Origin: Mesorhizobium sp. RMAD-H1
GTDB taxonomy: Bacteria > Pseudomonadota > Alphaproteobacteria > Rhizobiales > Rhizobiaceae
Direction: 5' to 3'
NCBI RefSeq assembly: GCF_014191375.1
Contig: NZ_JACHWN010000007.1
Location: 248,001-312,000, forward strand
DNA length: 64,000 bases
Shown here: piece by piece, positions 1-64,000 of the stretch
Layout: the number at the start of each line of letters is the position of its first letter
Position numbering within the stretch: position 1 is the first letter of the stretch
Notes under the pieces: generated by a model
What the model was told of the DNA's origin: nothing
Seen by the model: only the letters and a program-made list of their open reading frames with translations
Database searches by the model: none
Program-made: the position numbers and the translations under genes

Positions 1-152
1 GCATACGCACCGCTAACCAGAAGAGCGGACGCCCCTGCTGCCAGAAGGATAAGACGTCCTGTACCGGCTCGATATCCCGTGCATGTGGCTGCGGCAATCG
101 CTCGGGATAAGCGTGAGCTTTCCGGATATGCGGGGACCCGCCACTTGCCCAT
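1..152 (-). CDS. N-terminus of an exported protein (runs off window)
   Basis: Only about 50 codons are visible. An ATG at 152 lies 13 bases downstream of the adhesin stop codon and is preceded by a purine-rich GGAAAGG ribosome-binding site. The reading frame stays open to the window edge. After a polar, arginine-containing stretch of about 33 residues it has a hydrophobic Ala/Leu/Gly-rich segment (ILLAAGASALLVSGAYA) that looks like a signal-peptide core with an A-x-A end. The short spacing suggests it is the third gene of the adhesin operon, so an envelope protein that assists or accompanies the adhesin is plausible. The family cannot be named from the part visible. Confidence 0.5.
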   Translation of the reverse strand, partial: MGKWRVPAYPESSRLSRAIAAATCTGYRAGTGRLILLAAGASALLVSGAY

Positions 153-165
153 GCCTTTCCGATCC

Positions 166-3100
166 TCAGTTCAGGGTTACGCTGAGGCCTGCCCCAACGC
201 CCCATGCGCCGCCTGCGGTCGTACCTGAAACATTGGCGCGGACGCGGCCGCTTTCGCTGGTGTAACCGGCGCCGAACGCAACTGCTCCCTCATTGCGCCA
301 GTAGCCGCCGCCAACCGCCAGGCTGAGCTTGCCCGGCCGGTCGTCGTAACGCAGGGACGCTGCAGCCAGCCCGACCGCCGCGGCCTGGCGTGCCTCTTTC
401 CGGATATCACCTATATCCGTATTGAGCTGGCTGAGCCGGGAATCGGTGTAGTCATTGGCCTGCTGCAGGGTCGTTCCGGCCACCTGGTCGGTATAGGTCT
501 TTGCCTCGTCGACAGCCAGGCTTACCTGGTCGTTCGTATAGGATTTCGACGATGCCAACGTCGTCGCCATCCCATCATTGAACTGCTTGACGTTGACCGC
601 ATCGGTATCCGCCACGCCCGCTGCGACATTGCGGATCAGCACGGGGGCGCTCGGGTCACCACCCTGCAAGGTAATGTTATTGGTCTTGGTGACGGATCCG
701 TCCGGGTTGGTGACGGTATCATACTGTACTGAATTGGCCGCTGTCTGCCCGATACTTCCGATCTGGCTACCCAGGCTGTCCACCGCCTGGTTGGTCGCGT
801 AGAGTTGACTGCCGTTGATCGCGTCCGTGGATGTGGCGCTGATCCGGCCAGCTGCAACATTGGTGATCGTACGCTCGTTGCCGACGTCGCCTACGCTGAC
901 CGTGCTCGTCGGAGCAGTACCCGCGAAGGTGTAGTTCACATTGTTGATGGTGGTGCCGGTGGTCGCCACGGCGGCTGCGGTAGTCGAGCCCGCGCCGAGA
1001 GCAACGCTGCCCGGCTCATTGGCCGTGGCGCCGGCACCCAGCGCCATTGCCTGGATGCCGTTCGACGTCGCGTTCGTTCCGAGCGCGATGCCGTCGGCCA
1101 GATTGACGGTCGAGTTCTGACCGATGGCGACACCGCCCGGTGCTGTCATCTGAACGATGGCGCCATTGCCCATACCAATACCGTTGTCGCCGTTGACCGT
1201 TGTGCGCGGACCGATCGCCACCGAATCCAATCCGACTGCAAGTGAATCCGAGGCGGTCGAATTGGCGTGGAAATATTCGGTGGGTGACACCGCGAACGAG
1301 GTCAGCGCCCCCTTCAATTGGCGAAGGGTGACTGCATCCTGATCCTCGGTACCATCGGCAACATTCGTGATCTGCCGGTAGGATGTGGCATTGCCCACCG
1401 AGACCGCTCCGAGCAGGGATTTATCGGTCGTATTGTAGGGAACAATGCCCGTACCCGAGATGATGCTGCCGGAGGACGGCGCGACCGCGCGGTTCGCCAC
1501 GGATTGCGAACCCAGTGCGACGGAGCCGTCGATCGTCGATTGCGTGTTCTGGCCGATGGCGAGTGAACCATCGGCGCCTGCCTGGGCGTTCAAGCCTGCT
1601 GCTAGGCTGTTATTGCCGGTTGAAACGCTCTGCGGACCGATGGCGACCGAATCGGTTCCCGCCGGACTTGAATCCGCGAGGGTCGAATTAGCACGGAAAT
1701 ATTTGATGCCGCTGCCGTTGAGGGCGCTGTCGAAGGTCGTCAGGCTGTTGTTAACGGCGGTGAATGCGTCGCCTATCGTGGTGTAGGTGTTACCCGCGAT
1801 CGTGTAGGTCGGATTGCTGACGCTGCCATCGGGGTTCACGATGGCGCCGCCGCCGAGAATATTGGCGATGCTCAGCGATACGCCATAGAGCTGGGATCCG
1901 TTGACCGCTTCTGTAGAAGTCGAGGAAACCGTCCCAGGCAGAAGACCGGTGATCCCCGTGCCATTCATATCAAGACCGGAGGCGTTGAATACCTGACCAC
2001 TCGAGAGTGCCAGGCTGTCGGCGGTGAGGGCCGGGGTCGTGGCGATCGTGACGTCGGTTCCGCTGCGCGTGATCGCGATGTTCTGCCCGCTGAGGAGTTG
2101 CACCGTCCCGCCTGGTGTGACGTTCGTGGCGGCATCGCCGTTCGCCTGCAGATTCCAGCCGGCAGAAGCCGTGCTGCTTACCGCGCTCAAGGCGGACTGT
2201 ACGCTGTTATAGGTCGTGCTGCCGACCGCCAGCCCTGCGGTCACCTGGTTGGTTGTGGGATCATAGACCGACGTACCGCCGAGCGCCGTCGATATGCTGA
2301 CGCCGAGTGTGTCGATGTCGCCTCCAACCGCCGTGATTGCCTGGTTGGTCGCGAAGAGCTGCGATCCGTTGATCGCATCGGTCGAAGTACCGGAAATACG
2401 GCCCGCCGCCACATTGGTGACGGTACGCTCCGTGCCCGGAGCACCGACGCTGACCGTCGAGCCCGGGCTGGTCCCGGCGAAGTCATAGGTCACGCCGTTG
2501 ATCACGGTGTTGGGCGTGGGGACAGCCACCGCCGTGACGCTGCCCGAACCGAGCGCCACGTCGCCGGCATTGTTGGCGATCGCCGTGTCGCCGAAGGCTA
2601 GCGAGCCTGCCGCCAGCGCGCTGCTGGTGCTGCCGATCGCGACGCTGCCCTGGCCGATCACGGTGTTTCGATAGCCGAGGCCGACCGCGCCCTGCGCCGC
2701 CGTGCCGGGGGTGCTGACGGCCTGTCCGCCGCCGCCGACCATGTTGGTGTTACCCATCGCCACCGAGCCGTTGCCGGTCGCGGTATTATCCATGCCCTGC
2801 GCCACGGCACCGTCGCCGGTTGCCGTATTGGGATCGCCGATCGCGACCGCGCCATTGCCATTGGCGATGTTGCCGAACCCGATCGATACCGCCTTGCCGC
2901 CCGTTGCCCTCGCATTTGTGCCGATGGCGACCGCATCGGCGGAGTCTGCAGCCGCGCCTAGGCCGACGGCTACCGTATTCGCGGCAGTTGCGGCTGCATT
3001 ATTGCCGACCGCCACCGAGGAGACGGCCGTGCTCTGTGCTCCCGAACCGGCCGCAACGGAGCCGAAGCCACTCGACACGGCCGAATTGCCCAAGGCCAGC

Positions 3101-4653
3101 GCGAAGTCGGCCGAAGCATTGGCAACATTGCCAAGCGCTGCTGAATTTACCCCCGTCGCATTTGCCTGAGGACCAACCGCAATTGTATTGCTGGCGGTAG
3201 CCATGGCATTGTAGCCGATCGAGGTCGTTGCATTGCTGCCAACGCCGATACCCGCATTGGTGCCGATGGCGATATTGTCGTTGCCCGTCACCAGATTGCC
3301 CGCGGAAGCTGCGAGCGTGCCGTCATAAGTGACGGAACCGTCGCCGGTTCCCATGGCGACGTTGCGCGCTCCGCTGACGCCGGAACCGGCGCCTCTCAGG
3401 ACGCTGGCGATACCCCCGCCGACAGCGGAGTTCTGCCCGCCGCTGACGAGCGTTCCGGCCGCGATGCCGACCGCAACGGAACTGGCATTGCCGACGGTTG
3501 AACCAGCACCGGCGCCCTGACCGACGGCAACCGTGCTGTCGCCAACGGCTACGGCCTGCACTCCGAGCGCAAGCGCGCTGTTCCCTGTCGCCCGAGCCGC
3601 ACCGCCGATGGCGGTGGCGGAAAGGCCCGTCGCCTGGCTGGCGCGCCCCATCGCAATGGCATCGACCTGAGACGCAGTCACATCCGTGCCGATGGCGATG
3701 GCGCTCTCCGCGAGAGCGCCCGTTCCCGCAGCAGTGCGCGAGCCGAGATAGACCGAGTTGATCGCGGATGCGTTCGACTGGAAGCCGATGGCGAGGGCGT
3801 TCTGGCTGCTTGCGCTGGCCGAACTGCCCTGGGCCAACGAATCCACTCCCGACGCGTTCGCCTGAAATCCGAGCGCGGTAGCGCGCAGCCCACTGGCAAC
3901 GGCTGTCCGGCCTCCGGCGAACGACTGGCCGCCGCTGGCCGTGGCGGTACCGACCGCCGTGGATTGCGACCCCGAAGCAACGGCGTTTTGGCCGAGCGCA
4001 GTGGCCGCGATCCCAGTGGCGCTGGCGGAGATGCCGAGCGCGACCGTATTGGTGTTGTTTGAGACCGTACCAGCGCCCAGCGCTATCGCGCCGCCAGCCC
4101 CTGAGGCCGATGCGCCCTGACCGATTGCCACCGTATTTTGTCCCGACGCGACGGACTGGCGTCCCACTGCGATGGCGTCGAGCTGAGATGCCGTCACGTC
4201 CGTGCCGATGGCGATGGCGCTCTGCGCGAGAGCACCCGTCCCCGGCATAGTGCGCGCGCCCAGATAAATGGCGTTAACTGCAGATGAGGTCGCCCCCGTG
4301 CCGATCCCGACGGCATTGATCTGAGATGCTGTCGCAGAGCCGATGGCGATGGTGCCGGCGCCGGTCGCCGTGCCGCCGCCAGCCTGATATTGCGCCTGCG
4401 CCGGCGCGGAGAGGCCAAGCGCGACGAGTCCGGCTAGGCCACCGAGCGCGCCGGCTGAACGCAGCGCTCCGCCAGCGCCCAATGTGCCAAGTCCCAGCCG
4501 CTTGCGTCCCACGCCAAGCACAGAATGCGCAATGCGCAGCACCGCCATCAGCCGGCGGCGCTGCGAACGGCCGCAGCCGTCCGCACCACCAACCCAGTTT
4601 CCCGCAAACCTGGCCGGCTCGCGCCGGCTGATCTTTCCTTGCAAGGTCGTCAT
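166..4653 (-). CDS. YadA-like trimeric autotransporter adhesin
   Basis: Type Vc autotransporter of 1495 residues, expected to form a homotrimeric surface fibre for attachment. An arginine-rich N-terminal extension leads to a hydrophobic signal segment ending near residue 87 (S-A-P-A-Q-A). About residues 90-700 are degenerate 14-residue YadA-head repeats (A-I-A-I-G / A-V-A-L-G cores). Stalk and neck modules follow, including two copies of the N-V-A-A-G-R-I-S...A-I-N-G-S-Q-L motif. The C-terminal ~70 residues form the YadA-type membrane anchor (A-A-A-V-G-L-A-A-A-S-L-R-Y). The protein ends in Asn rather than the usual terminal aromatic residue. The start at 4653 overlaps the upstream stop as ATGA, which supports it, although an internal ATG at 4548 would give a more ordinary signal peptide. 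Bartonella BadA and Brucella BtaE/BtaF are family examples; the receptor cannot be predicted. Confidence 0.93.
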   Translation of the reverse strand: MTTLQGKISRREPARFAGNWVGGADGCGRSQRRRLMAVLRIAHSVLGVGRKRLGLGTLGAGGALRSAGALGGLAGLVALGLSAPAQAQYQAGGGTATGAGTIAIGSATASQINAVGIGTGATSSAVNAIYLGARTMPGTGALAQSAIAIGTDVTASQLDAIAVGRQSVASGQNTVAIGQGASASGAGGAIALGAGTVSNNTNTVALGISASATGIAATALGQNAVASGSQSTAVGTATASGGQSFAGGRTAVASGLRATALGFQANASGVDSLAQGSSASASSQNALAIGFQSNASAINSVYLGSRTAAGTGALAESAIAIGTDVTASQVDAIAMGRASQATGLSATAIGGAARATGNSALALGVQAVAVGDSTVAVGQGAGAGSTVGNASSVAVGIAAGTLVSGGQNSAVGGGIASVLRGAGSGVSGARNVAMGTGDGSVTYDGTLAASAGNLVTGNDNIAIGTNAGIGVGSNATTSIGYNAMATASNTIAVGPQANATGVNSAALGNVANASADFALALGNSAVSSGFGSVAAGSGAQSTAVSSVAVGNNAAATAANTVAVGLGAAADSADAVAIGTNARATGGKAVSIGFGNIANGNGAVAIGDPNTATGDGAVAQGMDNTATGNGSVAMGNTNMVGGGGQAVSTPGTAAQGAVGLGYRNTVIGQGSVAIGSTSSALAAGSLAFGDTAIANNAGDVALGSGSVTAVAVPTPNTVINGVTYDFAGTSPGSTVSVGAPGTERTVTNVAAGRISGTSTDAINGSQLFATNQAITAVGGDIDTLGVSISTALGGTSVYDPTTNQVTAGLAVGSTTYNSVQSALSAVSSTASAGWNLQANGDAATNVTPGGTVQLLSGQNIAITRSGTDVTIATTPALTADSLALSSGQVFNASGLDMNGTGITGLLPGTVSSTSTEAVNGSQLYGVSLSIANILGGGAIVNPDGSVSNPTYTIAGNTYTTIGDAFTAVNNSLTTFDSALNGSGIKYFRANSTLADSSPAGTDSVAIGPQSVSTGNNSLAAGLNAQAGADGSLAIGQNTQSTIDGSVALGSQSVANRAVAPSSGSIISGTGIVPYNTTDKSLLGAVSVGNATSYRQITNVADGTEDQDAVTLRQLKGALTSFAVSPTEYFHANSTASDSLAVGLDSVAIGPRTTVNGDNGIGMGNGAIVQMTAPGGVAIGQNSTVNLADGIALGTNATSNGIQAMALGAGATANEPGSVALGAGSTTAAAVATTGTTINNVNYTFAGTAPTSTVSVGDVGNERTITNVAAGRISATSTDAINGSQLYATNQAVDSLGSQIGSIGQTAANSVQYDTVTNPDGSVTKTNNITLQGGDPSAPVLIRNVAAGVADTDAVNVKQFNDGMATTLASSKSYTNDQVSLAVDEAKTYTDQVAGTTLQQANDYTDSRLSQLNTDIGDIRKEARQAAAVGLAAASLRYDDRPGKLSLAVGGGYWRNEGAVAFGAGYTSESGRVRANVSGTTAGGAWGVGAGLSVTLN
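3683..3752. repeat. Long direct repeat in adhesin head, copy 1
   Basis: About 70 bases strongly resemble 4199-4268. Both encode a block of the form Y-L-G-x-R-T-x-x-G-T-G-A-L-A-x-S-A-I-A-I-G followed by T-D-V-T-A-S-Q. The match is at DNA as well as protein level, which points to segmental duplication or gene conversion inside the head domain rather than only repeat periodicity. Confidence 0.7.
4199..4268. repeat. Long direct repeat in adhesin head, copy 2
   Basis: Partner of 3683-3752, about 516 bases away. It differs at a modest number of positions, mostly synonymous or conservative. It lies close to the N-terminal end of the mature adhesin. Confidence 0.7.
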
Positions 4654-5117
4654 CGGGTTAGTGCCTCCTCTACCGCATTATTTTGGACAGCCGCAGGTTC
4701 CGCCGACCCTGCCGCCGATGGGTCTTTGTTAGTGAATGGAATGGCTTTGCCGCCACCGGCGCCTCGCGCAAGCAACGCATGACCGTGCTTTTTGCCGATT
4801 GCCTCAATGCGCTCAAGCGCGCTGACGAGCCAGTTGTCATCCGATGCAGGCGTGGCTTTGAGCGCTCTCGCGGCCCGCTCAGCCGGAATGATTTGTTCGA
4901 GATAGGATCGGATCGCCGCCAGATGATCCTCAGGCGTATCGTTCGCGTGGATCACCGATGTGAGACCGTAGAGGCAGTTGGCAAGCAGCATGTCGCGCTT
5001 GGCTTCGGAGAGCTCGCCCGCATACCGCTCTTCAAGAAGCTGGAACGTTTGCTGCACCCTCTGGCTAACCGCGTCGGAAAGTGTTTGCTGCATGTTTGCA
5101 GCCATACCGCGGCTCAT
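4650..5117 (-). CDS. Hypothetical protein coupled to the adhesin
   Basis: A 155-residue soluble-looking protein with no signal peptide or membrane segment. The first ~90 residues are mostly helix-forming and charged (Q-R-V-Q-Q-T-F-Q-L-L-E-E-R-Y), and the C-terminal third is Ala/Gly/Pro-rich and probably flexible. The family is not recognised. Its stop overlaps the adhesin start by four bases (ATGA), so the two are probably translationally coupled in one transcript. No clear ribosome-binding site precedes the chosen ATG, and in-frame ATGs at 5105 and 5093 are alternatives. A regulatory, assembly or chaperone-like role for the adhesin is only an inference from position. Confidence 0.6.
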   Translation of the reverse strand: MSRGMAANMQQTLSDAVSQRVQQTFQLLEERYAGELSEAKRDMLLANCLYGLTSVIHANDTPEDHLAAIRSYLEQIIPAERAARALKATPASDDNWLVSALERIEAIGKKHGHALLARGAGGGKAIPFTNKDPSAAGSAEPAAVQNNAVEEALTR

Positions 5118-5457
5118 GCGCGCATACTGTTCGCCAAGGCGTCGAACGCTGCCCTACAGGTGAAGAACCATAGCCTGTCTTCCGGACCGTTCATGAGCCC
5201 TATCCCTCTAATATCCACCTCTCCAGATCCAGCCCAACCGAAGCTGTAGAAAGGACATCGTCCCCTAAACCAGCATTCCCGGCCGCTAGATCCCCCAATC
5301 CTACACCACGGAAATAAGCCAGAATTGCCGGCCGCTGTATTTCAAGTTCTTACGGCTTTTTTCAGCTTCTCCTGAAATTCGAGAGGTGACGACTTGAGGA
5401 GAAAGGTTCCGATGCGCCTTTCGCAGACGATGATCGTACAGTCTTCAGAATTCCGGG
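5118..5457. other. Intergenic region upstream of adhesin operon
   Basis: About 340 bases between the end of the AraC-type regulator and the adhesin operon, both on the minus strand. It should hold the promoter of the adhesin operon. No convincing -35/-10 pair, terminator or coding sequence was identified by eye. Confidence 0.4.
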
Positions 5458-6297
5458 TTATTTACCGGTCCGCCCCTGAATTCTGAAGGGCGTTTCACCT
5501 CTGTATTTACTCATCGCCGAGGTCAGATGACTCTGGCTCGAGAACCCGCTGAGATGCGCCACCTGCACGATCGTCATATCGCGTTCGGCAAGCAGCTTTT
5601 CGGCATAGACAAGGCGCAAACCCAGGAGATAGCGGTAAGGTGATTGCCCAAATGTCGCCTTGAAGGCATTTACAAAATGACTGGGGGAAAGCTCGCATAT
5701 CGCCGCAAGATCAGCCAATGTGAGTTTTCGTGACAAGTTCTCCTTCATGAAGGCTTGAATGCGCTTCGCATTGTAGCTGGAGAGCTTGCCTATTGCCTTT
5801 GCAGGCGATTTGTCCTGCGTGTTTACCCGTAGCAGATGGACGCCGAGTTGCGTGAGAAGTGCGTCGAGGTAGCGCAGGCTTGCCCTCTCTTTCCGCATCA
5901 GTTCCGCCTTCATCATCTGGGCTATACCGAGCGCAAACGCATCGGCGCTGATCGGCACTGGCCATTGCGGCTCTACCGCTTCGGTTTCACACGTGGCCAG
6001 GTCCTGCAAATAGGAAGGCTGCAAAGCGACGATTGCGCTTTCCTTCACTGACGACCAACTGGCAAATCCCTCAAGATTCGCTGGAATGACCGCAAGCGCG
6101 CCAGCTGGAACATCGATGCCCTGCCACCGATTGACGCCGATTCTGAATTCCACGCCGCTAACGGGCGCGAGGAAAATCTCCACCAGATGCACATTTGCGG
6201 TGAAGGTTCGCGAACCCGGCGCCCGCACAGAGTGAGCAATTCCTCCTCTATCTGGGATCCACTGGAAGCCCGCGCCATCAGAAAGACAATCGAGCAT
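5458..6297 (-). CDS. AraC family transcriptional regulator
   Basis: A 279-residue regulator. The N-terminal ~165 residues resemble an AraC cupin-like sensor domain. The C-terminal ~100 residues carry the two AraC helix-turn-helix motifs: L-T-L-A-D-L-A-A-I-C-E-L-S-P-S-H-F followed by I-V-Q-V-A-H-L-S-G-F-S-S-Q-S-H-L and the family P-F-R signature. Length is typical for the family. No gene is clearly divergent from it; the upstream flank of about 400 bases lies before the end of the gate-domain membrane protein. It lies 340 bases upstream of the adhesin operon on the same strand, so control of that operon is possible but unsupported. Confidence 0.85.
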   Translation of the reverse strand: MLDCLSDGAGFQWIPDRGGIAHSVRAPGSRTFTANVHLVEIFLAPVSGVEFRIGVNRWQGIDVPAGALAVIPANLEGFASWSSVKESAIVALQPSYLQDLATCETEAVEPQWPVPISADAFALGIAQMMKAELMRKERASLRYLDALLTQLGVHLLRVNTQDKSPAKAIGKLSSYNAKRIQAFMKENLSRKLTLADLAAICELSPSHFVNAFKATFGQSPYRYLLGLRLVYAEKLLAERDMTIVQVAHLSGFSSQSHLTSAMSKYRGETPFRIQGRTGK

Positions 6298-6702
6298 ATT
6301 TCAGCACCGATCTGGCCAGATGCTTTCCGTGCCATCCAAGTTTGGCAGGGTTGATCATCCCGCGTTTATCAAGCCTGTGGAGCGGATGATCAGCCGAGGT
6401 TTCACTGAAACCGCTTTCGGCTTTCCCACTGAAAAGATACGCAATTTCTTGTGACATGACGACTTCAACCGCAACTCCCCAGATGAAAGGGCAATACGGG
6501 ACGGTCATATCATTGTAAACTGATCGTGGGTTGAAACTGCGCGTGGGGGCTTCGTCTGTCCCATGTGACAACTGCTGCAGTGCGAGACAGGAAAAGAGCT
6601 TTCCGGTCCTCCCAGGTGCTGAAAGGAGATAACACAGGGGGGAGCCGCGCGCTCCCGATCCGAAATGAACTTTTCAGCCGTTCAATATAGTCATCATCAC
6701 AT
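6298..6702. other. Intergenic region upstream of the AraC regulator
   Basis: About 405 bases between the gate-domain membrane protein and the AraC regulator, both on the minus strand. Open frames exist here, including one of 97 codons over 6278-6571, but none has recognisable protein character or a good start. It probably contains the AraC promoter. Nothing else was identified. Confidence 0.35.
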
Positions 6703-7686
6703 CTACTGGCCCGCTGCCGCCGGGCAGTCCGCTCGCCGAAATACCCACCCGAAAAAGCTCTCATCCGGGATTGACCGAACGAGCCACGCGATCAGAGCCG
6801 TCGCGGCGATTGCGAAAATGATCCGTCCAACAAGCACACCGAGAACATCCGCGCCCAACGCCGTCACAATCAAAGTGTCCTCGATAATGCTATGTGCAAA
6901 TCCCATGAAGATGCATGAAACAAAGACCTGGCGGGGTGGTATGTCGCCCGACCGCGCTTCGCGGATCAGCAATCCGCCTCCGTAGGAAATACCCAAAAAC
7001 AACCCGACGGCGGTGAATTGCCCTGCCTCGCCCTCTATTCCCGCGAGACGCAGTGAAGGGGCTAGTATCTTCATCAACAGGGCCATGAGCCCTGACTGTT
7101 TCAGGATCTCCAGCCCCAAGGCGAGGGCCACGAGAATGACGAACATGAAGATCAGCGCTTCCATCAACCCGGTGAGGAAGCCCGTCCAATCGGAGGAGGG
7201 GGACACCGGAATCCAGGCTGGGTCCAGTGTTTCCGACAACCACCCGGTCGCGGCAAGCAGATGATGGAGCATCATCGCATAGAGTATGCCGCCGGCAACG
7301 CGGATCAGTGTCGTGACGGCAAATCCCGGCCCGGCCTTTTGAATGATCTTCTGCTCGATTGGCAGACCATGGGCGAAAAGCAGAAGTGCTGACAAAACGG
7401 TTATGTCGGCAACGCTCATCGATACCGCCGGTACTAGCGTAAAGATCATGGGAATCGCTCCCCATATTCCCACGAGCATTCCGGTCAGCCAGGCCAGGCC
7501 CAATTCCGGCGGCAAACCGAAAAGCCCCATGACTGGTGCGAGAACCGGAGAGACGGCTTCTATCAATCCCGTCCGAAACGCCACCTCGGTCATGATCGTG
7601 ACCGGAATGATGATGCGGACGAGCTCCCAATAGATCTGCAGGGTTTCCCGAAGCTTAAGGACGGCGAATCTGAGTGCTGACATCAC
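6703..7686 (-). CDS. Gate-domain (nucleoside-recognition-type) membrane protein
   Basis: A 327-residue polytopic inner-membrane protein with roughly eight to nine hydrophobic segments. It resembles the nucleoside-recognition/Gate domain family (COG3366-like). Characteristic features are the gate-like helices around P-V-L-A-P-V-M-G-L-F-G-L-P and a second similar block around I-L-A-P-S-L-R-L-A-G-I. Members of this superfamily are transporters or transport-associated proteins with varied substrates, so the cargo is unknown. The gene is divergent from an Lrp/AsnC regulator with a palindromic operator between them. That context favours an amino-acid or related metabolite exporter under feedback control, which is inference. 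Confidence 0.7.
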   Translation of the reverse strand: MMSALRFAVLKLRETLQIYWELVRIIIPVTIMTEVAFRTGLIEAVSPVLAPVMGLFGLPPELGLAWLTGMLVGIWGAIPMIFTLVPAVSMSVADITVLSALLLFAHGLPIEQKIIQKAGPGFAVTTLIRVAGGILYAMMLHHLLAATGWLSETLDPAWIPVSPSSDWTGFLTGLMEALIFMFVILVALALGLEILKQSGLMALLMKILAPSLRLAGIEGEAGQFTAVGLFLGISYGGGLLIREARSGDIPPRQVFVSCIFMGFAHSIIEDTLIVTALGADVLGVLVGRIIFAIAATALIAWLVRSIPDESFFGWVFRRADCPAAAGQ

Positions 7687-7757
7687 AGGCTCTCCATGGC
7701 GTTGCCGTCATTTTCTACCCCGACGCGATCCGCATTTTTGGTCAAAAATTGCACTTC

Positions 7758-7776
7758 AATGCAATTTTATTGCATT
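7758..7776. promoter_or_regulatory. Candidate Lrp/AsnC operator
   Basis: A perfect 8-bp inverted repeat, AATGCAAT-TTT-ATTGCATT, lies in the divergent region between the gate-domain membrane protein and the Lrp/AsnC gene. A related half-site, AATTGCAC, lies just upstream at 7748-7755. AT-rich imperfect palindromes of this size are typical of Lrp-family autoregulatory sites. It ends 27 bases before the regulator start. Confidence 0.65.
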
Positions 7777-7803
7777 TTAATCTCGCCTGATTTGGAGAAG
7801 CGT

Positions 7804-8256
7804 ATGGACCGGATCGACAGGAAACTGCTGGATCTTCTGCAACGTGATGCGTCGCGAACGAATGCCGACATGGCCGACGAAATCGGACTGTCACCTTCGA
7901 GCTGTCTTAGGCGTATCCGGCGGCTGCGGCGTACGGGCGTGATCCAGCGGATTGTCGCGATTCTGAACCCGGCCACGATCGGGCGCCCATTGAAGGCGCT
8001 GGTGACGGTGGAGCTGAAGCTCCACGGCGAGCAGCATATGCGCCGGTTTCTCGATCTCGCGGTTAAAGAGGACGCGGTGGCGCAGGCTTATGCGGTCACG
8101 GGGGAAGCCGATGTCGTCTTGATGCTGCAGCTGCGCGACATGGAGGAATTCGATGCACTTTGTGACAGACTGTTCCGGGACCAGACGAATGTTGCGCGGT
8201 TCTTCACCATGATGGTGATCCGCACCGCAAAGAATGAAACAGCTGTCCCGCTATGA
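7804..8256 (+). CDS. Lrp/AsnC family transcriptional regulator
   Basis: A 150-residue regulator. The N-terminal winged-helix domain begins M-D-R-I-D-R-K-L-L-D-L-L-Q, with the HTH at N-A-D-M-A-D-E-I-G-L-S-P-S-S-C. It is followed by an Lrp ligand-binding (RAM) domain containing A-Y-A-V-T-G-E-A-D-V-V-L. The length matches the family (150-165). The ATG at 7804 was chosen because the homologous domain begins there and TTGGAGAAG precedes it; upstream in-frame starts would add an unrelated 36-residue extension across the operator. It is divergent from the gate-domain membrane protein and likely controls it and itself in response to a small-molecule ligand, probably an amino acid. Confidence 0.92.
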   Translation: MDRIDRKLLDLLQRDASRTNADMADEIGLSPSSCLRRIRRLRRTGVIQRIVAILNPATIGRPLKALVTVELKLHGEQHMRRFLDLAVKEDAVAQAYAVTGEADVVLMLQLRDMEEFDALCDRLFRDQTNVARFFTMMVIRTAKNETAVPL

Positions 8257-8528
8257 TGAGCCCGGTCAGCGTGGGTGAATGACGTTTTGCCCGCAATTGC
8301 GGTTGCGAGCCGCGATAGGAGTGCTGGAGACGATCAGAGGCCCCGAAAGCATTGCATCGATCTCGCTACGCTTCGGCCCAGGATGAAGTCCGATTTTCTC
8401 AATCCTGCGAGGCTTCCGCAATCTGCGGACGCTCGCTGGGCGGTCCCACCCCCTCGGCCAGAACTGCGACCGTCCTGGTGAGGTGCTCTGCAGAAGGTCT
8501 GATCTGAATGATCATCCCTGAACGCGCC

Positions 8529-9422
8529 TCAGTTTGTCGAGGAGGCGGCGAGGTGGGTGTGCAGGAAGCCGATCTGATCGTGCACCACCCTTTTCCGGAT
8601 CTCCTCCTTATAGAAATCGAAGTGGGAGCAGGGGTATTGCCGCACTTCCCCGCGCGGCGCACGATCTGCGATCCGGCGCCCGAGCGCGGCGGGTGTGTGC
8701 TTGTCGTCTTCCGCGAGACAGACCAGGAGTGGCATGGAAAGTCGCGGCGCTGCCCGGCTCGGGCGATACCACGCCATGTCCAGGAGGACGCGCGGGGCTA
8801 TTTCGTTGCGCCATGTTTGATTGTCCATTGACCTGACAATTTCGTCAGCCTCTCTGGATGCCATGACGGCGAGTTCGCCTTCTTTTCCGACAGCGGGAAT
8901 ATAATGCGGCGGCTGGCCTCTCCAGCCAGCCCAGCGATCCTTTAGCGCGGCAGTCAATATCTTTAGGCTGTCGGCCATCGTGCGGCCCTCCACTTTTCTG
9001 GGAAAGCCGTTGAAGGGCACCTGAGCCACCACCGCGGTGATGCTCGGATCCCCGGCCGCCACCTCGATGACGTGAGCGCCGCTCAAGGAACTCCCCCATA
9101 GCGCAATCCTTCGGTCGGTATCGGGCAGCGAACGCGCATGGGCAATCGCCGCTTGCCAGTCCTCCTGCTGGGCGCGTATCGAAATGACCTGCCGGGGTTC
9201 ACCGTCGCTTTCGCCGAAATTCCTGTAGTCGAAGGTCAGGGCAGCAAAACCGGCGCCTGCGAAATCCTCGGCGGTTTTGGCAAGCGAGCCCTCCTGCGTT
9301 CCACCAAAGCCGTGAGCCATGACGATACAGGGGAGAGGGCCGTTGCCTGCTGCCGGGCGGTATAGATATCCCCTGCACTCGACGCTATTGACCCAAAATG
9401 CAGTTCGGGACTTTTGCACCAT
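8529..9422 (-). CDS. Alpha/beta hydrolase
   Basis: A 297-residue soluble alpha/beta-hydrolase-fold protein. It has the oxyanion-hole motif M-A-H-G-F-G-G, the nucleophile elbow L-W-G-S-S-L-S-G (Ser in a G-x-S-x-S variant), a late acid in A-E-D-D-K-H-T-P and the catalytic His in C-S-H-F-D-F-Y. The pattern resembles the dienelactone-hydrolase/esterase branch (X-Pro-peptidase-like), but the substrate is not predictable. The start at 9422 is preceded by AGGTGG; a longer frame from 9491 lacks support. It is divergent from the sulfur locus with about 315 bases between, which suggests but does not prove functional linkage. Confidence 0.82.
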   Translation of the reverse strand: MVQKSRTAFWVNSVECRGYLYRPAAGNGPLPCIVMAHGFGGTQEGSLAKTAEDFAGAGFAALTFDYRNFGESDGEPRQVISIRAQQEDWQAAIAHARSLPDTDRRIALWGSSLSGAHVIEVAAGDPSITAVVAQVPFNGFPRKVEGRTMADSLKILTAALKDRWAGWRGQPPHYIPAVGKEGELAVMASREADEIVRSMDNQTWRNEIAPRVLLDMAWYRPSRAAPRLSMPLLVCLAEDDKHTPAALGRRIADRAPRGEVRQYPCSHFDFYKEEIRKRVVHDQIGFLHTHLAASSTN

Positions 9423-9737
9423 GCTCCACCTATCATTCGCAGGAGAACCCCCAGCGTCACCAAGCTTCTGATAGAGCTCTACGGTGCTCACGACAAGGGC
9501 GGGCCCACAGACGTCCAGCCGAATGGCGGGTACATCACAGCCTTATCGCATCTCTTTCACATGTATTCGGGCATTGCAGTCGAACGTCTCGAAAACCTTC
9601 GAGCGCCCACGTGACTAGAAAGACAGTTCAAAGGGGGGACCAAATTTAAAATTCCTTTTCTCTATAGATTTAGTAGAATTAACTAGCCTGATCCTATTCC
9701 GATGCACATCCGTGCGAGCGATGAAAGGACAGGTTTC
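9423..9737. other. Divergent intergenic region before the sulfur locus
   Basis: About 315 bases between the hydrolase and the FMN reductase. The AT-rich part at 9640-9690 stands out from its G+C-rich surroundings and contains an Rrf2-box candidate. Small open frames here show no protein-like signature. Confidence 0.5.
9662..9677 (+). promoter_or_regulatory. Rrf2-box candidate, copy 1
   Basis: CTATAGATTTAGTAGA contains the inverted repeat TCTA-N9-TAGA (from 9661). It is 60 bases upstream of the FMN reductase start. The same 16-bp pattern recurs at 17550-17565 (minus) and 20939-20954, all in the sulfur locus, which encodes one Rrf2-type regulator. Confidence 0.6.
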
Positions 9738-10379
9738 ATGACTGCGCCCACGATCATAGGAATATCCGGCAGCTACAGCTACCCTTCGCGCACCCGTGCT
9801 CTGGTAGCAGATATCGCCCACAGGGCAGCACAACGCTATTCGCGGCGCGCGCAGGTCTACGATCTATCGCAGTTCGGCTCCTCCCTGGGAGCGGCGCGCA
9901 AGCTGTCCGATCTTGACGAAAGCGCCAGGCGGATCGTCATACAGATGGTTGAAGCGGAGGCGCTGGTCGTCGCCAGCCCCGTGTACAAGGGCAGCTATAC
10001 CGGCCTCTTCAAGCATCTCATCGATCTCCTGGATCCCACGGCATTCGTCGGAAAGCCGATCCTGCTTGCGGCAACGGGCGGCGGCGACAGGCATGCCCTG
10101 GTGATCGAGCATCAATTGCGTCCGCTCTTCGGCTTCTTCGAGGCACGAACGCTGGCGACAGGCATCTATGCCGCAGAACGGGACTTCGCCGAGGGTTCGG
10201 TCTCGCCGGCGCTTGCCGAGCGGCTGGCGCGCGCGATCGAGCAGTTCACTCCTTATCTCGCGCGTCGGGAGGTAACCCATGCGGGAGAGCCGAACACCAG
10301 CACCCAAAGGGTGAATGGCACTCATGACCAGGCCGTCCGGCAGGGTGCGCAGGCTCCCATCTCCGCTCTGCGGGGCTGA
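9738..10379 (+). CDS. NAD(P)H-dependent FMN reductase (SsuE/MsuE-like)
   Basis: A 213-residue flavodoxin-fold reductase that would supply reduced FMN to the LLM monooxygenases encoded downstream. The FMN phosphate-binding start is I-G-I-S-G-S-Y-S-Y-P-S-R-T, matching the S-P-R-x-P-S-R-S region of SsuE. The family signature A-S-P-V-Y-K-G-S-Y-T-G and L-L-A-A-T-G-G follow. The ATG at 9738 is preceded by AGGACAGG and gives the normal N-terminus; an upstream in-frame ATG at 9702 adds 12 unrelated residues. It is the first gene of the sulfur operon, followed 39 bases later by the ABC permease. The last ~25 residues are polar and probably disordered. Confidence 0.88.
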   Translation: MTAPTIIGISGSYSYPSRTRALVADIAHRAAQRYSRRAQVYDLSQFGSSLGAARKLSDLDESARRIVIQMVEAEALVVASPVYKGSYTGLFKHLIDLLDPTAFVGKPILLAATGGGDRHALVIEHQLRPLFGFFEARTLATGIYAAERDFAEGSVSPALAERLARAIEQFTPYLARREVTHAGEPNTSTQRVNGTHDQAVRQGAQAPISALRG

Positions 10380-10418
10380 CCGGTCGCACATCATCGCATT
10401 CAGGAAGAGGAGGCCGAT

Positions 10419-11375
10419 ATGACCCGGCAGTTCACACAGGGCGCGTTTCTCCCGGGCGGCGAGCAGCCCGTCATGGCATGGCAGCATCTGGATCAGGCGG
10501 CGGATAGGGAAACGAATATCGGCTCCCGCAAGAATGCGGTTCGAGCCGATCAGGTAAGGCAAGCACGGCAAGACGGAGGCCGGTTTTCGCCGAGAACCCT
10601 GTCTGATCGCGAAATGCTGGCCGTCTCGTGGCTCGCACCGGTTCTCGTGGTGCTTGCCTGGGAAGGTCTTTCCGGGATCGGCTACATCAATCCGCAGATC
10701 CTGCCATCCCCCAGTGCCGTTCTGGGCACGGCACTCACATTGATATCGAACGGAACCTTGCCGGAGCATCTGGGCTATAGCCTGCTTCGGGCAACGGTCG
10801 GCTTTGCCATCGGGGGCGGCATCGGCTTCGTGCTCGGCGTGCTTGTCGGGTTCTCGCGTATTGCGGAAGCCGCCCTCGACAGATCGATCCAGATGATCCG
10901 CGCAATCCCTTTTCTTGCGCTGCTGCCACTCGTCATCATCTGGTTCGGGGTCGATGAAACCGGTAAGATCTTTCTCGTCTCCCTCGGAGTGATGTTTCCG
11001 ATCTACATCAACACGGTGCTCGGCATCCGGCAGGTTGATCCCAAGCTCCTGGAGCTTGCGCAGGTGACCGGACTTTCGGTTCGCCAGCGGATCACACGGA
11101 TCATCCTGCCGGGTGCGATGCCCTCGATCCTGACAGGGGTCCGATACGCCCTTGCCGTCGCCTGGCTCGCGCTGGTGATCGCCGAGACCATCGCCACCAC
11201 AAAGGGGATCGGCTTCCTGGCAATGGATGCGCGGGAATTTCTCCAGACCAATGTCATCGTGCTGACCATCGTCATCTACGCCGCTATCGGCGTCTTCGCG
11301 GACGGCCTGGCCCGGTTCCTCGAGAAAAGGCTGCTCGCATGGCACCCGAACTACGCAATAGGGGAAAACCGATGA
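10419..11375 (+). CDS. ABC transporter permease, SsuC-like (sulfonate type)
   Basis: A 318-residue inner-membrane permease of the nitrate/sulfonate/taurine importer family. About 60 polar residues precede the first membrane helix (A-V-S-W-L-A-P-V-L-V-V-L-A-W-E), longer than usual for SsuC (~263 residues), so an internal start is possible, but GAGGAGG sits just upstream of the chosen ATG. The EAA loop that contacts the ATPase is visible as L-A-Q-V-T-G-L-S followed by I-I-L-P-G-A-M-P. It overlaps the ATPase gene by four bases (ATGA). Substrate: an organosulfur compound, inferred from neighbours. Confidence 0.9.
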   Translation: MTRQFTQGAFLPGGEQPVMAWQHLDQAADRETNIGSRKNAVRADQVRQARQDGGRFSPRTLSDREMLAVSWLAPVLVVLAWEGLSGIGYINPQILPSPSAVLGTALTLISNGTLPEHLGYSLLRATVGFAIGGGIGFVLGVLVGFSRIAEAALDRSIQMIRAIPFLALLPLVIIWFGVDETGKIFLVSLGVMFPIYINTVLGIRQVDPKLLELAQVTGLSVRQRITRIILPGAMPSILTGVRYALAVAWLALVIAETIATTKGIGFLAMDAREFLQTNVIVLTIVIYAAIGVFADGLARFLEKRLLAWHPNYAIGENR

Positions 11376-12076
11376 GCACACATAACGCCGCAGTCATGGT
11401 CCGCGGTCTTCGCCGTCAATATGGCGAGCGGGTTGTCATCAACGGGCTTGATCTGAGAATCGAGATTGGCGAGTTTGTCGCCCTGCTTGGAGAAAGCGGA
11501 TGCGGCAAGACCACTCTTCTGCGCGCTCTTGCCGGTCTCGATCCTATCGACGGCGGTACCATTGATGGGCCATCGCAGCCAGCGGTGGTGTTCCAGGAGC
11601 ACCGTCTGCTGCCCTGGGCTCCTCTTTGGCGCAACGTCGCCCTGGGAATGGAGACCCGGGAAGGCAGGAGGCAAGCCGAGGCGGCGCTTCGCGAGGTAGG
11701 CCTCGGCGGACGTGAGAACGACTGGCCGCGCAACCTCTCGGGAGGTCAGGCGCAGCGCGTGGCGCTCGCCCGTGCGCTGGTCCGTGAGCCGAAGCTCCTG
11801 CTTCTCGACGAGCCTTTCGCGGCGCTTGATGCCCTGACCCGCATCAAGATGCACGGCCTGGTCAAGGAACTCGTCAGCACGCACCGACCAGGGGTGCTTC
11901 TGGTCACGCATGATGTCGATGAAGCGATCGCCATCTCTGATCGCATCCTCGTCATGCGGGCGGGCGCGATCGCGGCATCTCACCACGTGGGCGCCGATAC
12001 GCCTGCCGGGCGGCTCGCATCGCGGCAAAGATTGCTCAGCGAACTTGGAGTGGAAGCGCCCGGACACGCTGCCTGA
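11372..12076 (+). CDS. ABC transporter ATP-binding protein, SsuB-like
   Basis: A 234-residue ATPase of the sulfonate/taurine/nitrate importer type. Walker A is G-E-S-G-C-G-K-T-T-L-L, the ABC signature is N-L-S-G-G-Q-A-Q-R, Walker B is K-L-L-L-L-D-E-P-F-A-A-L-D and the switch His is in L-L-V-T-H-D-V-D-E-A. It starts at an ATG overlapping the permease stop; a longer frame upstream would run into the permease and is rejected. It would energise uptake with the adjacent permease and binding protein. Confidence 0.93.
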   Translation: MSTHNAAVMVRGLRRQYGERVVINGLDLRIEIGEFVALLGESGCGKTTLLRALAGLDPIDGGTIDGPSQPAVVFQEHRLLPWAPLWRNVALGMETREGRRQAEAALREVGLGGRENDWPRNLSGGQAQRVALARALVREPKLLLLDEPFAALDALTRIKMHGLVKELVSTHRPGVLLVTHDVDEAIAISDRILVMRAGAIAASHHVGADTPAGRLASRQRLLSELGVEAPGHAA

Positions 12077-12132
12077 GGCGCGCATTTCGGCGAGCCGGAA
12101 CTTCTCAAATACCCTGAATACTGGAGATGAAC

Positions 12133-13140
12133 ATGATTGAGACAACGTCCCTCCCCATCGGCCGCCGTCGCTTCATTCAGGCAATGATGCTGGTGGCCGG
12201 TTCCGGTGCGCTGGCCGGCCTGCTGCCTGAAAACGGCTACGCCGAAGGCGCCCGCAACACGGATACCGTCCGGCTCGGCTGGGGACGCGGAGGTCTGCCG
12301 CTGATCGCACGCCAGCGCGGTGAATTTGAGAAAAGGCTTGCCGATCAGGATATCAAGGTCGAATGGGTCGGCCCTTTTCCAAATCACGCGCCTTCGCTTC
12401 AGGCCGTCGTCGGTGGCAGCGCCGATTTCGGCTTCTGGGGCAGCACCACGCCGGCGCTTGCGGCCATTATCGCGGGATCGCCATTGGTCTTCACGCAGTT
12501 CAACGTCTATAGCCCTCGCACGACCGCGATCATCGTCAGGAAAGATTCCGGCATCAACAATGTGAAGGAACTGGTGGGCAAGAAGGTCGCCGTCAACCGG
12601 TCGGGTCTGGGAGAATTCCTTCTGGTCGCCGCTCTCGAAAAGCATGGCGTCGATCGCAATACGGTCGAATTGGTTTATCTCAATCCCCCTGATGCGTCGC
12701 CTGCATTCGGGCAAGGCCGTGTCGATGCCTGGTCGATGTGGACGCCCGCTGTCGACATCGCGCGCGAGCAGTACGACGCCAAGAACATCTTCTTTGAAGG
12801 GACGGATCTCGATTTTCTGATCGACTATTCGTCGCTGGTCACGCTGCGCAGCTTCGCCACGGACAACTCAGCGCTCGTCCATGCCGTAATCGCTGCCTAT
12901 CGACAGGAGGGAGAGTGGATCAGCAACAATGTGCTGGAGGCCGAGACCATCGCCCAGCGCGAAGGCCAATACAGTGACGCTGTCCGCGATCATCTCGCGA
13001 GCTATAGGCGCGTGAATTACTTCTACGAGGCCGACGACCCGGCGTTTCTCGCCGATTTCCAGAAAGCCGCGGATTGGCTGGCCGAACGCGCAATCCTGCC
13101 GCAGCGTGTCAAGGTCGCCGATCACGTTGTGCGCGTCTGA
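12133..13140 (+). CDS. Periplasmic sulfonate-type substrate-binding protein, SsuA-like
   Basis: A 335-residue binding protein with a probable Tat-type signal: the twin-arginine stretch G-R-R-R-F-I-Q precedes a hydrophobic core and an A-E-G cleavage region near residue 40. The mature part has the SsuA/NMT1 pattern V-R-L-G-W-G-R-G-G-L-P-L-I-A, with Q-A-V-V-G-G-S-A-D-F-G-F-W-G and K-K-V-A-V-N-R-S-G. It would deliver an organosulfur ligand to the upstream permease. ATGs at 12127 and 12133 are both in frame; GGAG abuts the first and is well spaced for the second, so 12133 is preferred. Confidence 0.9.
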   Translation: MIETTSLPIGRRRFIQAMMLVAGSGALAGLLPENGYAEGARNTDTVRLGWGRGGLPLIARQRGEFEKRLADQDIKVEWVGPFPNHAPSLQAVVGGSADFGFWGSTTPALAAIIAGSPLVFTQFNVYSPRTTAIIVRKDSGINNVKELVGKKVAVNRSGLGEFLLVAALEKHGVDRNTVELVYLNPPDASPAFGQGRVDAWSMWTPAVDIAREQYDAKNIFFEGTDLDFLIDYSSLVTLRSFATDNSALVHAVIAAYRQEGEWISNNVLEAETIAQREGQYSDAVRDHLASYRRVNYFYEADDPAFLADFQKAADWLAERAILPQRVKVADHVVRV

Positions 13141-13197
13141 TCCGTAGCCGGTTGCCGCCTTTGCCAATCATCAATTCCTTCAACCGGAGCCATTGAA

Positions 13198-14562
13198 ATG
13201 CCCTCTCCCAAGTCTGTCCGTCTTGGTGTCAATGTTCTGGCCTCGGGCCGGCACGATGCTGCCTGGAAAACCTTGCCCGCTCCCAGGAGCGTTTCCACCG
13301 ATATTGATGAATTCATCCGGATCGCGAGGCTCGCCGAGCGCGGCAAGCTCGACGCGCTGTTCCTGGCCGACGGCCCCGGTGGCCTTGTCGACGAGTCTTT
13401 TTACCGTCCCTGGCGGGCGCTTGACCCCATCACGCTGCTTTCAGCCCTGAGCCAGGCGACAAGCCATATCGGCCTTGTCGCCACGACATCCACCATCTTC
13501 GGCCATCCCTACGTGGTCGCCAGGCAGATCGCCTCGCTCGACCATATCAGCAAGGGTCGGGCGGCCTGGAATATCATCACCAGCCAGACGCCCGTTGCTC
13601 TTGCCGCCTATGGCGTTGAAAGCGGCTTCAACCAGGATGAACGGTATTGCCGCGCCTCGGAATTCGCGGAGATTGTCACCGGCCTGTGGGACTCGTTACC
13701 CGACGCAGCCATCGTCGCCGACGCGGAACGACACGTCTTCGTCGATGAGACCGCTCTGCGGCCGATCGATGTCAGCGGCAGCCATTTCAGGTCCAAAGGC
13801 GTCCTTTCGGCTCCGGTGACTCCGCAAGGGCGCCCGGTCATCTTTCAGGCCGGACAATCGGAGGACAGCAAGGCCTTCGGTGCCCGCTATGCCGATGTGT
13901 TGTTCACGGGCCAGCGTCTTATCGAGAGGGCGCGAGAGTTTTACAGCGATGTCAAGGCGCTGGCGCTCGGCAACGGGCGCAGTCCGGACCAGTTTCTCGT
14001 CATGCCCGGTCTCTTCCCGATCATCGGCAGCACCGAGGCCGAGGCTCACAAACGCAAGGCGGAGCTCGATGCCGGTCTCGACATCGGGTTTCTTCACCAG
14101 GAACTGGCACGCCATTTTGCACTGGAGCCTGACGACCTCCCGCTCGATGCGCCGCTGCCTTATGACAAGATCGACGCGGCGGAGCCGCGCGTCCCGATCG
14201 CGTCGAGATGGCCGCGCAAGCAGATCCTGTCGGAAGCCACCCAGTACGGGTGGACGGCACGCCAGGCGGCGCTCAGCAACATCATCGGCGGGCACCGCAT
14301 GTTCGTCGGCACGCCGGAGCAGTTCGTCGCGGATATGCTGACTTGGATCGATACTGCCGCTTGCGATGGCTTCAATCTCAATATCGACATCCAGACCAGC
14401 GGGCTTGAGGACATCGTCGACGAGGTCATTCCGCTGCTTCAGAAAGCGGGGCGTTTCCGGCACGACTATGCCGGGCAGACACTGCGTCATCACCTTGGCC
14501 TCAACCATTATGTGGATCCGCGCGATGCCGCGCCGATCGCCCATACCGGGTCGGGAGGTTGA
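13198..14562 (+). CDS. LLM-class FMNH2-dependent monooxygenase (NtaA/SnaA/DszA family)
   Basis: A 454-residue bacterial-luciferase-like monooxygenase. The start V-R-L-G-V-N-V-L-A-S-G-R-H-D-A-A-W, A-R-L-A-E-R-G-K-L-D-A-L-F-L-A-D and S-K-G-R-A-A-W-N-I-I-T-S are signatures of the NtaA/SnaA/SoxA/DszA family, whose members use FMNH2 and O2 to cleave C-N or C-S bonds or oxidise sulfones. The length fits the family. It lies directly after the transporter and before the DszC-like gene, so C-S cleavage of the imported compound is the likely role, with reductant from the operon's FMN reductase. The precise substrate is unknown. Confidence 0.88.
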   Translation: MPSPKSVRLGVNVLASGRHDAAWKTLPAPRSVSTDIDEFIRIARLAERGKLDALFLADGPGGLVDESFYRPWRALDPITLLSALSQATSHIGLVATTSTIFGHPYVVARQIASLDHISKGRAAWNIITSQTPVALAAYGVESGFNQDERYCRASEFAEIVTGLWDSLPDAAIVADAERHVFVDETALRPIDVSGSHFRSKGVLSAPVTPQGRPVIFQAGQSEDSKAFGARYADVLFTGQRLIERAREFYSDVKALALGNGRSPDQFLVMPGLFPIIGSTEAEAHKRKAELDAGLDIGFLHQELARHFALEPDDLPLDAPLPYDKIDAAEPRVPIASRWPRKQILSEATQYGWTARQAALSNIIGGHRMFVGTPEQFVADMLTWIDTAACDGFNLNIDIQTSGLEDIVDEVIPLLQKAGRFRHDYAGQTLRHHLGLNHYVDPRDAAPIAHTGSGG

Positions 14563-14571
14563 AAGCGAAAA

Positions 14572-15822
14572 ATGCTGCAAACCGCATCACCAAAGCCCTC
14601 GCCACTTCATGCCGATCGCTGGAGCAGCGTTACCCGCCGGCTCGGCTTCGCGGACCTGTTCGAAGCATTCTCTTCAGGGGCGGCGCAACGCGATACTGCC
14701 CGCCAGCCGATCTTCGAAGAGGTGGCGGCTCTGAAAGCCCGCGGATATGGGGCGCTCCGCCTGCCTGAAACAGAGGGCGGCAAGGCGATTTCACTCCCGG
14801 AACTCTTTGCATTGACACGCGATCTCGCTTTTGCTGACCCCAATATCGCGCATGTCTACCGCAACCATTTCTTCGTCGTCGAACAGCACCTGCAGTCGCC
14901 CGACGCACCGCTTGCCAGGCGCGTTCTGGATCTGATTGCGCAAGGGGCGATGTTCGGCGTGGCATTTTCCGAGGCCGGCGGTGGGCCGGCAGGCAGCCGC
15001 GGCCAGGTGCCTGGCGCAAGATTGCAATGGTCGCAGAGTGATGGTCTCTACCGGATTTCCGGCAGGAAGATCTACAGCACCGGCAACATGTATGCCGATT
15101 ATCTCTTTTCATCGGCCATCGATGAACGGAGCGGGGATATCGTGCAATTCCTGGTTAGGACCGATACCACCGGCGTGGTGCTCGACGACGATTGGGATGG
15201 GTTCGGCCAGAAGCTGACAGGCTCTGGCACGACCATACTCAACGACGTCGCCATTTCGCCGGCGGATATTTTCAAGGTGAACGAGCCACGGCCGGACGAA
15301 CCGTACCTCTATGGCTTCACCTTCCATCAGATATATTTGACGACGATCATCTCCGGGATCGTGACCCGTGTGCTGCACGATGCATTGGCAACCATTCGCG
15401 GTCGCACGCGTAATTTTTATCACGGGCTTGCGGATCATCCTTCCGGAGAGCCGGAAATCCAGTCCGTGATCGGGCGCATCGCCGCATTCCGCTCCGCCAT
15501 CGTTGCCGTCGTCGACCGCGCGGTGCAGGCGCTGAATGCGGCATGGGCAGGCGCGAAAGGCAGCGAGGCGGAAGGGCTGTCGATCGCAGCCAGCATCGCA
15601 GCGGCCGAAGCAAAGGTTGTCACCGACGAGGTCGCCGCCAATTTGGCAAGTCTGCTGATCGATATCGGCAGCGGCAGCGCGGTCTCCACGGCAAAGGCCC
15701 TGGACCGGCACTGGCGCAACATCAAGGTCATCGCCTCCCACAATCCGCGCATCTACAAGGAGCGCGTCATTGGTGATCACTACCTCAATGGCTCTCTGCC
15801 GCCTACCGGCGCTTTCTTTTGA
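14572..15822 (+). CDS. Acyl-CoA-dehydrogenase-fold monooxygenase (DszC/SfnB-like)
   Basis: A 416-residue flavoprotein with the acyl-CoA dehydrogenase fold. It resembles the DszC/SfnB branch, which uses reduced flavin and O2 rather than acyl-CoA. Visible blocks are L-A-F-A-D-P-N-I-A-H-V-Y-R-N-H-F, G-A-M-F-G-V-A-F-S-E-A-G-G-G-P, the middle-domain I-S-G-R-K-I-Y-S-T-G and the C-terminal helix bundle ending R-I-Y-K-E-R-V-I-G-D-H. It sits 9 bases after the LLM gene, and GGGAGG precedes the start. Probable role: oxygenation in organosulfur degradation paired with the LLM enzyme, both fed by the FMN reductase. Confidence 0.85.
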   Translation: MLQTASPKPSPLHADRWSSVTRRLGFADLFEAFSSGAAQRDTARQPIFEEVAALKARGYGALRLPETEGGKAISLPELFALTRDLAFADPNIAHVYRNHFFVVEQHLQSPDAPLARRVLDLIAQGAMFGVAFSEAGGGPAGSRGQVPGARLQWSQSDGLYRISGRKIYSTGNMYADYLFSSAIDERSGDIVQFLVRTDTTGVVLDDDWDGFGQKLTGSGTTILNDVAISPADIFKVNEPRPDEPYLYGFTFHQIYLTTIISGIVTRVLHDALATIRGRTRNFYHGLADHPSGEPEIQSVIGRIAAFRSAIVAVVDRAVQALNAAWAGAKGSEAEGLSIAASIAAAEAKVVTDEVAANLASLLIDIGSGSAVSTAKALDRHWRNIKVIASHNPRIYKERVIGDHYLNGSLPPTGAFF

Positions 15823-15847
15823 GCAATAAAGTTAAAAGGGTTTAGGA

Positions 15848-17440
15848 ATGACCAGGACGATTACGGCGCAAGAGGTTCGCGCATTCTGGCGTGATGGCCG
15901 CGAAATAGCTGTTCTCGACGTTCGCGAGGAAGGGCCCTATGCGCAAGCGCACCCGTTTTTCGCCGTCAGCTTGCCGGTGAGTGAAATCGAAAGGAACCTT
16001 CCCGGATTGGTGCCGCGCCTCTTCGCCCCCATCGTGGTCTATGACGATGGAGAGGGTTATGCAGAGCGTGCGGTCCGGCGGATCAAAGCGCTTGGATATA
16101 GCGACGTCGCCGTTCTGGCTGGCGGCCTGTCGGCTTACGCCCGCGTCGGAGAGCTTTATCGCGACGTCAACGTGCCTTCCAAGGCGTTCGGCGAGCTCGT
16201 GGAAGCGATCTGTCATACGCCCTCGCTGCCGGCGAAGGATGTGAAGCGTATCCTCGAAACGGAAGAGAACGTCGTCATCGTCGATGCACGGCGTTTCGAG
16301 GAGTTCAACACCATGAGCATCCCGCGCGGACGCAGCCTGCCGGGCGGAGAACTGGTCTACCGCATCCAGGATATCGTCTCCTCCCCTGATACGCTCGTCA
16401 TCGTTAATTGTGCCGGGCGCACCCGCAGCATCATCGGCACGCAGAGCCTGATTAACGCCGGCTTTCCCAACCGCGTGGCCGCTTTGCGAAACGGTACCAT
16501 CGGCTGGACGCTGGAAGGGCTGCAACTGGAAACCGGGCAAACGGCCAAGACACCGGAACCGTCTGAGGCGGCGCGATCCGAAGCCAAACGGCGCGCCGCG
16601 CGCTGGGCGCAGCACGTGGGTGTGCCGATCATCGCTGCCGACGATCTCGCCCGTTTTCGCGCGGAGGCAGAAGACAGGACGCTTTACACGCTCGATGTGC
16701 GCGATCCTGACCAATATCATAAAGGACATCCCAGCGGCTTTGCCTCCGCACCCGGAGGACAATTGATTCAGGCAACGGACGAATGGCTCGGCGTTCGCGG
16801 CGCGCGCGTTGTTCTCTATGACGATGACGGCGTCCGCGCCAGGATGACGGCGTCATGGCTGTTGCAGATGGGATGGGATGCATATGTGCTGGAAGAGGGC
16901 GCCGTCGTTCCGGAAGTCTTTCAAACCCCCAAATCCGCCCTGGTTCCCGATTTTCCCAAGGCATCGATCACCGCCGCGGAATTGCGGAATGCAAGAGACG
17001 TGGTGATCGTTGACCTTGCGCGTAGCACGACCTATTCCCGGGGTCATATTCCCGGAGCGTGGTTCGCTTCAGGTCCGGAACTCGCGCGCGACATCGCCGG
17101 ATTGGGGGATAAAGGGCGGATTGTCCTGACATCGCCGGACGGTGATATCGCTGCGTTCAATCTGCGGGAGTTGCAGGAGAGTTCAACGCGGGAAATTGCA
17201 TATCTTGAAGGCGGAACCCGTGCCTGGACCGCTGCGGGATTTCCGCTTGAAACCGAGCCGAGATGGCTGTCAGATCCGATCGATGTCTACAAGCGGCCCT
17301 ATGAAGGGGTCGACAATGCACGCGCCAATATGCAGGGCTATATCGAATGGGAGCTGCAATTGGTCGCGCAACTGGCCAATGATGGCGTTTCGAGATTTCA
17401 CGTCATCCGTAATGAACCCGGCCAGCCCGCCGAGCGTTGA
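15848..17440 (+). CDS. Four-domain rhodanese-like sulfurtransferase
   Basis: A 530-residue protein made of four tandem rhodanese domains, roughly residues 1-105, 120-235, 250-365 and 370-475. Only the second has the catalytic cysteine loop (V-N-C-A-G-R-T-R, Cys188). The equivalent loops in the first and third have D-D instead (Y-D-D-G-E-G; Y-D-D-D-G-V) and the fourth has S-P-D-G, so these are probably structural or binding domains. Rhodaneses transfer sulfane sulfur to thiophilic acceptors, and this one could handle sulfur released by the monooxygenases. AGGA lies before the ATG. It appears to be the last gene of the 9.7-17.4 kb operon. Confidence 0.88.
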   Translation: MTRTITAQEVRAFWRDGREIAVLDVREEGPYAQAHPFFAVSLPVSEIERNLPGLVPRLFAPIVVYDDGEGYAERAVRRIKALGYSDVAVLAGGLSAYARVGELYRDVNVPSKAFGELVEAICHTPSLPAKDVKRILETEENVVIVDARRFEEFNTMSIPRGRSLPGGELVYRIQDIVSSPDTLVIVNCAGRTRSIIGTQSLINAGFPNRVAALRNGTIGWTLEGLQLETGQTAKTPEPSEAARSEAKRRAARWAQHVGVPIIAADDLARFRAEAEDRTLYTLDVRDPDQYHKGHPSGFASAPGGQLIQATDEWLGVRGARVVLYDDDGVRARMTASWLLQMGWDAYVLEEGAVVPEVFQTPKSALVPDFPKASITAAELRNARDVVIVDLARSTTYSRGHIPGAWFASGPELARDIAGLGDKGRIVLTSPDGDIAAFNLRELQESSTREIAYLEGGTRAWTAAGFPLETEPRWLSDPIDVYKRPYEGVDNARANMQGYIEWELQLVAQLANDGVSRFHVIRNEPGQPAER

Positions 17441-17549
17441 TCTGCTTCGCGGGCGGACTGAGCGGCACGACACACGCTTAGCCCGCCAATGAGTGCGGTT
17501 TTCGTCCGTACAATTGCGATATTACGGAAATCCAATGATTTCGGTCTTG

Positions 17550-17565
17550 TTTAGTACATTTATAG
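17550..17565 (-). promoter_or_regulatory. Rrf2-box candidate, copy 2
   Basis: On the minus strand this reads CTATAAATGTACTAAA, aligning with the copies at 9662 and 20939. The outer arms read GTCTA-N9-TAAAC, one mismatch from a perfect inverted repeat. It lies in an AT-rich patch 110 bases upstream of the Rrf2 gene and after the rhodanese gene, as expected for autoregulation. Confidence 0.6.
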
Positions 17566-17674
17566 ACTTTATGTCTCCGACAGGTCATGCGGCGGTCGGG
17601 GCGAACTGTCGATATGCGCAGGAAGAACGACGCCGCGCCCGGCGATTCCCACTTTCCGATATCGAAATCTCGAG

Positions 17675-18139
17675 ATGCTCACCAGAAAAGGCAAATACGG
17701 CCTCAAGGCACTTGTTCACCTCTCGGAAATCCCGGTGGGAAAACTCGCCTTGGTCAATGAGATCGCCGTTGCCAATAATATTCCCAAGAAGTTTCTCGAC
17801 GCCATTCTGGGTGAGTTGCGCAATGCCGGCTTCGTCCAGAGCCGGAAAGGACGGGAGGGCGGATACCGGCTGGCCCGCCCGGCCAGCGAGATCAAGATCG
17901 GCCACGTCATTCGCGTCCTTGATGGTCCGCTTGCGCCTATCCCGTGTGCCAGCCGCACCCGGTATGAACCTTGTGACGATTGCGACGAGGCCACATGCCA
18001 CGTCCGTTATATGATGCTGGAAGTGCGTCAGGCCATGGCCGATGTACTGGACAACCGGAGTCTCGCGGAAATGCGAGATATGTTCGGTCGCGAAGAGATC
18101 GACATCGATGCTGCTGCGGACCTGAAATACAACATCTGA
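17675..18139 (+). CDS. Rrf2 family transcriptional regulator with four-cysteine loop
   Basis: A 154-residue Rrf2-type winged-helix regulator. The DNA-binding domain starts M-L-T-R-K-G-K-Y-G-L-K-A-L and contains the recognition region I-P-K-K-F-L-D-A-I-L and the wing R-K-G-R-E-G-G-Y. Cys91, Cys100, Cys103 and Cys108 (C-x8-C-x2-C-x4-C) sit where IscR and NsrR bind an Fe-S cluster, though the spacing differs from IscR. Known Rrf2 members sense Fe-S status, nitric oxide or cysteine supply (CymR), so a sulfur- or redox-status sensor fits the locus. No good ribosome-binding site is seen. A shared 16-bp element occurs at three promoters around it. Confidence 0.9.
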   Translation: MLTRKGKYGLKALVHLSEIPVGKLALVNEIAVANNIPKKFLDAILGELRNAGFVQSRKGREGGYRLARPASEIKIGHVIRVLDGPLAPIPCASRTRYEPCDDCDEATCHVRYMMLEVRQAMADVLDNRSLAEMRDMFGREEIDIDAAADLKYNI

Positions 18140-18173
18140 GGCTGCCCGATGGCGGCGGCCAGAGGGCCCTGCC

Positions 18174-19550
18174 ATGAGCGACGAGCACAATTCCCGGCGA
18201 TTGTCGATTATCATTATTGGCGGGGGGGCGAGCGGCGTCGTCCTTGCGGCGCACCTGCTGCGGCAGTCGAAGACAGATCTCCGTGTCACGCTGATCGAGA
18301 AGCGTCCCACCTTTGGTCAGGGAGTGGCGTACTCCACCCCTTTTTCGGATCACGTCCTCAACGTCACCGCACTCGGGATGAGTGCTTTTGCCGACGATCC
18401 CGAGCACTTCTGGCGCTGGCTTCTGAAGCGCGGCTTGGCACAGCCGGACAAGCCGCAGACCTATGTGCCCCGGTACGTCTATGGCGATTATCTCGCCGAC
18501 ATTCTGGATGACCTCCACCGCAGCCACGCGACAACGGGCCGGCTGCATCTGGTAAGGGAATTTTGCACCGCAATTGTACCAACGCCTTCGGGCGTCGAGG
18601 TCCAGCTTTCCAATGGCTCCAGCTTCATCGGGCATGTGGCGGTTCTTGCTGTCGGACATGAGGAGGAGCCCACGCGGGGAAACAGTGTCAAGCCGGGCTC
18701 GGCGGCCGATACGCCGCTCGATCCGGACGATCATGTCCTGGTCCTCGGTACGGGGCTGTCGATGGTCGATACCTGGCTTTTGCTCGAGCGCCGCGGTCAT
18801 CGCGGCAGGATCACCGCGCTGTCGCGACGTGGGTTGCTTCCATTGGCCCACCATAACAGCAAGCCGATCCGTCTCGATTCGGCCGACATTCCGCTGGGAA
18901 CGGAGTTGTCGTATTTCGTGAGATGGTTTCGCGATCTGGTGCGCGACACGGAACGAGCCGGCGGTGACTGGCGCGACGTGGTCGATGGCCTTCGCCCCTT
19001 CAACCGCCAGATATGGCAAAGTTGGCCGGCCAGCGCAAAACGCCGCTTCATCGAGCACACCCGCGCATGGTGGGATATTCATCGCCATCGCATGCCGCCC
19101 GAAATCCACGCAAGGATTTCGCAGGCCGTGGTGTCCGGTCGCCTCGAACCGAAAGCCGGAAAACTGCTCGGCACGCAACCCGCAGGCGACCGCGTCCTGG
19201 CGACCATCAGACCCCGTCATCAGATGAGCACCGAGACGATCGAGGTCGCCCGCATCTATGATTGCACAGGGATAAGCGCCGATCGCTCGAACAGCTCCAA
19301 TCCGCTCGTCCGCTCATTGGTAAATCGCGGGATCGCGAAACCGGATCCGTTGCGCATAGGCCTGGACGTGACGTCCGATTGTGCGGTCATCGACAACAGC
19401 GGCATTGCCTCGGGGCGCCTGTTTGCCGTCGGTCCGCTGACGCGCGGCACCTTCTTTGAGATCGAGGCGATACCTGACATAAGGGTTCAGTGCGCCACTC
19501 TCGCGGAACTGCTGACGCACCGGGAATTGTCGATGAGGCGCAGCCTGTAG
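18174..19550 (+). CDS. FAD-NAD(P)-binding protein
   Basis: A 458-residue flavoprotein. The N-terminal dinucleotide fold is I-I-I-I-G-G-G-A-S-G-V-V-L-A, followed by the G-Q-G-V-A-Y-S-T-P-F-S-D-H-V-L-N-V block typical of the NAD_binding_9 (FAD-NAD(P)-binding) family. A second nucleotide motif, V-L-G-T-G-L-S-M-V-D, is in the middle, and A-V-G-P-L-T-R-G-T-F-F closes the FAD site near the C-terminus. Members are related to flavin-containing monooxygenases and lysine/ornithine N-oxygenases. It lies 34 bases after the Rrf2 gene with AGAGGG before its start, so it is probably co-transcribed. Oxidative sulfur metabolism is inferred from the neighbourhood only. Confidence 0.8.
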   Translation: MSDEHNSRRLSIIIIGGGASGVVLAAHLLRQSKTDLRVTLIEKRPTFGQGVAYSTPFSDHVLNVTALGMSAFADDPEHFWRWLLKRGLAQPDKPQTYVPRYVYGDYLADILDDLHRSHATTGRLHLVREFCTAIVPTPSGVEVQLSNGSSFIGHVAVLAVGHEEEPTRGNSVKPGSAADTPLDPDDHVLVLGTGLSMVDTWLLLERRGHRGRITALSRRGLLPLAHHNSKPIRLDSADIPLGTELSYFVRWFRDLVRDTERAGGDWRDVVDGLRPFNRQIWQSWPASAKRRFIEHTRAWWDIHRHRMPPEIHARISQAVVSGRLEPKAGKLLGTQPAGDRVLATIRPRHQMSTETIEVARIYDCTGISADRSNSSNPLVRSLVNRGIAKPDPLRIGLDVTSDCAVIDNSGIASGRLFAVGPLTRGTFFEIEAIPDIRVQCATLAELLTHRELSMRRSL

Positions 19551-19566
19551 GCGGCACATTCAACCG

Positions 19567-20598
19567 CTATGTACGCCAGGCCTTCTGTCGAAGGCCCCGC
19601 CAGCCGGCAATGCCGGCCCGCCTGGCCGGCACCCCTGCATCGATTGCGCCTGCATGGTCGCCTGCTCGCGCACGGGCAGCTGAGCGGCGGACCATAGGAA
19701 CCAGTCGATGGGTGAAAAGCGCCAGGCTCTTGGCGGCATGCAGTCCGTGAACGACGAACTCCGCTATGCCGAGCGCATGGTAGTCGAGCAGCGCGCGAGC
19801 GATCTCTTCAGGCGTGCCGATGAGCCGCATGGCTTCCGGGCGCCCCCTATCGGGCAGAGCCGGTTTCCGTTCCGCCCTTCGCCAGGCCTCGTCGCGCGTC
19901 TCGCCGAGAACCACCATGACCGGAAAGGAGAAACCGATCTTGTCTGCACGGCCGAAATTGGCCGCCGCCTCGCGAACCCGCATCATCATCGAACGCGTCT
20001 CCGATATGGTGCCGGGCGGAAGAGTGAAAATGTCGGCGTGCTTGGAGGCCAGCTTGACCGCAAGCCCCGAACGTCCGCCCATATGCAAGGGAATGAGCGG
20101 GCTTTGCCGCGGCTTCACCCCGCAGAAGCCGTTCCTGATGCTGTAATAAGGCCCCTCGTGATCGAACGGCTTCTCGTTGAGCCAAAGCCGTTTCAAAAGG
20201 ACCAGATATTCATCGGCCCTGGCGATGCTCTTCTGGTGATCGAGCCACTCCCAATTCGCTGAGGGACCGGGCTCGCCGCCTGGAAAGATCCGGATAGCCA
20301 TCCGGCCATTGCCAAGCTGGTCGAGGGATGCAAGCTGGCGAGCGGCGATCACCGGCTCGAGCGGCCCGACGCAATGTGACACCAGCACGCCGGGGCCCGA
20401 CCTGCTGGCCAGGGCAAAGGCGGCACGGCTGTGATTGTCCGGCAGGTCAGGAGGACCGTCGATCGCTATCCGGTCCAGGCCTGGCCACTCCCCACCCTTC
20501 TGGCCATAAGCCGCAGAGGTCTGTTTGGCGAAACTGCGCGATTTCCCATCGTAGAACGTTGTCCAACACTCGGGGCCACCGGTGAACGTGATTGGCAT
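19567..20598 (-). CDS. LLM-class flavin-dependent monooxygenase (SsuD-like)
   Basis: A 343-residue luciferase-like enzyme of the alkanesulfonate-monooxygenase type. Visible features are G-P-G-V-L-V-S-H-C-V-G, L-A-S-L-D-Q-L-G-N-G-R-M-A-I-R-I, and Y-L-V-L-L-K-R-L-W with G-P-Y-Y-S-I. Together with the FMN reductase it would desulfonate alkanesulfonates (FMNH2 + O2, releasing sulfite). The ATG at 20598 was chosen because GGAGGAG lies 7 bases upstream; an in-frame ATG at 20613 overlaps that site. The C-terminal ~45 residues are Arg/Ala-rich and unlike SsuD. It is convergent with the FAD-NAD(P)-binding gene, with 16 bases between stops. A promoter and Rrf2-box candidate are about 300-350 bases upstream. 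Confidence 0.85.
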   Translation of the reverse strand: MPITFTGGPECWTTFYDGKSRSFAKQTSAAYGQKGGEWPGLDRIAIDGPPDLPDNHSRAAFALASRSGPGVLVSHCVGPLEPVIAARQLASLDQLGNGRMAIRIFPGGEPGPSANWEWLDHQKSIARADEYLVLLKRLWLNEKPFDHEGPYYSIRNGFCGVKPRQSPLIPLHMGGRSGLAVKLASKHADIFTLPPGTISETRSMMMRVREAAANFGRADKIGFSFPVMVVLGETRDEAWRRAERKPALPDRGRPEAMRLIGTPEEIARALLDYHALGIAEFVVHGLHAAKSLALFTHRLVPMVRRSAARARAGDHAGAIDAGVPARRAGIAGWRGLRQKAWRT

Positions 20599-20904
20599 GA
20601 TGAACTCCTCCATTCCTCAGGCGTTCATATTCTTCGCCGACGCAGTTCAACTGGCCGGCTCACCAAGGAAGATGTGACCAGGAAAGTTTCAGATAGCCCT
20701 CGTTGCATTCGGAATGCGGATCGCTATCCCGCATCCGCGGGCTGATGACCACGGCTCCATCGGAGATCGAAAATGCCCGGGCATGTCTCGACCAGAGCCG
20801 TTTCAGCAGAACGGGGATCTTCACGCACCTAAACACGCCATTATCGCCTCCTCCGTTGATCCAGGTATGGGTCAGGCGTTCAGCCGTATTCATGGACCTT
20901 GGGA
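20599..20904. other. Long untranslated leader of the LLM gene
   Basis: About 300 bases between the proposed promoter and the LLM start. A 77-codon minus-strand frame (20893 to 20660) could encode a leader peptide but has only a weak AAGG site and no recognisable sequence. A regulatory leader is possible given the length. No known riboswitch consensus was recognised. Confidence 0.3.
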
Positions 20905-20932
20905 AGTATGGCACATGAGAAAGTGATGTCAA
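20905..20932 (-). promoter_or_regulatory. Candidate sigma-70-type promoter of the LLM gene
   Basis: On the minus strand, TTGACA (20932-20927) is separated by 16 bases from CATACT (20910-20905). The -35 hexamer is a perfect match and the -10 matches at four of six positions. The Rrf2-box candidate begins 7 bases upstream of the -35 element. Confidence 0.5.
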
Positions 20933-20938
20933 TAAAGT

Positions 20939-20954
20939 CTATAAAATAACTAGA
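20939..20954 (+). promoter_or_regulatory. Rrf2-box candidate, copy 3
   Basis: CTATAAAATAACTAGA; with flanks it forms the perfect inverted repeat GTCTA-N9-TAGAC (20937-20955). This is the most symmetrical of the three copies. It lies immediately upstream of the TTGACA element of the LLM-gene promoter, a position more typical of activation than of simple promoter occlusion. Confidence 0.65.
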
Positions 20955-21056
20955 CATTAGGTCAGGTTCAGTGCCAGCCCGGCAAACGCCTTTGAGCAGG
21001 GCTTGATTGAACTCATCCGGCCCCTCTGCCGGCCCGCACCGCCTGCAGCTAAACGG

Positions 21057-21935
21057 CTAGCCCTTCCAAGGCCTTCCAGTTTGGCCAGCCACCGCCGAGC
21101 GGAATAACTTGGGCGTGGTCCCGGTGCGATGCTTGAAAAGATCGTAGAAACGGCTGCTGGAGCCAAAGCCGCAATCATAAGCGATCTGGAGAATGGGATC
21201 GCCGGTGTCGGCCAGGCGCTGCATCGCCCGCGCGAGGCGATAGCGGGTCAGATATTCGTTGACCGAGATGCCAAGCACCTCGCGGAAGATCTTATTGGCG
21301 GTGCTGGGATGGATATTGGCGCGTTCCGCCAAATCCGCCAGCGTCAGCGGCTCGGCATAATGCGCGTTGATGAGTTCCGTCAGCATCTCGGCGCGCCGCA
21401 CCGATGCATGGCCGACCGGCTGGCGTTCCACAGCCGCATCGGGCGCATCGAGCGTATCGAGAATGAGGCGGCGGACGCGCAGCCTGACCTCATCGGCGAT
21501 GAGGCGTCGGCGGGCGGCATTTCCCTTTCCCCATTCTTCCACCCATTGCGCAAGCAGCACCGCATCCGCAAGGCTAGGCCGGGGATCGGCCAGGAACCGG
21601 CCTTGCATGATCGCCTGCCTGATATCGCGGTCGATCGCCAGCCCGAGAAAATCGGCGAGCGGCAGATAGATGCAGATGAGCGGCGCGCCGGGCGCGACAT
21701 CGACGGTCCGGTGCGGGATCGCCGCCCAGAAGAGAACGAGCCTGCCCGCCTCGACCTGCTCCTGCCGCCCGTTGAAGAGATAGCGCATCGGGCCCTCCAG
21801 AAGGAGGTTGATCTCGACATGGTCATGCCAGTGTGCCGCGCTCATCGCATCAGCGATATGGCGTTCGATCAGAAAACCATCGTCGGGAATATCGAAGGGC
21901 TTATCCGGCGTGGCACTGCGCTCTTTCCCCATCAT
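21057..21935 (-). CDS. AraC family regulator of the alpha-galactoside/galactosamine operon
   Basis: A 292-residue AraC-type activator. The N-terminal cupin sensor domain contains H-W-H-D-H-V-E-I-N-L-L-L-E-G. The C-terminal domain carries two HTH motifs (L-T-L-A-D-L-A-E-R-A-N-I-H and I-L-Q-I-A-Y-D-C-G-F-G-S-S-S-R-F). This arrangement resembles sugar-responsive MelR/RhaS-type regulators. It is divergent from the GH4 alpha-galactosidase with a 113-base spacer that contains two direct repeats 21 bp apart, so activation of the downstream operon is likely. Two adjacent ATGs (21935 and 21932) are both possible starts. Confidence 0.88.
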   Translation of the reverse strand: MMGKERSATPDKPFDIPDDGFLIERHIADAMSAAHWHDHVEINLLLEGPMRYLFNGRQEQVEAGRLVLFWAAIPHRTVDVAPGAPLICIYLPLADFLGLAIDRDIRQAIMQGRFLADPRPSLADAVLLAQWVEEWGKGNAARRRLIADEVRLRVRRLILDTLDAPDAAVERQPVGHASVRRAEMLTELINAHYAEPLTLADLAERANIHPSTANKIFREVLGISVNEYLTRYRLARAMQRLADTGDPILQIAYDCGFGSSSRFYDLFKHRTGTTPKLFRSAVAGQTGRPWKG

Positions 21936-21959
21936 ACCCTCCGGTCAATTGGCGCGGAT

Positions 21960-21990
21960 TCAGGAATAAGTGCTTCCTTATCAGGAAGAA
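21960..21990 (+). promoter_or_regulatory. Direct repeats, candidate AraC-type activator sites
   Basis: TCAGGAATAA (21960-21969) and TCAGGAAGAA (21981-21990) repeat with a 21-bp period, two helical turns, as for tandem AraC-family half-sites. The first also forms AGGAA-N7-TTCCT with downstream sequence. They are 58 bases or more upstream of the GH4 start and in the shared region with the divergent regulator. Confidence 0.5.
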
Positions 21991-22048
21991 TCTCCGGTTT
22001 GGAAGGCGTATTCGGTACCATGAGAAATTTCCATTCCCGGAGTTCGAA

Positions 22049-23365
22049 ATGACCAAGATTTGCCTCGTCGGCGCCGGCAGCACCGTTTTCGCGCAGAACA
22101 TTCTGGGCGATGTCCTCTCCAATCCCGCCGTTTCGGATTATGTCATTAGCCTCTTCGACATCGATCCGGAACGTCTCAAAACCTCTGAAATCGTCGCGCG
22201 GCGCATTTGCGAGGCGCTGAACCTCTGCAATGTCCGCGTCGAAGCGACGCTCGACCGACGCGAGGCGCTGAAGGGCTCCGACTTCGTTATCCTGATGATG
22301 CAGGTCGGCGGCTACAAGCCCGCCACCGTCACCGATTTCGAGGTGCCCAAGCGCTACGGCCTCCGGCAGACCATTGCCGATACGCTCGGCATCGGCGGCA
22401 TCTTCCGCGGGCTCAGGACCATTCCTGTGCTGGAGGAAATCTGCCGCGACATGGAGGATGTGTGCCCCAACGCCCTCCTCATGCAATATGTGAACCCGAT
22501 GGCGATCAATTGCTGGGCAATCAAGGAAATCGCGCCTTCGATCCGCACCGTCGGCCTCTGCCACAGCGTCCAGCACACCGCCGGCCATCTCGCGGAATGC
22601 CTTGGTGAGAACATCGCCGATATCAATTATGTTTCAGCCGGCATCAACCACGTCGCCTTCTTCCTGAAATATGAAAAACAGCTTGCCGATGGCTCGCGCG
22701 AGGACCTTTACCCGCGTCTCAAGGCGCTGGCTGCCGAAGGGCGCGTGCCCGAGGGTGACCGGGTGCGCTTCGATGTGCTGAAACGGCTCGGCTATTTCGT
22801 CACGGAATCGAGCGAGCATTTCTCGGAATATACGTCCTGGTACATCAAGGATGGCCGGAACGACCTGATCGACAGCCTCAACATCCCGCTCGACGAATAT
22901 ATCCGCCGCTGCAAGGTGCAGATCGCCGAATGGCACGCGTTGCGCCGGGATCTGGAGGGGGATAAGCCGATCGAGGTCTGCCGCAGCAATGAATATGCCG
23001 CCGGCATCATCCATGCCGCTGTCACGGGCGAGCCCGCGCTCGTCTATGGCAATGTGCCGAACAACGGCCTCATCGACAATTTGCCCGACCCTTGCGTGGT
23101 GGAAGTGCCCTGCCATGTGGATCGCAACGGCATCCAGCCCATCCGCATCGGTCGCATCCCGTCCCAGCTTGCCGCCGTGATGAGCTTGAGCATTTCCGTG
23201 CAGCAACTCACCGTCGAGGCGGCGCTGACGAAAAAACGCGACCGGATCTATCAGGCCGCACTGCTCGATCCCCACACATCGGCGGAGCTGTCGCCCGACC
23301 AGATCTGGAAGCTCGTGGATGAGCTGATCGAAGCGCATGGCGATCTGTTGCTGCAGTATCATTGA
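22049..23365 (+). CDS. GH4 alpha-galactosidase (MelA-like)
   Basis: A 438-residue NAD+- and divalent-metal-dependent glycosidase of family GH4. The Rossmann start is I-C-L-V-G-A-G-S-T-V-F (residues 4-14). N149-P-M and the motif C171-H-S-V lie in the active site, with His201 in G-I-N-H-V-A-F. The C-H-S-V variant of this motif is the one associated with alpha-galactosidases in GH4; Cys171 and His201 are the expected metal ligands. There is no signal peptide, so it acts in the cytoplasm on imported galactosides. The ATG at 22049 is preceded by GGAG and begins the fold; the open frame extends further upstream but is unsupported. With the galactosamine genes downstream, an alpha-galactosaminide is a possible substrate. 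Confidence 0.9.
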   Translation: MTKICLVGAGSTVFAQNILGDVLSNPAVSDYVISLFDIDPERLKTSEIVARRICEALNLCNVRVEATLDRREALKGSDFVILMMQVGGYKPATVTDFEVPKRYGLRQTIADTLGIGGIFRGLRTIPVLEEICRDMEDVCPNALLMQYVNPMAINCWAIKEIAPSIRTVGLCHSVQHTAGHLAECLGENIADINYVSAGINHVAFFLKYEKQLADGSREDLYPRLKALAAEGRVPEGDRVRFDVLKRLGYFVTESSEHFSEYTSWYIKDGRNDLIDSLNIPLDEYIRRCKVQIAEWHALRRDLEGDKPIEVCRSNEYAAGIIHAAVTGEPALVYGNVPNNGLIDNLPDPCVVEVPCHVDRNGIQPIRIGRIPSQLAAVMSLSISVQQLTVEAALTKKRDRIYQAALLDPHTSAELSPDQIWKLVDELIEAHGDLLLQYH

Positions 23366-23384
23366 CCGATAGCCGCTCAAACAG

Positions 23385-23408
23385 ATCATAAAAAATCAGA
23401 TTTATGAT
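23385..23408. promoter_or_regulatory. Inverted repeat, candidate DeoR-type operator
   Basis: A perfect inverted repeat ATCATAAA-N8-TTTATGAT sits between the GH4 gene and the DeoR-type regulator, 19 bases after the GH4 stop. The surrounding AT-rich stretch is unlike the coding DNA. It could be the operator through which the DeoR protein controls its own promoter, or a weak hairpin at the end of the GH4 message. Confidence 0.55.
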
Positions 23409-23470
23409 TGACTCTGATCTTATTGAATGGAATCGTGATTGAAACAAAGGCATTCGCTCAGCGGGGAGAG

Positions 23471-24265
23471 ATGAGGGTGACGCAAGCCGGGGGAGTCAAG
23501 GCGGAACGCCTCGATGCCATTCGCAGCCATCTTTATGCGAACGGCTTTTCGACCATCCAGGCGCTGGCCGATGCGCTCGGCGCCTCGCTCGCCACGGTGC
23601 GGCGCGACCTGCAGATTCTCGAACAGCAGGGAGCGATTGACCGGGTGCATGGCGGGGCGCGGATCGCCGAGGGGTCGTCGGTGGAACTGGCCTTCCAGGA
23701 GCGGGAGAAGCGCCATCTTTCCGCCAAACGGGCAATTGCGACGGCTGCTTATGAACTGCTTGCCCCGCGCACGGCTATATTCCTCGATGCAGGAACTACG
23801 GTCCTTCAGCTTGCGCGCCTCATCCGCATCAATCCAATGCCGCTGCGCATCTTCACCAACGGGATTACGGTCGCGCAGGAGTTTCTCAACATCCCCAATC
23901 TGGAGGTGGTGCTGCTGGGCGGGCAATTGCGCAGCGAGAACGCCTCCATCGTCGGGCCGCAGGCCGAGGCGATGCTGGAGACGATCTGGTTCGACCAGCT
24001 TTTCCTGGGCGCCAGCGCCATCAGCCCCGATGGCGCGATCTACAGCGTCGACAGCGCGGAAGCGAGCCTTAACCGCTGCATGCTGACCCGCTCGGCGCAC
24101 CGCTTCGTGCTCGCCGACTCCTCGAAATTCGGCACCATGGCGACCTACAAGGTCGCGCCGCTCAACACGGCCCGGGTCATCACCGACGCGGGCCTTTCGC
24201 AGGAATGGCTCAGGCAGTTGAGCGAATTCGGCGTCGAGGTGACCATCGCGGATGCCGGAGCGTAA
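23471..24265 (+). CDS. DeoR family transcriptional repressor (AgaR-like)
   Basis: A 264-residue DeoR-family regulator. The N-terminal HTH is I-Q-A-L-A-D-A-L-G-A-S-L-A-T-V-R-R-D-L, with the family wing R-V-H-G-G-A-R. A DeoR C-terminal sugar-phosphate-binding (isomerase-like) domain contains F-L-D-A-G-T-T-V-L-Q-L-A and F-L-G-A-S-A-I. The ATG at 23471 is preceded by GGGGAGAG; a longer frame from 23408 lacks a site and would overlap the inverted repeat. In proteobacteria AgaR controls N-acetylgalactosamine/galactosamine genes and responds to a phosphorylated intermediate, and the neighbours match. The stop is two bases before the kinase start. Confidence 0.9.
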   Translation: MRVTQAGGVKAERLDAIRSHLYANGFSTIQALADALGASLATVRRDLQILEQQGAIDRVHGGARIAEGSSVELAFQEREKRHLSAKRAIATAAYELLAPRTAIFLDAGTTVLQLARLIRINPMPLRIFTNGITVAQEFLNIPNLEVVLLGGQLRSENASIVGPQAEAMLETIWFDQLFLGASAISPDGAIYSVDSAEASLNRCMLTRSAHRFVLADSSKFGTMATYKVAPLNTARVITDAGLSQEWLRQLSEFGVEVTIADAGA

Positions 24266-24267
24266 GG

Positions 24268-25218
24268 ATGGATAACGATCTGATCCTCGGCATCGACGGC
24301 GGCGGGACCAAGGTTCTCGTCGCGCTGGCGGATAGATCGGGCCGGATTCTGCGCACCGCGCACGGCGGCGGCATCAACCCGATGGATAATCCAAACTGGC
24401 GGCGGGAACTGGACAGCCAGCTTGCCTCGTTCATCGGCGTACCGCGGCTCAAGGCCGTGGTGGCGGCGCTTCCCGCTTATGGCGAAGTGGCTGATCTCTC
24501 CGAGCGCCAGCGGGAGGCGATCGGCGGGGTCTTTGCCGATGTGCCGCAGCTGGTGCTTAACGATGTGGATGCCGCCCATCTCGGGGCATTCGCGGGCGGT
24601 CCGGGCATTCTGATCCTTTCGGGCACCGGCTCCATGGCCTGGGCGCGCGATGCTGAGGGCAATTCCTCGCGCGCCGGCGGCTGGGGCGATGTCATCGGCG
24701 ATGAAGGCAGCAGCTATTGGATCGGACGTGCCACCTTAAGCCTCGTCAGCCAGAGCCTCGACGGACGCGCACCGCCCACAGCTCTGGCCGAAGCCCTGTT
24801 CGAGCATCTTCGTCTCGACCAATCCGATCCTATCAATGCGCTCGCCGGTTGGGTGAGCGGGCTTGCCAGCCAGCGGTCCGGCATCGCCGCGCTGTCCGTC
24901 CTGGTGGATCGTGTCGCGCAAGCCGGCGATGCCGCCGCCATGTGCCTGATAGAACAAGCAGCGGATGAATTGGCCAAGCATTTCACGGCTATTTCCGGCT
25001 CGTGCGATCCCGACGCTCCATGGAGCTATGCTGGGGGCACCTTTGCCAGTCGCCGGTTGCTCGCCGCGCTGGAAAGGCGGACCGGCCGCCCCTCGGTCCC
25101 CCCACGGCTTCCTCCTATCGGCGGCGCACTCCTCGCAGCCGCCCAACTTCTCGGCTGGCCTCTCGACAAGGGCTGGATCGGGCAAATCGCGGCTGCGGCC
25201 AGAACGGCAGCCGCGTAG
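24268..25218 (+). CDS. BadF/BadG-type amino-sugar kinase (N-acetylglucosamine kinase-like)
   Basis: A 316-residue ASKHA-fold kinase. Phosphate-1 loop: L-G-I-D-G-G-G-T-K; phosphate-2: I-L-S-G-T-G-S-M-A-W; adenosine motif: Y-A-G-G-T-F-A-S. G-W-G-D-V-I-G-D-E-G-S matches the GlcNAc-kinase branch of the BadF/BadG/BcrA family. It probably phosphorylates the imported amino sugar at C6, the first cytoplasmic step, giving galactosamine-6-phosphate for the AgaS-like enzyme downstream. The ATG at 24268 follows the regulator stop by two bases. A GalNAc kinase role (AgaK) cannot be separated from GlcN/GalN kinase by sequence alone. Confidence 0.88.
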   Translation: MDNDLILGIDGGGTKVLVALADRSGRILRTAHGGGINPMDNPNWRRELDSQLASFIGVPRLKAVVAALPAYGEVADLSERQREAIGGVFADVPQLVLNDVDAAHLGAFAGGPGILILSGTGSMAWARDAEGNSSRAGGWGDVIGDEGSSYWIGRATLSLVSQSLDGRAPPTALAEALFEHLRLDQSDPINALAGWVSGLASQRSGIAALSVLVDRVAQAGDAAAMCLIEQAADELAKHFTAISGSCDPDAPWSYAGGTFASRRLLAALERRTGRPSVPPRLPPIGGALLAAAQLLGWPLDKGWIGQIAAAARTAAA

Positions 25219-25261
25219 TCAGAAAGTCAGATGCAACAACGATAATGAAGGATGGGAACAG

Positions 25262-26527
25262 ATGCGTAGACTGATTTTGCCTTTGCTTGCCTCAGCCGCT
25301 GCGGCGGCGCTCATCATCTCCGTGCCCGCGCTGGCGGACGATGCCAGGCCACTCGCTGGCCAGTCGATCACCGTCATCCTCCCCTCGCCGCAGGGGCCGG
25401 AAGTTGCTGCCGATTTCGAAGCAGAGACCGGCATCCACATCAATCTTCAGACATTGTCCTGGGACGATATCCGTCCCAAGCTCGTGACTGCGCTGGTCGC
25501 AGGTACCGCGCCTGCCGATGTCACCGAACTGGACTGGTCATGGACCGGTCAGTTCGCCGCCGCCGACTGGTATATGCCGCTCAATGATGTGATCGACGCC
25601 GAAACGATAAAAGATATCGGTGCGTCGAAAATCTTCACCGTCGACGGAAAACTGCTGGGCGTGCCCTACAGCAATGATTTCCGCGTCCTGCTCATAAACA
25701 AGAAGCATTTCGAGGATGCCGGCATCAAGCAAATGCCGAAGACGCTGGACGAGCTGGTCGCGGCCGCACGGCAGATCAAGGAAAAGGACGTCGCGAAATA
25801 TCCCATCGGCCTGCCGCTTTCTGCCACCGAGGGCACGTCCACTGCCTGGTACCTGCTCACCAAGGCGTTCGGCGGCGAGCTTTTCGACAAGGATTTCAAC
25901 CCGCAATTCGTCGCGCCCGATTCCGCCGGGCACAAGGCGTTGGCCTTCGAGCTGATGCTTTTGAAGGAAGGGCTGGTCGATCCGGCCTCGACGGGTCTGA
26001 AAGATTCGCAGATCAATGAGAGCCTGTTCGCCCAAGGTCTGACCAGCATCATGCTGGCAGGCGAGCCTGGGCGCCTGGGCAAGATGAACGACCCCAAGCA
26101 GTCGAAGGTGGCCGGACAGGTTGAAGCCATCCTCGTGCCGACTGTGAACGGCGAAACACGAACCTTCGGCCTTCCTGAAGCGGTCGGCATTCCGAAGACT
26201 GCGCAGAACAAGGAAGCGGCGGTCGCTTTCGTCAAATGGCTCACCAGCAAGGAATTCGAGAAAAAGAACTGGGCCAATGGCCTCTTGCCAACCCGCACCT
26301 CCGCCCTCGTCGAGCTCAATGAAGCGGGCAAGCTGAGCAGCGGCGACACCCTTGTCGAGCAGGCGAAGACCGTCGAGGCCTTGTTTCCGCAAGGCACGCC
26401 CGTCTGGTACCCGCAATTCTCCAGCGCGGTGAACACGGCGATCAACAGCGCCGCCAAAGACCAGATGACGGTCGATCAGGCCATGCAGAGCATCGCCGAC
26501 GCAGTCAAGGAAGCAATGGCGCAGTAA
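25262..26527 (+). CDS. Sugar ABC transporter substrate-binding protein
   Basis: A 421-residue periplasmic binding protein of the MalE/UgpB type (CUT1). It has a Sec signal peptide with an Ala/Leu core ending in V-P-A-L-A near residue 24. The mature part begins S-I-T-V-I-L-P-S-P-Q-G-P-E and contains the family motifs T-E-L-D-W-S-W-T, G-V-P-Y-S-N-D-F-R-V and A-V-A-F-V-K-W-L-T-S-K-E-F. It overlaps the first permease by one base (TAATG). The ligand is probably galactosamine, N-acetylgalactosamine or an alpha-galactoside, from the operon content. Confidence 0.92.
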   Translation: MRRLILPLLASAAAAALIISVPALADDARPLAGQSITVILPSPQGPEVAADFEAETGIHINLQTLSWDDIRPKLVTALVAGTAPADVTELDWSWTGQFAAADWYMPLNDVIDAETIKDIGASKIFTVDGKLLGVPYSNDFRVLLINKKHFEDAGIKQMPKTLDELVAAARQIKEKDVAKYPIGLPLSATEGTSTAWYLLTKAFGGELFDKDFNPQFVAPDSAGHKALAFELMLLKEGLVDPASTGLKDSQINESLFAQGLTSIMLAGEPGRLGKMNDPKQSKVAGQVEAILVPTVNGETRTFGLPEAVGIPKTAQNKEAAVAFVKWLTSKEFEKKNWANGLLPTRTSALVELNEAGKLSSGDTLVEQAKTVEALFPQGTPVWYPQFSSAVNTAINSAAKDQMTVDQAMQSIADAVKEAMAQ

Positions 26528-27432
26528 TGACGGTAATCGCCTATGCGGGCGGAAGGAACAAGCGTGGCGGCGACGCCATGCTTGGCTTCCTTCTCGTCGC
26601 CCCGATCCTCATCACCATGGCCACGCTGGTCTTTTACCCGATGGGAAAGACCTTCTGGGACAGCCTGCACCGGGTCAACCCGATGCAGCCGGGCACACCC
26701 TTTGTCGGCTTCGCGAACTATGCCCGCATGTTTTCCGACGGCCAGCTGGCCATAACATGGGAAAACACGCTGCTTTACGTCCTGCTCGCGGTGACGGCGG
26801 AGACTGTCTTCGGTGTTCTCGCCGCCGCGCTCATCAATCAGGTGCGCCGAGGGCGGCAATGGCTTCTCGCCGCAGTCGTGCTGCCCTGGGCGCTGCCCGG
26901 CGTCGTAAACGCCGTCATCTGGCTCTGGATCTACCAGCCGGGGGCGGGACTTCTCAACGGCATCCTCACCGCCTTCGGCCTGCCGTTCGAAAACCACGTC
27001 TGGTTCAACGATCGCACCAGTGCAATCATCGCCGTGACCGTGGTTCATGTCTGGCGCATGATGCCGCTGACGGTAGTCATCGTCCTCGCCGCCATGCAGA
27101 GCATTCCGGCGCATCTCTATGAAGCGGCGCGCATTGACGGCGCGACGCGGGCGCAGATGTTCACGCGGATCACCCTGCCCTTGGTGCGCGGCGCCATCGC
27201 TGTCGCCATGACCAATGCGACGGTCAACGCCTTCAACCTCTTCGACGAAGCGTGGGTGCTTGCCGGGGCGAGCCTCGAGACGAGGCCGGTGCTGGTCCAG
27301 ATTTATCTCGAGACCTTCCAGAATCTCCGCTTCTCCTACGGCATGGCGCTGTCGGTGGTGATCACGCTCGTCTCGCTCATCGTTTCCCTCGTCTATGTCC
27401 TGCGCGTCTATCGCAACACCCGGTTCGACTGA
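26527..27432 (+). CDS. Sugar ABC transporter permease, MalF-like
   Basis: A 301-residue CUT1 permease with six predicted membrane segments. The EAA loop is Y-E-A-A-R-I-D-G-A-T-R-A-Q followed by I-T-L-P-L-V. N-terminal signature: L-G-F-L-L-V-A-P-I-L-I-T. It starts inside the stop codon of the binding-protein gene, and its own stop overlaps the next permease start (ATGA region at 27430-27434), so the three are tightly coupled. It forms the heterodimeric channel with the next gene product. Confidence 0.92.
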   Translation: MTVIAYAGGRNKRGGDAMLGFLLVAPILITMATLVFYPMGKTFWDSLHRVNPMQPGTPFVGFANYARMFSDGQLAITWENTLLYVLLAVTAETVFGVLAAALINQVRRGRQWLLAAVVLPWALPGVVNAVIWLWIYQPGAGLLNGILTAFGLPFENHVWFNDRTSAIIAVTVVHVWRMMPLTVVIVLAAMQSIPAHLYEAARIDGATRAQMFTRITLPLVRGAIAVAMTNATVNAFNLFDEAWVLAGASLETRPVLVQIYLETFQNLRFSYGMALSVVITLVSLIVSLVYVLRVYRNTRFD

Positions 27433-28289
27433 TGAAACAGACCCTTGGCTACCGTATCCTGATCTGGGCCGGCGTGGCGCTCCTGCTCTTCTGGTCGCTC
27501 GGACCGATTTACTGGACGCTGGCAAGCTCCGTGACGCCCAGCGAGGATTTCTCGGCGCGGCCCATCCATTTCGTGCCCCAGCATTTTACGCTCGATCATT
27601 TCTCGCGCATCTTCGGCATCGATATCGCGCGGATCGGGGGGGTGGAGGTGTGGGCGCAGTTCCGCGCGGCGCTCTTCAACAGCATCGTCACGTCAGTTGC
27701 CGCCACGGCGCTCTGCGTCGCAATCTCGGCGCTCGGCGCTTATGCCTTCACGCGGCTCGAATTCCCGGGGCGGCGCATCCTCTTCGGCGCCGTCATCGCC
27801 ACGCTGGCGATCCCCGCCTATGCCGTGCTCATTCCGCTTTACCGGATCATGATCGGCCTCCACATGGTGGATAGCTATGTCGGCGTGTCGCTCATCTATG
27901 TCTCGGCCTATCTGCCGCTTTCGCTGTGGCTGCTGCGCAGCGTTTTCGAGCAGCTTCCCATAGCGCTTGAAGAAGCGGCGCAGCTCGATGGCGCGGGACG
28001 GCTCTATATCTTCTTCCACATCGTGCTGCCGCTGGTCGGGCCGGGCCTGACCGCGGCGGCGATCCTCACCTTTCTGGGCGCGTGGGGCCAGTATCTCGTT
28101 CCGCTGATCTTCTCGCCGCAGGCGACGAAGCCGATGACGGTGCTGATCCCGGAATTCGTCGGCAAGAACTTCATCGACTACGGGCTGATCACGGCGAGCG
28201 GATCCATCGCGATCGTCATCCCGGCCCTCGTCGTCATCTTTCTCAACCGATACCTCGTTAGCGGCTTGCTGGCAGGCTCGGTCAAGTAA
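27432..28289 (+). CDS. Sugar ABC transporter permease, MalG-like
   Basis: A 285-residue CUT1 permease. It has six membrane helices; the first is I-W-A-G-V-A-L-L-L-F-W. The EAA motif is L-E-E-A-A-Q-L-D-G-A-G-R, followed by I-V-L-P-L-V-G-P-G. The start at 27432 overlaps the preceding stop by one base. A loop between helices one and two holds an I-F-G-I-D-I-A-R-I-G-G-V-E insertion, as in related alphaproteobacterial transporters. It partners with the upstream permease. Confidence 0.92.
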   Translation: MKQTLGYRILIWAGVALLLFWSLGPIYWTLASSVTPSEDFSARPIHFVPQHFTLDHFSRIFGIDIARIGGVEVWAQFRAALFNSIVTSVAATALCVAISALGAYAFTRLEFPGRRILFGAVIATLAIPAYAVLIPLYRIMIGLHMVDSYVGVSLIYVSAYLPLSLWLLRSVFEQLPIALEEAAQLDGAGRLYIFFHIVLPLVGPGLTAAAILTFLGAWGQYLVPLIFSPQATKPMTVLIPEFVGKNFIDYGLITASGSIAIVIPALVVIFLNRYLVSGLLAGSVK

Positions 28290-28303
28290 AACCGGAGACA
28301 TCA

Positions 28304-29257
28304 ATGAATACGACGGAAAAAGTGATTTTCGAGCAGTTCCCCTATTGGGAAAAGGCAATCCGCTCGATATCAGCGCCGCATGAGGCCGAGCTGACGGTGT
28401 TCGTCGGTTGCGGCACATCCTATAATCTGGCGCTTTCCCTCGCCGCCCTATCGAATATTACCGGCAAGCCCGCCATCGCCGCCCCGGGCGGGGAATGGCT
28501 GAACCGGCCTGACGTCTTCTGGCCGCGCTGGCGGAAGTCGCATGTGGTGGCTCTCTCCCGCAGCGGCGAGACGACCGAGACGGTCGCCGCCGCCAAGGCG
28601 AGCCGCGCGGCCGGTGCGTTCGTGACCGCGATCACGGTGGAGCCGGGGAGCGCCCTCGCGCGAAACTGCGACCGGCTGGTCGAGGCCGCGACGCACAGCC
28701 AGGAAGGCATCGTCATGACGGTGTCGGCCAGCCTGATGCTGCTTCTCGGCATGGAGCTGATCGGCATGGATATCCCGCATTCGCTCGTCGGGGAGGCGGA
28801 AGAGCTTGCCCGGCGTGTCGATGCCACCTTGCCCGAACTCATCGCCGGGCGCTCGCATTTTGTCTTCCTCGGCAGCGGCCCGCTCTATGGCGTGGCACTA
28901 GAAGGCGCGCTGAAGCTCATGGAAATGAGCCAGATCGTGACGCAAGGCTTCCATCCGCTCGAATATCGACACGGGCCGATCAGCCTTGTGGATGAAAAGA
29001 CCGCCGTGGTGATGCTCTACAGCGCAGATCAAAGGGAAGCGGAGGCGAAACTCGCGGCGGAATTGCGGGAAAAAGGCGCTGTTGTCATCGGCCTTGGCGG
29101 ACTGGGGAATGCCACCTTCGACATCGCCTGCGATCCGGCGCTTGCCGGCCTCTGCCTGTTGCCCGCCCTGCAGATACTGGGCGAACGCGCCGCTCAAGCA
29201 CGAGCGATCGACACCGTGACGCCGCGGCATCTGACCAAGGTGGTGAAACTGGCATGA
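28304..29257 (+). CDS. SIS-domain amino-sugar-phosphate deaminase/isomerase (AgaS-like)
   Basis: A 317-residue protein with two SIS domains. The first has F-V-G-C-G-T-S-Y-N-L-A and S-R-S-G-E-T-T-E-T; the second has L-G-S-G-P-L-Y-G-V-A-L-E-G-A-L-K-L with E-Y-R-H-G-P. This is the pattern of the GlmS isomerase half and of AgaS. AgaS-type enzymes convert galactosamine-6-phosphate to tagatose-6-phosphate with release of ammonia. It lies between the transporter and the AgaZ-like gene, overlapping the latter by four bases. Substrate assignment rests on context; a glucosamine-6-phosphate deaminase cannot be excluded. Confidence 0.85.
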   Translation: MNTTEKVIFEQFPYWEKAIRSISAPHEAELTVFVGCGTSYNLALSLAALSNITGKPAIAAPGGEWLNRPDVFWPRWRKSHVVALSRSGETTETVAAAKASRAAGAFVTAITVEPGSALARNCDRLVEAATHSQEGIVMTVSASLMLLLGMELIGMDIPHSLVGEAEELARRVDATLPELIAGRSHFVFLGSGPLYGVALEGALKLMEMSQIVTQGFHPLEYRHGPISLVDEKTAVVMLYSADQREAEAKLAAELREKGAVVIGLGGLGNATFDIACDPALAGLCLLPALQILGERAAQARAIDTVTPRHLTKVVKLA

Positions 29258-30572
29258 ATGCTTCCATCGAACACAATAGGGCAGGGGCGCTCGCACAGCT
29301 GACAGGGGATCGCGCGCCTTCAATGCCGTGGGGGATTGCGTCGGTCTGCTCCGCCCATCCGCTGGTGATCGAGGCAGCGCTGAAACGAGGGTTTGCGGAA
29401 GACATGCCCGTGCTCATCGAGGCGACCTGCAACCAAGTCAACCATGAGGGCGGCTATACTGGGATGACACCAGCCGATTTCCGGCGTTTCGTCGAAGAAA
29501 TCGCCGGAAATATCGGATTTCCCCCTAACCGCATCATGTTTGGCGGCGATCATCTGGGACCCAATCCGTGGAAAGTGTTGCCCGCCGAAGAGGCCCTCGA
29601 AAAGGCGGAATCGATGGTGGCCGCCTATGTGGAAGCGGGCTTCGAGAAAATCCACCTCGATACCTCCATGGGCTGCGCCGGAGAGCCTGCCGCCCTTCCC
29701 AACGAACTGACCGCCTCCCGCGCCGCCCGGCTTGCCCGTGTCGCCGAGGATGCGGCCTTGCGAAGCGGTCTTCGCCCGCCGGTCTATGTCATCGGCACGG
29801 AAGTTCCGCCGCCTGGAGGCGCGACCCATGCGCTCGACACGCTCGAAGTGACGCGGCCGGACGCAGCCACGCAAACGCTGGAGGTTCACGCCGCCGCCTT
29901 CGCCAAGGCAGGCATTGAGGCGGCGCTGGAGCGGGTGATCGGCATCGTTGTCCAGCCCGGCGTCGAATTCGGCAATGAGAATGTCGCGATCTACAGGCCC
30001 GAGCGTGCGAAAGAACTGAGCGGCGCGCTGACGCAAATGCCTGGGCTGGTCTTCGAGGCGCACTCGACCGATTACCAGCCGGTGGAGGCGCTGTCGGCGC
30101 TCGTCGATGACGGCTTCGCCATTCTTAAAGTGGGGCCGGGCCTCACCTTCGCGCTGCGCGAGGCGCTTTATGGCCTCGACGCCATTGCCGCAATCCTCGG
30201 CGGCGGACCGCAGCCGGATTCGCTCACCGCGACGATGGAAACGATCATGCTGGAAAGCCCCGGCCATTGGGCCTCCCATTATTCTGGCAGCGCCGGGGAA
30301 CAGCAGCTGCAGCGCCATTTCAGCTACAGCGACCGCATCCGGTATTACTGGCCCGATCCCCGCGCCGAGAAAGCCATTGCCCGGCTGTTCACGCGTCTTG
30401 ACGGGGATATTCCGGAAACGTTGATCAGCCAGCATCTCGGCCGCATCTACCCGGGCGTCGCCGCCAGAAAAGTTGCGCCGCGACCCCGCGCGCTTTGCAT
30501 CGCCGCAATCGACGCTGCGCTGGCACCCTATTACGCCGCGACGCGCGCCGGGAATTCGACTGGAGAAACGAA

Positions 30573-30585
<13 letters not shown>
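29254..30585 (+). CDS. GatZ/KbaZ/AgaZ-like tagatose-phosphate pathway protein
   Basis: A 443-residue member of the GatZ/KbaZ family (COG4573). Typical blocks are V-C-S-A-H-P-L-V-I-E-A-A, V-L-I-E-A-T-C-N-Q-V-N-H-E-G-G-Y-T-G-M, F-G-G-D-H-L-G-P-N-P-W and H-L-D-T-S-M-G-C-A. In enteric bacteria these are the non-catalytic subunits of tagatose-1,6-bisphosphate aldolase. In comparative genomics of N-acetylgalactosamine pathways the homologue AgaZ was proposed to be tagatose-6-phosphate kinase. No aldolase catalytic subunit (GatY/KbaY) is encoded here, so an independent activity is likely. It overlaps the AgaS-like gene (ATGA) and runs 13 bases into the ATPase gene. Confidence 0.88.
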
Positions 30586-31646
<1,061 letters not shown>

Positions 31647-32206
31647 TTCTCTGCTTTTGCATTGCATCGTTGATGCCGCTTTGGAAGGCTTTATAAATAG
31701 TTTTGAGCCGCTTGCGAACCTTGTGATCGTGCCGAATGGTAGGCGTCTGGTTTTGTTCAGGCGGACGGTCTGGCCGGATCAGATGCGATCCCTTCTGAAT
31801 TTGGCCTCCAGGACCGATTGGCCGGACGCCATGTTCGCGCGCCTGGGTGCATTCCTTGGCGGTTACGCAATCTTGGCTGGGATCGCCCTTACGCCGGAGG
31901 TCGTCTGCTGCGGTACCGTTATTGTAGGCCGCCAAATTGGAAGCTTTTCGGAAGCATGCCGTCCTTTTGGGCTTTCACGGATGAGTTCTTCATGCAGGCG
32001 ATCCGCGCACGCGAGAGAGGCGTGCCCTGCTCCGCGAGCGGTCCCCCTCTCCACGCTGCGAGCGAATGTCGCCGACCACCTCGATCCAGAATTTCATCTT
32101 CAATTGCACAATCCACCAGCACCCCTTTCCGGAAAAGGTCTCGATTAGCCGGAGGCTCTTACTCAATCTTTTTTCCGCTCTGGTGCCATCGGCAAGAAAG
32201 GGAAAG
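31647..32206. other. Convergent intergenic region, no gene identified
   Basis: About 560 bases between the convergent ATPase and MFS genes. Several short frames are open on both strands, including one of 115 codons on the minus strand, but none has recognisable domains, a good start or consistent composition. A decayed gene or mobile-element remnant is possible but not demonstrable by eye. A weak stem AGCC-GGA-GGCT followed by a T-run near 32150-32175 could end plus-strand transcripts. Confidence 0.4.
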
Positions 32207-33580
32207 TTATCTAGCCGATTTCCGCCGCCGATGGCGAATCGGCTCGTTGTAGTCGAGTATGCGGGTGAGGCTTAAGGCCAGCAGCGTGCAGATCGCGCCG
32301 GAGATGAGATAGCCGCCGATGAAAATGATGCCGAAGCTGTTGGCGAGGCCCAGTGCAACCAGCGGCGCGAAGCCAGCTCCCAACAGCCAGGCGATATCCG
32401 AGGTGAGCGCGGCGCCAGTATAGCGATAAACGCGTCCGAACCGCGAGGAAACTGCGCCCGATGCCTGACCGAAGGAAAGGCCGAGAATGCCGAAGCCGAT
32501 GAGGATGAAGGCGTCTTGTCCCGCGCTGCCCGCGTCAAGGAGGAAGGGCGCTGAAAACGAGAATATTCCGATGATGATGGCGCCGATCATCAGTTGGCTG
32601 CGTCGTCCGATGCGGTCGGCGACAAGCCCGGAAAGCACGATGCCGAGAATGCCGACAACCGCGCCCGCCACTTGCACCAGAAGGAATTTCGACACAGGCT
32701 GGCCGCCATGCAGCATCACCCAGCCCAATGGAAAGATCGTGACGAGGTGGAACATCGCGAAGCTCGCCAGCGGCACGAACGCGCCGAGCATCACGTCGGC
32801 GGCATGTTTGCTCAGCATCTCGAAGACCGGACGGGCTTCCAGTTCCTTGGCCTCCATCGCGACGCCGAACTCCTTGCTGGCGACGATGCGCAGCCGGGCG
32901 AACAGTGCCACGACATTGATCGCGAAGGCGACGAAGAACGGGTAACGCCAGCCCCAGGAAAGGAAATCCTGTTGCGAGAGGTTGGAGTAGAAATACCAGA
33001 ACAGAAGGCTCGCCAGCGCGAATCCAATGGGTGCGCCGATCTGCGGGATCATCGCATACCAGCCGCGCTGGTTCTTCGGTGCGTTGATGTTGAGGAGCGA
33101 GGCGAGCCCGTCCCACGCGCCACCGAGCGCAAAACCCTGTCCCAGCCGGAACAGCGCCAGCAACGCCACCGCCCAATAGCCGATCGTCTCATACCCCGGC
33201 ATAAAGGCGATGGAGGCGGTCGAGCCCCCCAGTATCAAGAGCGCGATCGTCAGCTTCGTGCCGCGTCCGTAATGCCGGTCGATCCATGTGAAGACGAAGG
33301 TGCCCACGGGCCGCGCCAGGAAGGCGAGCGAGAATATCGCGAAGGACATCATCTGCGCGGCGATCGGTGAGGACGCGAAGGGGAAGATCAATTTCGGGAA
33401 GACCAGAATGGAACCGAGGCCGAAGACGAAGAAGTCGAAGAATTCCGACAGGCGGGCAATCACCACGCCGATGGCGATGCTTCCCGGTGAAATCGGCTTT
33501 CCGCTGTTTACGCGGCGGGCGTCCCGTTCGAGGTCCGAAGAGGTGGGTCCTGCCCACGCGGGATCGCCGACCGTGCTCAT
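32207..33580 (-). CDS. MFS transporter, metabolite:H+ symporter type
   Basis: A 457-residue major facilitator protein with about twelve membrane segments. It carries the sugar/metabolite-symporter motif after helix 2 in a variant form (W-I-D-R-H-Y-G-R-G-T-K) and its half-repeat D-R-I-G-R-R-S-Q. L-S-E-F-F-D-F-F-V-F-G in helix 1 is typical of the metabolite:H+ symporter branch (carboxylates, betaines, shikimate). The ATG at 33580 has AGGAG upstream; 33604 is a weaker alternative. It stands alone between two operons, so its substrate is not inferable. Confidence 0.85.
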   Translation of the reverse strand: MSTVGDPAWAGPTSSDLERDARRVNSGKPISPGSIAIGVVIARLSEFFDFFVFGLGSILVFPKLIFPFASSPIAAQMMSFAIFSLAFLARPVGTFVFTWIDRHYGRGTKLTIALLILGGSTASIAFMPGYETIGYWAVALLALFRLGQGFALGGAWDGLASLLNINAPKNQRGWYAMIPQIGAPIGFALASLLFWYFYSNLSQQDFLSWGWRYPFFVAFAINVVALFARLRIVASKEFGVAMEAKELEARPVFEMLSKHAADVMLGAFVPLASFAMFHLVTIFPLGWVMLHGGQPVSKFLLVQVAGAVVGILGIVLSGLVADRIGRRSQLMIGAIIIGIFSFSAPFLLDAGSAGQDAFILIGFGILGLSFGQASGAVSSRFGRVYRYTGAALTSDIAWLLGAGFAPLVALGLANSFGIIFIGGYLISGAICTLLALSLTRILDYNEPIRHRRRKSAR

Positions 33581-34023
33581 GACCTCTTCTCCTGCTGCAT
33601 TCACCCGCGAATAATGTCGAACAAAGCTGGGGAAAGATCAAGGAACCTTTCGACAAAAAGACATTTGCAGGATGAGGTAAGAATCTCCCTATATCTTGAT
33701 TGCATGTTAACCAGTTGAATGTGTCATTAGTTCAGATTCGGTTTGATTCCCATATCATTCATCGAGATCGAACTTCAAATCGAAGTAACGCTAAATTCGA
33801 TATTATCAATGTGTCATTCTATTCTGGACTTTGTAACGAAGCGACGAACTTCTAAATTGGTACACCTGCTGTGCGTAATGGAAGAGGCCCCCTATCGATG
33901 ATTCACTGAAATCGCGCGTTGCTGCGGTGCAACAAATTGCTGCAATGCGGCCAACGGCCTCATTCCGCAAGGGCGGCGTTGGCGATACTGCGACCAAAAT
34001 AAAGCAAAATACGAGCACGCAAG
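33581..34023. other. Divergent intergenic region upstream of cyo operon
   Basis: About 440 bases, AT-rich between 33680 and 33850, separating the MFS gene from cyoA. It should hold both promoters. The 11-bp sequence AATGTGTCATT occurs twice, at 33718-33728 and 33808-33818, exactly 90 bp apart. No perfect FNR-type palindrome was found. No coding sequence is supported. Confidence 0.45.
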
Positions 34024-35172
34024 ATGTCCATACACCTTAAAACCGTCGGACGATTGTTCGCTTTCCTTGTCTTGCCGGTGCTCTCCGGCTGCAACATGGT
34101 CGTCATGTCTCCCTCAGGCGATATCGCCAAGCAGCAGGCAGACCTGATTCTGATCTCGACGGCATTGATGCTGATTATAATCGTGCCCGTCATTTTCCTG
34201 ACGCTGTTCTTCGCGTGGAAGTACCGTCAGTCCAACCGCGATGCGGCCTATGAGCCGGAGTGGAGCCATTCGACCCGGCTCGAAGTGATCATCTGGTCGG
34301 CGCCGCTCGCGATCATCATCGCGCTGGGTGCAATCACCTGGATGAGCACGCACAAGCTCGACCCGTATCGTCCGCTCGACCAGATCGCGCCCGGCCGACC
34401 CATCGCTGCCGATGTCAAGCCGCTCACGGTGGAAGTGGTGGCGCTCGACTGGAAATGGCTGTTCATCTATCCCGACTATGGCATTGCCAGCCTGAACGAG
34501 ATGGCCGCGCCTGTCGACGTGCCGATCCGCTTCAAGATCACCGCCTCCTCGGTCATGAACTCCTTCTACGTTCCGGCGCTCGCGGGCCAGATCTATGCCA
34601 TGCCGGGCATGGAGACGAAGCTGCACGCGGTCATCAACAAGCCGGGCGATTATGACGGTTTCTCCGCCAATTTCAGCGGCGCCGGGTTCTCTCATATGCG
34701 CTTCAAGTTCCTTGGGCGGGATCAGGCCGGTTTCGATGCCTGGGTTGCCTCGGTCAAGGAGAAGGGAACGGCCCTTACGCGGGCCGATTACCAGAAGCTG
34801 GAACTGCCGAGCGAGAAGGAGCCGGTGCGCTATTATTCGTCGGTCGATAACAATCTCTTCGATGCGATCCTCAATATGTGCGTCGATCCTTCCAAGATGT
34901 GCATGAAGGAGATGGCGATGATCGATGCCCAGGGCGGCGGCGGCAAGGAGGCTGCCGACACCGTGCTGCGCCTTACCTATGACCGGGAGCGTAAATGGGG
35001 CGCCATCGGCAATCAGTCGCGTCCGTTCCTGCTGTCGCAATGCACGCCGGAGGGCGCGGGGCCGGGGGGCAGCGTGTCGCTTCCGCCGCAGAACCGCTCG
35101 GCCTACCCGGCTTTCGGCAAGCCGAAGGGCGAAGAGTTCAGCAAGGCTTCGACCGGCACGGTCCTCAGATAA
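34024..35172 (+). CDS. cyoA: Cytochrome o ubiquinol oxidase subunit II
   Basis: A 382-residue subunit II of the heme-copper quinol oxidase. A lipoprotein signal ends at L-S-G-C (lipobox). Two membrane helices follow (about residues 42-62 and 90-110), then a periplasmic cupredoxin-like domain. The Cu-A cysteine ligands of cytochrome c oxidase are absent, as expected for a quinol oxidase: the region reads N-F-S-G-A-G-F-S-H-M. It is the first gene of cyoABCD. The C-terminal ~100 residues extend beyond the core domain, as in many CyoA proteins. Confidence 0.95.
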   Translation: MSIHLKTVGRLFAFLVLPVLSGCNMVVMSPSGDIAKQQADLILISTALMLIIIVPVIFLTLFFAWKYRQSNRDAAYEPEWSHSTRLEVIIWSAPLAIIIALGAITWMSTHKLDPYRPLDQIAPGRPIAADVKPLTVEVVALDWKWLFIYPDYGIASLNEMAAPVDVPIRFKITASSVMNSFYVPALAGQIYAMPGMETKLHAVINKPGDYDGFSANFSGAGFSHMRFKFLGRDQAGFDAWVASVKEKGTALTRADYQKLELPSEKEPVRYYSSVDNNLFDAILNMCVDPSKMCMKEMAMIDAQGGGGKEAADTVLRLTYDRERKWGAIGNQSRPFLLSQCTPEGAGPGGSVSLPPQNRSAYPAFGKPKGEEFSKASTGTVLR

Positions 35173-35226
35173 TCCAGTATGTAACTGGCTGTGCCCGAGG
35201 GCGCCGCCATGTAAAGGTTTAGACGC

Positions 35227-37230
35227 ATGTTTTCCAATCCTGACCTTCTGAAGTTCGTCTTCGGCCGGTTGACGCTGGAATCAATTCCCTATCACGAACC
35301 GATTCTCGTTGTGACGTTCATCGGCGTCGCGATCGGTGGCCTCGCCGTTCTCGGCCTCATCACCTATTACCGGCTATGGGGCACGCTCTGGCGCGACTGG
35401 ATCACCAGTGTCGATCACAAGAAGATCGGCATCATGTACATCATCCTTGGGCTGATCATGCTGCTGCGCGGCTTCTCCGACGCCCTCATGATGCGCGCCC
35501 AGCAGGCCATCGCTTTCGGCGGCAATGAGGGCTACCTCCCGCCGCACCATTACGACCAGATATTCACGGCGCACGGCGTCATCATGATCTTCTTCGTGGC
35601 GATGCCGCTCGTCACGGGCCTGATGAACTATGTCGTGCCGCTGCAGATCGGCGCGCGCGACGTGTCCTTCCCCTTCCTCAACAATTTTTCGTTCTGGATG
35701 ACCACGGCGGGCGCGATCATCATCATGCTCTCGCTGTTCATCGGCGAGTTCGCCAAGACCGGCTGGCTTGCCTATCCGCCGCTTTCGGGCATCGCGTACA
35801 GTCCCGACGTCGGGGTGGATTATTATATCTGGGGCCTGCAGGTGGCCGGCATCGGCACGACGCTCTCGGGCATCAACCTGATCGCGACCATCGTCAAGAT
35901 GCGCGCGCCGGGCATGACCTTCATGAAAATGCCGGTCTTCACCTGGACCGCGCTCTGCACCAACGTGCTGATCGTCGCCTCCTTCCCCGTGCTGACGGCG
36001 GTGCTCGCTCTCCTGTCGCTCGACCGCTATGTCGGCACCAACTTCTTCACGAACGACCTCGGCGGAAACCCGATGATGTACGTGAACCTGATCTGGATCT
36101 GGGGTCATCCCGAAGTTTACATCCTCGTGCTGCCGGCCTTCGGCATCTTCTCCGAGGTGGTTTCGACCTTCTCCGCCAAGCGCCTGTTCGGCTACACCTC
36201 CATGGTCTACGCCACCTGCGTTATCATGATCCTGTCCTACATCGTGTGGCTGCATCACTTCTTCACGATGGGCTCGGGCGCTTCGGTCAATGCCTTCTTC
36301 GGCATCACCACCATGATTATCTCGATCCCTACGGGCGCGAAGATGTTCAACTGGCTCTTCACGATGTATAAGGGCCGCATTCGCTACGAGCTGCCGATGC
36401 TGTGGACGGTCGGCTTCATGGTGACCTTCGTCATCGGCGGCATGACCGGCGTCATGCTCGCCGTACCGCCTGCCGACTTCGTGCTGCACAACTCGCTTTT
36501 CCTGATCGCGCACTTCCACAATGTGATCATCGGCGGCGTGCTGTTCGGCATGTTCGCGGGCATCACCTACTGGTTTCCGAAGGCGTTCGGCTTCAAGCTC
36601 GATCCGTTCTGGGGCAAGATGAGCTTCTGGTTCTGGCAGATCGGCTTTTTCGTCGCCTTCATGCCGCTCTATGTGCTCGGCCTGATGGGCGTGACGCGCC
36701 GCATGAGCCAGTTCGACGATCCGTCGCTGCAGATCTGGTTCCAGATTGCCGCGCTGGGCGTCGTGCTCATCGCTATCGGCATTGCCTCGTTCCTCATCCA
36801 GCTCGTCGTCAGCTTCCGCAAGCGCGAGTCGCTTCGCGACTGGTCCGGCGATCCCTGGGATGGCCGTACGTTGGAATGGTCGACCTCGTCGCCCCCACCG
36901 GAGTACAATTTCGCCTTTACGCCGATCGTCCGCGATCACGACAGCTGGTATGACATGAAGAAGCGCGGCCACAAGCGTCCGCTAGAGGGCTACATACCGA
37001 TCCATATGCCGAAGAATACCGGCACGGGCGCAATCCTCGCAGCCTTCAGCGTGGCCTTCGCCTTCGGTATGGTCTGGCATATGTGGTGGCTGGCAATCAT
37101 CTCCTTCGTCGCCATGATCGCCATCGCGATCGGCCATACCTTCAACTACAACCGGGATTACTGCATCCCTGCCGAAACCGTGGCCGCGACCGAAAACGCG
37201 CGCACCAGACTGCTCGCGGGACAGAACTGA
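35227..37230 (+). CDS. cyoB: Cytochrome o ubiquinol oxidase subunit I
   Basis: A 667-residue catalytic subunit that oxidises ubiquinol, reduces O2 to water and pumps protons. It holds the low-spin heme and the heme o3-CuB centre. Visible ligand regions are [10 protein letters not shown] (low-spin heme His), W-G-H-P-E-V-Y-I (CuB His, with the cross-linked Tyr and the K/D-channel Glu), W-L-H-H-F-F-T (CuB His pair) and H-F-H-N-V-I-I (heme ligands). About fifteen membrane helices, matching E. coli CyoB in length (663). Confidence 0.97.
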
Positions 37231-37234
37231 AACG

Positions 37235-37876
37235 ATGAGTAAAGCAGCCCACGCCCACGCCCATCTGGCGACCCCGACAGCGGGAGATGAGGAATTCTAT
37301 CTGAAGGATGAGCACCATCCGGAGGGCAGCACCATGCTGGGCTTCTGGCTCTACCTGATGAGCGATTGCCTGATCTTCGCCGTCCTCTTCGCCGTCTATG
37401 GAGTGCTCGGCCGCAACTATGCGGCGGGGCCTTCGCCTGCCGATCTGTTCGACCTGCCGCTCGTCGCCGTCAACACGGCGATGCTGCTCTTCTCTTCCAT
37501 CACCTATGGTTTCGCCATGTTGTGGATGGAGAAGGGCGCGAAAGCTCAGACGCTGCTCTGGCTGGGCATAACGGGCCTTTTCGGCGCGATCTTCATTGTG
37601 CTCGAGCTCTATGAGTTCCACCATCTGATCCACGGAGGCGCGGGCCCGCAGCGTTCGGCATTCCTTTCGTCCTTCTTCACGCTGGTCGGCACCCACGGAT
37701 TGCACGTCACCTTCGGCATCGTCTGGCTGATCACGCTGATGGTGCAGGTGGCGAAATACGGGCTGATCCTGGAGAACAAGCGCCGGTTGATGTGCCTCAG
37801 CATGTTCTGGCACTTCCTCGACGTCATCTGGATCGGCGTCTTCTCCTTCGTCTATCTGATGGGAGTCCTCGGATGA
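37235..37876 (+). CDS. cyoC: Cytochrome o ubiquinol oxidase subunit III
   Basis: A 213-residue integral membrane subunit with five helices, starting 4 bases after the cyoB stop. [16 protein letters not shown] is the characteristic first helix, and [10 protein letters not shown] and [12 protein letters not shown] are family signatures. It stabilises the catalytic subunit. The gene overlaps cyoD by four bases (ATGA). Confidence 0.95.
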
Positions 37877-38262
37877 GTTCGCATACTCATGCTCACCACA
37901 ATGCGGCAGATACCCATCACGACGATGGGGCCGCGCACGGCACCTTCAAGGGCTATATGACGGGCTTCCTCCTGTCGGTGATCCTTACGGCCATCCCCTT
38001 CTGGCTGGTCATGAGCGGTGCCACCGACAGCAAGGCGCTAACGGCGGTCCTCGTCATGGGGCTCGGCGCGATACAGATCGTCGTCCACATGATCTTCTTT
38101 CTGCATATGAGCCCGCGCTCGGAAGGCGGCTGGACGATCATGGCGCTGATCTTCACGCTCGTGCTCGTCGGTATTCTCCTCGCCGGTTCGCTCTGGGTCA
38201 TGCATCATCTGAACTACAACATGATGCCGATGTCGCCAGAGGTGATGAAGAACATGCCGTAG
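37873..38262 (+). CDS. cyoD: Cytochrome o ubiquinol oxidase subunit IV
   Basis: A 129-residue subunit IV with a His-rich N-terminus (S-H-T-H-A-H-H) and three membrane helices. The family signature [12 protein letters not shown] lies in the second helix. The start at 37873 overlaps the cyoC stop by four bases. It assists assembly of the CuB site. No cyoE (heme O synthase) follows; the next gene is SURF1. Confidence 0.94.
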
Positions 38263-38270
38263 GGATGCTC

Positions 38271-38293
38271 CCGGAAAGCCGCAGGCTTTTCGG
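38271..38293 (+). other. Hairpin between cyoD and SURF1
   Basis: CCGGAAAGCC-GCA-GGCTTTTCGG forms a 10-bp stem with one G-T pair just after the cyoD stop. No T-run follows, so it is more likely an mRNA-stabilising or partial attenuating structure than a full terminator. It would separate cyoABCD from SURF1 expression. Confidence 0.5.
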
Positions 38294-38304
38294 ATAAGAT
38301 CCAT

Positions 38305-39075
38305 GTGACAGAAAAGGTTGGTGTGGCCATGAACCGCGCTTCTACGGATAAGGCCGGGGAGACAATTCCCGGCCGCCCGCGCCGTTCCCGCGCCTTCATG
38401 ATCGGCGCGATGCTGTTCCTGACAGCTGTTTTCATTGCCCTCGGCACATGGCAGGTGCAGCGGCTGTTCTGGAAGCTGGACCTGATCGCCCGCATTGATG
38501 CCCGCATTCATGCCCCGCCTGTCCCGGCGCCCGGGCCATCCGATTGGGCCAATATAACAGCGAAGAACGATGAGTACCGGCGCGTCACGGCTTCCGGCAC
38601 ATTGGACTATGACAAGGACGTGCTCGTCCAGGCGGTGACCGAACGCGGGCCTGGCTTTTGGGTGATGACACCGCTCCAACAGCCCGATGGCGCGACGATC
38701 CTTATCAATCGCGGCTTCGTTCCCAAAGACCGGCATGGCCGGGCCGTGCGCGCCGCCGCGGAAGTGGCGGGAAATGCCACGATTACCGGCCTTCTGCGCA
38801 TGAGCGAGCCGGGCGGCGCGTTCCTTCGCTCGAACGATCCCGATGCCGGGCGCTGGTATTCCCGCGATGTCGCCGCCATCGCCGCCGCCGAACACCTCCA
38901 CAACGTCGCGCCCTATTTCATCGATGCCGACGCCACGGAAAATCGCGGCGGCCTGCCAGTAGGGGGCTTGACGGTCGTCTGCTTCCGCAACACTCACCTG
39001 TTTTATGCTATTACCTGGTATCTGCTGGCGCTCATGAGCGTAGCGGCAGCCTATGCTGTCCGGATGCCGATCTAG
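38305..39075 (+). CDS. SURF1 family oxidase assembly protein
   Basis: A 256-residue SURF1/Shy1-type protein that promotes heme insertion into heme-copper oxidases. It has a membrane helix near the N-terminus (F-M-I-G-A-M-L-F-L-T-A-V-F-I-A-L-G-T-W-Q), the W-Q-V-Q-R signature, the periplasmic block I-L-I-N-R-G-F-V-P, and a second helix at the C-terminus (H-L-F-Y-A-I-T-W-Y-L-L-A-L). It probably serves the adjacent quinol oxidase. The start is uncertain: a GTG at 38305 or an ATG at 38329, neither with a strong ribosome-binding site. Confidence 0.88.
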   Translation: MTEKVGVAMNRASTDKAGETIPGRPRRSRAFMIGAMLFLTAVFIALGTWQVQRLFWKLDLIARIDARIHAPPVPAPGPSDWANITAKNDEYRRVTASGTLDYDKDVLVQAVTERGPGFWVMTPLQQPDGATILINRGFVPKDRHGRAVRAAAEVAGNATITGLLRMSEPGGAFLRSNDPDAGRWYSRDVAAIAAAEHLHNVAPYFIDADATENRGGLPVGGLTVVCFRNTHLFYAITWYLLALMSVAAAYAVRMPI

Positions 39076-39307
39076 CCATCCGGGACTGTAATTCGTATCA
39101 TTGATAAAAGCGGTTTCGCGCAGATCGACTAGTCTGTTGCCGCTGGGCAGGGACAGGCGCGGGCATCGTGCTGATACTCATGCTGTATCTTCTCCGGGGA
39201 TCTGCCCGGCCTGTTATGTGACGTGTTCATTTCGCGGAAAGTTGTTGAGCAATGTCGATTGAGCTTCTCAGCGCCTGCCATCCCGCTAGCGGTCGACCTT
39301 GCAACAA
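39076..39307. other. Intergenic region, no gene identified
   Basis: About 230 bases between SURF1 and the transposase remnant. No coding sequence, terminator or repeat was identified with confidence. Confidence 0.3.
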
Positions 39308-39486
39308 TTATGTACGTCGACCTTTAAATACAAACTCCAAGAATGCGTTAGTAGTTTCGATGGGCTCCCGGTCCTGATTACGGCAGCCGAGATGCCGCCG
39401 TTCATAATTGTAGTAGGTAGCCATTGGTCGAAATCGGGCTGCAGTACCCCGACGGTATCATAGAAATTATTGCGCATCTTGATGCG
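39308..39486 (-). pseudogene. C-terminal remnant of an IS481-type transposase
   Basis: The minus strand reads R-I-K-M-R-N-N-F-Y-D-T-V-G-V-L-Q-P-D-F-D-Q-W-L in one frame. After a one-base shift it continues A-T-Y-Y-N-Y-E-R-R-H-L-G-C-R-N-Q-D and R-E-P-I-E-T-T-N-A-F-L to a stop at 39308. This matches the end of the IS481 integrase core, where a Y-N-x-E-R-x-H-x-G-Y-R block closes the transposase. The N-terminal ~80 percent is missing and the frame is broken, so it is inactive. It marks an old insertion or rearrangement between the cyo and sugar operons. Confidence 0.7.
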
Positions 39487-39541
39487 AAAGAACGCGTTTC
39501 AACCCGTTGTTCGGCCATCCCATTGATAACTTTTTTCTGCG

Positions 39542-41548
39542 TCATCCCTCCAACCATTTCATCTGATCAGGCGTAAGGGTGATGTCGAGCGCCGATAGAC
39601 TGTCCTCCAATTCCCGTAAGTTCCGCGGGCCGATCAGCGGAAAGACCGGAAAAGGCTGATTCAGCACATAAGCGAGCGCTATGTTGATGGGGCTGCGCCC
39701 AAGCTTGGCTGCGAGCTCAACGGCGCGGTCGCGGCGCCCGAAATTCTTCTCCGAATACCAGACCCGCACCAGTTCCTCGTCATCCTGCTTGTCGCGGCCG
39801 GCTCGCTCGGTGAAAAAGCCGCGCCCCTGGCTGGACCAGGCAAAGGTCGGCATCTGCCGCGCCTCGAGCCACGCTTTCCACTCATCGCTGGAGGCTGCGA
39901 TGCATCCCGCCCAGATCGGCTCGATCATCTCGGCAAGCGAGAAATTGTTGGACAGCGCGCCGGGCGGCGTCTTGCCGTTCTTCAGCGCATAGGCGTTTGC
40001 TTCGTCCATGCGCTCCCGCGTCCAGTTGGAGCCGCCATAGGGGCCGCGGATACGGCCGGCCTTCACCTCGGCATCGATGGCATCGACGAATTCACCGACT
40101 GGTATGTCGGTGTTGTCCCGATGCATGAAATAGATGTCGACATGGTCGGTCCTGAGCCGGTCGAGCGAGGAGGCAAGCTGGTTGCCGATCACATCGGGAT
40201 AGCAGAGTGGAGAATGTGCTCCCTTGCCGATCACGATGATATCCTGACGTGGTACGCCCCGGCTCGTATGCCAGTCGCCGAAAACGGTCTCCGTCTTGCC
40301 GTTGCCATAGATATAGGCTGTGTCGAAAAGGTTGCCGCCCGCCTCGAAATAGGCATCGAGCATCAGCGCACTTGCCGCAAAATTGGGAAAGAATTCGAAC
40401 CCCAGGGCCACGACGGCAGCCGGCTTTGGCAGGCCGGGTATTGGCCGCTTCGGGACCGAATGTCCCTGCGTGAGCGGGGCACCGGAAATCGTCCTCGTTC
40501 TGTTTGCCGCCTTTTCGACGCTGTATTCCAGGCCGATCGATGCACGCCATTTGTCGAGCACCTTCAGATTGCCGGTCGAATCCGCCCAGGTCATTCCGGG
40601 CGAGGTGAACTCCTGTCTGCCCACGCGGATGGCCTGGCCTGCGGCGTCGACCTCGAAGGCATAAAGCCATCCATCCTCATGAACCTCGATCGTTTCGACC
40701 ACGCCATCCGGCCTGATGATGTCGATCTTGCCGATGCCGCCCTTTTGGCCCGCCGCATACCAGAAATCCGCGACTTCGATGCGGCCCTTCGAGCCGATGA
40801 TGCGCAGCGTGTTATCCTGCTTCGCCATGATCGAACAGGAGACTTCGGCGATCATGCCGCCGGGGAATTTCAGCACGGCCGACGCCCATTCGTCCACGCC
40901 TGTTGTCCCGATATGGCCGACGCCGAAGACCTTTTCCGGTTCGGCGAATGCCTTGCCTTCGATAGCGCCCGCGATAAGCCGGACCATCGAGACCGGATAA
41001 CAGCCGACATCGAGGATTCCTCCGCCGGCGGTCTCGTTGGAGAAAAGCCGATGCTCGGGACGAACGCTTCCCATGGTGAAACCGAAGCTCGAGCGGATGA
41101 GCCGCACCTCCCCGATCACGCCGCTCTCGACCAGATGGATGAGCTTGGCCGTTTGCGGATGAAGACGATACATGAACGCCTCGCCGGCAAAGACGCCGGC
41201 TTTCGCCGCCTCGTGAAAAATCGCCTCCGCCTCATAGGAACTGAGCCCGATCGGCTTTTCGACGAGGAAATGCTTCCCGGCTCGGGCCGCCTTGATCGCC
41301 CATTCGGCATGCCCCGTATGCGGCGTCGCGATATAGACGGCATCGATATCCGGATCGTCCAGCAATGCTTCGTAGCCGGCGATGATGCGTGCGCCGGGGA
41401 AGCCATCTGCAAGCCCCGGCTTTTCCGGATTGCGCGTCGCGATCGCCTCCAGCCTTCCGGTGCGCGAATGGGCGATGCCCTCTGCGAAGGTTCGGGCGAT
41501 GGTGCCGGGCCCGATGATGCCCCAACGGATCGGCGCATGTTCAGTCAT
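39542..41548 (-). CDS. Fusion of Gfo/Idh/MocA oxidoreductase and aldo/keto reductase
   Basis: A 668-residue two-domain enzyme. Residues ~1-340 are a Gfo/Idh/MocA dehydrogenase: Rossmann I-I-G-P-G-T-I-A and the signature E97-K-P, with G-G-G-I-L-D-V-G-C-Y. Residues ~365-668 are an aldo/keto reductase with the full catalytic tetrad visible: Asp and Tyr in F-D-T-A-Y-I-Y-G, Lys in V-I-G-K-G and His in I-Y-F-M-H-R. The two NAD(P)-linked activities could act in sequence on one sugar, for example oxidation then reduction at another carbon. The single open frame and the linker at ~340-365 argue against a sequencing artefact. It follows a sugar ABC operon by about 50 bases on the same strand. Confidence 0.87.
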   Translation of the reverse strand: MTEHAPIRWGIIGPGTIARTFAEGIAHSRTGRLEAIATRNPEKPGLADGFPGARIIAGYEALLDDPDIDAVYIATPHTGHAEWAIKAARAGKHFLVEKPIGLSSYEAEAIFHEAAKAGVFAGEAFMYRLHPQTAKLIHLVESGVIGEVRLIRSSFGFTMGSVRPEHRLFSNETAGGGILDVGCYPVSMVRLIAGAIEGKAFAEPEKVFGVGHIGTTGVDEWASAVLKFPGGMIAEVSCSIMAKQDNTLRIIGSKGRIEVADFWYAAGQKGGIGKIDIIRPDGVVETIEVHEDGWLYAFEVDAAGQAIRVGRQEFTSPGMTWADSTGNLKVLDKWRASIGLEYSVEKAANRTRTISGAPLTQGHSVPKRPIPGLPKPAAVVALGFEFFPNFAASALMLDAYFEAGGNLFDTAYIYGNGKTETVFGDWHTSRGVPRQDIIVIGKGAHSPLCYPDVIGNQLASSLDRLRTDHVDIYFMHRDNTDIPVGEFVDAIDAEVKAGRIRGPYGGSNWTRERMDEANAYALKNGKTPPGALSNNFSLAEMIEPIWAGCIAASSDEWKAWLEARQMPTFAWSSQGRGFFTERAGRDKQDDEELVRVWYSEKNFGRRDRAVELAAKLGRSPINIALAYVLNQPFPVFPLIGPRNLRELEDSLSALDITLTPDQMKWLEG

Positions 41549-41602
41549 TGAAAATATCCTCTTTGATCGTGTTGCGGCCCTTGGGAGATGGCCGTTTTGG
41601 GG

Positions 41603-42691
41603 TTATTTCAGCCGGTTGCCGGCACCATCGAAGAGATAGGCGCGGCTTGATCTGATCGAGACAATGAGACGGTCGCGATTCATCTCTTTGCGGGATTCCT
41701 CGCGCTCGATGACGAGTTGTTCGCCATTCGCGACATTGGCGTGGATGTAGCTCGTATTGCCGAGATGCTCCGCGACATCGACCTTTACCGCGAGGTCGGC
41801 ATCACCCTGCCCGGCCTCGGCAAAATGCTCAGGTCGGATGCCGAGCGTCACCATTTCGCCGACGGCAGGTGCGGCATCGCCGATCGGCAAGGTCAATTGC
41901 ACGTCACCCTGGTTGACGAGACTGATGGTGACGCTTCCGGACGATTTGCCGATGACCCCGGCGGCCATGAAATTCATCTTCGGAGAGCCGACAAAGCCGG
42001 CGACGAACTGGTTGGCCGGATCGTCGTAGAGATCGAGCGGCGCGCCGATCTGCTCGATATTGCCGCCGCGCAAAACCACGATCTTGTCGGCCAGCGTCAT
42101 TGCCTCGATCTGATCGTGAGTGACATAGATCATGGTGGTGCCCAGTTCCTTGTGGAGCCTCGCGATCTCGATGCGCATCTGCACGCGCAACTCGGCATCC
42201 AGATTGGAAAGCGGCTCGTCGAAAAGAAAAACACGCGGTTCGCGCACGATGGCCCGGCCGATGGCGACACGCTGGCGCTGGCCACCGGACAATTGCTTCG
42301 GCAGCCGGTCCAGGAGTTCCGTGATCTGCAGGATCTCCGCAGCGCGCCTGATACGTTTCTCCGTATCCGCCTTGGGGTTTCCGGTCATTCGCAGGCCGAA
42401 GCCCAGATTCTGTTCGACCGTCATGTGCGGATAGAGCGCGTAGGACTGGAAGACCATCGCAATGCCGCGATCGGCCGGCTCGACGTCGTTCATCACCGCG
42501 CCGCCGATCCGGATTTCACCGCCGGAGATGTCCTCGAGCCCCGCGATCATGCGCAGCAAGGTCGACTTGCCGCAGCCGGACGGCCCGACGAAAACGACGA
42601 ACTCGCCATCCTTCACCTCGAGGCTGGCATTGTGGATAACGTCGAAAGAGCCGAACCGCTTGACGACATTCTTCAGGGAAAGCTCAGCCAT
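41603..42691 (-). CDS. Sugar ABC transporter ATP-binding protein, UgpC/MalK-like
   Basis: A 362-residue CUT1 ATPase with Walker [11 protein letters not shown], signature L-S-G-G-Q-R-Q-R, Walker [11 protein letters not shown] and switch His in T-H-D-Q-I-E-A. A TOBE domain covers the C-terminal third. It follows the second permease by 13 bases and precedes the Gfo-AKR fusion, so the five genes from 45785 to 39542 probably form one operon. The sugar is unknown. Confidence 0.94.
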
Positions 42692-42704
42692 GCAGCGTTC
42701 TCCG

Positions 42705-43541
42705 TTACTTGACCGCGCCGGCGGCGATGCCGGCGATGAAATGGCGTTGCAGAAGCACGAAGACGACCAGCATGGGGACAGTGAGCACGACCGCCCCCGC
42801 CATGATGCCGCCCCAGGAAACCTTGGTGAGGCCGATCAGCGTGCCGAGCGCCACCGGTGCCGTCATCATGTCGGGTCGCGAATTGATGAGTAGCGGCCAG
42901 AGATAATTGTTCCACGAAGCCAGGAAGAGGATGATCGACAGCGCCGCCATCGTCGGCCGGGCCAGCGGCAGGGCGATGCGCAGGAAGATCTGCCATTCCT
43001 TGACGCCCTCGACCCGCGCGGCATCGAACAACTCGCTCGGCATCATCGAAAACGCCTGGCGCATGAAGAGGACGCCGAGCGAATTGAACAATGGCGGCAA
43101 GACGAGTGCGATCCAGCTGTTGGCCATCTTGAACTCGCGGGCCACCATGATGAATTGCGGGATGACCACGACGAAATAAGGCAGGGTTATCGTGCCGAGA
43201 ATAATGGCGACGACCAGCGAGCGGCCGAAGAAACGATAGCGCGCCAGCGCCCAGCCGGCCATTGATGTCAGCATCACCGAAAGGAAGGTATAGACCACCG
43301 CCACGCTGATGGAGATCATCAGCGCCCGCAGGAAATTCGCATCGGCCTGCAGGTTCCTGAAATTCTCGGCAAAATGCGTGGATGGCAGAAGCTCGATCCG
43401 CGGGCTGAATATGCCGTGATCGGGCATGGTGGAGAAGACCACCATCATCCACAGCGGAAACAGCCAGATAATGGCCAGCGGCGTAAGCGCCAGATGGAGC
43501 ACGAATGAGCGGAGGGCCGTCGATCGCGATTTCGATTTCAT
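42705..43541 (-). CDS. Sugar ABC transporter permease, MalG-like
   Basis: A 278-residue CUT1 permease with six membrane segments. EAA motif [12 protein letters not shown] followed by I-A-L-P-L-A-R-P. Its start overlaps the preceding permease stop by four bases. It pairs with the upstream MalF-like protein. Confidence 0.92.
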
Positions 43542-44398
43542 TTCGGTTCACGCCCCAGCCAGAGATTGATCAGCGAAATCAGCACCGCGAGGGCGGCGAT
43601 CGTGTAGGCTATCGCCGAGGCGTAGCCGAAATTCAGCGATACGAAGCCTTGCCGGTAGAGAAACAGGCCAAGGGTCTCCGTTCCTCCGCCCGGGCCGCCC
43701 CGGTCAGTGATAAGGAAGGGTTCGGTAAAGAGCTGCATCGATCCGATGATCGACAGCACCACGCAGAACAGGATGATCGGGCGCAGCAGTGGCAGCGTTA
43801 TGAAGAAGAATTGTCTGAGCTTGCTCACCCGGTCGAGCGTCGCGGCCTCATAGACATCGTTTGGAATAGACTGGAGACCGGCAAGGATGATGATGGCGTT
43901 ATAGCCGGCCCAGCGCCAGGTGACGGCGATGATAAGCAGTGCCATGGCGGCCGGCTTTTCCGCAAACCAGGACACCGGGGGAAGACCGACCGCGCCAAGG
44001 AGCTTGTTGACGATGCCGAAATTGAGATTGAACATCAGGCGAAAAACCGCGGCATAGGCGACCTCACCCACCACGACGGGTGCGAAAAAGGCAAAGCGGA
44101 ACAGGCCCCGTGCTTTCAGAAGCGGGGAATTGAGCAGGACCGCCATGATGGTGGCCAGCGTGATCATCACCGGCACCTGAATGACCAGGATGAGCAGTGT
44201 ATTTTTCAACGCGTTGTAGAAGGCAGGGTCGCGCGACAGCCGACCCCAATTGGCGTTCAGACTGAACGTCCATGGATTGACGCGGGTATTCTGAAAGGAA
44301 ATCAGGAATGAATCGATAATCGGCCAGAGCCAGAAGGTCGCAAAGATAAGGAGATAGGGGGCAAGGAACGCGTAAGCGATCCGATTGCGCGACTGCAT
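43538..44398 (-). CDS. Sugar ABC transporter permease, MalF-like
   Basis: A 286-residue CUT1 permease. N-terminal A-F-L-A-P-Y-L-L-I-F-A-T-F, EAA motif Y-E-A-A-T-L-D-R-V-S-K, then I-T-L-P-L-L-R-P. Six membrane helices. About 106 bases separate it from the binding-protein gene, so a stem-loop or weak intercistronic signal may lie between, as is common where the binding protein is made in excess. None was clearly seen. Confidence 0.92.
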   Translation of the reverse strand: MQSRNRIAYAFLAPYLLIFATFWLWPIIDSFLISFQNTRVNPWTFSLNANWGRLSRDPAFYNALKNTLLILVIQVPVMITLATIMAVLLNSPLLKARGLFRFAFFAPVVVGEVAYAAVFRLMFNLNFGIVNKLLGAVGLPPVSWFAEKPAAMALLIIAVTWRWAGYNAIIILAGLQSIPNDVYEAATLDRVSKLRQFFFITLPLLRPIILFCVVLSIIGSMQLFTEPFLITDRGGPGGGTETLGLFLYRQGFVSLNFGYASAIAYTIAALAVLISLINLWLGREPK

Positions 44399-44504
44399 CG
44401 GTGTCCACCTCCATCAACCATTGAAATTGGGCCAAGATCCCACCTCGGGACGTCCCGGAGTGCCGGGCCGGGTCCATTGGATCCGGCCGGACAGAAGCGC
44501 GACA

Positions 44505-45785
44505 TTATTCCGCGATGGGAAGGCCGGTGGCGTCGGCGATCTGGCTGGCGGCATCGTCCAGGGCGGCCTTCGCATCAGGATAGCCGCCGGCGAAATATTT
44601 GGTCTGGGTGGCGATATAAATCGCGTCCGCATCGCCCTGAAACTGTGTGCCGCGGGCCGGTACGATCTTGGGCAAGGTCGACAGAATATCGGCCCAGATC
44701 GTCTGATTGCCCCAATAGGCCTGTGGCTCCGCAACAAACGGGTCCTTGACCGCGCTTAGGAGCGAGGGGACGAGGCCGAAGGATTTGAGCATCGTGACCT
44801 GCCCCTCGTCCGTGCCGAGCGCATAGTTGACGAACGCCCACGCCGCTTCCTTGTTCTGGGAGGCGTTGCTGATGGCAAGCGACGAGCCCCCGATATTGGC
44901 AGCGCGCGGGCCGTCCGCCGTCAGGCTCGGCATGGGATAGACGCCCCATTTTCCGGCGAGATCGGGCGCCGTCGACCGGACGGAGCCCTCATACCAGCCA
45001 CCATAAACCTGGCTGGCGACGGCTCCCGCCTTGTTTGCCTGGATCTTTTCATCCCAGTTCGCCGCTGTAATGATGCCGGCGTCCTTCATTTCCTTGATCT
45101 TTTCCAGCGCCGCGACGCAGGCCGGCTGGTTGATCGTGATCGACTGGCCATCAGTGGAGAAAAAGCCGCAGCCCTGCTCGTTGGTGATCATGCGGAACCA
45201 CTCGCTGTCGGCGTTGAAATCGCCTTGCGTCATGATAACGCCGGGATTGGCCGCGGAGATCCTCTTGCCCGCCTCGATGAAATCATCCCAGGTCTTGATG
45301 GTCTGCGGGTCAACACCGGCCTTGTCATAGAAATCCCGGCGATAAAACACGGCCACGGGCCCTGAATCCCAGGGCATGGCATAGGCGACATCGCCGATTT
45401 CAAGCTCTGTACGCTTGAAATCAGGAAATTTTGCCTGGATCTCCGGCGTGTAGCCGAGCTCCTTGAGATTGGCGAAGCAATCCGGGAAGCGGTTCCAGTA
45501 GACCTCCGCTTCGAAATTCTCGATCGTCACGATATCCGGCAGGCCCTCTCCGCCCGCCGCGCAGCCCGCAAGCGATTTGTCGAAAACCTGGTCATTGCCG
45601 AGATCCTGGATGTTGACCTTCACGTCGGGATATTTCTTGTTGAACCCCTCCAATGTCGCTTTCAGCGACGATGCGGCGATATTCCAGCTCCAGATGGTGA
45701 TCTCGCCCGATTGGGCAAGCGCGGGCAGGCAGCCAAGACCGGAAACGAGGCCGAGCGCGGCCGCGCCAAGAAGATTGAAGCGCAT
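44505..45785 (-). CDS. Sugar ABC transporter substrate-binding protein
   Basis: A 426-residue CUT1 periplasmic protein. The Sec signal ends at L-P-A-L-A near residue 24. The mature start is G-E-I-T-I-W-S-W-N-I-A, with A-M-P-W-D-S-G-P-V-A-V-F-Y-R-R and N-K-E-A-A-W-A-F-V-N-Y-A as family blocks. GGGAGGA lies before the ATG. It is divergent from an AraC regulator that probably activates it. It is the first gene of the transporter/Gfo-AKR operon. Confidence 0.92.
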   Translation of the reverse strand: MRFNLLGAAALGLVSGLGCLPALAQSGEITIWSWNIAASSLKATLEGFNKKYPDVKVNIQDLGNDQVFDKSLAGCAAGGEGLPDIVTIENFEAEVYWNRFPDCFANLKELGYTPEIQAKFPDFKRTELEIGDVAYAMPWDSGPVAVFYRRDFYDKAGVDPQTIKTWDDFIEAGKRISAANPGVIMTQGDFNADSEWFRMITNEQGCGFFSTDGQSITINQPACVAALEKIKEMKDAGIITAANWDEKIQANKAGAVASQVYGGWYEGSVRSTAPDLAGKWGVYPMPSLTADGPRAANIGGSSLAISNASQNKEAAWAFVNYALGTDEGQVTMLKSFGLVPSLLSAVKDPFVAEPQAYWGNQTIWADILSTLPKIVPARGTQFQGDADAIYIATQTKYFAGGYPDAKAALDDAASQIADATGLPIAE

Positions 45786-45804
45786 TGAAAATCCTCCCTT
45801 TTCA

Positions 45805-45830
45805 ATTGCTTGTTCTTCGCGAACATTGCT
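45805..45830. promoter_or_regulatory. Candidate regulator site between binding protein and AraC genes
   Basis: Within the 86-base divergent spacer, ATTGCT occurs at 45805-45810 and 45825-45830 (20-bp period). Between them is the inverted repeat TGTTC-TTCGC-GAACA (45811-45825). Either the direct repeats (AraC type) or the palindrome (LacI type, with a LacI gene just downstream) could be the functional operator. Confidence 0.5.
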
Positions 45831-45871
45831 AAATTAGCTGTAAAGGAGCGGAAGTCTCCTAAAAGAGGAAC

Positions 45872-46771
45872 ATGGAGTTGGCGGAAAGTAAGATTCGGGA
45901 AAGACCGATCTATCAACCGGGTGCAAGCAGCATCGAGGGCCTGCCAACCGCCTTGCAAATGTTTCATAATCATCCGCCCATCATGGCCATGCCGCACTGG
46001 CATGCGCAGGTGGAAGTCAATTTCATCATGCACGGCTCAGTCCGCTATCGCATGAACGGCCACTCGATTGAGCTCGCCGCCGGTGACATGTGCCTGTTCT
46101 GGGGCGGTCAGCCGCATCAGATGGATTTTTCGTCGAAGGATTCCATCTATGCCGGCGCGCATCTGCCGCTGGTACACTTCTTCCGCATGCGCCTGCCCGA
46201 CAGCGTGTCCGCGCAGCTCATGCAGGGTGCGACGCTGATCACCGCCGCAACCGATGCCGCCGACATGGAGAATTTTCCGCGATGGGTACGCTATACCCGC
46301 TCGGGCGATCCGGCCAGGGTCGAACATGCCGTCAACGAATTGCTGCTGCGCATCGAGCGGATCGTCTTCGAGCCCTATCGGATGGTGCCGGAAAAGACGA
46401 TGATCGCGGCCAACGACCAGACAGGCCAGCAGTCCTCGCGCACCGTCGCGCGCATGTGCGATTTCATCGCGAATAATTTTCTGCAGGATATCAACTCCGT
46501 CGATATCGCCGTCGCCGCCGACCTGCATCCCAAATATGCGATGAGCGTCTTCAAGAAATCGACCGGCATGACACTCAACAACTACGTCAATCTGCTCCGT
46601 CTCTCCTATGCGCAGGCAATGTTGCTGCGCGATGAAGTCAATGTGTTGCAGGTGGCCATGGAAAGTGGTTTCGGCTCACTGAGCGCGTTTAATAAGTCAT
46701 TCCGCAACATCGCTGGCATGTCGCCATCCGATTTCCGAAGGAACATGCGCATTTGCGGTCGTTTCGCCTGA
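45872..46771 (+). CDS. AraC family transcriptional regulator
   Basis: A 299-residue AraC-type regulator. The N-terminal cupin domain has M-P-H-W-H-A-Q-V-E-V-N-F-I-M-H-G, very like MelR. The C-terminal HTH pair includes N-S-V-D-I-A-V-A-A-D-L-H-P and V-L-Q-V-A-M-E-S-G-F-G-S-L-S-A-F. AGAGGA precedes the ATG. It is divergent from the sugar-binding-protein gene and followed 16 bases later by a LacI-type gene, so activator and repressor may control one transporter operon. Confidence 0.88.
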   Translation: MELAESKIRERPIYQPGASSIEGLPTALQMFHNHPPIMAMPHWHAQVEVNFIMHGSVRYRMNGHSIELAAGDMCLFWGGQPHQMDFSSKDSIYAGAHLPLVHFFRMRLPDSVSAQLMQGATLITAATDAADMENFPRWVRYTRSGDPARVEHAVNELLLRIERIVFEPYRMVPEKTMIAANDQTGQQSSRTVARMCDFIANNFLQDINSVDIAVAADLHPKYAMSVFKKSTGMTLNNYVNLLRLSYAQAMLLRDEVNVLQVAMESGFGSLSAFNKSFRNIAGMSPSDFRRNMRICGRFA

Positions 46772-46787
46772 CGGCGAATTGATCTTA

Positions 46788-47831
46788 ATGATTGCCATCG
46801 ACCATTGTGCCGATTCGAGGGTGCAAGAATTGAGCAAGCCGAACTATCGCGACATCGCCCGCCAGGCCGGGGTCGGCACCGCGACCGTCGAGCGGGTGCT
46901 GAATGGGCGTGGAGGTGTTCGCCCCGAACTCGTCGAGAAGGTGCTTCTTGCCGCGCGCGCCCTGAATTATCCGCGCAAGCTTCCCGATGTCCATCGCGGA
47001 TTATTGCGCATAGAAGTGCTGATGGTTCGTCCCGAAACGACTTTCTATCAGCGGCTTTCCAGGGCATTCGAAAGGATTGCGGCCACTCTCGATCCGTTAA
47101 TAGTCGTACATCGCAGCTTTGTCGAAGAGATGAAACCCGAAGAGATAGCCCGGCGCATTGTGTCCGTCGATCTTTCACGTGCCGGGCTGATCCTTGCCGT
47201 CCCGAGCCATCCGTTGATCGGCGCCGCGCTGGAAAGGGTGGACGCACGAGGTCTTCCGGTGGTCCACGTCGTGACCCGCGCATCAGGGCAGGTGGGAGAG
47301 TTCATAGGTATCGACAATTATGCCGCCGGTCGGACGGCCGCGCTCTATACCAGCCGCATGGCGCGTCGAACCGGACCAGTGGTTGCAATCTGTCATCCCA
47401 TTTATCAGGTGCATCGCGATCGCATCCGCGGGTTTTCGGACTATTTTCGTGAAAATCCCGGCGCATCTGGCTTCGAATGGCTCGGTTTCGGCGGTGATGA
47501 AGAGGGCGCCAGCGCCGACCGGCTGTGGTCGGCACTGCAGAGATATCCTGATCTCGCCGGCCTCTATAACGCCGGAGGCGCCAATTCCGCTCTGATCGAT
47601 GTTCTCCGCCGACATCCGCGCGGCCGCGATATATTCTTCGTTGGCCATGAACTGACAGATTACACACGCGCGGCCTTGCAAGACGGCATTATGGATGTGG
47701 TGCTGGATCAGGCGCCCGAGGCGCAGGCCAGGCGCGCGTTGGATTTGGTCCTGCGCCGCGTGGGTCTGACCGATATCGAGCCGGACAAGACTCCCATCCG
47801 TTTTATCACCATCACCAAAGAGGGACTTTGA
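46788..47831 (+). CDS. LacI family transcriptional regulator
   Basis: A 347-residue LacI/GalR-type regulator. HTH: Y-R-D-I-A-R-Q-A-G-V-G-T-A-T-V-E-R-V-L-N-G; the usual S-R-V of the hinge helix region is E-R-V here. The C-terminal periplasmic-binding-like domain contains I-G-I-D-N-Y-A-A-G-R-T-A and G-L-Y-N-A-G-G-A-N. The start is uncertain: ATG at 46788 lacks a ribosome-binding site, whereas a TTG at 46830, just before S-K-P-N-Y, has GAGG well placed. The 3' end overlaps a 9-bp stem-loop. Likely target: the divergent sugar ABC operon. Confidence 0.88.
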   Translation: MIAIDHCADSRVQELSKPNYRDIARQAGVGTATVERVLNGRGGVRPELVEKVLLAARALNYPRKLPDVHRGLLRIEVLMVRPETTFYQRLSRAFERIAATLDPLIVVHRSFVEEMKPEEIARRIVSVDLSRAGLILAVPSHPLIGAALERVDARGLPVVHVVTRASGQVGEFIGIDNYAAGRTAALYTSRMARRTGPVVAICHPIYQVHRDRIRGFSDYFRENPGASGFEWLGFGGDEEGASADRLWSALQRYPDLAGLYNAGGANSALIDVLRRHPRGRDIFFVGHELTDYTRAALQDGIMDVVLDQAPEAQARRALDLVLRRVGLTDIEPDKTPIRFITITKEGL

Positions 47832-47847
47832 TCTAATCAGATCAAAG
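47826..47847. other. Nine-bp stem-loop over the LacI stop codon
   Basis: CTTTGATCT-AATC-AGATCAAAG is a perfect 9-bp inverted repeat with a 4-base loop, spanning the stop codon at 47829-47831. No T-run follows, so it is not a standard terminator. It could be an operator for the downstream hydroxylase operon or an mRNA end structure. Confidence 0.5.
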
Positions 47848-47988
47848 AAGGCTTCGGCGCTGGAAAAGTCCCCTGATATTTTGTTGTCAGGAAAGAGACC
47901 GAGGCGCCGCTGGACAAGCCCGCACAAGGTGTTCTCGTTCACCGGAGATATTGCACGGGCGTGAGTGATCCGCCCGAAGGAGCGCGCA

Positions 47989-49023
47989 ATGGACGACCTG
48001 AAGTATGGAACGCGGAATAAGCGCGGCGACTGGGCACCAAACCAGCCAGTCGAGACGGCGCCGCTATTTGCCTTTCCGCCCCGTTTTCTGGCAATCCTGA
48101 AATGGTTGCCGCATTACTTCTTTCCCTGGAACGTGATCTTTGCCGCCTCGGCGGTTGCCTATTGGGCCTGGATCATTCCGCCGATCGAGACGATGCAGGC
48201 GATCAGCATCGGCTGGGCCACCTGGCTTTACGCTGTGAACGCGGCCTGCGTGTTTTTCTTCTACGGCGCATTCGAGCTCCATCTTTATGTCCTGAAGCGG
48301 CAGGAAAGCCGCTTTAAATACAATGGGAAATTCCCCGCGGAGCAGAAGAGCAAGGCGTTCTGGTTTCAAAGCCAGAACTTCGACAATATGCTGCGCACGT
48401 TCCTGTCGGGCGTGACCATCTGGACCGTGGTCGAAATTGTGATGCTATGGGCCTATGCCAACGGCTATGCACCTTGGCTCAGCTTCGGGGAAAATCCGTG
48501 GACGCTCGCTTTCATCGCGCTGGCGGTGCCGATCATTCACGAGTTCCATTTCTTCTGCATTCACCGACTGATCCATACCCCCTTCCTCTACAAATGGGTG
48601 CATTCCGTCCACCATAACTCGGTTAATCCTTCGCCCTGGTCGTCGCTGTCGATGCACCCGCTCGAGCACCTGCTCTATTTCGGAACGGTGTTCTATCACC
48701 TGATCCTGCCGTCCAACCCCGTCCTGATGCTCTATCAGCTCCATTATGCAGGATTCGGAGCCATCCCCGGTCACGTCGGCTTCGACAAGATCGAAATTGG
48801 CGAGGACAGGCTGGTCGATAGTCATGCCTATGCCCACTACCTTCACCACAAATATTTCGAGGTGAATTACGGCGACGCATTGATCCCGCTCGATAAATGG
48901 TTTGGCACCTGGCACGACTGCTCTCCTGAGGCCGAGGCCCGGATGCAGGAACGCTATCGCAAGCGCAAGGAGAAGCTCGTCGCCCGCAGGAGGCGCATCG
49001 GGATCAAGGAGGCTGTTGAATGA
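47989..49023 (+). CDS. Membrane diiron hydroxylase (fatty acid hydroxylase/sterol desaturase family)
   Basis: A 344-residue integral membrane protein of the fatty-acid-hydroxylase superfamily. The histidine boxes that bind two irons are visible: H184-E-F-H187 with H192 and H196, H205-S-V-H-H209, H223-P-L-E-H227, and H283-Y-L-H-H287. Four or more hydrophobic segments lie at about 45-65, 78-98, 140-160 and 172-190. AAGGAG precedes the ATG at 47989. Such enzymes need electrons from a ferredoxin; a Rieske ferredoxin gene overlaps by four bases and a ferredoxin reductase follows. The substrate is unknown: sterols, fatty acids, carotenoids and small amines are all known for the superfamily. Confidence 0.85.
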   Translation: MDDLKYGTRNKRGDWAPNQPVETAPLFAFPPRFLAILKWLPHYFFPWNVIFAASAVAYWAWIIPPIETMQAISIGWATWLYAVNAACVFFFYGAFELHLYVLKRQESRFKYNGKFPAEQKSKAFWFQSQNFDNMLRTFLSGVTIWTVVEIVMLWAYANGYAPWLSFGENPWTLAFIALAVPIIHEFHFFCIHRLIHTPFLYKWVHSVHHNSVNPSPWSSLSMHPLEHLLYFGTVFYHLILPSNPVLMLYQLHYAGFGAIPGHVGFDKIEIGEDRLVDSHAYAHYLHHKYFEVNYGDALIPLDKWFGTWHDCSPEAEARMQERYRKRKEKLVARRRRIGIKEAVE

Positions 49024-49331
49024 TCTGGGTTTCTGCCTGCAAGCTCGACGACATTGAACAGGAAGGCGCCATTCGCTTTGACCATGGTGGCCGCACCTAT
49101 GCGATCTACCGCGGACCCGACGACAGCGTCTACTGCACCGCGGGCCTCTGCACGCACGAAGCGGTCCACCTTGCAGACGGCCTGGTTATGGATTTTGAGG
49201 TGGAATGTCCCAAGCATTCCGGTGCCTTCGATTACCGCACCGGCGAGGCCTTGAGGCTTCCCGCCTGTGAGAATCTGATGACCTATCCGGCCCAGGTGGT
49301 CGATGGGGAAGTTCGCGTGGCGATCGACTAG
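49020..49331 (+). CDS. Rieske-type [2Fe-2S] ferredoxin
   Basis: A 103-residue soluble Rieske ferredoxin. The cluster ligands are C44-T-H46 and C63-P-K-H66 (C-x-H-x16-C-x2-H). Length matches the small ferredoxins of Rieske oxygenase systems (BphF/CarAc type). It starts inside the hydroxylase stop (ATGA), indicating coupled expression, and most likely passes electrons from the reductase at 49779 to the diiron hydroxylase. Confidence 0.93.
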   Translation: MIWVSACKLDDIEQEGAIRFDHGGRTYAIYRGPDDSVYCTAGLCTHEAVHLADGLVMDFEVECPKHSGAFDYRTGEALRLPACENLMTYPAQVVDGEVRVAID

Positions 49332-49396
49332 AGCACTTAACATCGACCGGACCTTGTCTCGATGACCTGGGAATCCGGTCCGAAGGGAGGATAACA

Positions 49397-49719
49397 ATGA
49401 AAAAGATACGTATGCGGCCGTTCTGGTCGCTCTGACGGCAAGTGCTGCCTCGGCCGAGACAATCGGTGTCTCGATGCAGAGCTCCGATAGCAATTCCCAA
49501 ACATTACTGCGCGAGGGACTCAGTGTGAGAGCATCCGAACCAAAAGGACTCGATCTTCAGTTTGAAGATGCGCAGACCGACACCACCAAACAGCAATCGG
49601 CCAGTGCGCTGGATGCCGCCGTCGCGCTTGCCCGGGGCAAGAGCGTGGATAAGCAGGTCACGGTGCCGTTCGAAGTGGTTACGCCCGAGAACATGGACAA
49701 CTACGCTCACCAGCACTGA
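49397..49719 (+). pseudogene. Internally deleted sugar-binding-protein gene (RbsB-type)
   Basis: GGGAGG precedes an ATG at 49397. After three codons the frame must shift by one base to read a signal peptide (A-A-V-L-V-A-L-T-A-S-A-A-S-A-E) and the mature start T-I-G-V-S-M-Q-S-S-D-S-N. The N-terminal lobe runs to D-A-Q-T-D-T-T-K-Q-Q and then jumps directly to the C-terminal end D-A-A-V-A-L-A-R-G-K-S-V-D-K, closing P-F-E-V-V-T-P-E-N-M-D-N-Y. About 200 central residues are missing compared with a normal ~310-residue protein. Both the frameshift and the deletion should abolish transport. It lies between the Rieske and reductase genes, implying that an intact copy once belonged to this operon. Confidence 0.8.
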
Positions 49720-49778
49720 TCCTCCTCGGCCGGCGCGTCTTCTCCTCCCTACACCGGCCACTTTTTATGGAGCAATCT

Positions 49779-50984
49779 ATGGATGGCATCGTCATTGTCG
49801 GCGCCGGGGAAGCGGGGACGCGTGCGGCCTTCACCCTGCGAGAATTAGGGTTTTCCGGCGGCATCACGTTGGTCGGCATGGAGCCGCATTTGCCATACGA
49901 GCGTCCGCCGCTCTCGAAGCCATTGAATGATACGGTGCACATGAAGCCGATCTGCAGCGCTGAAGCGTTGGATGCCGCCGGAATCGACTATCTTCAGGGG
50001 CTTTTGGCTTTGGGGCTGGATGCACGGGCACAATCCGTCAGTATAAGCGATGGTCGGACGCTTACCTATGACAGACTCCTCCTCACCACCGGTGCCCGTC
50101 CGATACGGCTGACATGCCGGGGGGCGGGACACGCACTCAACTTCCGCACCTATGCGGATGCGGCGGGGATATTCTCTCGTGGTGAAGGTGGCAAAAAATT
50201 TGTGATTATCGGCGGCGGTCTGATTGGAATGGAGCTGGCAGCAGTGCTGCGCGGCAAGGACAATGCGGTCAGTGTCATCGAAGCTGCGTCAATGCCGCTC
50301 GGCCGCGCCGTTCCGCCACGCTTTGCCGCAAAGCTCCTTGCCAGACACCAGGATGAAGACGTTGTGTTCCATCTCGGCCAGGGTGTCGCCGAAATCACCG
50401 ACAATTCGGTTGTTCTTGCTGATGGTAGCTCAGTGCCGGCCGATATTGTCGTTGCCGCCATCGGCGTTGAGGCGGATGTTGCGCTTGCAGAGGCAGCGGG
50501 GCTCGCGGTAGGAAACGGCATTCTGACCGACAGTTACCTGCGTACCAGCGAACCGAATATCTTTGCGGCGGGTGATTGCGCTGCGGTGGCTCAACCAGGT
50601 GGCGGACACATCCGGTTTGAAAGCTGGCGAAATGCCCGCAGTCAGGCGGAGACAGCTGCCCGCAACATGGTAGGCGGCAAGGAGGCGTTCACTGCTACCC
50701 CCTGGTTCTGGTCGGATCAGTATGATCTCGGGCTGCAGGTGGTAGGCCTGCCGCGGCCTGGACATCAGAGCGTGGTGCGTGTGCTCGACCAAGGCGAACT
50801 GGAATTCTACCTGGATGAAGGCCGTCTCGTCGCTGCCGCCGGCCTTGGCATTGGCAATGGCTCGGCCAAGGACATCAAGTTGGCCGAGATGTTGATCGCA
50901 GCGGGGGTTAGCCCCGACCCTACGGCTTTGGCCGATCCCGCCGGGGACCTCAAAGCTCTCCTGAAGCGCGCACGAGCCGCCTGA
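49779..50984 (+). CDS. FAD-dependent ferredoxin reductase
   Basis: A 401-residue pyridine-nucleotide-disulfide-fold reductase of the oxygenase-coupled type (BphG/RubB-like). FAD fold: I-V-I-V-G-A-G-E-A-G; L-P-Y-E-R-P-P-L-S-K-P is the family hallmark. NAD fold: V-I-I-G-G-G-L-I-G-M-E. The FAD-closing motif is I-F-A-A-G-D-C-A, and F-W-S-D-Q-Y near the C-terminus is also diagnostic. It would move electrons from NAD(P)H to the Rieske ferredoxin. The ATG at 49779 has GGAG 7 bases upstream; an ATG at 49767 does not. Confidence 0.92.
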   Translation: MDGIVIVGAGEAGTRAAFTLRELGFSGGITLVGMEPHLPYERPPLSKPLNDTVHMKPICSAEALDAAGIDYLQGLLALGLDARAQSVSISDGRTLTYDRLLLTTGARPIRLTCRGAGHALNFRTYADAAGIFSRGEGGKKFVIIGGGLIGMELAAVLRGKDNAVSVIEAASMPLGRAVPPRFAAKLLARHQDEDVVFHLGQGVAEITDNSVVLADGSSVPADIVVAAIGVEADVALAEAAGLAVGNGILTDSYLRTSEPNIFAAGDCAAVAQPGGGHIRFESWRNARSQAETAARNMVGGKEAFTATPWFWSDQYDLGLQVVGLPRPGHQSVVRVLDQGELEFYLDEGRLVAAAGLGIGNGSAKDIKLAEMLIAAGVSPDPTALADPAGDLKALLKRARAA

Positions 50985-51366
50985 TGGCTGCATACTTCCA
51001 GGCCCTGGCAGGTGAAGCGACAAATGCGGCCACTTTTAATCTCCCCAATCACTGCGGGCGATGGAATGCGCGGTGCAGTTCTGGGTGATGTTTCGCATTT
51101 TCCTTGTCGGCGGAGAATTCGCGTGACCGGTGTTGGAAGAAAGCCATGGTCCATCCCCTCAGCCCTGAGCGTTTCACGGGCGGGTAGTTTCGAGAAAGCG
51201 GGTGCAGATAGAGATCTCGTGCCGCATCACGGACCCCGGGTCGACCTCCTTCTGGCTGGCGGGAATATGGAAAACGACTTCGAGTGGATCAAAAAGATTG
51301 GTATCGAGAATACTGTTGCGAAGGCGCATAACTGAGCATTGAGAAACGAGATCGATCGAACCGACC
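50985..51366. other. Intergenic region before the aldo/keto reductase
   Basis: About 380 bases. A 107-codon plus-strand frame (51012-51335) and minus-strand frames exist, but no recognisable domain, signal or good ribosome-binding site supports any of them. The last ~60 bases probably hold the promoter of the aldo/keto reductase. Confidence 0.35.
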
Positions 51367-52212
51367 ATGTCAGCCGATATTCCTGTGACGTCTTTGCCTT
51401 CCGGAGAAATGATACCTGTCCTAGGGCAGGGGACCTGGTTCATGGGCGAGGACAAGTATCGGTTTGGTGAGGAGGCCGCCGCGTTGCGGCTTGGCATCGA
51501 TCTCGGCATGACGCTGATCGACACGGCCGAGATGTATGCCGATGGCAGGGCAGAGACGGCCGTCGGCGAAGCGATCATGGGACGGCGTGACGCGGTGTTC
51601 CTGGTCAGCAAGGTGCTGCCGTCGAATGCGTCACGGCGGGGGACGATCCAGGCCTGCGAAAACAGCCTCAGGCGCATGAAATGCGAAACCATCGATCTCT
51701 ATCTGCTTCATTGGCGCGGTGGTTATCCCCTGGAGGAGACCATCGCCGCCTTTGAAGGCCTCAGGCAGGCGGGAAAGATCCGGAACTGGGGCGTCAGCAA
51801 TTTCGATATCGATGACATGGGTGAACTCGCCCATGTCGTTGACGGCCAACAGATCGCCACCAACCAGATACTCTACAACCTTACCCGCCGTGGACCGGAG
51901 TTTGATCTGATGCCATGGTGTCGGGAGCGGGATATTCCGATCATGGCCTATTCACCGATCGAGCAGGGAAGATTGCTGGGGAACCAGGTGCTGGCGGAGA
52001 TCGCAAGGGAATGCGTCAGCACGCCCGCCAGCGTGGCGCTCGCCTGGGTGCTGAGCCATGAGGGCGTCATCGCAATTCCGAAATCGAGCGATCCCGTGCA
52101 CCTACGCGAAAACCGGCAGGCTGCCGATCTCAGGCTCTCGGCGGAGCAACTTTTAAGCCTCGACCGGGCGTTTCCGGCTCCCCGGCGCAAGGTGCCGCTG
52201 GATATGCTGTGA
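51367..52212 (+). CDS. Aldo/keto reductase
   Basis: A 281-residue monomeric NADPH-dependent oxidoreductase. The tetrad is complete: Asp and Tyr in L-I-D-T-A-E-M-Y-A-D-G, Lys in L-V-S-K-V-L-P-S-N and His in L-Y-L-L-H-W-R-G-G. The P-S-N after the Lys block and A-I-P-K-S-S at the coenzyme site support an AKR of the 2,5-diketogluconate-reductase type. It follows the ferredoxin reductase on the same strand after 382 bases, so it may be a separate transcript. A carbonyl compound made by the hydroxylase is a possible but unproven substrate. Confidence 0.88.
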   Translation: MSADIPVTSLPSGEMIPVLGQGTWFMGEDKYRFGEEAAALRLGIDLGMTLIDTAEMYADGRAETAVGEAIMGRRDAVFLVSKVLPSNASRRGTIQACENSLRRMKCETIDLYLLHWRGGYPLEETIAAFEGLRQAGKIRNWGVSNFDIDDMGELAHVVDGQQIATNQILYNLTRRGPEFDLMPWCRERDIPIMAYSPIEQGRLLGNQVLAEIARECVSTPASVALAWVLSHEGVIAIPKSSDPVHLRENRQAADLRLSAEQLLSLDRAFPAPRRKVPLDML

Positions 52213-52277
52213 GCGGCATCTGTTCTGAGCGAGGCTCCTTGTAATTCCTATCCAGGAGGCAACGAGCAGCGCAGATA

Positions 52278-52321
52278 GACAGGGATGATCGGCCCTGTCG
52301 GATTTCCGGACTTTTATTTTT
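52278..52321 (+). terminator. Possible terminator after the aldo/keto reductase
   Basis: A stem GACAGGG-N8-CCCTGTC (52278-52299) is followed by a short CGGA-TT-TCCG hairpin and the T-rich run CTTTTATTTTT. The T-run is not immediately next to the larger stem, so termination is plausible rather than certain. It lies between convergent genes. Confidence 0.45.
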
Positions 52322-53591
52322 CTCCACGCAAAAGGCCTGCACGAAGCAGCGTCCCGGTATCCCGGCCCGGTGATGTTCCGAAGCGAATTCCCTTCGCTTC
52401 CGGACCGAAGCCCGCCAGCAGGGCTACGGCAAGCGCCACCACTGCGACGACGCTGGCAAGGGCTAAGGCATAGTCGCCGCCATAATGCATGGCGATACCC
52501 GCCTGCATCGTGGCGTTGGCCGAGGCAAGGAGATTGCCGAGCTGGTAGGTAAGGCCCGGGAACGTGCCGCGTACGGCTTCCGGGGACAGTTCATTGAGGT
52601 GTACCGGTACTACGCCCCACGCACCCTGGACGGCGAACTGCATGAAGAATGCGCCCGCCGCCAGCAGGTATGGGCTCGTTGCATAAGCCCAGAGAGGGAC
52701 CAGCGGAAGCGCCAGGAGTGCGGCGATGACAATAGCACGGCGACGGCCCAGGCGTTGCGAAAGAGAACCGAATGTCAGGCCCCCGATAATGGCGCCGATA
52801 TTATAGACGACGGCAATTGCCCCGACGGCATGGCTGGAAAGCCCTCGCTGCGTCTCGAGGAACGTGGGGTAGATGTCCTGCGTCCCATGGCTGAAGAAGT
52901 TGAAGGCCGTCATCAGCACCACTGCCCATATGAACAGCCGGATATTGCCGCGAATGGCCGCAATGATCCCACCATCCGCTTTCGCGTGTGTACGCTCGAG
53001 GAACGCCGGCGATTCACTGACGTGGCTGCGGATATAAAGGACGAGCAGGGCTGGCACGGCGCCGACCATGAACATCCCGCGCCATCCGATCAGGGGATAG
53101 AGCGCAAAGAAGACGATCGAGGCGAGGAGATAGCCGGCGGGGTAGCCGGCCTGGAGCACGCCGGAAACAATGCCGCGCGCTTTCTCGGGAATGGTCTCCA
53201 TGGTGAGTGAAGCACCGACACCCCATTCCCCGCCCATCGCAATACCGTAGAGAGCACGCAGAGCGATAAGGACCATGAGTGAGGGAGCAAAACCCGATGC
53301 GAATTCCAGAAGCGAATAAAGCAGTACATTAATCATCAGGACCGGTCTTCGGCCGAAGCGGTCGGCGGCGAGCCCGAAGAGCAGCGCTCCCACAGGGCGC
53401 ATGGCGAGCGTGAGCAGGATGGCCACCGTCACAGCCTCGACATTCGTGCCAAATTCCTGGGCGATGTCCTTCAGCACGAAAACGAGGATAAAGAAATCGA
53501 ATGCATCCAGCATCCAGCCGAGGAAGCTGGCGATCACCACTTTCCGCTGTGATGACGTGAGCGTTTTCAATTCGGAGAAAATCACCATCAT
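52314..53591 (-). CDS. MFS transporter (sialate/carboxylate type)
   Basis: A 425-residue MFS protein with about twelve membrane helices. Helix 1 W-M-L-D-A-F-D-F-F-I-L-V-F and the loop motif D-R-F-G-R-R-P-V-L are typical of the NanT/ShiA/lactate (JEN-like) branch; the second-half repeat is L-G-R-R-R-A. G-G-E-W-G-V-G-A-S-L in helix 4 is also characteristic. Two adjacent ATGs (53591, 53588) follow GGGAGG. It lies beyond the end of the rhamnogalacturonan operon on the same strand, 400 bases away. Uptake of uronic or other carboxylated sugars would fit that context but is speculative. Confidence 0.85.
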   Translation of the reverse strand: MMVIFSELKTLTSSQRKVVIASFLGWMLDAFDFFILVFVLKDIAQEFGTNVEAVTVAILLTLAMRPVGALLFGLAADRFGRRPVLMINVLLYSLLEFASGFAPSLMVLIALRALYGIAMGGEWGVGASLTMETIPEKARGIVSGVLQAGYPAGYLLASIVFFALYPLIGWRGMFMVGAVPALLVLYIRSHVSESPAFLERTHAKADGGIIAAIRGNIRLFIWAVVLMTAFNFFSHGTQDIYPTFLETQRGLSSHAVGAIAVVYNIGAIIGGLTFGSLSQRLGRRRAIVIAALLALPLVPLWAYATSPYLLAAGAFFMQFAVQGAWGVVPVHLNELSPEAVRGTFPGLTYQLGNLLASANATMQAGIAMHYGGDYALALASVVAVVALAVALLAGFGPEAKGIRFGTSPGRDTGTLLRAGLLRGEK

Positions 53592-53991
53592 TCCCTCCCA
53601 ATATCAGCAATGAGCGGATGGAATTCGGGCCAACGCTGTTCGCATCGAGCCCGGTTTGCCCGATGGTTGGCAGCATGACGAGAATCTGGTGGCAGAAATC
53701 GAAGATATATGGGTCATTGCACGCTCCCTTGGCTTGTTGGGTGCGTGGCGCCGCGCGCAGAAACCCGATACGGGTTTCCACCGCTCAGTGTCACAGGGCA
53801 GGAGCTCTCACCGGGTGGTTGGAAGATGCCTCCCACAAGGGAGGTAGGCAGGTGCAGTTCTGCCAGCAAGGCATACTTCCAACACGATGCCGTGAATGTG
53901 GTTGCTGCCTGCCGGGCGGCCCGTTTGGAGGGCGACCAGGGACGACCGGGAAACGATGCCGCGCTCCCCGACGGCCGAATGCCGATTGGCT
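53592..53991. other. Intergenic region upstream of the MFS gene
   Basis: About 400 bases between the ATPase and the MFS gene. It includes a hairpin CCTCCC-ACAA-GGGAGG (53829-53844) without a T-run. A 37-codon minus-strand frame (53717 to 53604) has an AGGGAG site and could encode a short leader peptide, but no homology is recognised. Confidence 0.35.
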
Positions 53992-55071
53992 CTAAAGGCG
54001 CGATCCGGCTTCATCGAAAAGATGAAGATCTTTGGCATCAAATGTCAGCCGGATCGCCTCGCCGGATGCAAGGGCATGCTGCCCGGCAAGTACCGCCAGG
54101 AGCCGTTCGCCGCCCGACGCATGGGCGTGGACGACGGTTTCCGAGCCAAGTCCCTCGACCAGATCGACTTTCGTGCTGATGCACTGCTCCCCCGGTCCGG
54201 CCAGACGGATGTGATGCGGACGGATCCCGACGGTAATTGCCTGTCCGACCGCACCGCTCTGGGCTTTATGGGCAACGGTCAGCGTTTCTTCACCCAGAAC
54301 GGTTACGGTCGTCCCTTCTGAACCCACGCCGACGATGCTGCCCGACAGGAAATTCATGCTCGGTGCACCGATGAAGCCGGCGACGAACCGGTTGGCCGGG
54401 GTATTGTAGAGTTCAAGCGGGGTTCCCACCTGTTCGATCCGCCCGTTGCGCAGGACGACGATGCGATTTGCGAGCGTCATCGCCTCGGTCTGGTCGTGTG
54501 TGACATAAATCATCGTCGTCCGTAGACGCTTATGCAGGGCCGAAAGCTCGGCGCGCATGGAGATGCGTAACTCCGCATCGAGGTTCGACAAAGGTTCATC
54601 CAGAAGAAAGGCGGTCGGGTTGCGCACGATCGCCCGCCCGATCGCGACGCGCTGGCGCTGGCCACCGGAGAGCTGGCCCGGCCGGCGGTCAAGATAGTCG
54701 CCGATTTCCAGCATGCGGGCCGCTTCGGCGATGCGGCTTTCGATTTCGGCCTTCGGCATGCGGGCGTTCTCCAGCCCGAAGGCAAGGTTCTGCCGAACGC
54801 TCATATGCGGATAGAGGGCGTAGGACTGGAAAACCATGGCAAGGCCACGGTCGGCTGCCGGCACATCGTTGACATGGTTGCCGTCGATATGAATGTCGCC
54901 GCTCGTTGGTTTGTCGAGCCCGGCGATCTGGCGCAACAGGGTCGATTTCCCGCAGCCGGACGGGCCAACGAAGACGATGAACTCGCCGTCCCTGATGTCG
55001 AGGTCGATGCCGTGTAGTATCTTGACCGCACCAAAGGATTTGGTGACCTTTTCCAGTGTGATCCGGCCCAT
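53992..55071 (-). CDS. Sugar ABC transporter ATP-binding protein, UgpC/MalK-like
   Basis: A 359-residue CUT1 ATPase. Walker [11 protein letters not shown], signature L-S-G-G-Q-R-Q-R, Walker [12 protein letters not shown], switch His in T-H-D-Q-T-E-A, and a C-terminal TOBE region. AAGGAG sits 5 bases upstream of the ATG at 55071; a GTG at 55077 is in frame but too close to that site. It is the last gene of the rhamnogalacturonan-sugar operon. Confidence 0.94.
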   Translation of the reverse strand: MGRITLEKVTKSFGAVKILHGIDLDIRDGEFIVFVGPSGCGKSTLLRQIAGLDKPTSGDIHIDGNHVNDVPAADRGLAMVFQSYALYPHMSVRQNLAFGLENARMPKAEIESRIAEAARMLEIGDYLDRRPGQLSGGQRQRVAIGRAIVRNPTAFLLDEPLSNLDAELRISMRAELSALHKRLRTTMIYVTHDQTEAMTLANRIVVLRNGRIEQVGTPLELYNTPANRFVAGFIGAPSMNFLSGSIVGVGSEGTTVTVLGEETLTVAHKAQSGAVGQAITVGIRPHHIRLAGPGEQCISTKVDLVEGLGSETVVHAHASGGERLLAVLAGQHALASGEAIRLTFDAKDLHLFDEAGSRL

Positions 55072-55080
55072 GCGCACTCC

Positions 55081-56133
55081 TTATTTCAGACCCGACGTGG
55101 CGATGCCGCGGGCGATGAATTTCTGCAGAAACACGAAAACGAGAATGACAGGGATCATGGTGACGACCGTCATTGCCAGAATGTACTGCCACTGGACGTT
55201 AAGCTGGCCGGCATAGACGTTGAGCCCGACCTGCAGGGTGTAGAGAGAGGAGCGGCTGAGCACGATCAGGGGCCAGAGGAAGTCGTTCCAGCGCCAGACG
55301 ACCGAGAAGATCGCCAGGACCGCCAAGGCGGGGGCGGCGAGCGGCAGGACGATGCGCCAATAGATCTGCCATTCCGATGCCTTGTCCATGCGGGCGGCAT
55401 CGATCAGTTCGTCGGGAATGGTGAGCATATATTGGCGCAGCAGGAACACCCCGGTCGGCGTTGCGACCGTCGGGAGAATGACGCCCCAGAGATTGTTGAA
55501 AAGCCCGAGGGCGGAGACGACCGAATAAAGCGGCACCATGATGACGCCGAGCGGCACCATCAACGTTCCAACGATGATGATCAGGATCAGATTCTGTCCG
55601 CGGAACTTGTATTTCGACAGCGCGAAGGCGGCCATCGAATTGATCACCAGTGTGATGATGGTCGCCGTCACGGTGACGAAGACCGAATTCCAGAGATAGC
55701 GCAGGAAATCGAACTGCAGGAAAGGTTCCGTATAGTTGGACGTGGCGAATTCCACCATGTCCACGGGTTTGCGGTCGTTGATGTTGATCTTGTGGACTGT
55801 TCCCGGGTCCTTGGGATCGACCATCTGGGCGATGACGCCGATACGCCGTTTTTCGGCCAGCCTGGCGGTGGTTCCATCCGGCAGTTTCACCTCATAGAGC
55901 GGCAATGGCTTGTCAAAGCCTTCGACGCGGACTTCCTGTGTCACATAAGGGAGGATCGTCGGCGGGAATTTGGAAAGGGCGGCTGGTGATTTGAAGGAGG
56001 AGAGGGTCAGCCAGACGGCCGGGCCGAACATGATGATCAGCCCGCCGATCAGCCATGTCCAGGTAACAACATCGGTCCAGTGCCAGCGCTCGCCGCCCCG
56101 CCGGCGGGTGATGAATTGCCAGACTGTCGACAT
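55081..56133 (-). CDS. ABC transporter permease, MalG-like, with periplasmic insertion
   Basis: A 350-residue CUT1 permease, about 70 residues longer than usual. Between the first helix (W-L-I-G-G-L-I-I-M-F-G-P) and the second lies a polar insert of about residues 65-125 that should face the periplasm, including the K-L-P-D-G-T-T-A and V-D-P-K-D-P-G-T blocks. The EAA motif I-D-A-A-R-M-D-K-A and I-V-L-P-L-A-A-P are normal. Its start overlaps the preceding permease stop by one base. The insertion may contact the binding protein or substrate. Confidence 0.9.
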   Translation of the reverse strand: MSTVWQFITRRRGGERWHWTDVVTWTWLIGGLIIMFGPAVWLTLSSFKSPAALSKFPPTILPYVTQEVRVEGFDKPLPLYEVKLPDGTTARLAEKRRIGVIAQMVDPKDPGTVHKININDRKPVDMVEFATSNYTEPFLQFDFLRYLWNSVFVTVTATIITLVINSMAAFALSKYKFRGQNLILIIIVGTLMVPLGVIMVPLYSVVSALGLFNNLWGVILPTVATPTGVFLLRQYMLTIPDELIDAARMDKASEWQIYWRIVLPLAAPALAVLAIFSVVWRWNDFLWPLIVLSRSSLYTLQVGLNVYAGQLNVQWQYILAMTVVTMIPVILVFVFLQKFIARGIATSGLK

Positions 56134-57158
56134 CAGCGTTCTCCCTTCTTCTCGTTGCGGCGGGAGGCCGCCATCTGCATGAGGGTGAGCACCACCAGCA
56201 CGGCTCCCATCAGGATGGATGCAGCCGCGGCAAGTCCAGGATTCCTGAGTTCGGAGGCAAAGCCCGTCTCATAGATGTACTGGATCAGATACATGGTGCT
56301 GGTGCCCGGTCCGCCATGGGTCAGGACGAAGACTTCGTCGAAGACCTGCACCGCGCGGATCAGCGCCAGCACCAGAACCACGACAAGGTTCGGCATCAGC
56401 AGCGGCAGCGTGATCCGCCAGAAGACGCGGGAACGTGAGGTGCCGTCCATTTGCGCGGCCTCGTAGAGATCTTTTGGGATCGCCTGCAGTCCGGCCAGCA
56501 GGATCAGCGTGTAGAAACCCATATGCGCCCAGACGGAAACGCCTATCGCTGCTGCGAAGGCGGTGGTGCGGTCGGTCAGCCAGTTGAACGGCTCGCTGCC
56601 GAAGGTTTCATAGAGGATGAAATTCAAAAGGCCTTGGCGGTCCAGGATCCAGCGCCAGATGAGACCAACGACGACGGGCGACAGGAGAACCGGGAAAAAG
56701 AAAACGGCGCGCCAGAAACTGCGGCCGACAATCTCGCGATTGAGGATGATGGCGGTGATGAGCGAGACCAATATCATCAGCGCCACCTGGATGACGACGA
56801 ACCATGCCGTGTTGCCAGCCGCAATCCAGAAGCCGTCCTGCATGCAGCTGTTTGGATCGAGATAATTGGTGCAGGAGAATATCTGGCGATACTGATCCAG
56901 GCCGACATATTGCCGCTGATCAAGAAATATCTGCGCTCCGCCCGTCATCGAGTAGACGAAGTTGATAACGAAGGGGATCAGCACGAAAATCGTGAAGACG
57001 GCCATATTGGGCAGCAGAAAGAACGCGGCCATGCCCGTGCGTCCCGCAACCTTCTGCAGCGCCCTGAGGGGGATATCGATAACGCCCATGACCCGGCCGA
57101 CGACGGCCAGGACCAGTGAGCCGGCGGCGCTTCGGATGCCTTTTCGATTATCAGCCAT
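56133..57158 (-). CDS. ABC transporter permease, MalF-like
   Basis: A 341-residue CUT1 permease with a ~35-residue basic N-terminal extension. The first helix is F-F-L-L-P-N-M-A-V-F-T-I-F-V-L-I, followed by a periplasmic loop containing a Cys pair (C-T-N-Y-L-D-P-N-S-C). EAA motif Y-E-A-A-Q-M-D-G-T-S-R, then I-T-L-P-L-L-M-P. It is 55 bases downstream of the binding-protein gene. Confidence 0.91.
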   Translation of the reverse strand: MADNRKGIRSAAGSLVLAVVGRVMGVIDIPLRALQKVAGRTGMAAFFLLPNMAVFTIFVLIPFVINFVYSMTGGAQIFLDQRQYVGLDQYRQIFSCTNYLDPNSCMQDGFWIAAGNTAWFVVIQVALMILVSLITAIILNREIVGRSFWRAVFFFPVLLSPVVVGLIWRWILDRQGLLNFILYETFGSEPFNWLTDRTTAFAAAIGVSVWAHMGFYTLILLAGLQAIPKDLYEAAQMDGTSRSRVFWRITLPLLMPNLVVVLVLALIRAVQVFDEVFVLTHGGPGTSTMYLIQYIYETGFASELRNPGLAAAASILMGAVLVVLTLMQMAASRRNEKKGER

Positions 57159-57213
57159 TCACACCATCTCCGATGACCGGCGCGCGAGCGCGCCGGCTTA
57201 AGCGTCAAGCGGC

Positions 57214-58479
57214 TTATTGGGCTTCCCTGACCCTGTCGGCGATATCCTGGTCGATGCGTTTATAGGCCTCGTCAAGAGTGAGTTCGCCGGCCATGACCTG
57301 GCTGATGCGGCTGACGAGCGCGCCATAATAGGTGTCGGACCACTTCCAGCCGGGGAGCTTCTGGGCCGCGGGCGCCGTTGTCGAAGTAGCCTTGACAAAG
57401 GTGTTGAGCGCCGCCTTGGCCAGTTGGTTGTCGGTCTTGAAATCGAGATCGCCGGCAAGGACTTCCTTGTTCGCCGGCAGGAACAGTGTGCGTTCGGAGA
57501 ATTCCTTGACGACGGGCGTTGAGGCGAGGTAATCCATCACCCTGGCCACGTCCTTCGGGTTTTTGGTAGTCTTTATGGCGACGAAACCCGCACCGCCGGG
57601 CATGCCAGTGCAGGCGGTGGGACCGCATGGGCTGCCGGTCGCGACCCAGTCGAACGCATCGCCGATCTTGGTCATGAAATTCGGGATCTGCCAGGAGCCG
57701 GCATAGTAGAATGCCACCTGTGCGTTGATGAAATCATCGGCTGCCGGACGATAGGTGGTGCCGGCGGCAGAAACCCAGACGTCCTTCTCGGCGACCCCGT
57801 CCTTCGTCCAGCCGACCAGATCCGAGATGAACTTCTTGGCGCCGTCGTCGAGCGGCGCCGGCTTGCCGTCCGTGCCGATATAATTGGCGCCATAGGAGAT
57901 CGCCGGACCGGTGATGCGGTGACCGGAACGGTCGATCGCGAACGGGTAGGGGATCTGCTGGCTGTCAGCCACTTTCTTGGCGGCCATGACCCAGTCCTGC
58001 CAGGTCGCGCCTTCACCCGGAAGCGGTACGCCAGCCTGCTCGAACAGCGTCTTGTTGGCAAAACCGCCGGTCAGTGTGATCTGTGTCATAAAGCCCGGAA
58101 TGATGTCGGAGCCGTCGGGGCGCATCCAGTCAAGCTGGTCGCCATAATTCTTCTTCCAGAAATCGACATCCTTCAGATGGGGCGTCAGGTCGAGCCAGTA
58201 ATGCGAGAGCGACTTCAAATTAGTGACGCGCGCGATATCCGGGCCGTGGCCGGCCGCGAGTTGAACCGGCAGCTGCTCCTTGATGGTCGAATAGGCCACT
58301 TCATCGACGGTGACGCGAATATCCGGATTTTCCTTCTCGAACCTCTTGATGAGGTCCTTGAAGACCTCTCCTTCGACGCCGTCCGAATACCACATGATGC
58401 GGACATCGCCAGCCCATGCCGCTGTCGTCGAAAACAGCGCCAAAGCGGCTGCTGCGAGAATTGCCTTGCTATTCATCAT
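57214..58479 (-). CDS. Sugar ABC transporter substrate-binding protein
   Basis: A 421-residue CUT1 binding protein. The Sec signal ends at T-A-A-W-A near residue 24. The mature start is D-V-R-I-M-W-Y-S-D-G-V-E-G, with D-I-A-R-V-T-N and F-V-A-I-K-T-T-K-N-P-K-D-V-A as further blocks. GGAGGA precedes the ATG at 58479 (58476 also possible). Because it sits with GH105 and KduI genes, its ligand is probably an unsaturated rhamnogalacturonan or galacturonan oligosaccharide. Confidence 0.91.
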   Translation of the reverse strand: MMNSKAILAAAALALFSTTAAWAGDVRIMWYSDGVEGEVFKDLIKRFEKENPDIRVTVDEVAYSTIKEQLPVQLAAGHGPDIARVTNLKSLSHYWLDLTPHLKDVDFWKKNYGDQLDWMRPDGSDIIPGFMTQITLTGGFANKTLFEQAGVPLPGEGATWQDWVMAAKKVADSQQIPYPFAIDRSGHRITGPAISYGANYIGTDGKPAPLDDGAKKFISDLVGWTKDGVAEKDVWVSAAGTTYRPAADDFINAQVAFYYAGSWQIPNFMTKIGDAFDWVATGSPCGPTACTGMPGGAGFVAIKTTKNPKDVARVMDYLASTPVVKEFSERTLFLPANKEVLAGDLDFKTDNQLAKAALNTFVKATSTTAPAAQKLPGWKWSDTYYGALVSRISQVMAGELTLDEAYKRIDQDIADRVREAQ

Positions 58480-58561
58480 CGTCTCCTCCTTCGATGAACG
58501 GTCAACCCGCAAGATGTATCTGACGGCGCCCCTCCTCCCGGACCACCGTCTAATTCGTCAC

Positions 58562-61090
58562 TCACCCCGAGCCGATCGGGCCCGTGGGAAGGGACTTCAC
58601 GATGCCTTCAACGCTCCATTCGGCGGGGTCCATTACTCTGCCCTCGGCCGCGATGCGGCCATCTGCGTGGAAGGTGACCGGACCATAGTCCGGGTCGTTG
58701 ATGACCAAGCTACCGTTTTCAGTCGGCGAAAGCAGGAGGCCCGCGAAACGGCTGGCAAACGCTTCTTCCGCCCCATCGTGCCCGGCATCGCCCAGCCGGA
58801 TGATCCAAGTGGCCTTACGTCCCGGCAGCCTGATCTCATTACCAGCAGTCGGCCCCTCGCCGACCAGTTCGAAGGGCGCGCTGCCTTTCAGCAGCACCAG
58901 GCCGTTTCCTGAGCGCGCCACTGCGGTATCGCCGGACACCGTCGATGCATCAAAGACCTGCCTTGGGAACCAGGCATGGGTGAAGCTTGGCTGTTCCGGA
59001 GCGCACTCGAAGATCATCACCGCGAGAGCGCGATAGTGCCAAAGGCGCGGCAGACTGCCTGATCCGCCCCAGTAGGACGGACGCCCATAGCCTGAATGGA
59101 TCGTCTCGCCGGGATGGTTGATCCAGAGCTGCGCATCGGGATTGTCGCCGAGCCGGATATGCAGGACCGTTTCCTGATAACCCCATTCATTCCAGCGGTA
59201 GCGTGCGGCTGTCCCGATCGAATAGGCTTGCGTCTTGTAATGGTAGAGGCGCGCCATCCGGTCCTGCCCCTGGGCGAAACACCACTCCTGCGCCTGGTCC
59301 ATCTGCCAGTCGGCAACCGCGGCGAGTTCTGGCGGGATATGCAGTCCGCGATCGCGGAGGCACAGCGCCAGCTGTGGCAACGCATGGACCCGTCTGCCGT
59401 AATTGCCGGTGCCCCAGATGAGGCGGGCAATGCCGGACAGCTCCAGCGAGCCCGCAGCCCGCAATGTGTGTTCATAGGAACGCCCCTGCGCCCCGGTCAG
59501 AATTCCGTGGTGGGCGGAGCGGGCAACGATCGTGACGAGCCGGCGGATGGCGTTGCGGGCGCGTTCGCGGATATCGGCGTCCGGCGCAAGTGCGAAGAGG
59601 GCCGCCAATCCCTTGAGGTCGATGGGAAAATATGGCGCGGAATTGAATTCGGCCATCTCCCACTTCTCGAAATGGTCGAGCCAGGCGCGAATGCGTGATA
59701 GGCCTACGGCGGATTGCTCGCGGCCGAGCCGCCCCGATCGCTTGAACCGCGCCTCGGGCAGAAGCGCGCCGGCGAGATAGGCGGCAGTGTGGAAGAGGAG
59801 CGCATGGTTTTCGGAAAAATACCACTGAACGTCGTTCCCCGGTTCGTCCATCCAATAGCGGTAGGACAGGATTGCCTCATCGATCTCAGCGACCACCTCC
59901 TGCGCGATATCGGGCTCGTAAACGATCCGGCACCATAAAAGCGGCACCAGCGCGAAGTCGGCGCAGTCGTGGCAATCCATGATCGTCGGCAGCGTATCGG
60001 CGATCATCCGGTCCGTTTCCGGCCCGAAGCGGCCGGTGCCGAGGCGGGCGAGCGCCGTCACATTATCCGGTTCGCCATAGACCGAAATCTCGTCCAGCGC
60101 TTCGCGGATCCGGTCGGCAATATTGGCGGGCGCTTTGCCCTGCCGCTCGGCATGGCAGATTTCGACGCCAAAGACGCGCGACGCGGTGAAGCCGCCGACC
60201 GAGAGATCGGCATGGAAATGCCGGAAGTCGGAGGGCAGCGCGTCCGTTTCGCCTACCACGATGCGGGTTTTGCCCGCCTGCAGGTGGCGCAGGATCTTCA
60301 TCGGCTCTTCACGCGACATGAAATCGCCGGCGATCGTCACCTCTGCCCTGGCATCGAGGGAGAGTGCGGCGGGCGTTACAAGCGCCACCTCGCCCGACCG
60401 GTAGACCGGTCGTTCGAAATGCATCTTGTCGAGCGCGGCTTCGATCTCCGCCGCCACTGTGGCCCGAATGGGCACCGGCAGCGCCTGCTCCGCTTCCGGG
60501 CCGGATACATAATCGAGCTGGAAGAAGTAGCGGGCGTCGCGTTCGGCGAGATCGTCGAAAAAAATCTCGATTTCGTTTTCACCGGCCTGCAACTCGACCG
60601 AAAACTCCTTTTTGGCTTCCAGATTGCGGATGTAATCGGCCATCCAGCCGATTTCAGTTCCGTTGACGAACAGAACCGCTCCCCCGCAGGTGCCGAGCCT
60701 CAATATCGCGGAACCGGTCTCCTTGGCGGTGATCATGGTCCGCGCCCAGGTGCCGATCACTGTCGGGCGGAACCAGAAGCCGGAGAGATCGACGCGCGGT
60801 GACCCGAAAGGCAGCCAGAAACGCGACAGGCTGAATGTGCCCGCAACATGTGGGTGCTTGCCCCGCCGTTCGGCAGCAAAATCGGTGCGGCAGGGATATT
60901 CGTGCGGAATGAAGTTCTTGTGCTTGGTCAGGAAGAAGAAGGGATCCATCTCCCCCTTCATGGGCTGGTCCGGCACGTCATAGCGCGCCTCGGCCGTCGC
61001 GCCGAGTTGCCAATACGTCAGTGGCAAGCCTTCACCGAGTGGGCGGCGGAGATAATCGATATTAGCAGCAGAGATAACAGCCATATTCAT
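58562..61090 (-). CDS. Unrecognised 842-residue protein in the GH105/KduI operon
   Basis: Large soluble protein with no signal peptide or membrane segment, so probably cytoplasmic. The N-terminal ~200 residues look beta-rich and contain a jelly-roll-like stretch (L-Q-A-G-E-N-E-I-E-I-F-F-D-D). Residues ~340-700 are rich in Trp, His and Arg helices reminiscent of an alpha/alpha toroid (G-R-S-Y-E-H-T-L-R-A; I-W-G-T-G-N-Y-G-R-R; H-S-G-Y-G-R-P-S-Y-W-G-G). The C-terminal ~120 residues look beta-rich again. That beta-toroid-beta layout is common in glycoside hydrolases, phosphorylases and polysaccharide lyases, but I do not recognise a family. It overlaps kduI by four bases, so it is part of the same pathway; an intracellular rhamnogalacturonan-oligosaccharide enzyme is the working guess. 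Confidence 0.75.
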   Translation of the reverse strand: MNMAVISAANIDYLRRPLGEGLPLTYWQLGATAEARYDVPDQPMKGEMDPFFFLTKHKNFIPHEYPCRTDFAAERRGKHPHVAGTFSLSRFWLPFGSPRVDLSGFWFRPTVIGTWARTMITAKETGSAILRLGTCGGAVLFVNGTEIGWMADYIRNLEAKKEFSVELQAGENEIEIFFDDLAERDARYFFQLDYVSGPEAEQALPVPIRATVAAEIEAALDKMHFERPVYRSGEVALVTPAALSLDARAEVTIAGDFMSREEPMKILRHLQAGKTRIVVGETDALPSDFRHFHADLSVGGFTASRVFGVEICHAERQGKAPANIADRIREALDEISVYGEPDNVTALARLGTGRFGPETDRMIADTLPTIMDCHDCADFALVPLLWCRIVYEPDIAQEVVAEIDEAILSYRYWMDEPGNDVQWYFSENHALLFHTAAYLAGALLPEARFKRSGRLGREQSAVGLSRIRAWLDHFEKWEMAEFNSAPYFPIDLKGLAALFALAPDADIRERARNAIRRLVTIVARSAHHGILTGAQGRSYEHTLRAAGSLELSGIARLIWGTGNYGRRVHALPQLALCLRDRGLHIPPELAAVADWQMDQAQEWCFAQGQDRMARLYHYKTQAYSIGTAARYRWNEWGYQETVLHIRLGDNPDAQLWINHPGETIHSGYGRPSYWGGSGSLPRLWHYRALAVMIFECAPEQPSFTHAWFPRQVFDASTVSGDTAVARSGNGLVLLKGSAPFELVGEGPTAGNEIRLPGRKATWIIRLGDAGHDGAEEAFASRFAGLLLSPTENGSLVINDPDYGPVTFHADGRIAAEGRVMDPAEWSVEGIVKSLPTGPIGSG

Positions 61091-61923
61091 TTCAAATCCG
61101 CCACGGGAACGGGATCAACGTCGGTATAGGCCTGATTTTCGCCAGTCATGCCCCAGACGAAGGCATATGGCCCGGTGCCGGCGCCCATATGGATCGACCA
61201 CGCGGGAGAGAGCACCACGTCTCCATTGGCCGCGATGAGATTACGGGTTTCGTCCGGCCGGCCCATCAGATGGATCACCCGGTCGGCATCCGCGAGATCG
61301 AAATAGCAATAGGCCTCCATGCGCCGTTCATGCAGATGCGGAGGCATGGTGTTCCAGACGCTGCCCGGAGCGAGATCGGTGATCCCCATCAAGAGAAGGC
61401 ATGAGGGAGCAACCTCCGGATGAATGTACATCCGCAAGCGCCGCTTGTTCGACCGGCTGTCCTCACCCAGATCGAGCGGCTTGGCGTCGTCCCTGGTGAT
61501 CAGGCGGTGCGGGATATCGCGGCCGGCCGGCACGGAGTTCATGTAGAAGCGGGCCGGTTTGGCCGGGTCGTCGCTTGCGAGCGTGATCTGTTCCGCCCCT
61601 CGGCCGATATAGAGGATATCACGGTTGCCGAGGGCGAAATCCTGGCCATCGACGGTGATCCTTCCGGCATTTCCGAGATTGGCGATGCCCATCTCGCGGG
61701 CGGTGAAGAAGAACGGTGTGCCGACATCCGAGCCGTCGCCGAAGCTGAGCGGCGTTTCCGCAGGGCAGGCGGCACCGACGACCATGCGGTCGACATGGGT
61801 GTAGGCGAATTCGATCCGGCCGGGCGCGAAAAGCCCCTCGACCAGGAACTCCGCCCTCAGCCGGCTGGTATCGAAGGAGGGGATGTCGTCGGGCGAGACG
61901 CCGTAAAGGATACGCATGGTCAT
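61087..61923 (-). CDS. kduI: 5-keto-4-deoxyuronate isomerase
   Basis: A 278-residue cupin enzyme that converts 5-keto-4-deoxyuronate to 2,5-diketo-3-deoxygluconate in pectin breakdown. The metal site is visible as P-P-H-L-H-E-R-R-M-E with a later His (W-S-I-H-M-G). Other signatures are Y-I-G-R-G-A-E and G-M-T-G-E-N-Q-A-Y-T-D-V-D. It overlaps both neighbours by four bases. The product of the GH105 enzyme spontaneously gives its substrate. The next enzyme, KduD, is not in this window. Confidence 0.95.
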   Translation of the reverse strand: MTMRILYGVSPDDIPSFDTSRLRAEFLVEGLFAPGRIEFAYTHVDRMVVGAACPAETPLSFGDGSDVGTPFFFTAREMGIANLGNAGRITVDGQDFALGNRDILYIGRGAEQITLASDDPAKPARFYMNSVPAGRDIPHRLITRDDAKPLDLGEDSRSNKRRLRMYIHPEVAPSCLLLMGITDLAPGSVWNTMPPHLHERRMEAYCYFDLADADRVIHLMGRPDETRNLIAANGDVVLSPAWSIHMGAGTGPYAFVWGMTGENQAYTDVDPVPVADLK

Positions 61924-63023
61924 GCCGCCACCTCCGCGGTGATGCCGCTGTGTCTGAGGCCTTCGGTCAGGCAGAGGATCGCCAGCGCCTGACCATAGCC
62001 GGTCGGCTGGATCGGGATATCCTTATAGAACTGCAGGTCGTGCCCCATCCGCGTGCCATAGGACACATTCGATACGGTACCTGTTTCACCGATATTGGCG
62101 AGCACCACGTTGAGTGCGCGCAAACCCGCCTCAAGACAACCCGTCGGGCCAAGCCCAAGCCGGGCCGCCTTCAGGAGTCCATAGCCGAAACCGGCGGTCG
62201 CCGAGATTTCCTCGTAAGAGAAGGGGTCGTCGAGCAATGTATGCCAGGCGCCTGACGGGGCCTGGAGCTTCAGCAGTGCCTCGATCTGCGTTTCCAGGAC
62301 GCCAAGCAGGAATGTGCGGATCGGTGTGGGAATATCGGCAAGTTCGATCAGGTCGAGGATGCCGAGAGTGATCCAGCAATTGCCTCTGCCCCAGAGCGCC
62401 CGGGCGAAATTATGCCGGCCGTCGAACGTCCAGCCATGGAACCAGAGGCCGGATTTCGGATCGGCGAGATAGCGTGTGTGCAGGAGGAATTGACGGCAGG
62501 CTTCGTCGACGAGCTCCCGGCGGCCACTGGCCTGGCCGTAGGAGGCGAGGAACAGCCCGACCATTACCAGTGTATCGTCCCACAATTCGCTATCGTTGAT
62601 CTTGTCCGAAACGATGTGCGGCAGACCGCCTTCCGGCGTGCGGGGCATTTCCGTCAGGATCCGGTCAGCCCAGTCGTCCATGATTTTGGCCCAACGTGGA
62701 TTGCGGGTCTCGCGCCACAGGAGAGAAAGGGCGAGCATTGGTGCCGTGGTGTTGATGTTGAGCACCGGCAAGCCCTCGGCAATGCGGTTGGCATACCAGT
62801 TCTCCACCAGCGTTTTCAGGGCTTTGTCATTCGTCTCTTGCGAGAGCCGGACAAGACCGTAAAGGCCGATACCCTGAGGCCATTCCCATGAATTGAAGCT
62901 GATGTAATCGCCAGGCGTGCCGTCCAGATTGGGCTCGTGATATTGCCCATCATGACGCAGGCTCGTCATACCCGCGACGAGCAGTTTCAAGCGTTCACGC
63001 AAAGCGCGGCTGTCTGGCAGCAT
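61920..63023 (-). CDS. GH105 unsaturated rhamnogalacturonyl hydrolase
   Basis: A 367-residue alpha/alpha-barrel hydrolase of family GH105 (YteR/RhiN type), removing the unsaturated galacturonyl unit left by rhamnogalacturonan lyase. Signatures: S-W-E-W-P-Q-G-I-G, the catalytic-Asp block W-D-D-T-L-V-M-V-G, and L-W-F-H-G-W-T-F-D with A-R-A-L-W-G-R-G-N-C-W. No signal peptide, so it is intracellular. The ATG at 63023 was chosen because the GH105 fold begins there and GGGAGG lies upstream; the frame is open for another 263 codons into the divergent regulator but that part is the antisense of the LacI gene. First gene of the operon. Confidence 0.93.
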   Translation of the reverse strand: MLPDSRALRERLKLLVAGMTSLRHDGQYHEPNLDGTPGDYISFNSWEWPQGIGLYGLVRLSQETNDKALKTLVENWYANRIAEGLPVLNINTTAPMLALSLLWRETRNPRWAKIMDDWADRILTEMPRTPEGGLPHIVSDKINDSELWDDTLVMVGLFLASYGQASGRRELVDEACRQFLLHTRYLADPKSGLWFHGWTFDGRHNFARALWGRGNCWITLGILDLIELADIPTPIRTFLLGVLETQIEALLKLQAPSGAWHTLLDDPFSYEEISATAGFGYGLLKAARLGLGPTGCLEAGLRALNVVLANIGETGTVSNVSYGTRMGHDLQFYKDIPIQPTGYGQALAILCLTEGLRHSGITAEVAA

Positions 63024-63090
63024 CCCGCATATCCTCCCAATTCCAGCCGTCGATGCCAGCAGTGCATTGTCCGGCAGCTTTTTGAAATTG

Positions 63091-63149
63091 GTGACACACG
63101 AAAATCTATTGCGCAATCTGAAAATTTTTTGCAGTTTGTGGTGTATCAC
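63091..63149. promoter_or_regulatory. Inverted repeats between GH105 and LacI genes
   Basis: GTGACACAC (63091-63099) and GTGTATCAC (63141-63149) are inverted copies with one mismatch, 41 bases apart. Between them lies the perfect palindrome ATTGCGCAAT (63108-63117), whose central CG is typical of LacI-family operators. They are well placed to control both divergent transcripts. Confidence 0.55.
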
Positions 63150-63167
63150 TTCTTGGGGACAGACGCC

Positions 63168-64000
63168 ATGGACACTGCCGGCAAGCGTGGGAAACCCAGC
63201 CGCAAGGTCAGGCTGGATGATATCGCGGCGCGCTGCGGGGTTTCGCTCAGCACGGCGTCGCGCGCGCTTGCGGGCGAGAAAGGCGTCCGGCCGGAAATCC
63301 GCACCCAGGTCATCGAGATGGCGAAGGCGCTCAACTACGCCGTTCCGTCCTCCATTGCTGGTAAAAAGGTGATCCTGGCGGCCAGCAGCGTCGCGATGAT
63401 CGACTATGTGCGTAACCAGTTCACCGCGCAGGTTCTGGAGGGGCTGTACCAGCGGGCTGAAACACTTGGCGTGGAGATCGTTACACAACCTGTCTCGAGC
63501 GACGCGCAAGGGATCGGTGCTCTGCAGCGAGCGCTCGACGATGAAAGCGTCGCCGGCTTCCTGTTCCTGACCCTCGATGACGAGGAGGTGCTGGCCCTGA
63601 CCCGCGATTTCGGCAAGCCGGTCGTCCTGGTCAACGGTGATGATCCATTGATGCGGCTTTCGAGCGTCACGCCCTGCAACCGCTCCGCCGCGCGCATGGG
63701 AACGGAATACCTGCAGCGCCTCGGCCACGAGCGCATCCTGTTCCTCATGCGTCGCGGACGGCGCACCATTGAGCGGCGTTTCGAAGGCTGGCAGGACGCC
63801 ATGCTGGCCCATGGCGCCAAAGACTTCAGGGATCTGGTCGTGGAGGTGCAGGACTGGCTGCCAGAGCTTGCGGCCGACGCCATCGGCGGGCGCATTGCCG
63901 AGCGCGGTCTCGATTTTTCCGCTGTGCTGACGGCCGGCGAAAGTCTTGCCGCCGGTGCGATGCTGGGGCTGCAGAAAGCGGGCTACAGAGTGCCGCAGGA
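63168..64000 (+). CDS. LacI family transcriptional regulator (runs off window)
   Basis: The first 277 codons are visible; the C-terminus is cut by the window edge. After a short basic lead the HTH reads V-R-L-D-D-I-A-A-R-C-G-V-S-L-S-T-A-S-R-A-L-A-G, followed by the hinge region V-I-E-M-A-K-A-L-N-Y. The sugar-binding domain follows (F-L-F-L-T-L-D-D; L-G-H-E-R-I-L-F-L). TGGGGA precedes the ATG at 63168. It is divergent from the GH105-KduI-ABC operon and almost certainly its repressor, with an unsaturated uronide or its catabolite as likely inducer. Confidence 0.9.
   Translation, partial: MDTAGKRGKPSRKVRLDDIAARCGVSLSTASRALAGEKGVRPEIRTQVIEMAKALNYAVPSSIAGKKVILAASSVAMIDYVRNQFTAQVLEGLYQRAETLGVEIVTQPVSSDAQGIGALQRALDDESVAGFLFLTLDDEEVLALTRDFGKPVVLVNGDDPLMRLSSVTPCNRSAARMGTEYLQRLGHERILFLMRRGRRTIERRFEGWQDAMLAHGAKDFRDLVVEVQDWLPELAADAIGGRIAERGLDFSAVLTAGESLAAGAMLGLQKAGYRVPQ

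Follow-up and report, generated by a model that had tools for sequence, protein, structure and literature searches.

Candidate operators of a proposed CymR-like Rrf2 regulator at a sulfur-acquisition locus of Mesorhizobium sp. RMAD-H1

The window analyzed here, a 64,000-nucleotide stretch of the Mesorhizobium sp. RMAD-H1 genome, contains an msuE-ssuCBA-dmoA-sfnB-rhodanese operon on the forward strand. The first gene (9702..10379) encodes an MsuE-type FMN reductase (TIGR03566, 222.2 bits, cut-off 212.5), the true start of which is probably the ATG at 9738 and not 9702, based on where the FMN_red match begins. It is followed by genes for a SsuC-like sulfonate ABC permease (10419..11375; NF008470, 283 bits, below the cut-off of 347), a SsuB-like ABC ATPase (11339..12076; NF008420, 219.6 bits, below 395), a SsuA-like substrate-binding protein (12127..13140; TIGR01728, 156.8 bits, just below 163.5), an NtaA/DmoA-family FMN-dependent monooxygenase (13198..14562; TIGR03860, 420.7 bits, cut-off 279.7), a SfnB-like oxidoreductase of the acyl-CoA dehydrogenase fold (14572..15822; TIGR04022, 237.7 bits, below 430.9) and a protein with four rhodanese stretches (15848..17440; PF00581). 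Downstream on the same strand are rrf2 (17675..18139), which encodes an Rrf2-family regulator and proposed repressor (PF02082, 1.9e-34), and an adjoining gene for an FAD/NAD(P)-binding protein (18174..19550; PF13454) that is also found near rrf2 in several relatives. A SsuD-like luciferase-family monooxygenase (PF00296; TIGR03565, 91.3 bits, below 518.2) is encoded on the reverse strand (19567..20613).

The Rrf2 protein belongs to the Rrf2 superfamily according to PF02082 (119.1 bits, cut-off 30) and TIGR00738 (114.8 bits, cut-off 73.3). Its predicted structure (pLDDT 87.3; helices 4–17, 27–34, 38–50 and 109–126; strands 54–57 and 63–66) has a winged helix-turn-helix and a long putative dimerization helix, and the model matches the folds of CymR, RsrR, IscR and NsrR. 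The best fold match in the PDB is CymR (2y75; query TM 0.70–0.74, 30–31% identity), and by sequence alone CymR ties with T. potens IscR (4cic) as the nearest solved protein. CymR also provides the best-scoring equivalog model (NF047409), still well short of its cut-off (82.1 bits vs 195); the models for IscR (TIGR02010, 63.0/207.55), RirA (NF008886, 59.8/193) and NsrR (NF008240, 64.9/182) likewise score below their equivalog cut-offs. Four cysteines (Cys91, 100, 103 and 108), invariant in 21 sequences, lie in the loop preceding the long helix 109–126, the region in which Fe-S-binding Rrf2 regulators carry three cysteine ligands.

The initial annotation had described three 16-bp elements at 9662–9677 (forward), 17550–17565 (reverse) and 20939–20954 (forward), and all three sequences are located there. 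The 25-bp site that encompasses the first, TTTCTCTATAGATTTAGTAGAATTA (9657..9681, forward; matrix score 33.5), lies 5′ of the msuE operon. The second (17546..17570, reverse; score 20.7) lies 5′ of rrf2 and is the weakest of the three, one half-site being degenerate (TTTA, not TCTA). The third (20934..20958, forward; score 31.8) lies 5′ of the SsuD-like gene, with 325 bp between the site and the gene start, and contains the perfect inverted repeat GTCTA-N9-TAGAC at 20937–20955, as the annotation had it. In the window, the derived consensus has four matches at up to three mismatches, vs a mean of 0.76 for shuffled sequence.

Genome-wide (5,140,609 bases), perfect matches to TCTATARANNNASTARA number exactly three, namely the three window sites, all within 11.3 kb; the motif thus does not occur at random frequency, an outcome that would have counted against the initial annotation. 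There is no match with one mismatch, and ten further matches have two; the own-genome control, a backward pattern, gave 79 matches at up to two mismatches. A relaxed palindrome allowing two mismatches is not enriched in this genome (85 places vs 109 for the control), which counts against the finding. A fourth site was identified 5′ of the siroheme synthase gene cysG. Other matrix matches (C12:6899, C5:304831 and C1:476367; scores 17–19.5) were left out of the site set, with no core gene in their 3-kb loci (0/21 loci). A cysK-like fragment, recognized by eye, lies approximately 1.2 kb from the C5:304831 match; cysK is outside the set of test genes. The consensus TCTATARANNNASTARA was drawn from the three sites themselves, and the independent evidence is therefore that from relatives.

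Among 297 genomes of the family, 130 carry a close homologue of the window Rrf2 (class A), 25 carry only a class-B Rrf2 (42–49% identical), and 142 carry neither. Sites ending in TAGA occur in 34 of the 130 class-A genomes, spanning 19 genera by hand count, vs 1 of the 167 others (0/25 class-B-only genomes and 1/142 with neither class), with the proviso that Fisher values for this coupling ignore phylogeny; the 96 class-A genomes without an exact TAGA site were searched with a strict pattern. The backward control pattern is uncoupled from Rrf2, class A accounting for 7 of its 27 genomes. An order-level sample with Rrf2 assigned at 1e-40 gave sites in 14/58 genomes with Rrf2 vs 2/239 without, 6 of the 14 positive genomes being already part of the first sample; outside the family, the counts are 5/46 vs 2/238. 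At a score of 15, the matrix finds matches at 16 of 27 Rrf2 loci of class A (3 kb) and at 70 of 80 Rrf2 loci, mostly from Mesorhizobium (up to 16 kb), none of these 27 and 80 loci holding a site of the training type, and at none of the reversed sequences of Rrf2 loci; among the 20 contexts L049–L068, one (L049) holds a training site. Thus, the motif is kept together with Rrf2 in relatives, as the initial annotation had anticipated.

Class-B Rrf2 as the binder was considered and rejected based on the absence of TAGA sites from all 25 class-B-only genomes, yet in L161 and L162 the Rrf2 gene adjoining both the site and cysH is of class B (both genomes also carry class A). Certain class-B loci have site-like matches (L043, score 18.1; with another matrix, L260, 16.0, and L262, 18.5).

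The sites are also clustered at sulfur genes, as had been proposed. From 48 sites in relatives, 8 were put aside as background: 7 come from genomes that have no Rrf2 match at 1e-24, and the other, L131, is of the TAAA type and falls within a gene. In all, 7 of the 8 end in TAAA, and the remaining one (L129) ends in TAGA and represents the single positive genome with neither Rrf2 class. Of the remaining 40 sites, 31 have a core sulfur gene or rrf2 at a distance of up to 3 kb, vs 0 of the 8 background sites. L148 and L157 match by construction because the cysH, cysD and cysG reference proteins were taken from them; if only references from the window are used, 26/40 sites remain. By the test used, no core gene was found at 9 of the 40 loci. 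Outside the family, the sites are near core sulfur genes or rrf2 in 8/11 cases in class-A genomes and 0/2 in others. By site position only, the nearby genes include ssu, dmoA, msuE, sfnB, cysH-D-N, cysG and sulfate-transport genes; in L173, the site heads sbp-cysT-cysW-cysA, upstream of rrf2. An Rrf2 gene was identified by clustering at 9 of the 48 sixteen-kb site loci, and at a tenth (L125) by tblastn.

The sites conform to an imperfect 25-bp palindrome, WWWN-TCTAYW-N5-WRTAGA-NWWW, in which the flanks, unused in the search, are symmetric and A/T at 236 of 246 positions. Computation shows that this site family is real, symmetric and conserved, that it co-occurs with the clade of the window Rrf2 and that its members are positioned near sulfur genes. 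The sites are found in both orientations relative to genes, and 4 of the 40 fall within reading frames of a crude gene finder (L133, L134, L136 and L163). A ribosome-binding-like stretch and an ATG follow the site within 21–31 nt at five or more loci (L127, L132 and L164–L166 among them), which fits repression.

The initial annotation assigned the sites, as operators, to the Rrf2 protein encoded at 17675; this reading draws sequence-level support from genome uniqueness, co-occurrence with Rrf2 and sulfur-gene clustering. We consider it likely that the three sites are operators of this protein (17675–18139), and that it is a CymR-like sulfur-acquisition repressor of Rhizobiales, probably self-regulating. 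We infer that Rrf2 binds the sites and acts as a repressor, not an activator, that it regulates its own gene and that it senses via the four cysteines. An Rrf2 dimer would bind the imperfect palindrome, which would overlap or adjoin the promoters of sulfonate- and sulfone-type operons, the SsuD-like gene and rrf2, with cysG as a further target via the fourth site. When reduced sulfur is ample, Rrf2 would block transcription; when it is scarce, repression would be lifted, with cellular sulfur sensed through the invariant cysteines via an Fe-S cluster or thiol chemistry. For autoregulation, a weak match (score ≥9) at about the same distance as site 2 is seen in 8 of 30 family orthologues and in 0 of 80 mostly Mesorhizobium Rrf2 loci, counts that weaken this part of the proposal; autoregulation has support in a subset of orthologues only.

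The genome encodes a second class-A Rrf2 (C9:256795-257193), 70% identical to the window protein, and the sites could instead be operators of this paralogue or be common to both. The cysG site resembles a hybrid of the TCTA-N9-TAGA form and a CCCA-N9-TGGG form that is seen in two congeners with only a C9-like copy. Nevertheless, we regard this alternative as unlikely: exact sites occur in 0 of 4 sampled congeners with the C9-like copy only, the 20 kb around the C9 paralogue (L046) has no site of score ≥15, and site 2 is directly 5′ of the window rrf2, the place at which the weak match recurs in orthologues.

Less likely still is that the sites are bound by a LysR-type sulfur-gene regulator (CysB/LsrB-like). 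LysR proteins are classical sulfur regulators of other Proteobacteria and follow a T-N11-A rule, which TCTA-N9-TAGA also satisfies; both points count for this reading. So do the cys gene changes described in the portion consulted of a study of Agrobacterium LsrB and OxyR (PMC11975290). However, a single LysR query (phmmer, 1e-6), which may miss distant LysR proteins, detected only three LysR genes, from three different clusters, across the 16-kb loci of the 40 positive sites; unlike LysR, Rrf2 recurs across the site loci, and site occurrence follows class-A Rrf2.

It is very improbable that CTATAR is a mere −10 element. The alphaproteobacterial −10 element is CTATAT, which the left half of the site resembles, and the sites are held in AT-rich spacers; against this, conservation extends to the right half and to both flanks, and the sites occur in both orientations. 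The promoter-only reading was rejected based on the symmetric conservation, the Rrf2 coupling and the proximity to sulfur genes. That three AT-rich spacers look alike by chance is hardly credible, and this reading was rejected. In its favor, the sites themselves supplied the consensus, and the TARA pattern gives only ~1.6 times as many sites as the backward control (51 vs 32 in 297 genomes, by hand count). Against it, the excess is of the TAGA type and nearly confined to class-A genomes, matrix matches lie near Rrf2 genes, an order-level sample agrees, and flank symmetry and sulfur-gene proximity accompany the class-A coupling.

With the window Rrf2 as the favored binder, these findings provide, for the control of sulfur genes in Mesorhizobium and relatives, a candidate regulator, an operator and a gene list; a full-text literature search, mostly at listing level, found no such regulon described for these organisms. 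The operator allows sulfur-scavenging genes of unknown substrate to be grouped, and the protein is a candidate for an Rrf2 sensor that may respond to cellular sulfur and not to iron. More tentatively, class-A Rrf2 proteins might be master sulfur repressors of Rhizobiales with four-cysteine (Fe-S or thiol) sensing and a clade-wide regulon of sulfate transport, sulfate reduction, siroheme synthesis and organosulfur scavenging, the duplicated regulators having drifted to different operators (TCTA-N9-TAGA vs CCCA-N9-TGGG) within one genus.

Comparable gene sets are controlled by LysR regulators of the CysB/Cbl/SsuR type, which are mostly activators and belong to a protein family unrelated to Rrf2. 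CymR, the global repressor of cysteine metabolism in Firmicutes, has in common with the window Rrf2 the fold and, judged by site position, a sulfur-acquisition regulon; it acts in complex with CysK, and it differs in its organisms and in its operator. The window protein falls below the CymR equivalog cut-off and has four invariant cysteines. RirA and IscR of Alphaproteobacteria are Rrf2-family proteins with cysteines in the same loop, and the RirA box (TGA-N9-TCA) has the half-site spacing of the window sites; however, they have three cysteines rather than C-x8-C-x2-C-x4-C, the window protein scores weakly against them, and they are known for iron or Fe-S regulons and not for sulfur acquisition. 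RisR of Myxococcus, in the portion of its description considered here, is an Rrf2-subfamily Fe-S repressor with three cysteines (92, 102 and 108) as likely ligands (PMC9973013), and differs from the window Rrf2 in that number and in regulating Fe-S assembly operons. IGTS8_peg394 of Rhodococcus qingshengii is, in the sections consulted of its source, a CymR/Rrf2 candidate global sulfur regulator based on proteomics and similarity, the immediate neighborhood of which encodes no sulfur metabolism proteins (PMC8557817); those sections give no operator for it. Like the window Rrf2, it is, on that account, a proposed Rrf2 sulfur regulator outside Firmicutes, in Rhodococcus and not in Rhizobiales.

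The window (G000:C7:248001-312000 of the 5.14-Mb genome) carries, from 9.7 to 20.6 kb, an operon encoding msuE, ssuC, ssuB, ssuA, a DmoA/NtaA monooxygenase, an SfnB-like oxidoreductase, and a four-rhodanese protein, followed by rrf2 (17675..18139, plus strand), an FAD protein gene, and, on the opposite strand, an SsuD-like monooxygenase gene. The closest named relatives of the window Rrf2 are from Mesorhizobium (mostly 86–88%). The protein with four rhodanese stretches (15848-17440) is the product of the last gene of the operon, and the FAD/NAD(P)-binding protein (18174-19550) has homologs (61–67% identity) in site or rrf2 loci of several relatives (L125, L144, L147, and L202). The three motif copies reported in the initial annotation were all recovered, before the msuE operon (site 1, 9657..9681, plus strand), rrf2 (site 2, 17546..17570, minus strand), and the SsuD-like gene (site 3, 20934..20958, plus strand).

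The motif TCTATARANNNASTARA does not occur at random frequency genome-wide: its three exact matches all lie in the window, with no one-mismatch and 10 two-mismatch matches in the genome. A looser palindrome with up to two mismatches showed no enrichment in this genome (85 vs. 109 in the control). The own-genome signal resides in near-perfect sites, and the three sites are not due to chance. Because the pattern was derived from these same sites, relatives were taken as the independent test.

Across 297 family genomes, 51 exact sites were found in 42 genomes, compared with 32 for the backward (reversed pattern) control. Genomes were grouped according to how well their best hit matched the window Rrf2: class A (E-value 1e-45 or lower; n = 130), class B only (42–49% identical; n = 25), and no match at 1e-24 (n = 142). 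Sites ending in TAGA were present in 34 class-A genomes (19 genera), no class-B-only genome, and one genome without a match (1.2 Mb), so that occurrence of the motif follows possession of class-A Rrf2 (34/130 vs. 1/167; Fisher 9e-13, uncorrected for phylogeny). TAAA-type sites lack the palindrome, and six of the seven genomes carrying no other type have no class A. Class A occurs in 7/27 genomes with the backward pattern. An order-level sample (Rrf2 at 1e-40), overlapping the first by 6 of its 14 site genomes, had sites in 14/58 genomes with Rrf2 vs. 2/239 without; for its non-family genomes the counts were 5/46 vs. 2/238, four of those five being from one genus.

The sites also cluster at sulfur genes, with ssuA/C, dmoA, ssuD, msuE, sfnB, cysH/D/G, or rrf2 homologs within 3 kb at 31 of 40 TAGA-type loci (26 using window-derived references only), vs. 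0/8 background loci (relatives' sites set aside before these counts) and 0/21 weaker own-genome loci. Site-adjacent products of cysH, cysD, cysN, and cysG type were confirmed by Pfam. In non-family genomes, ssuA, sfnB/dmoA, or ssuD homologs lie within 1.5 kb of 8/11 sites in class-A genomes and 0/2 in others. Six loci (L135, L137, L138, L139, L153, and L172) have sites in or beside peptide-type ABC transporter operons, most with luciferase-family monooxygenases, possibly for uptake of some sulfur source. At L144, L146, and L202, a reading frame of ~50 codons with a hydrophobic end (...VLGLIP or VLGFVA) separates operator and ssuD-like gene; none of the window's three frames at the corresponding place shows it.

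A symmetric matrix built from family sites alone (score 15) matched 16/27 three-kb class-A Rrf2 loci and 70/80 mostly Mesorhizobium Rrf2 loci (77 titled Mesorhizobium), with no match in either reversed set; contexts L049-L068 gave 8/20 (one a training site) vs. 2/20 reversed, and class-B contexts 0/9. Mesorhizobium loci typically have the site 5–7 kb upstream of rrf2. At L173 it heads sbp-cysT-cysW-cysA sulfate-transport genes, followed by another sulfate/thiosulfate-binding protein and rrf2; for the first of these genes, the longest open frame starts 12 bases upstream of the site, with its family match starting from residue 48. Clustering placed an Rrf2 gene within 9/48 sixteen-kb site loci, and tblastn added a tenth (L125); one LysR query found three genes across the 40 positive loci, each in a different cluster. 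At L161 and L162 an exact site (at 8001) lies between a class-B Rrf2 gene (43–44%) and the divergent cysH and cysD; a related site may be a target of class B. Weak matches 107–126 bp upstream of rrf2 (L018, L113, L115, L116, L119, and L122-L124), near the position of site 2 (129 bp), occur in 8/30 family loci with Rrf2 at least 75% identical, none in reversed sequences, and 0/80 mostly Mesorhizobium loci; autoregulation is therefore plausible in a subset of orthologs only.

A second class-A Rrf2 (G000:C9:256795-257193, L046) is 70% identical to the window copy, with altered recognition region and wing (IPRKFLDN, GGGFCLA), and congener copies resemble it. The sole class-A copy found in congeners is C9-like. 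A fourth own-genome site, AAATCCTATAAGATTTATAGAGTAA (C4:262850-262874; score 25.5), lies ~240 bp upstream of a cysG match and is a TCCTA...TAGA hybrid; congeners L305-L309 have drifted palindromes ~185–250 bp upstream of cysG, with TCCCA-N9-TGGGA in two of five (L308 and L309). At this one locus, there is a hint that operator and paralog drift together.

Flanks were analyzed for 41 sites, 40 of them TAGA type, whose genomes contain an Rrf2 match. The triplets beyond the searched pattern are A or T at 236/246 positions, symmetric about the site center, and position 10 favors T (31/41). The consensus WWWN-TCTAYW-N5-WRTAGA-NWWW resembles a palindrome bound by a dimer, binding being predicted. A purine-rich stretch and ATG follow within 21–31 nt of the site in at least five loci (L127, L132, L164, L165, and L166), an arrangement in which operator and promoter or transcript start should overlap. 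This close spacing would agree with repression; other sites, including site 3, are more distant from called starts.

The window Rrf2 is a superfamily member below the equivalog cut-offs of CymR, IscR, RirA, and NsrR. Its structural model (mean pLDDT 87.3) has CymR as best fold match, and by sequence T. potens IscR (4cic) and CymR are tied as nearest. Cys91, 100, 103, and 108 are invariant across 21 homologs, including one of class B; reduced sulfur would be sensed through an Fe-S cluster or thiols. A literature search covering passages of PMC11975290, PMC9973013, PMC4618611, PMC8557817, PMC4344238, and PMC5382811 found no account of such a regulon; a database prediction may exist. For Rhodococcus, an Rrf2/CymR protein has been put forward as a sulfur regulator (PMC8557817). 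As judged from gene content, the window Rrf2 would act like CymR.
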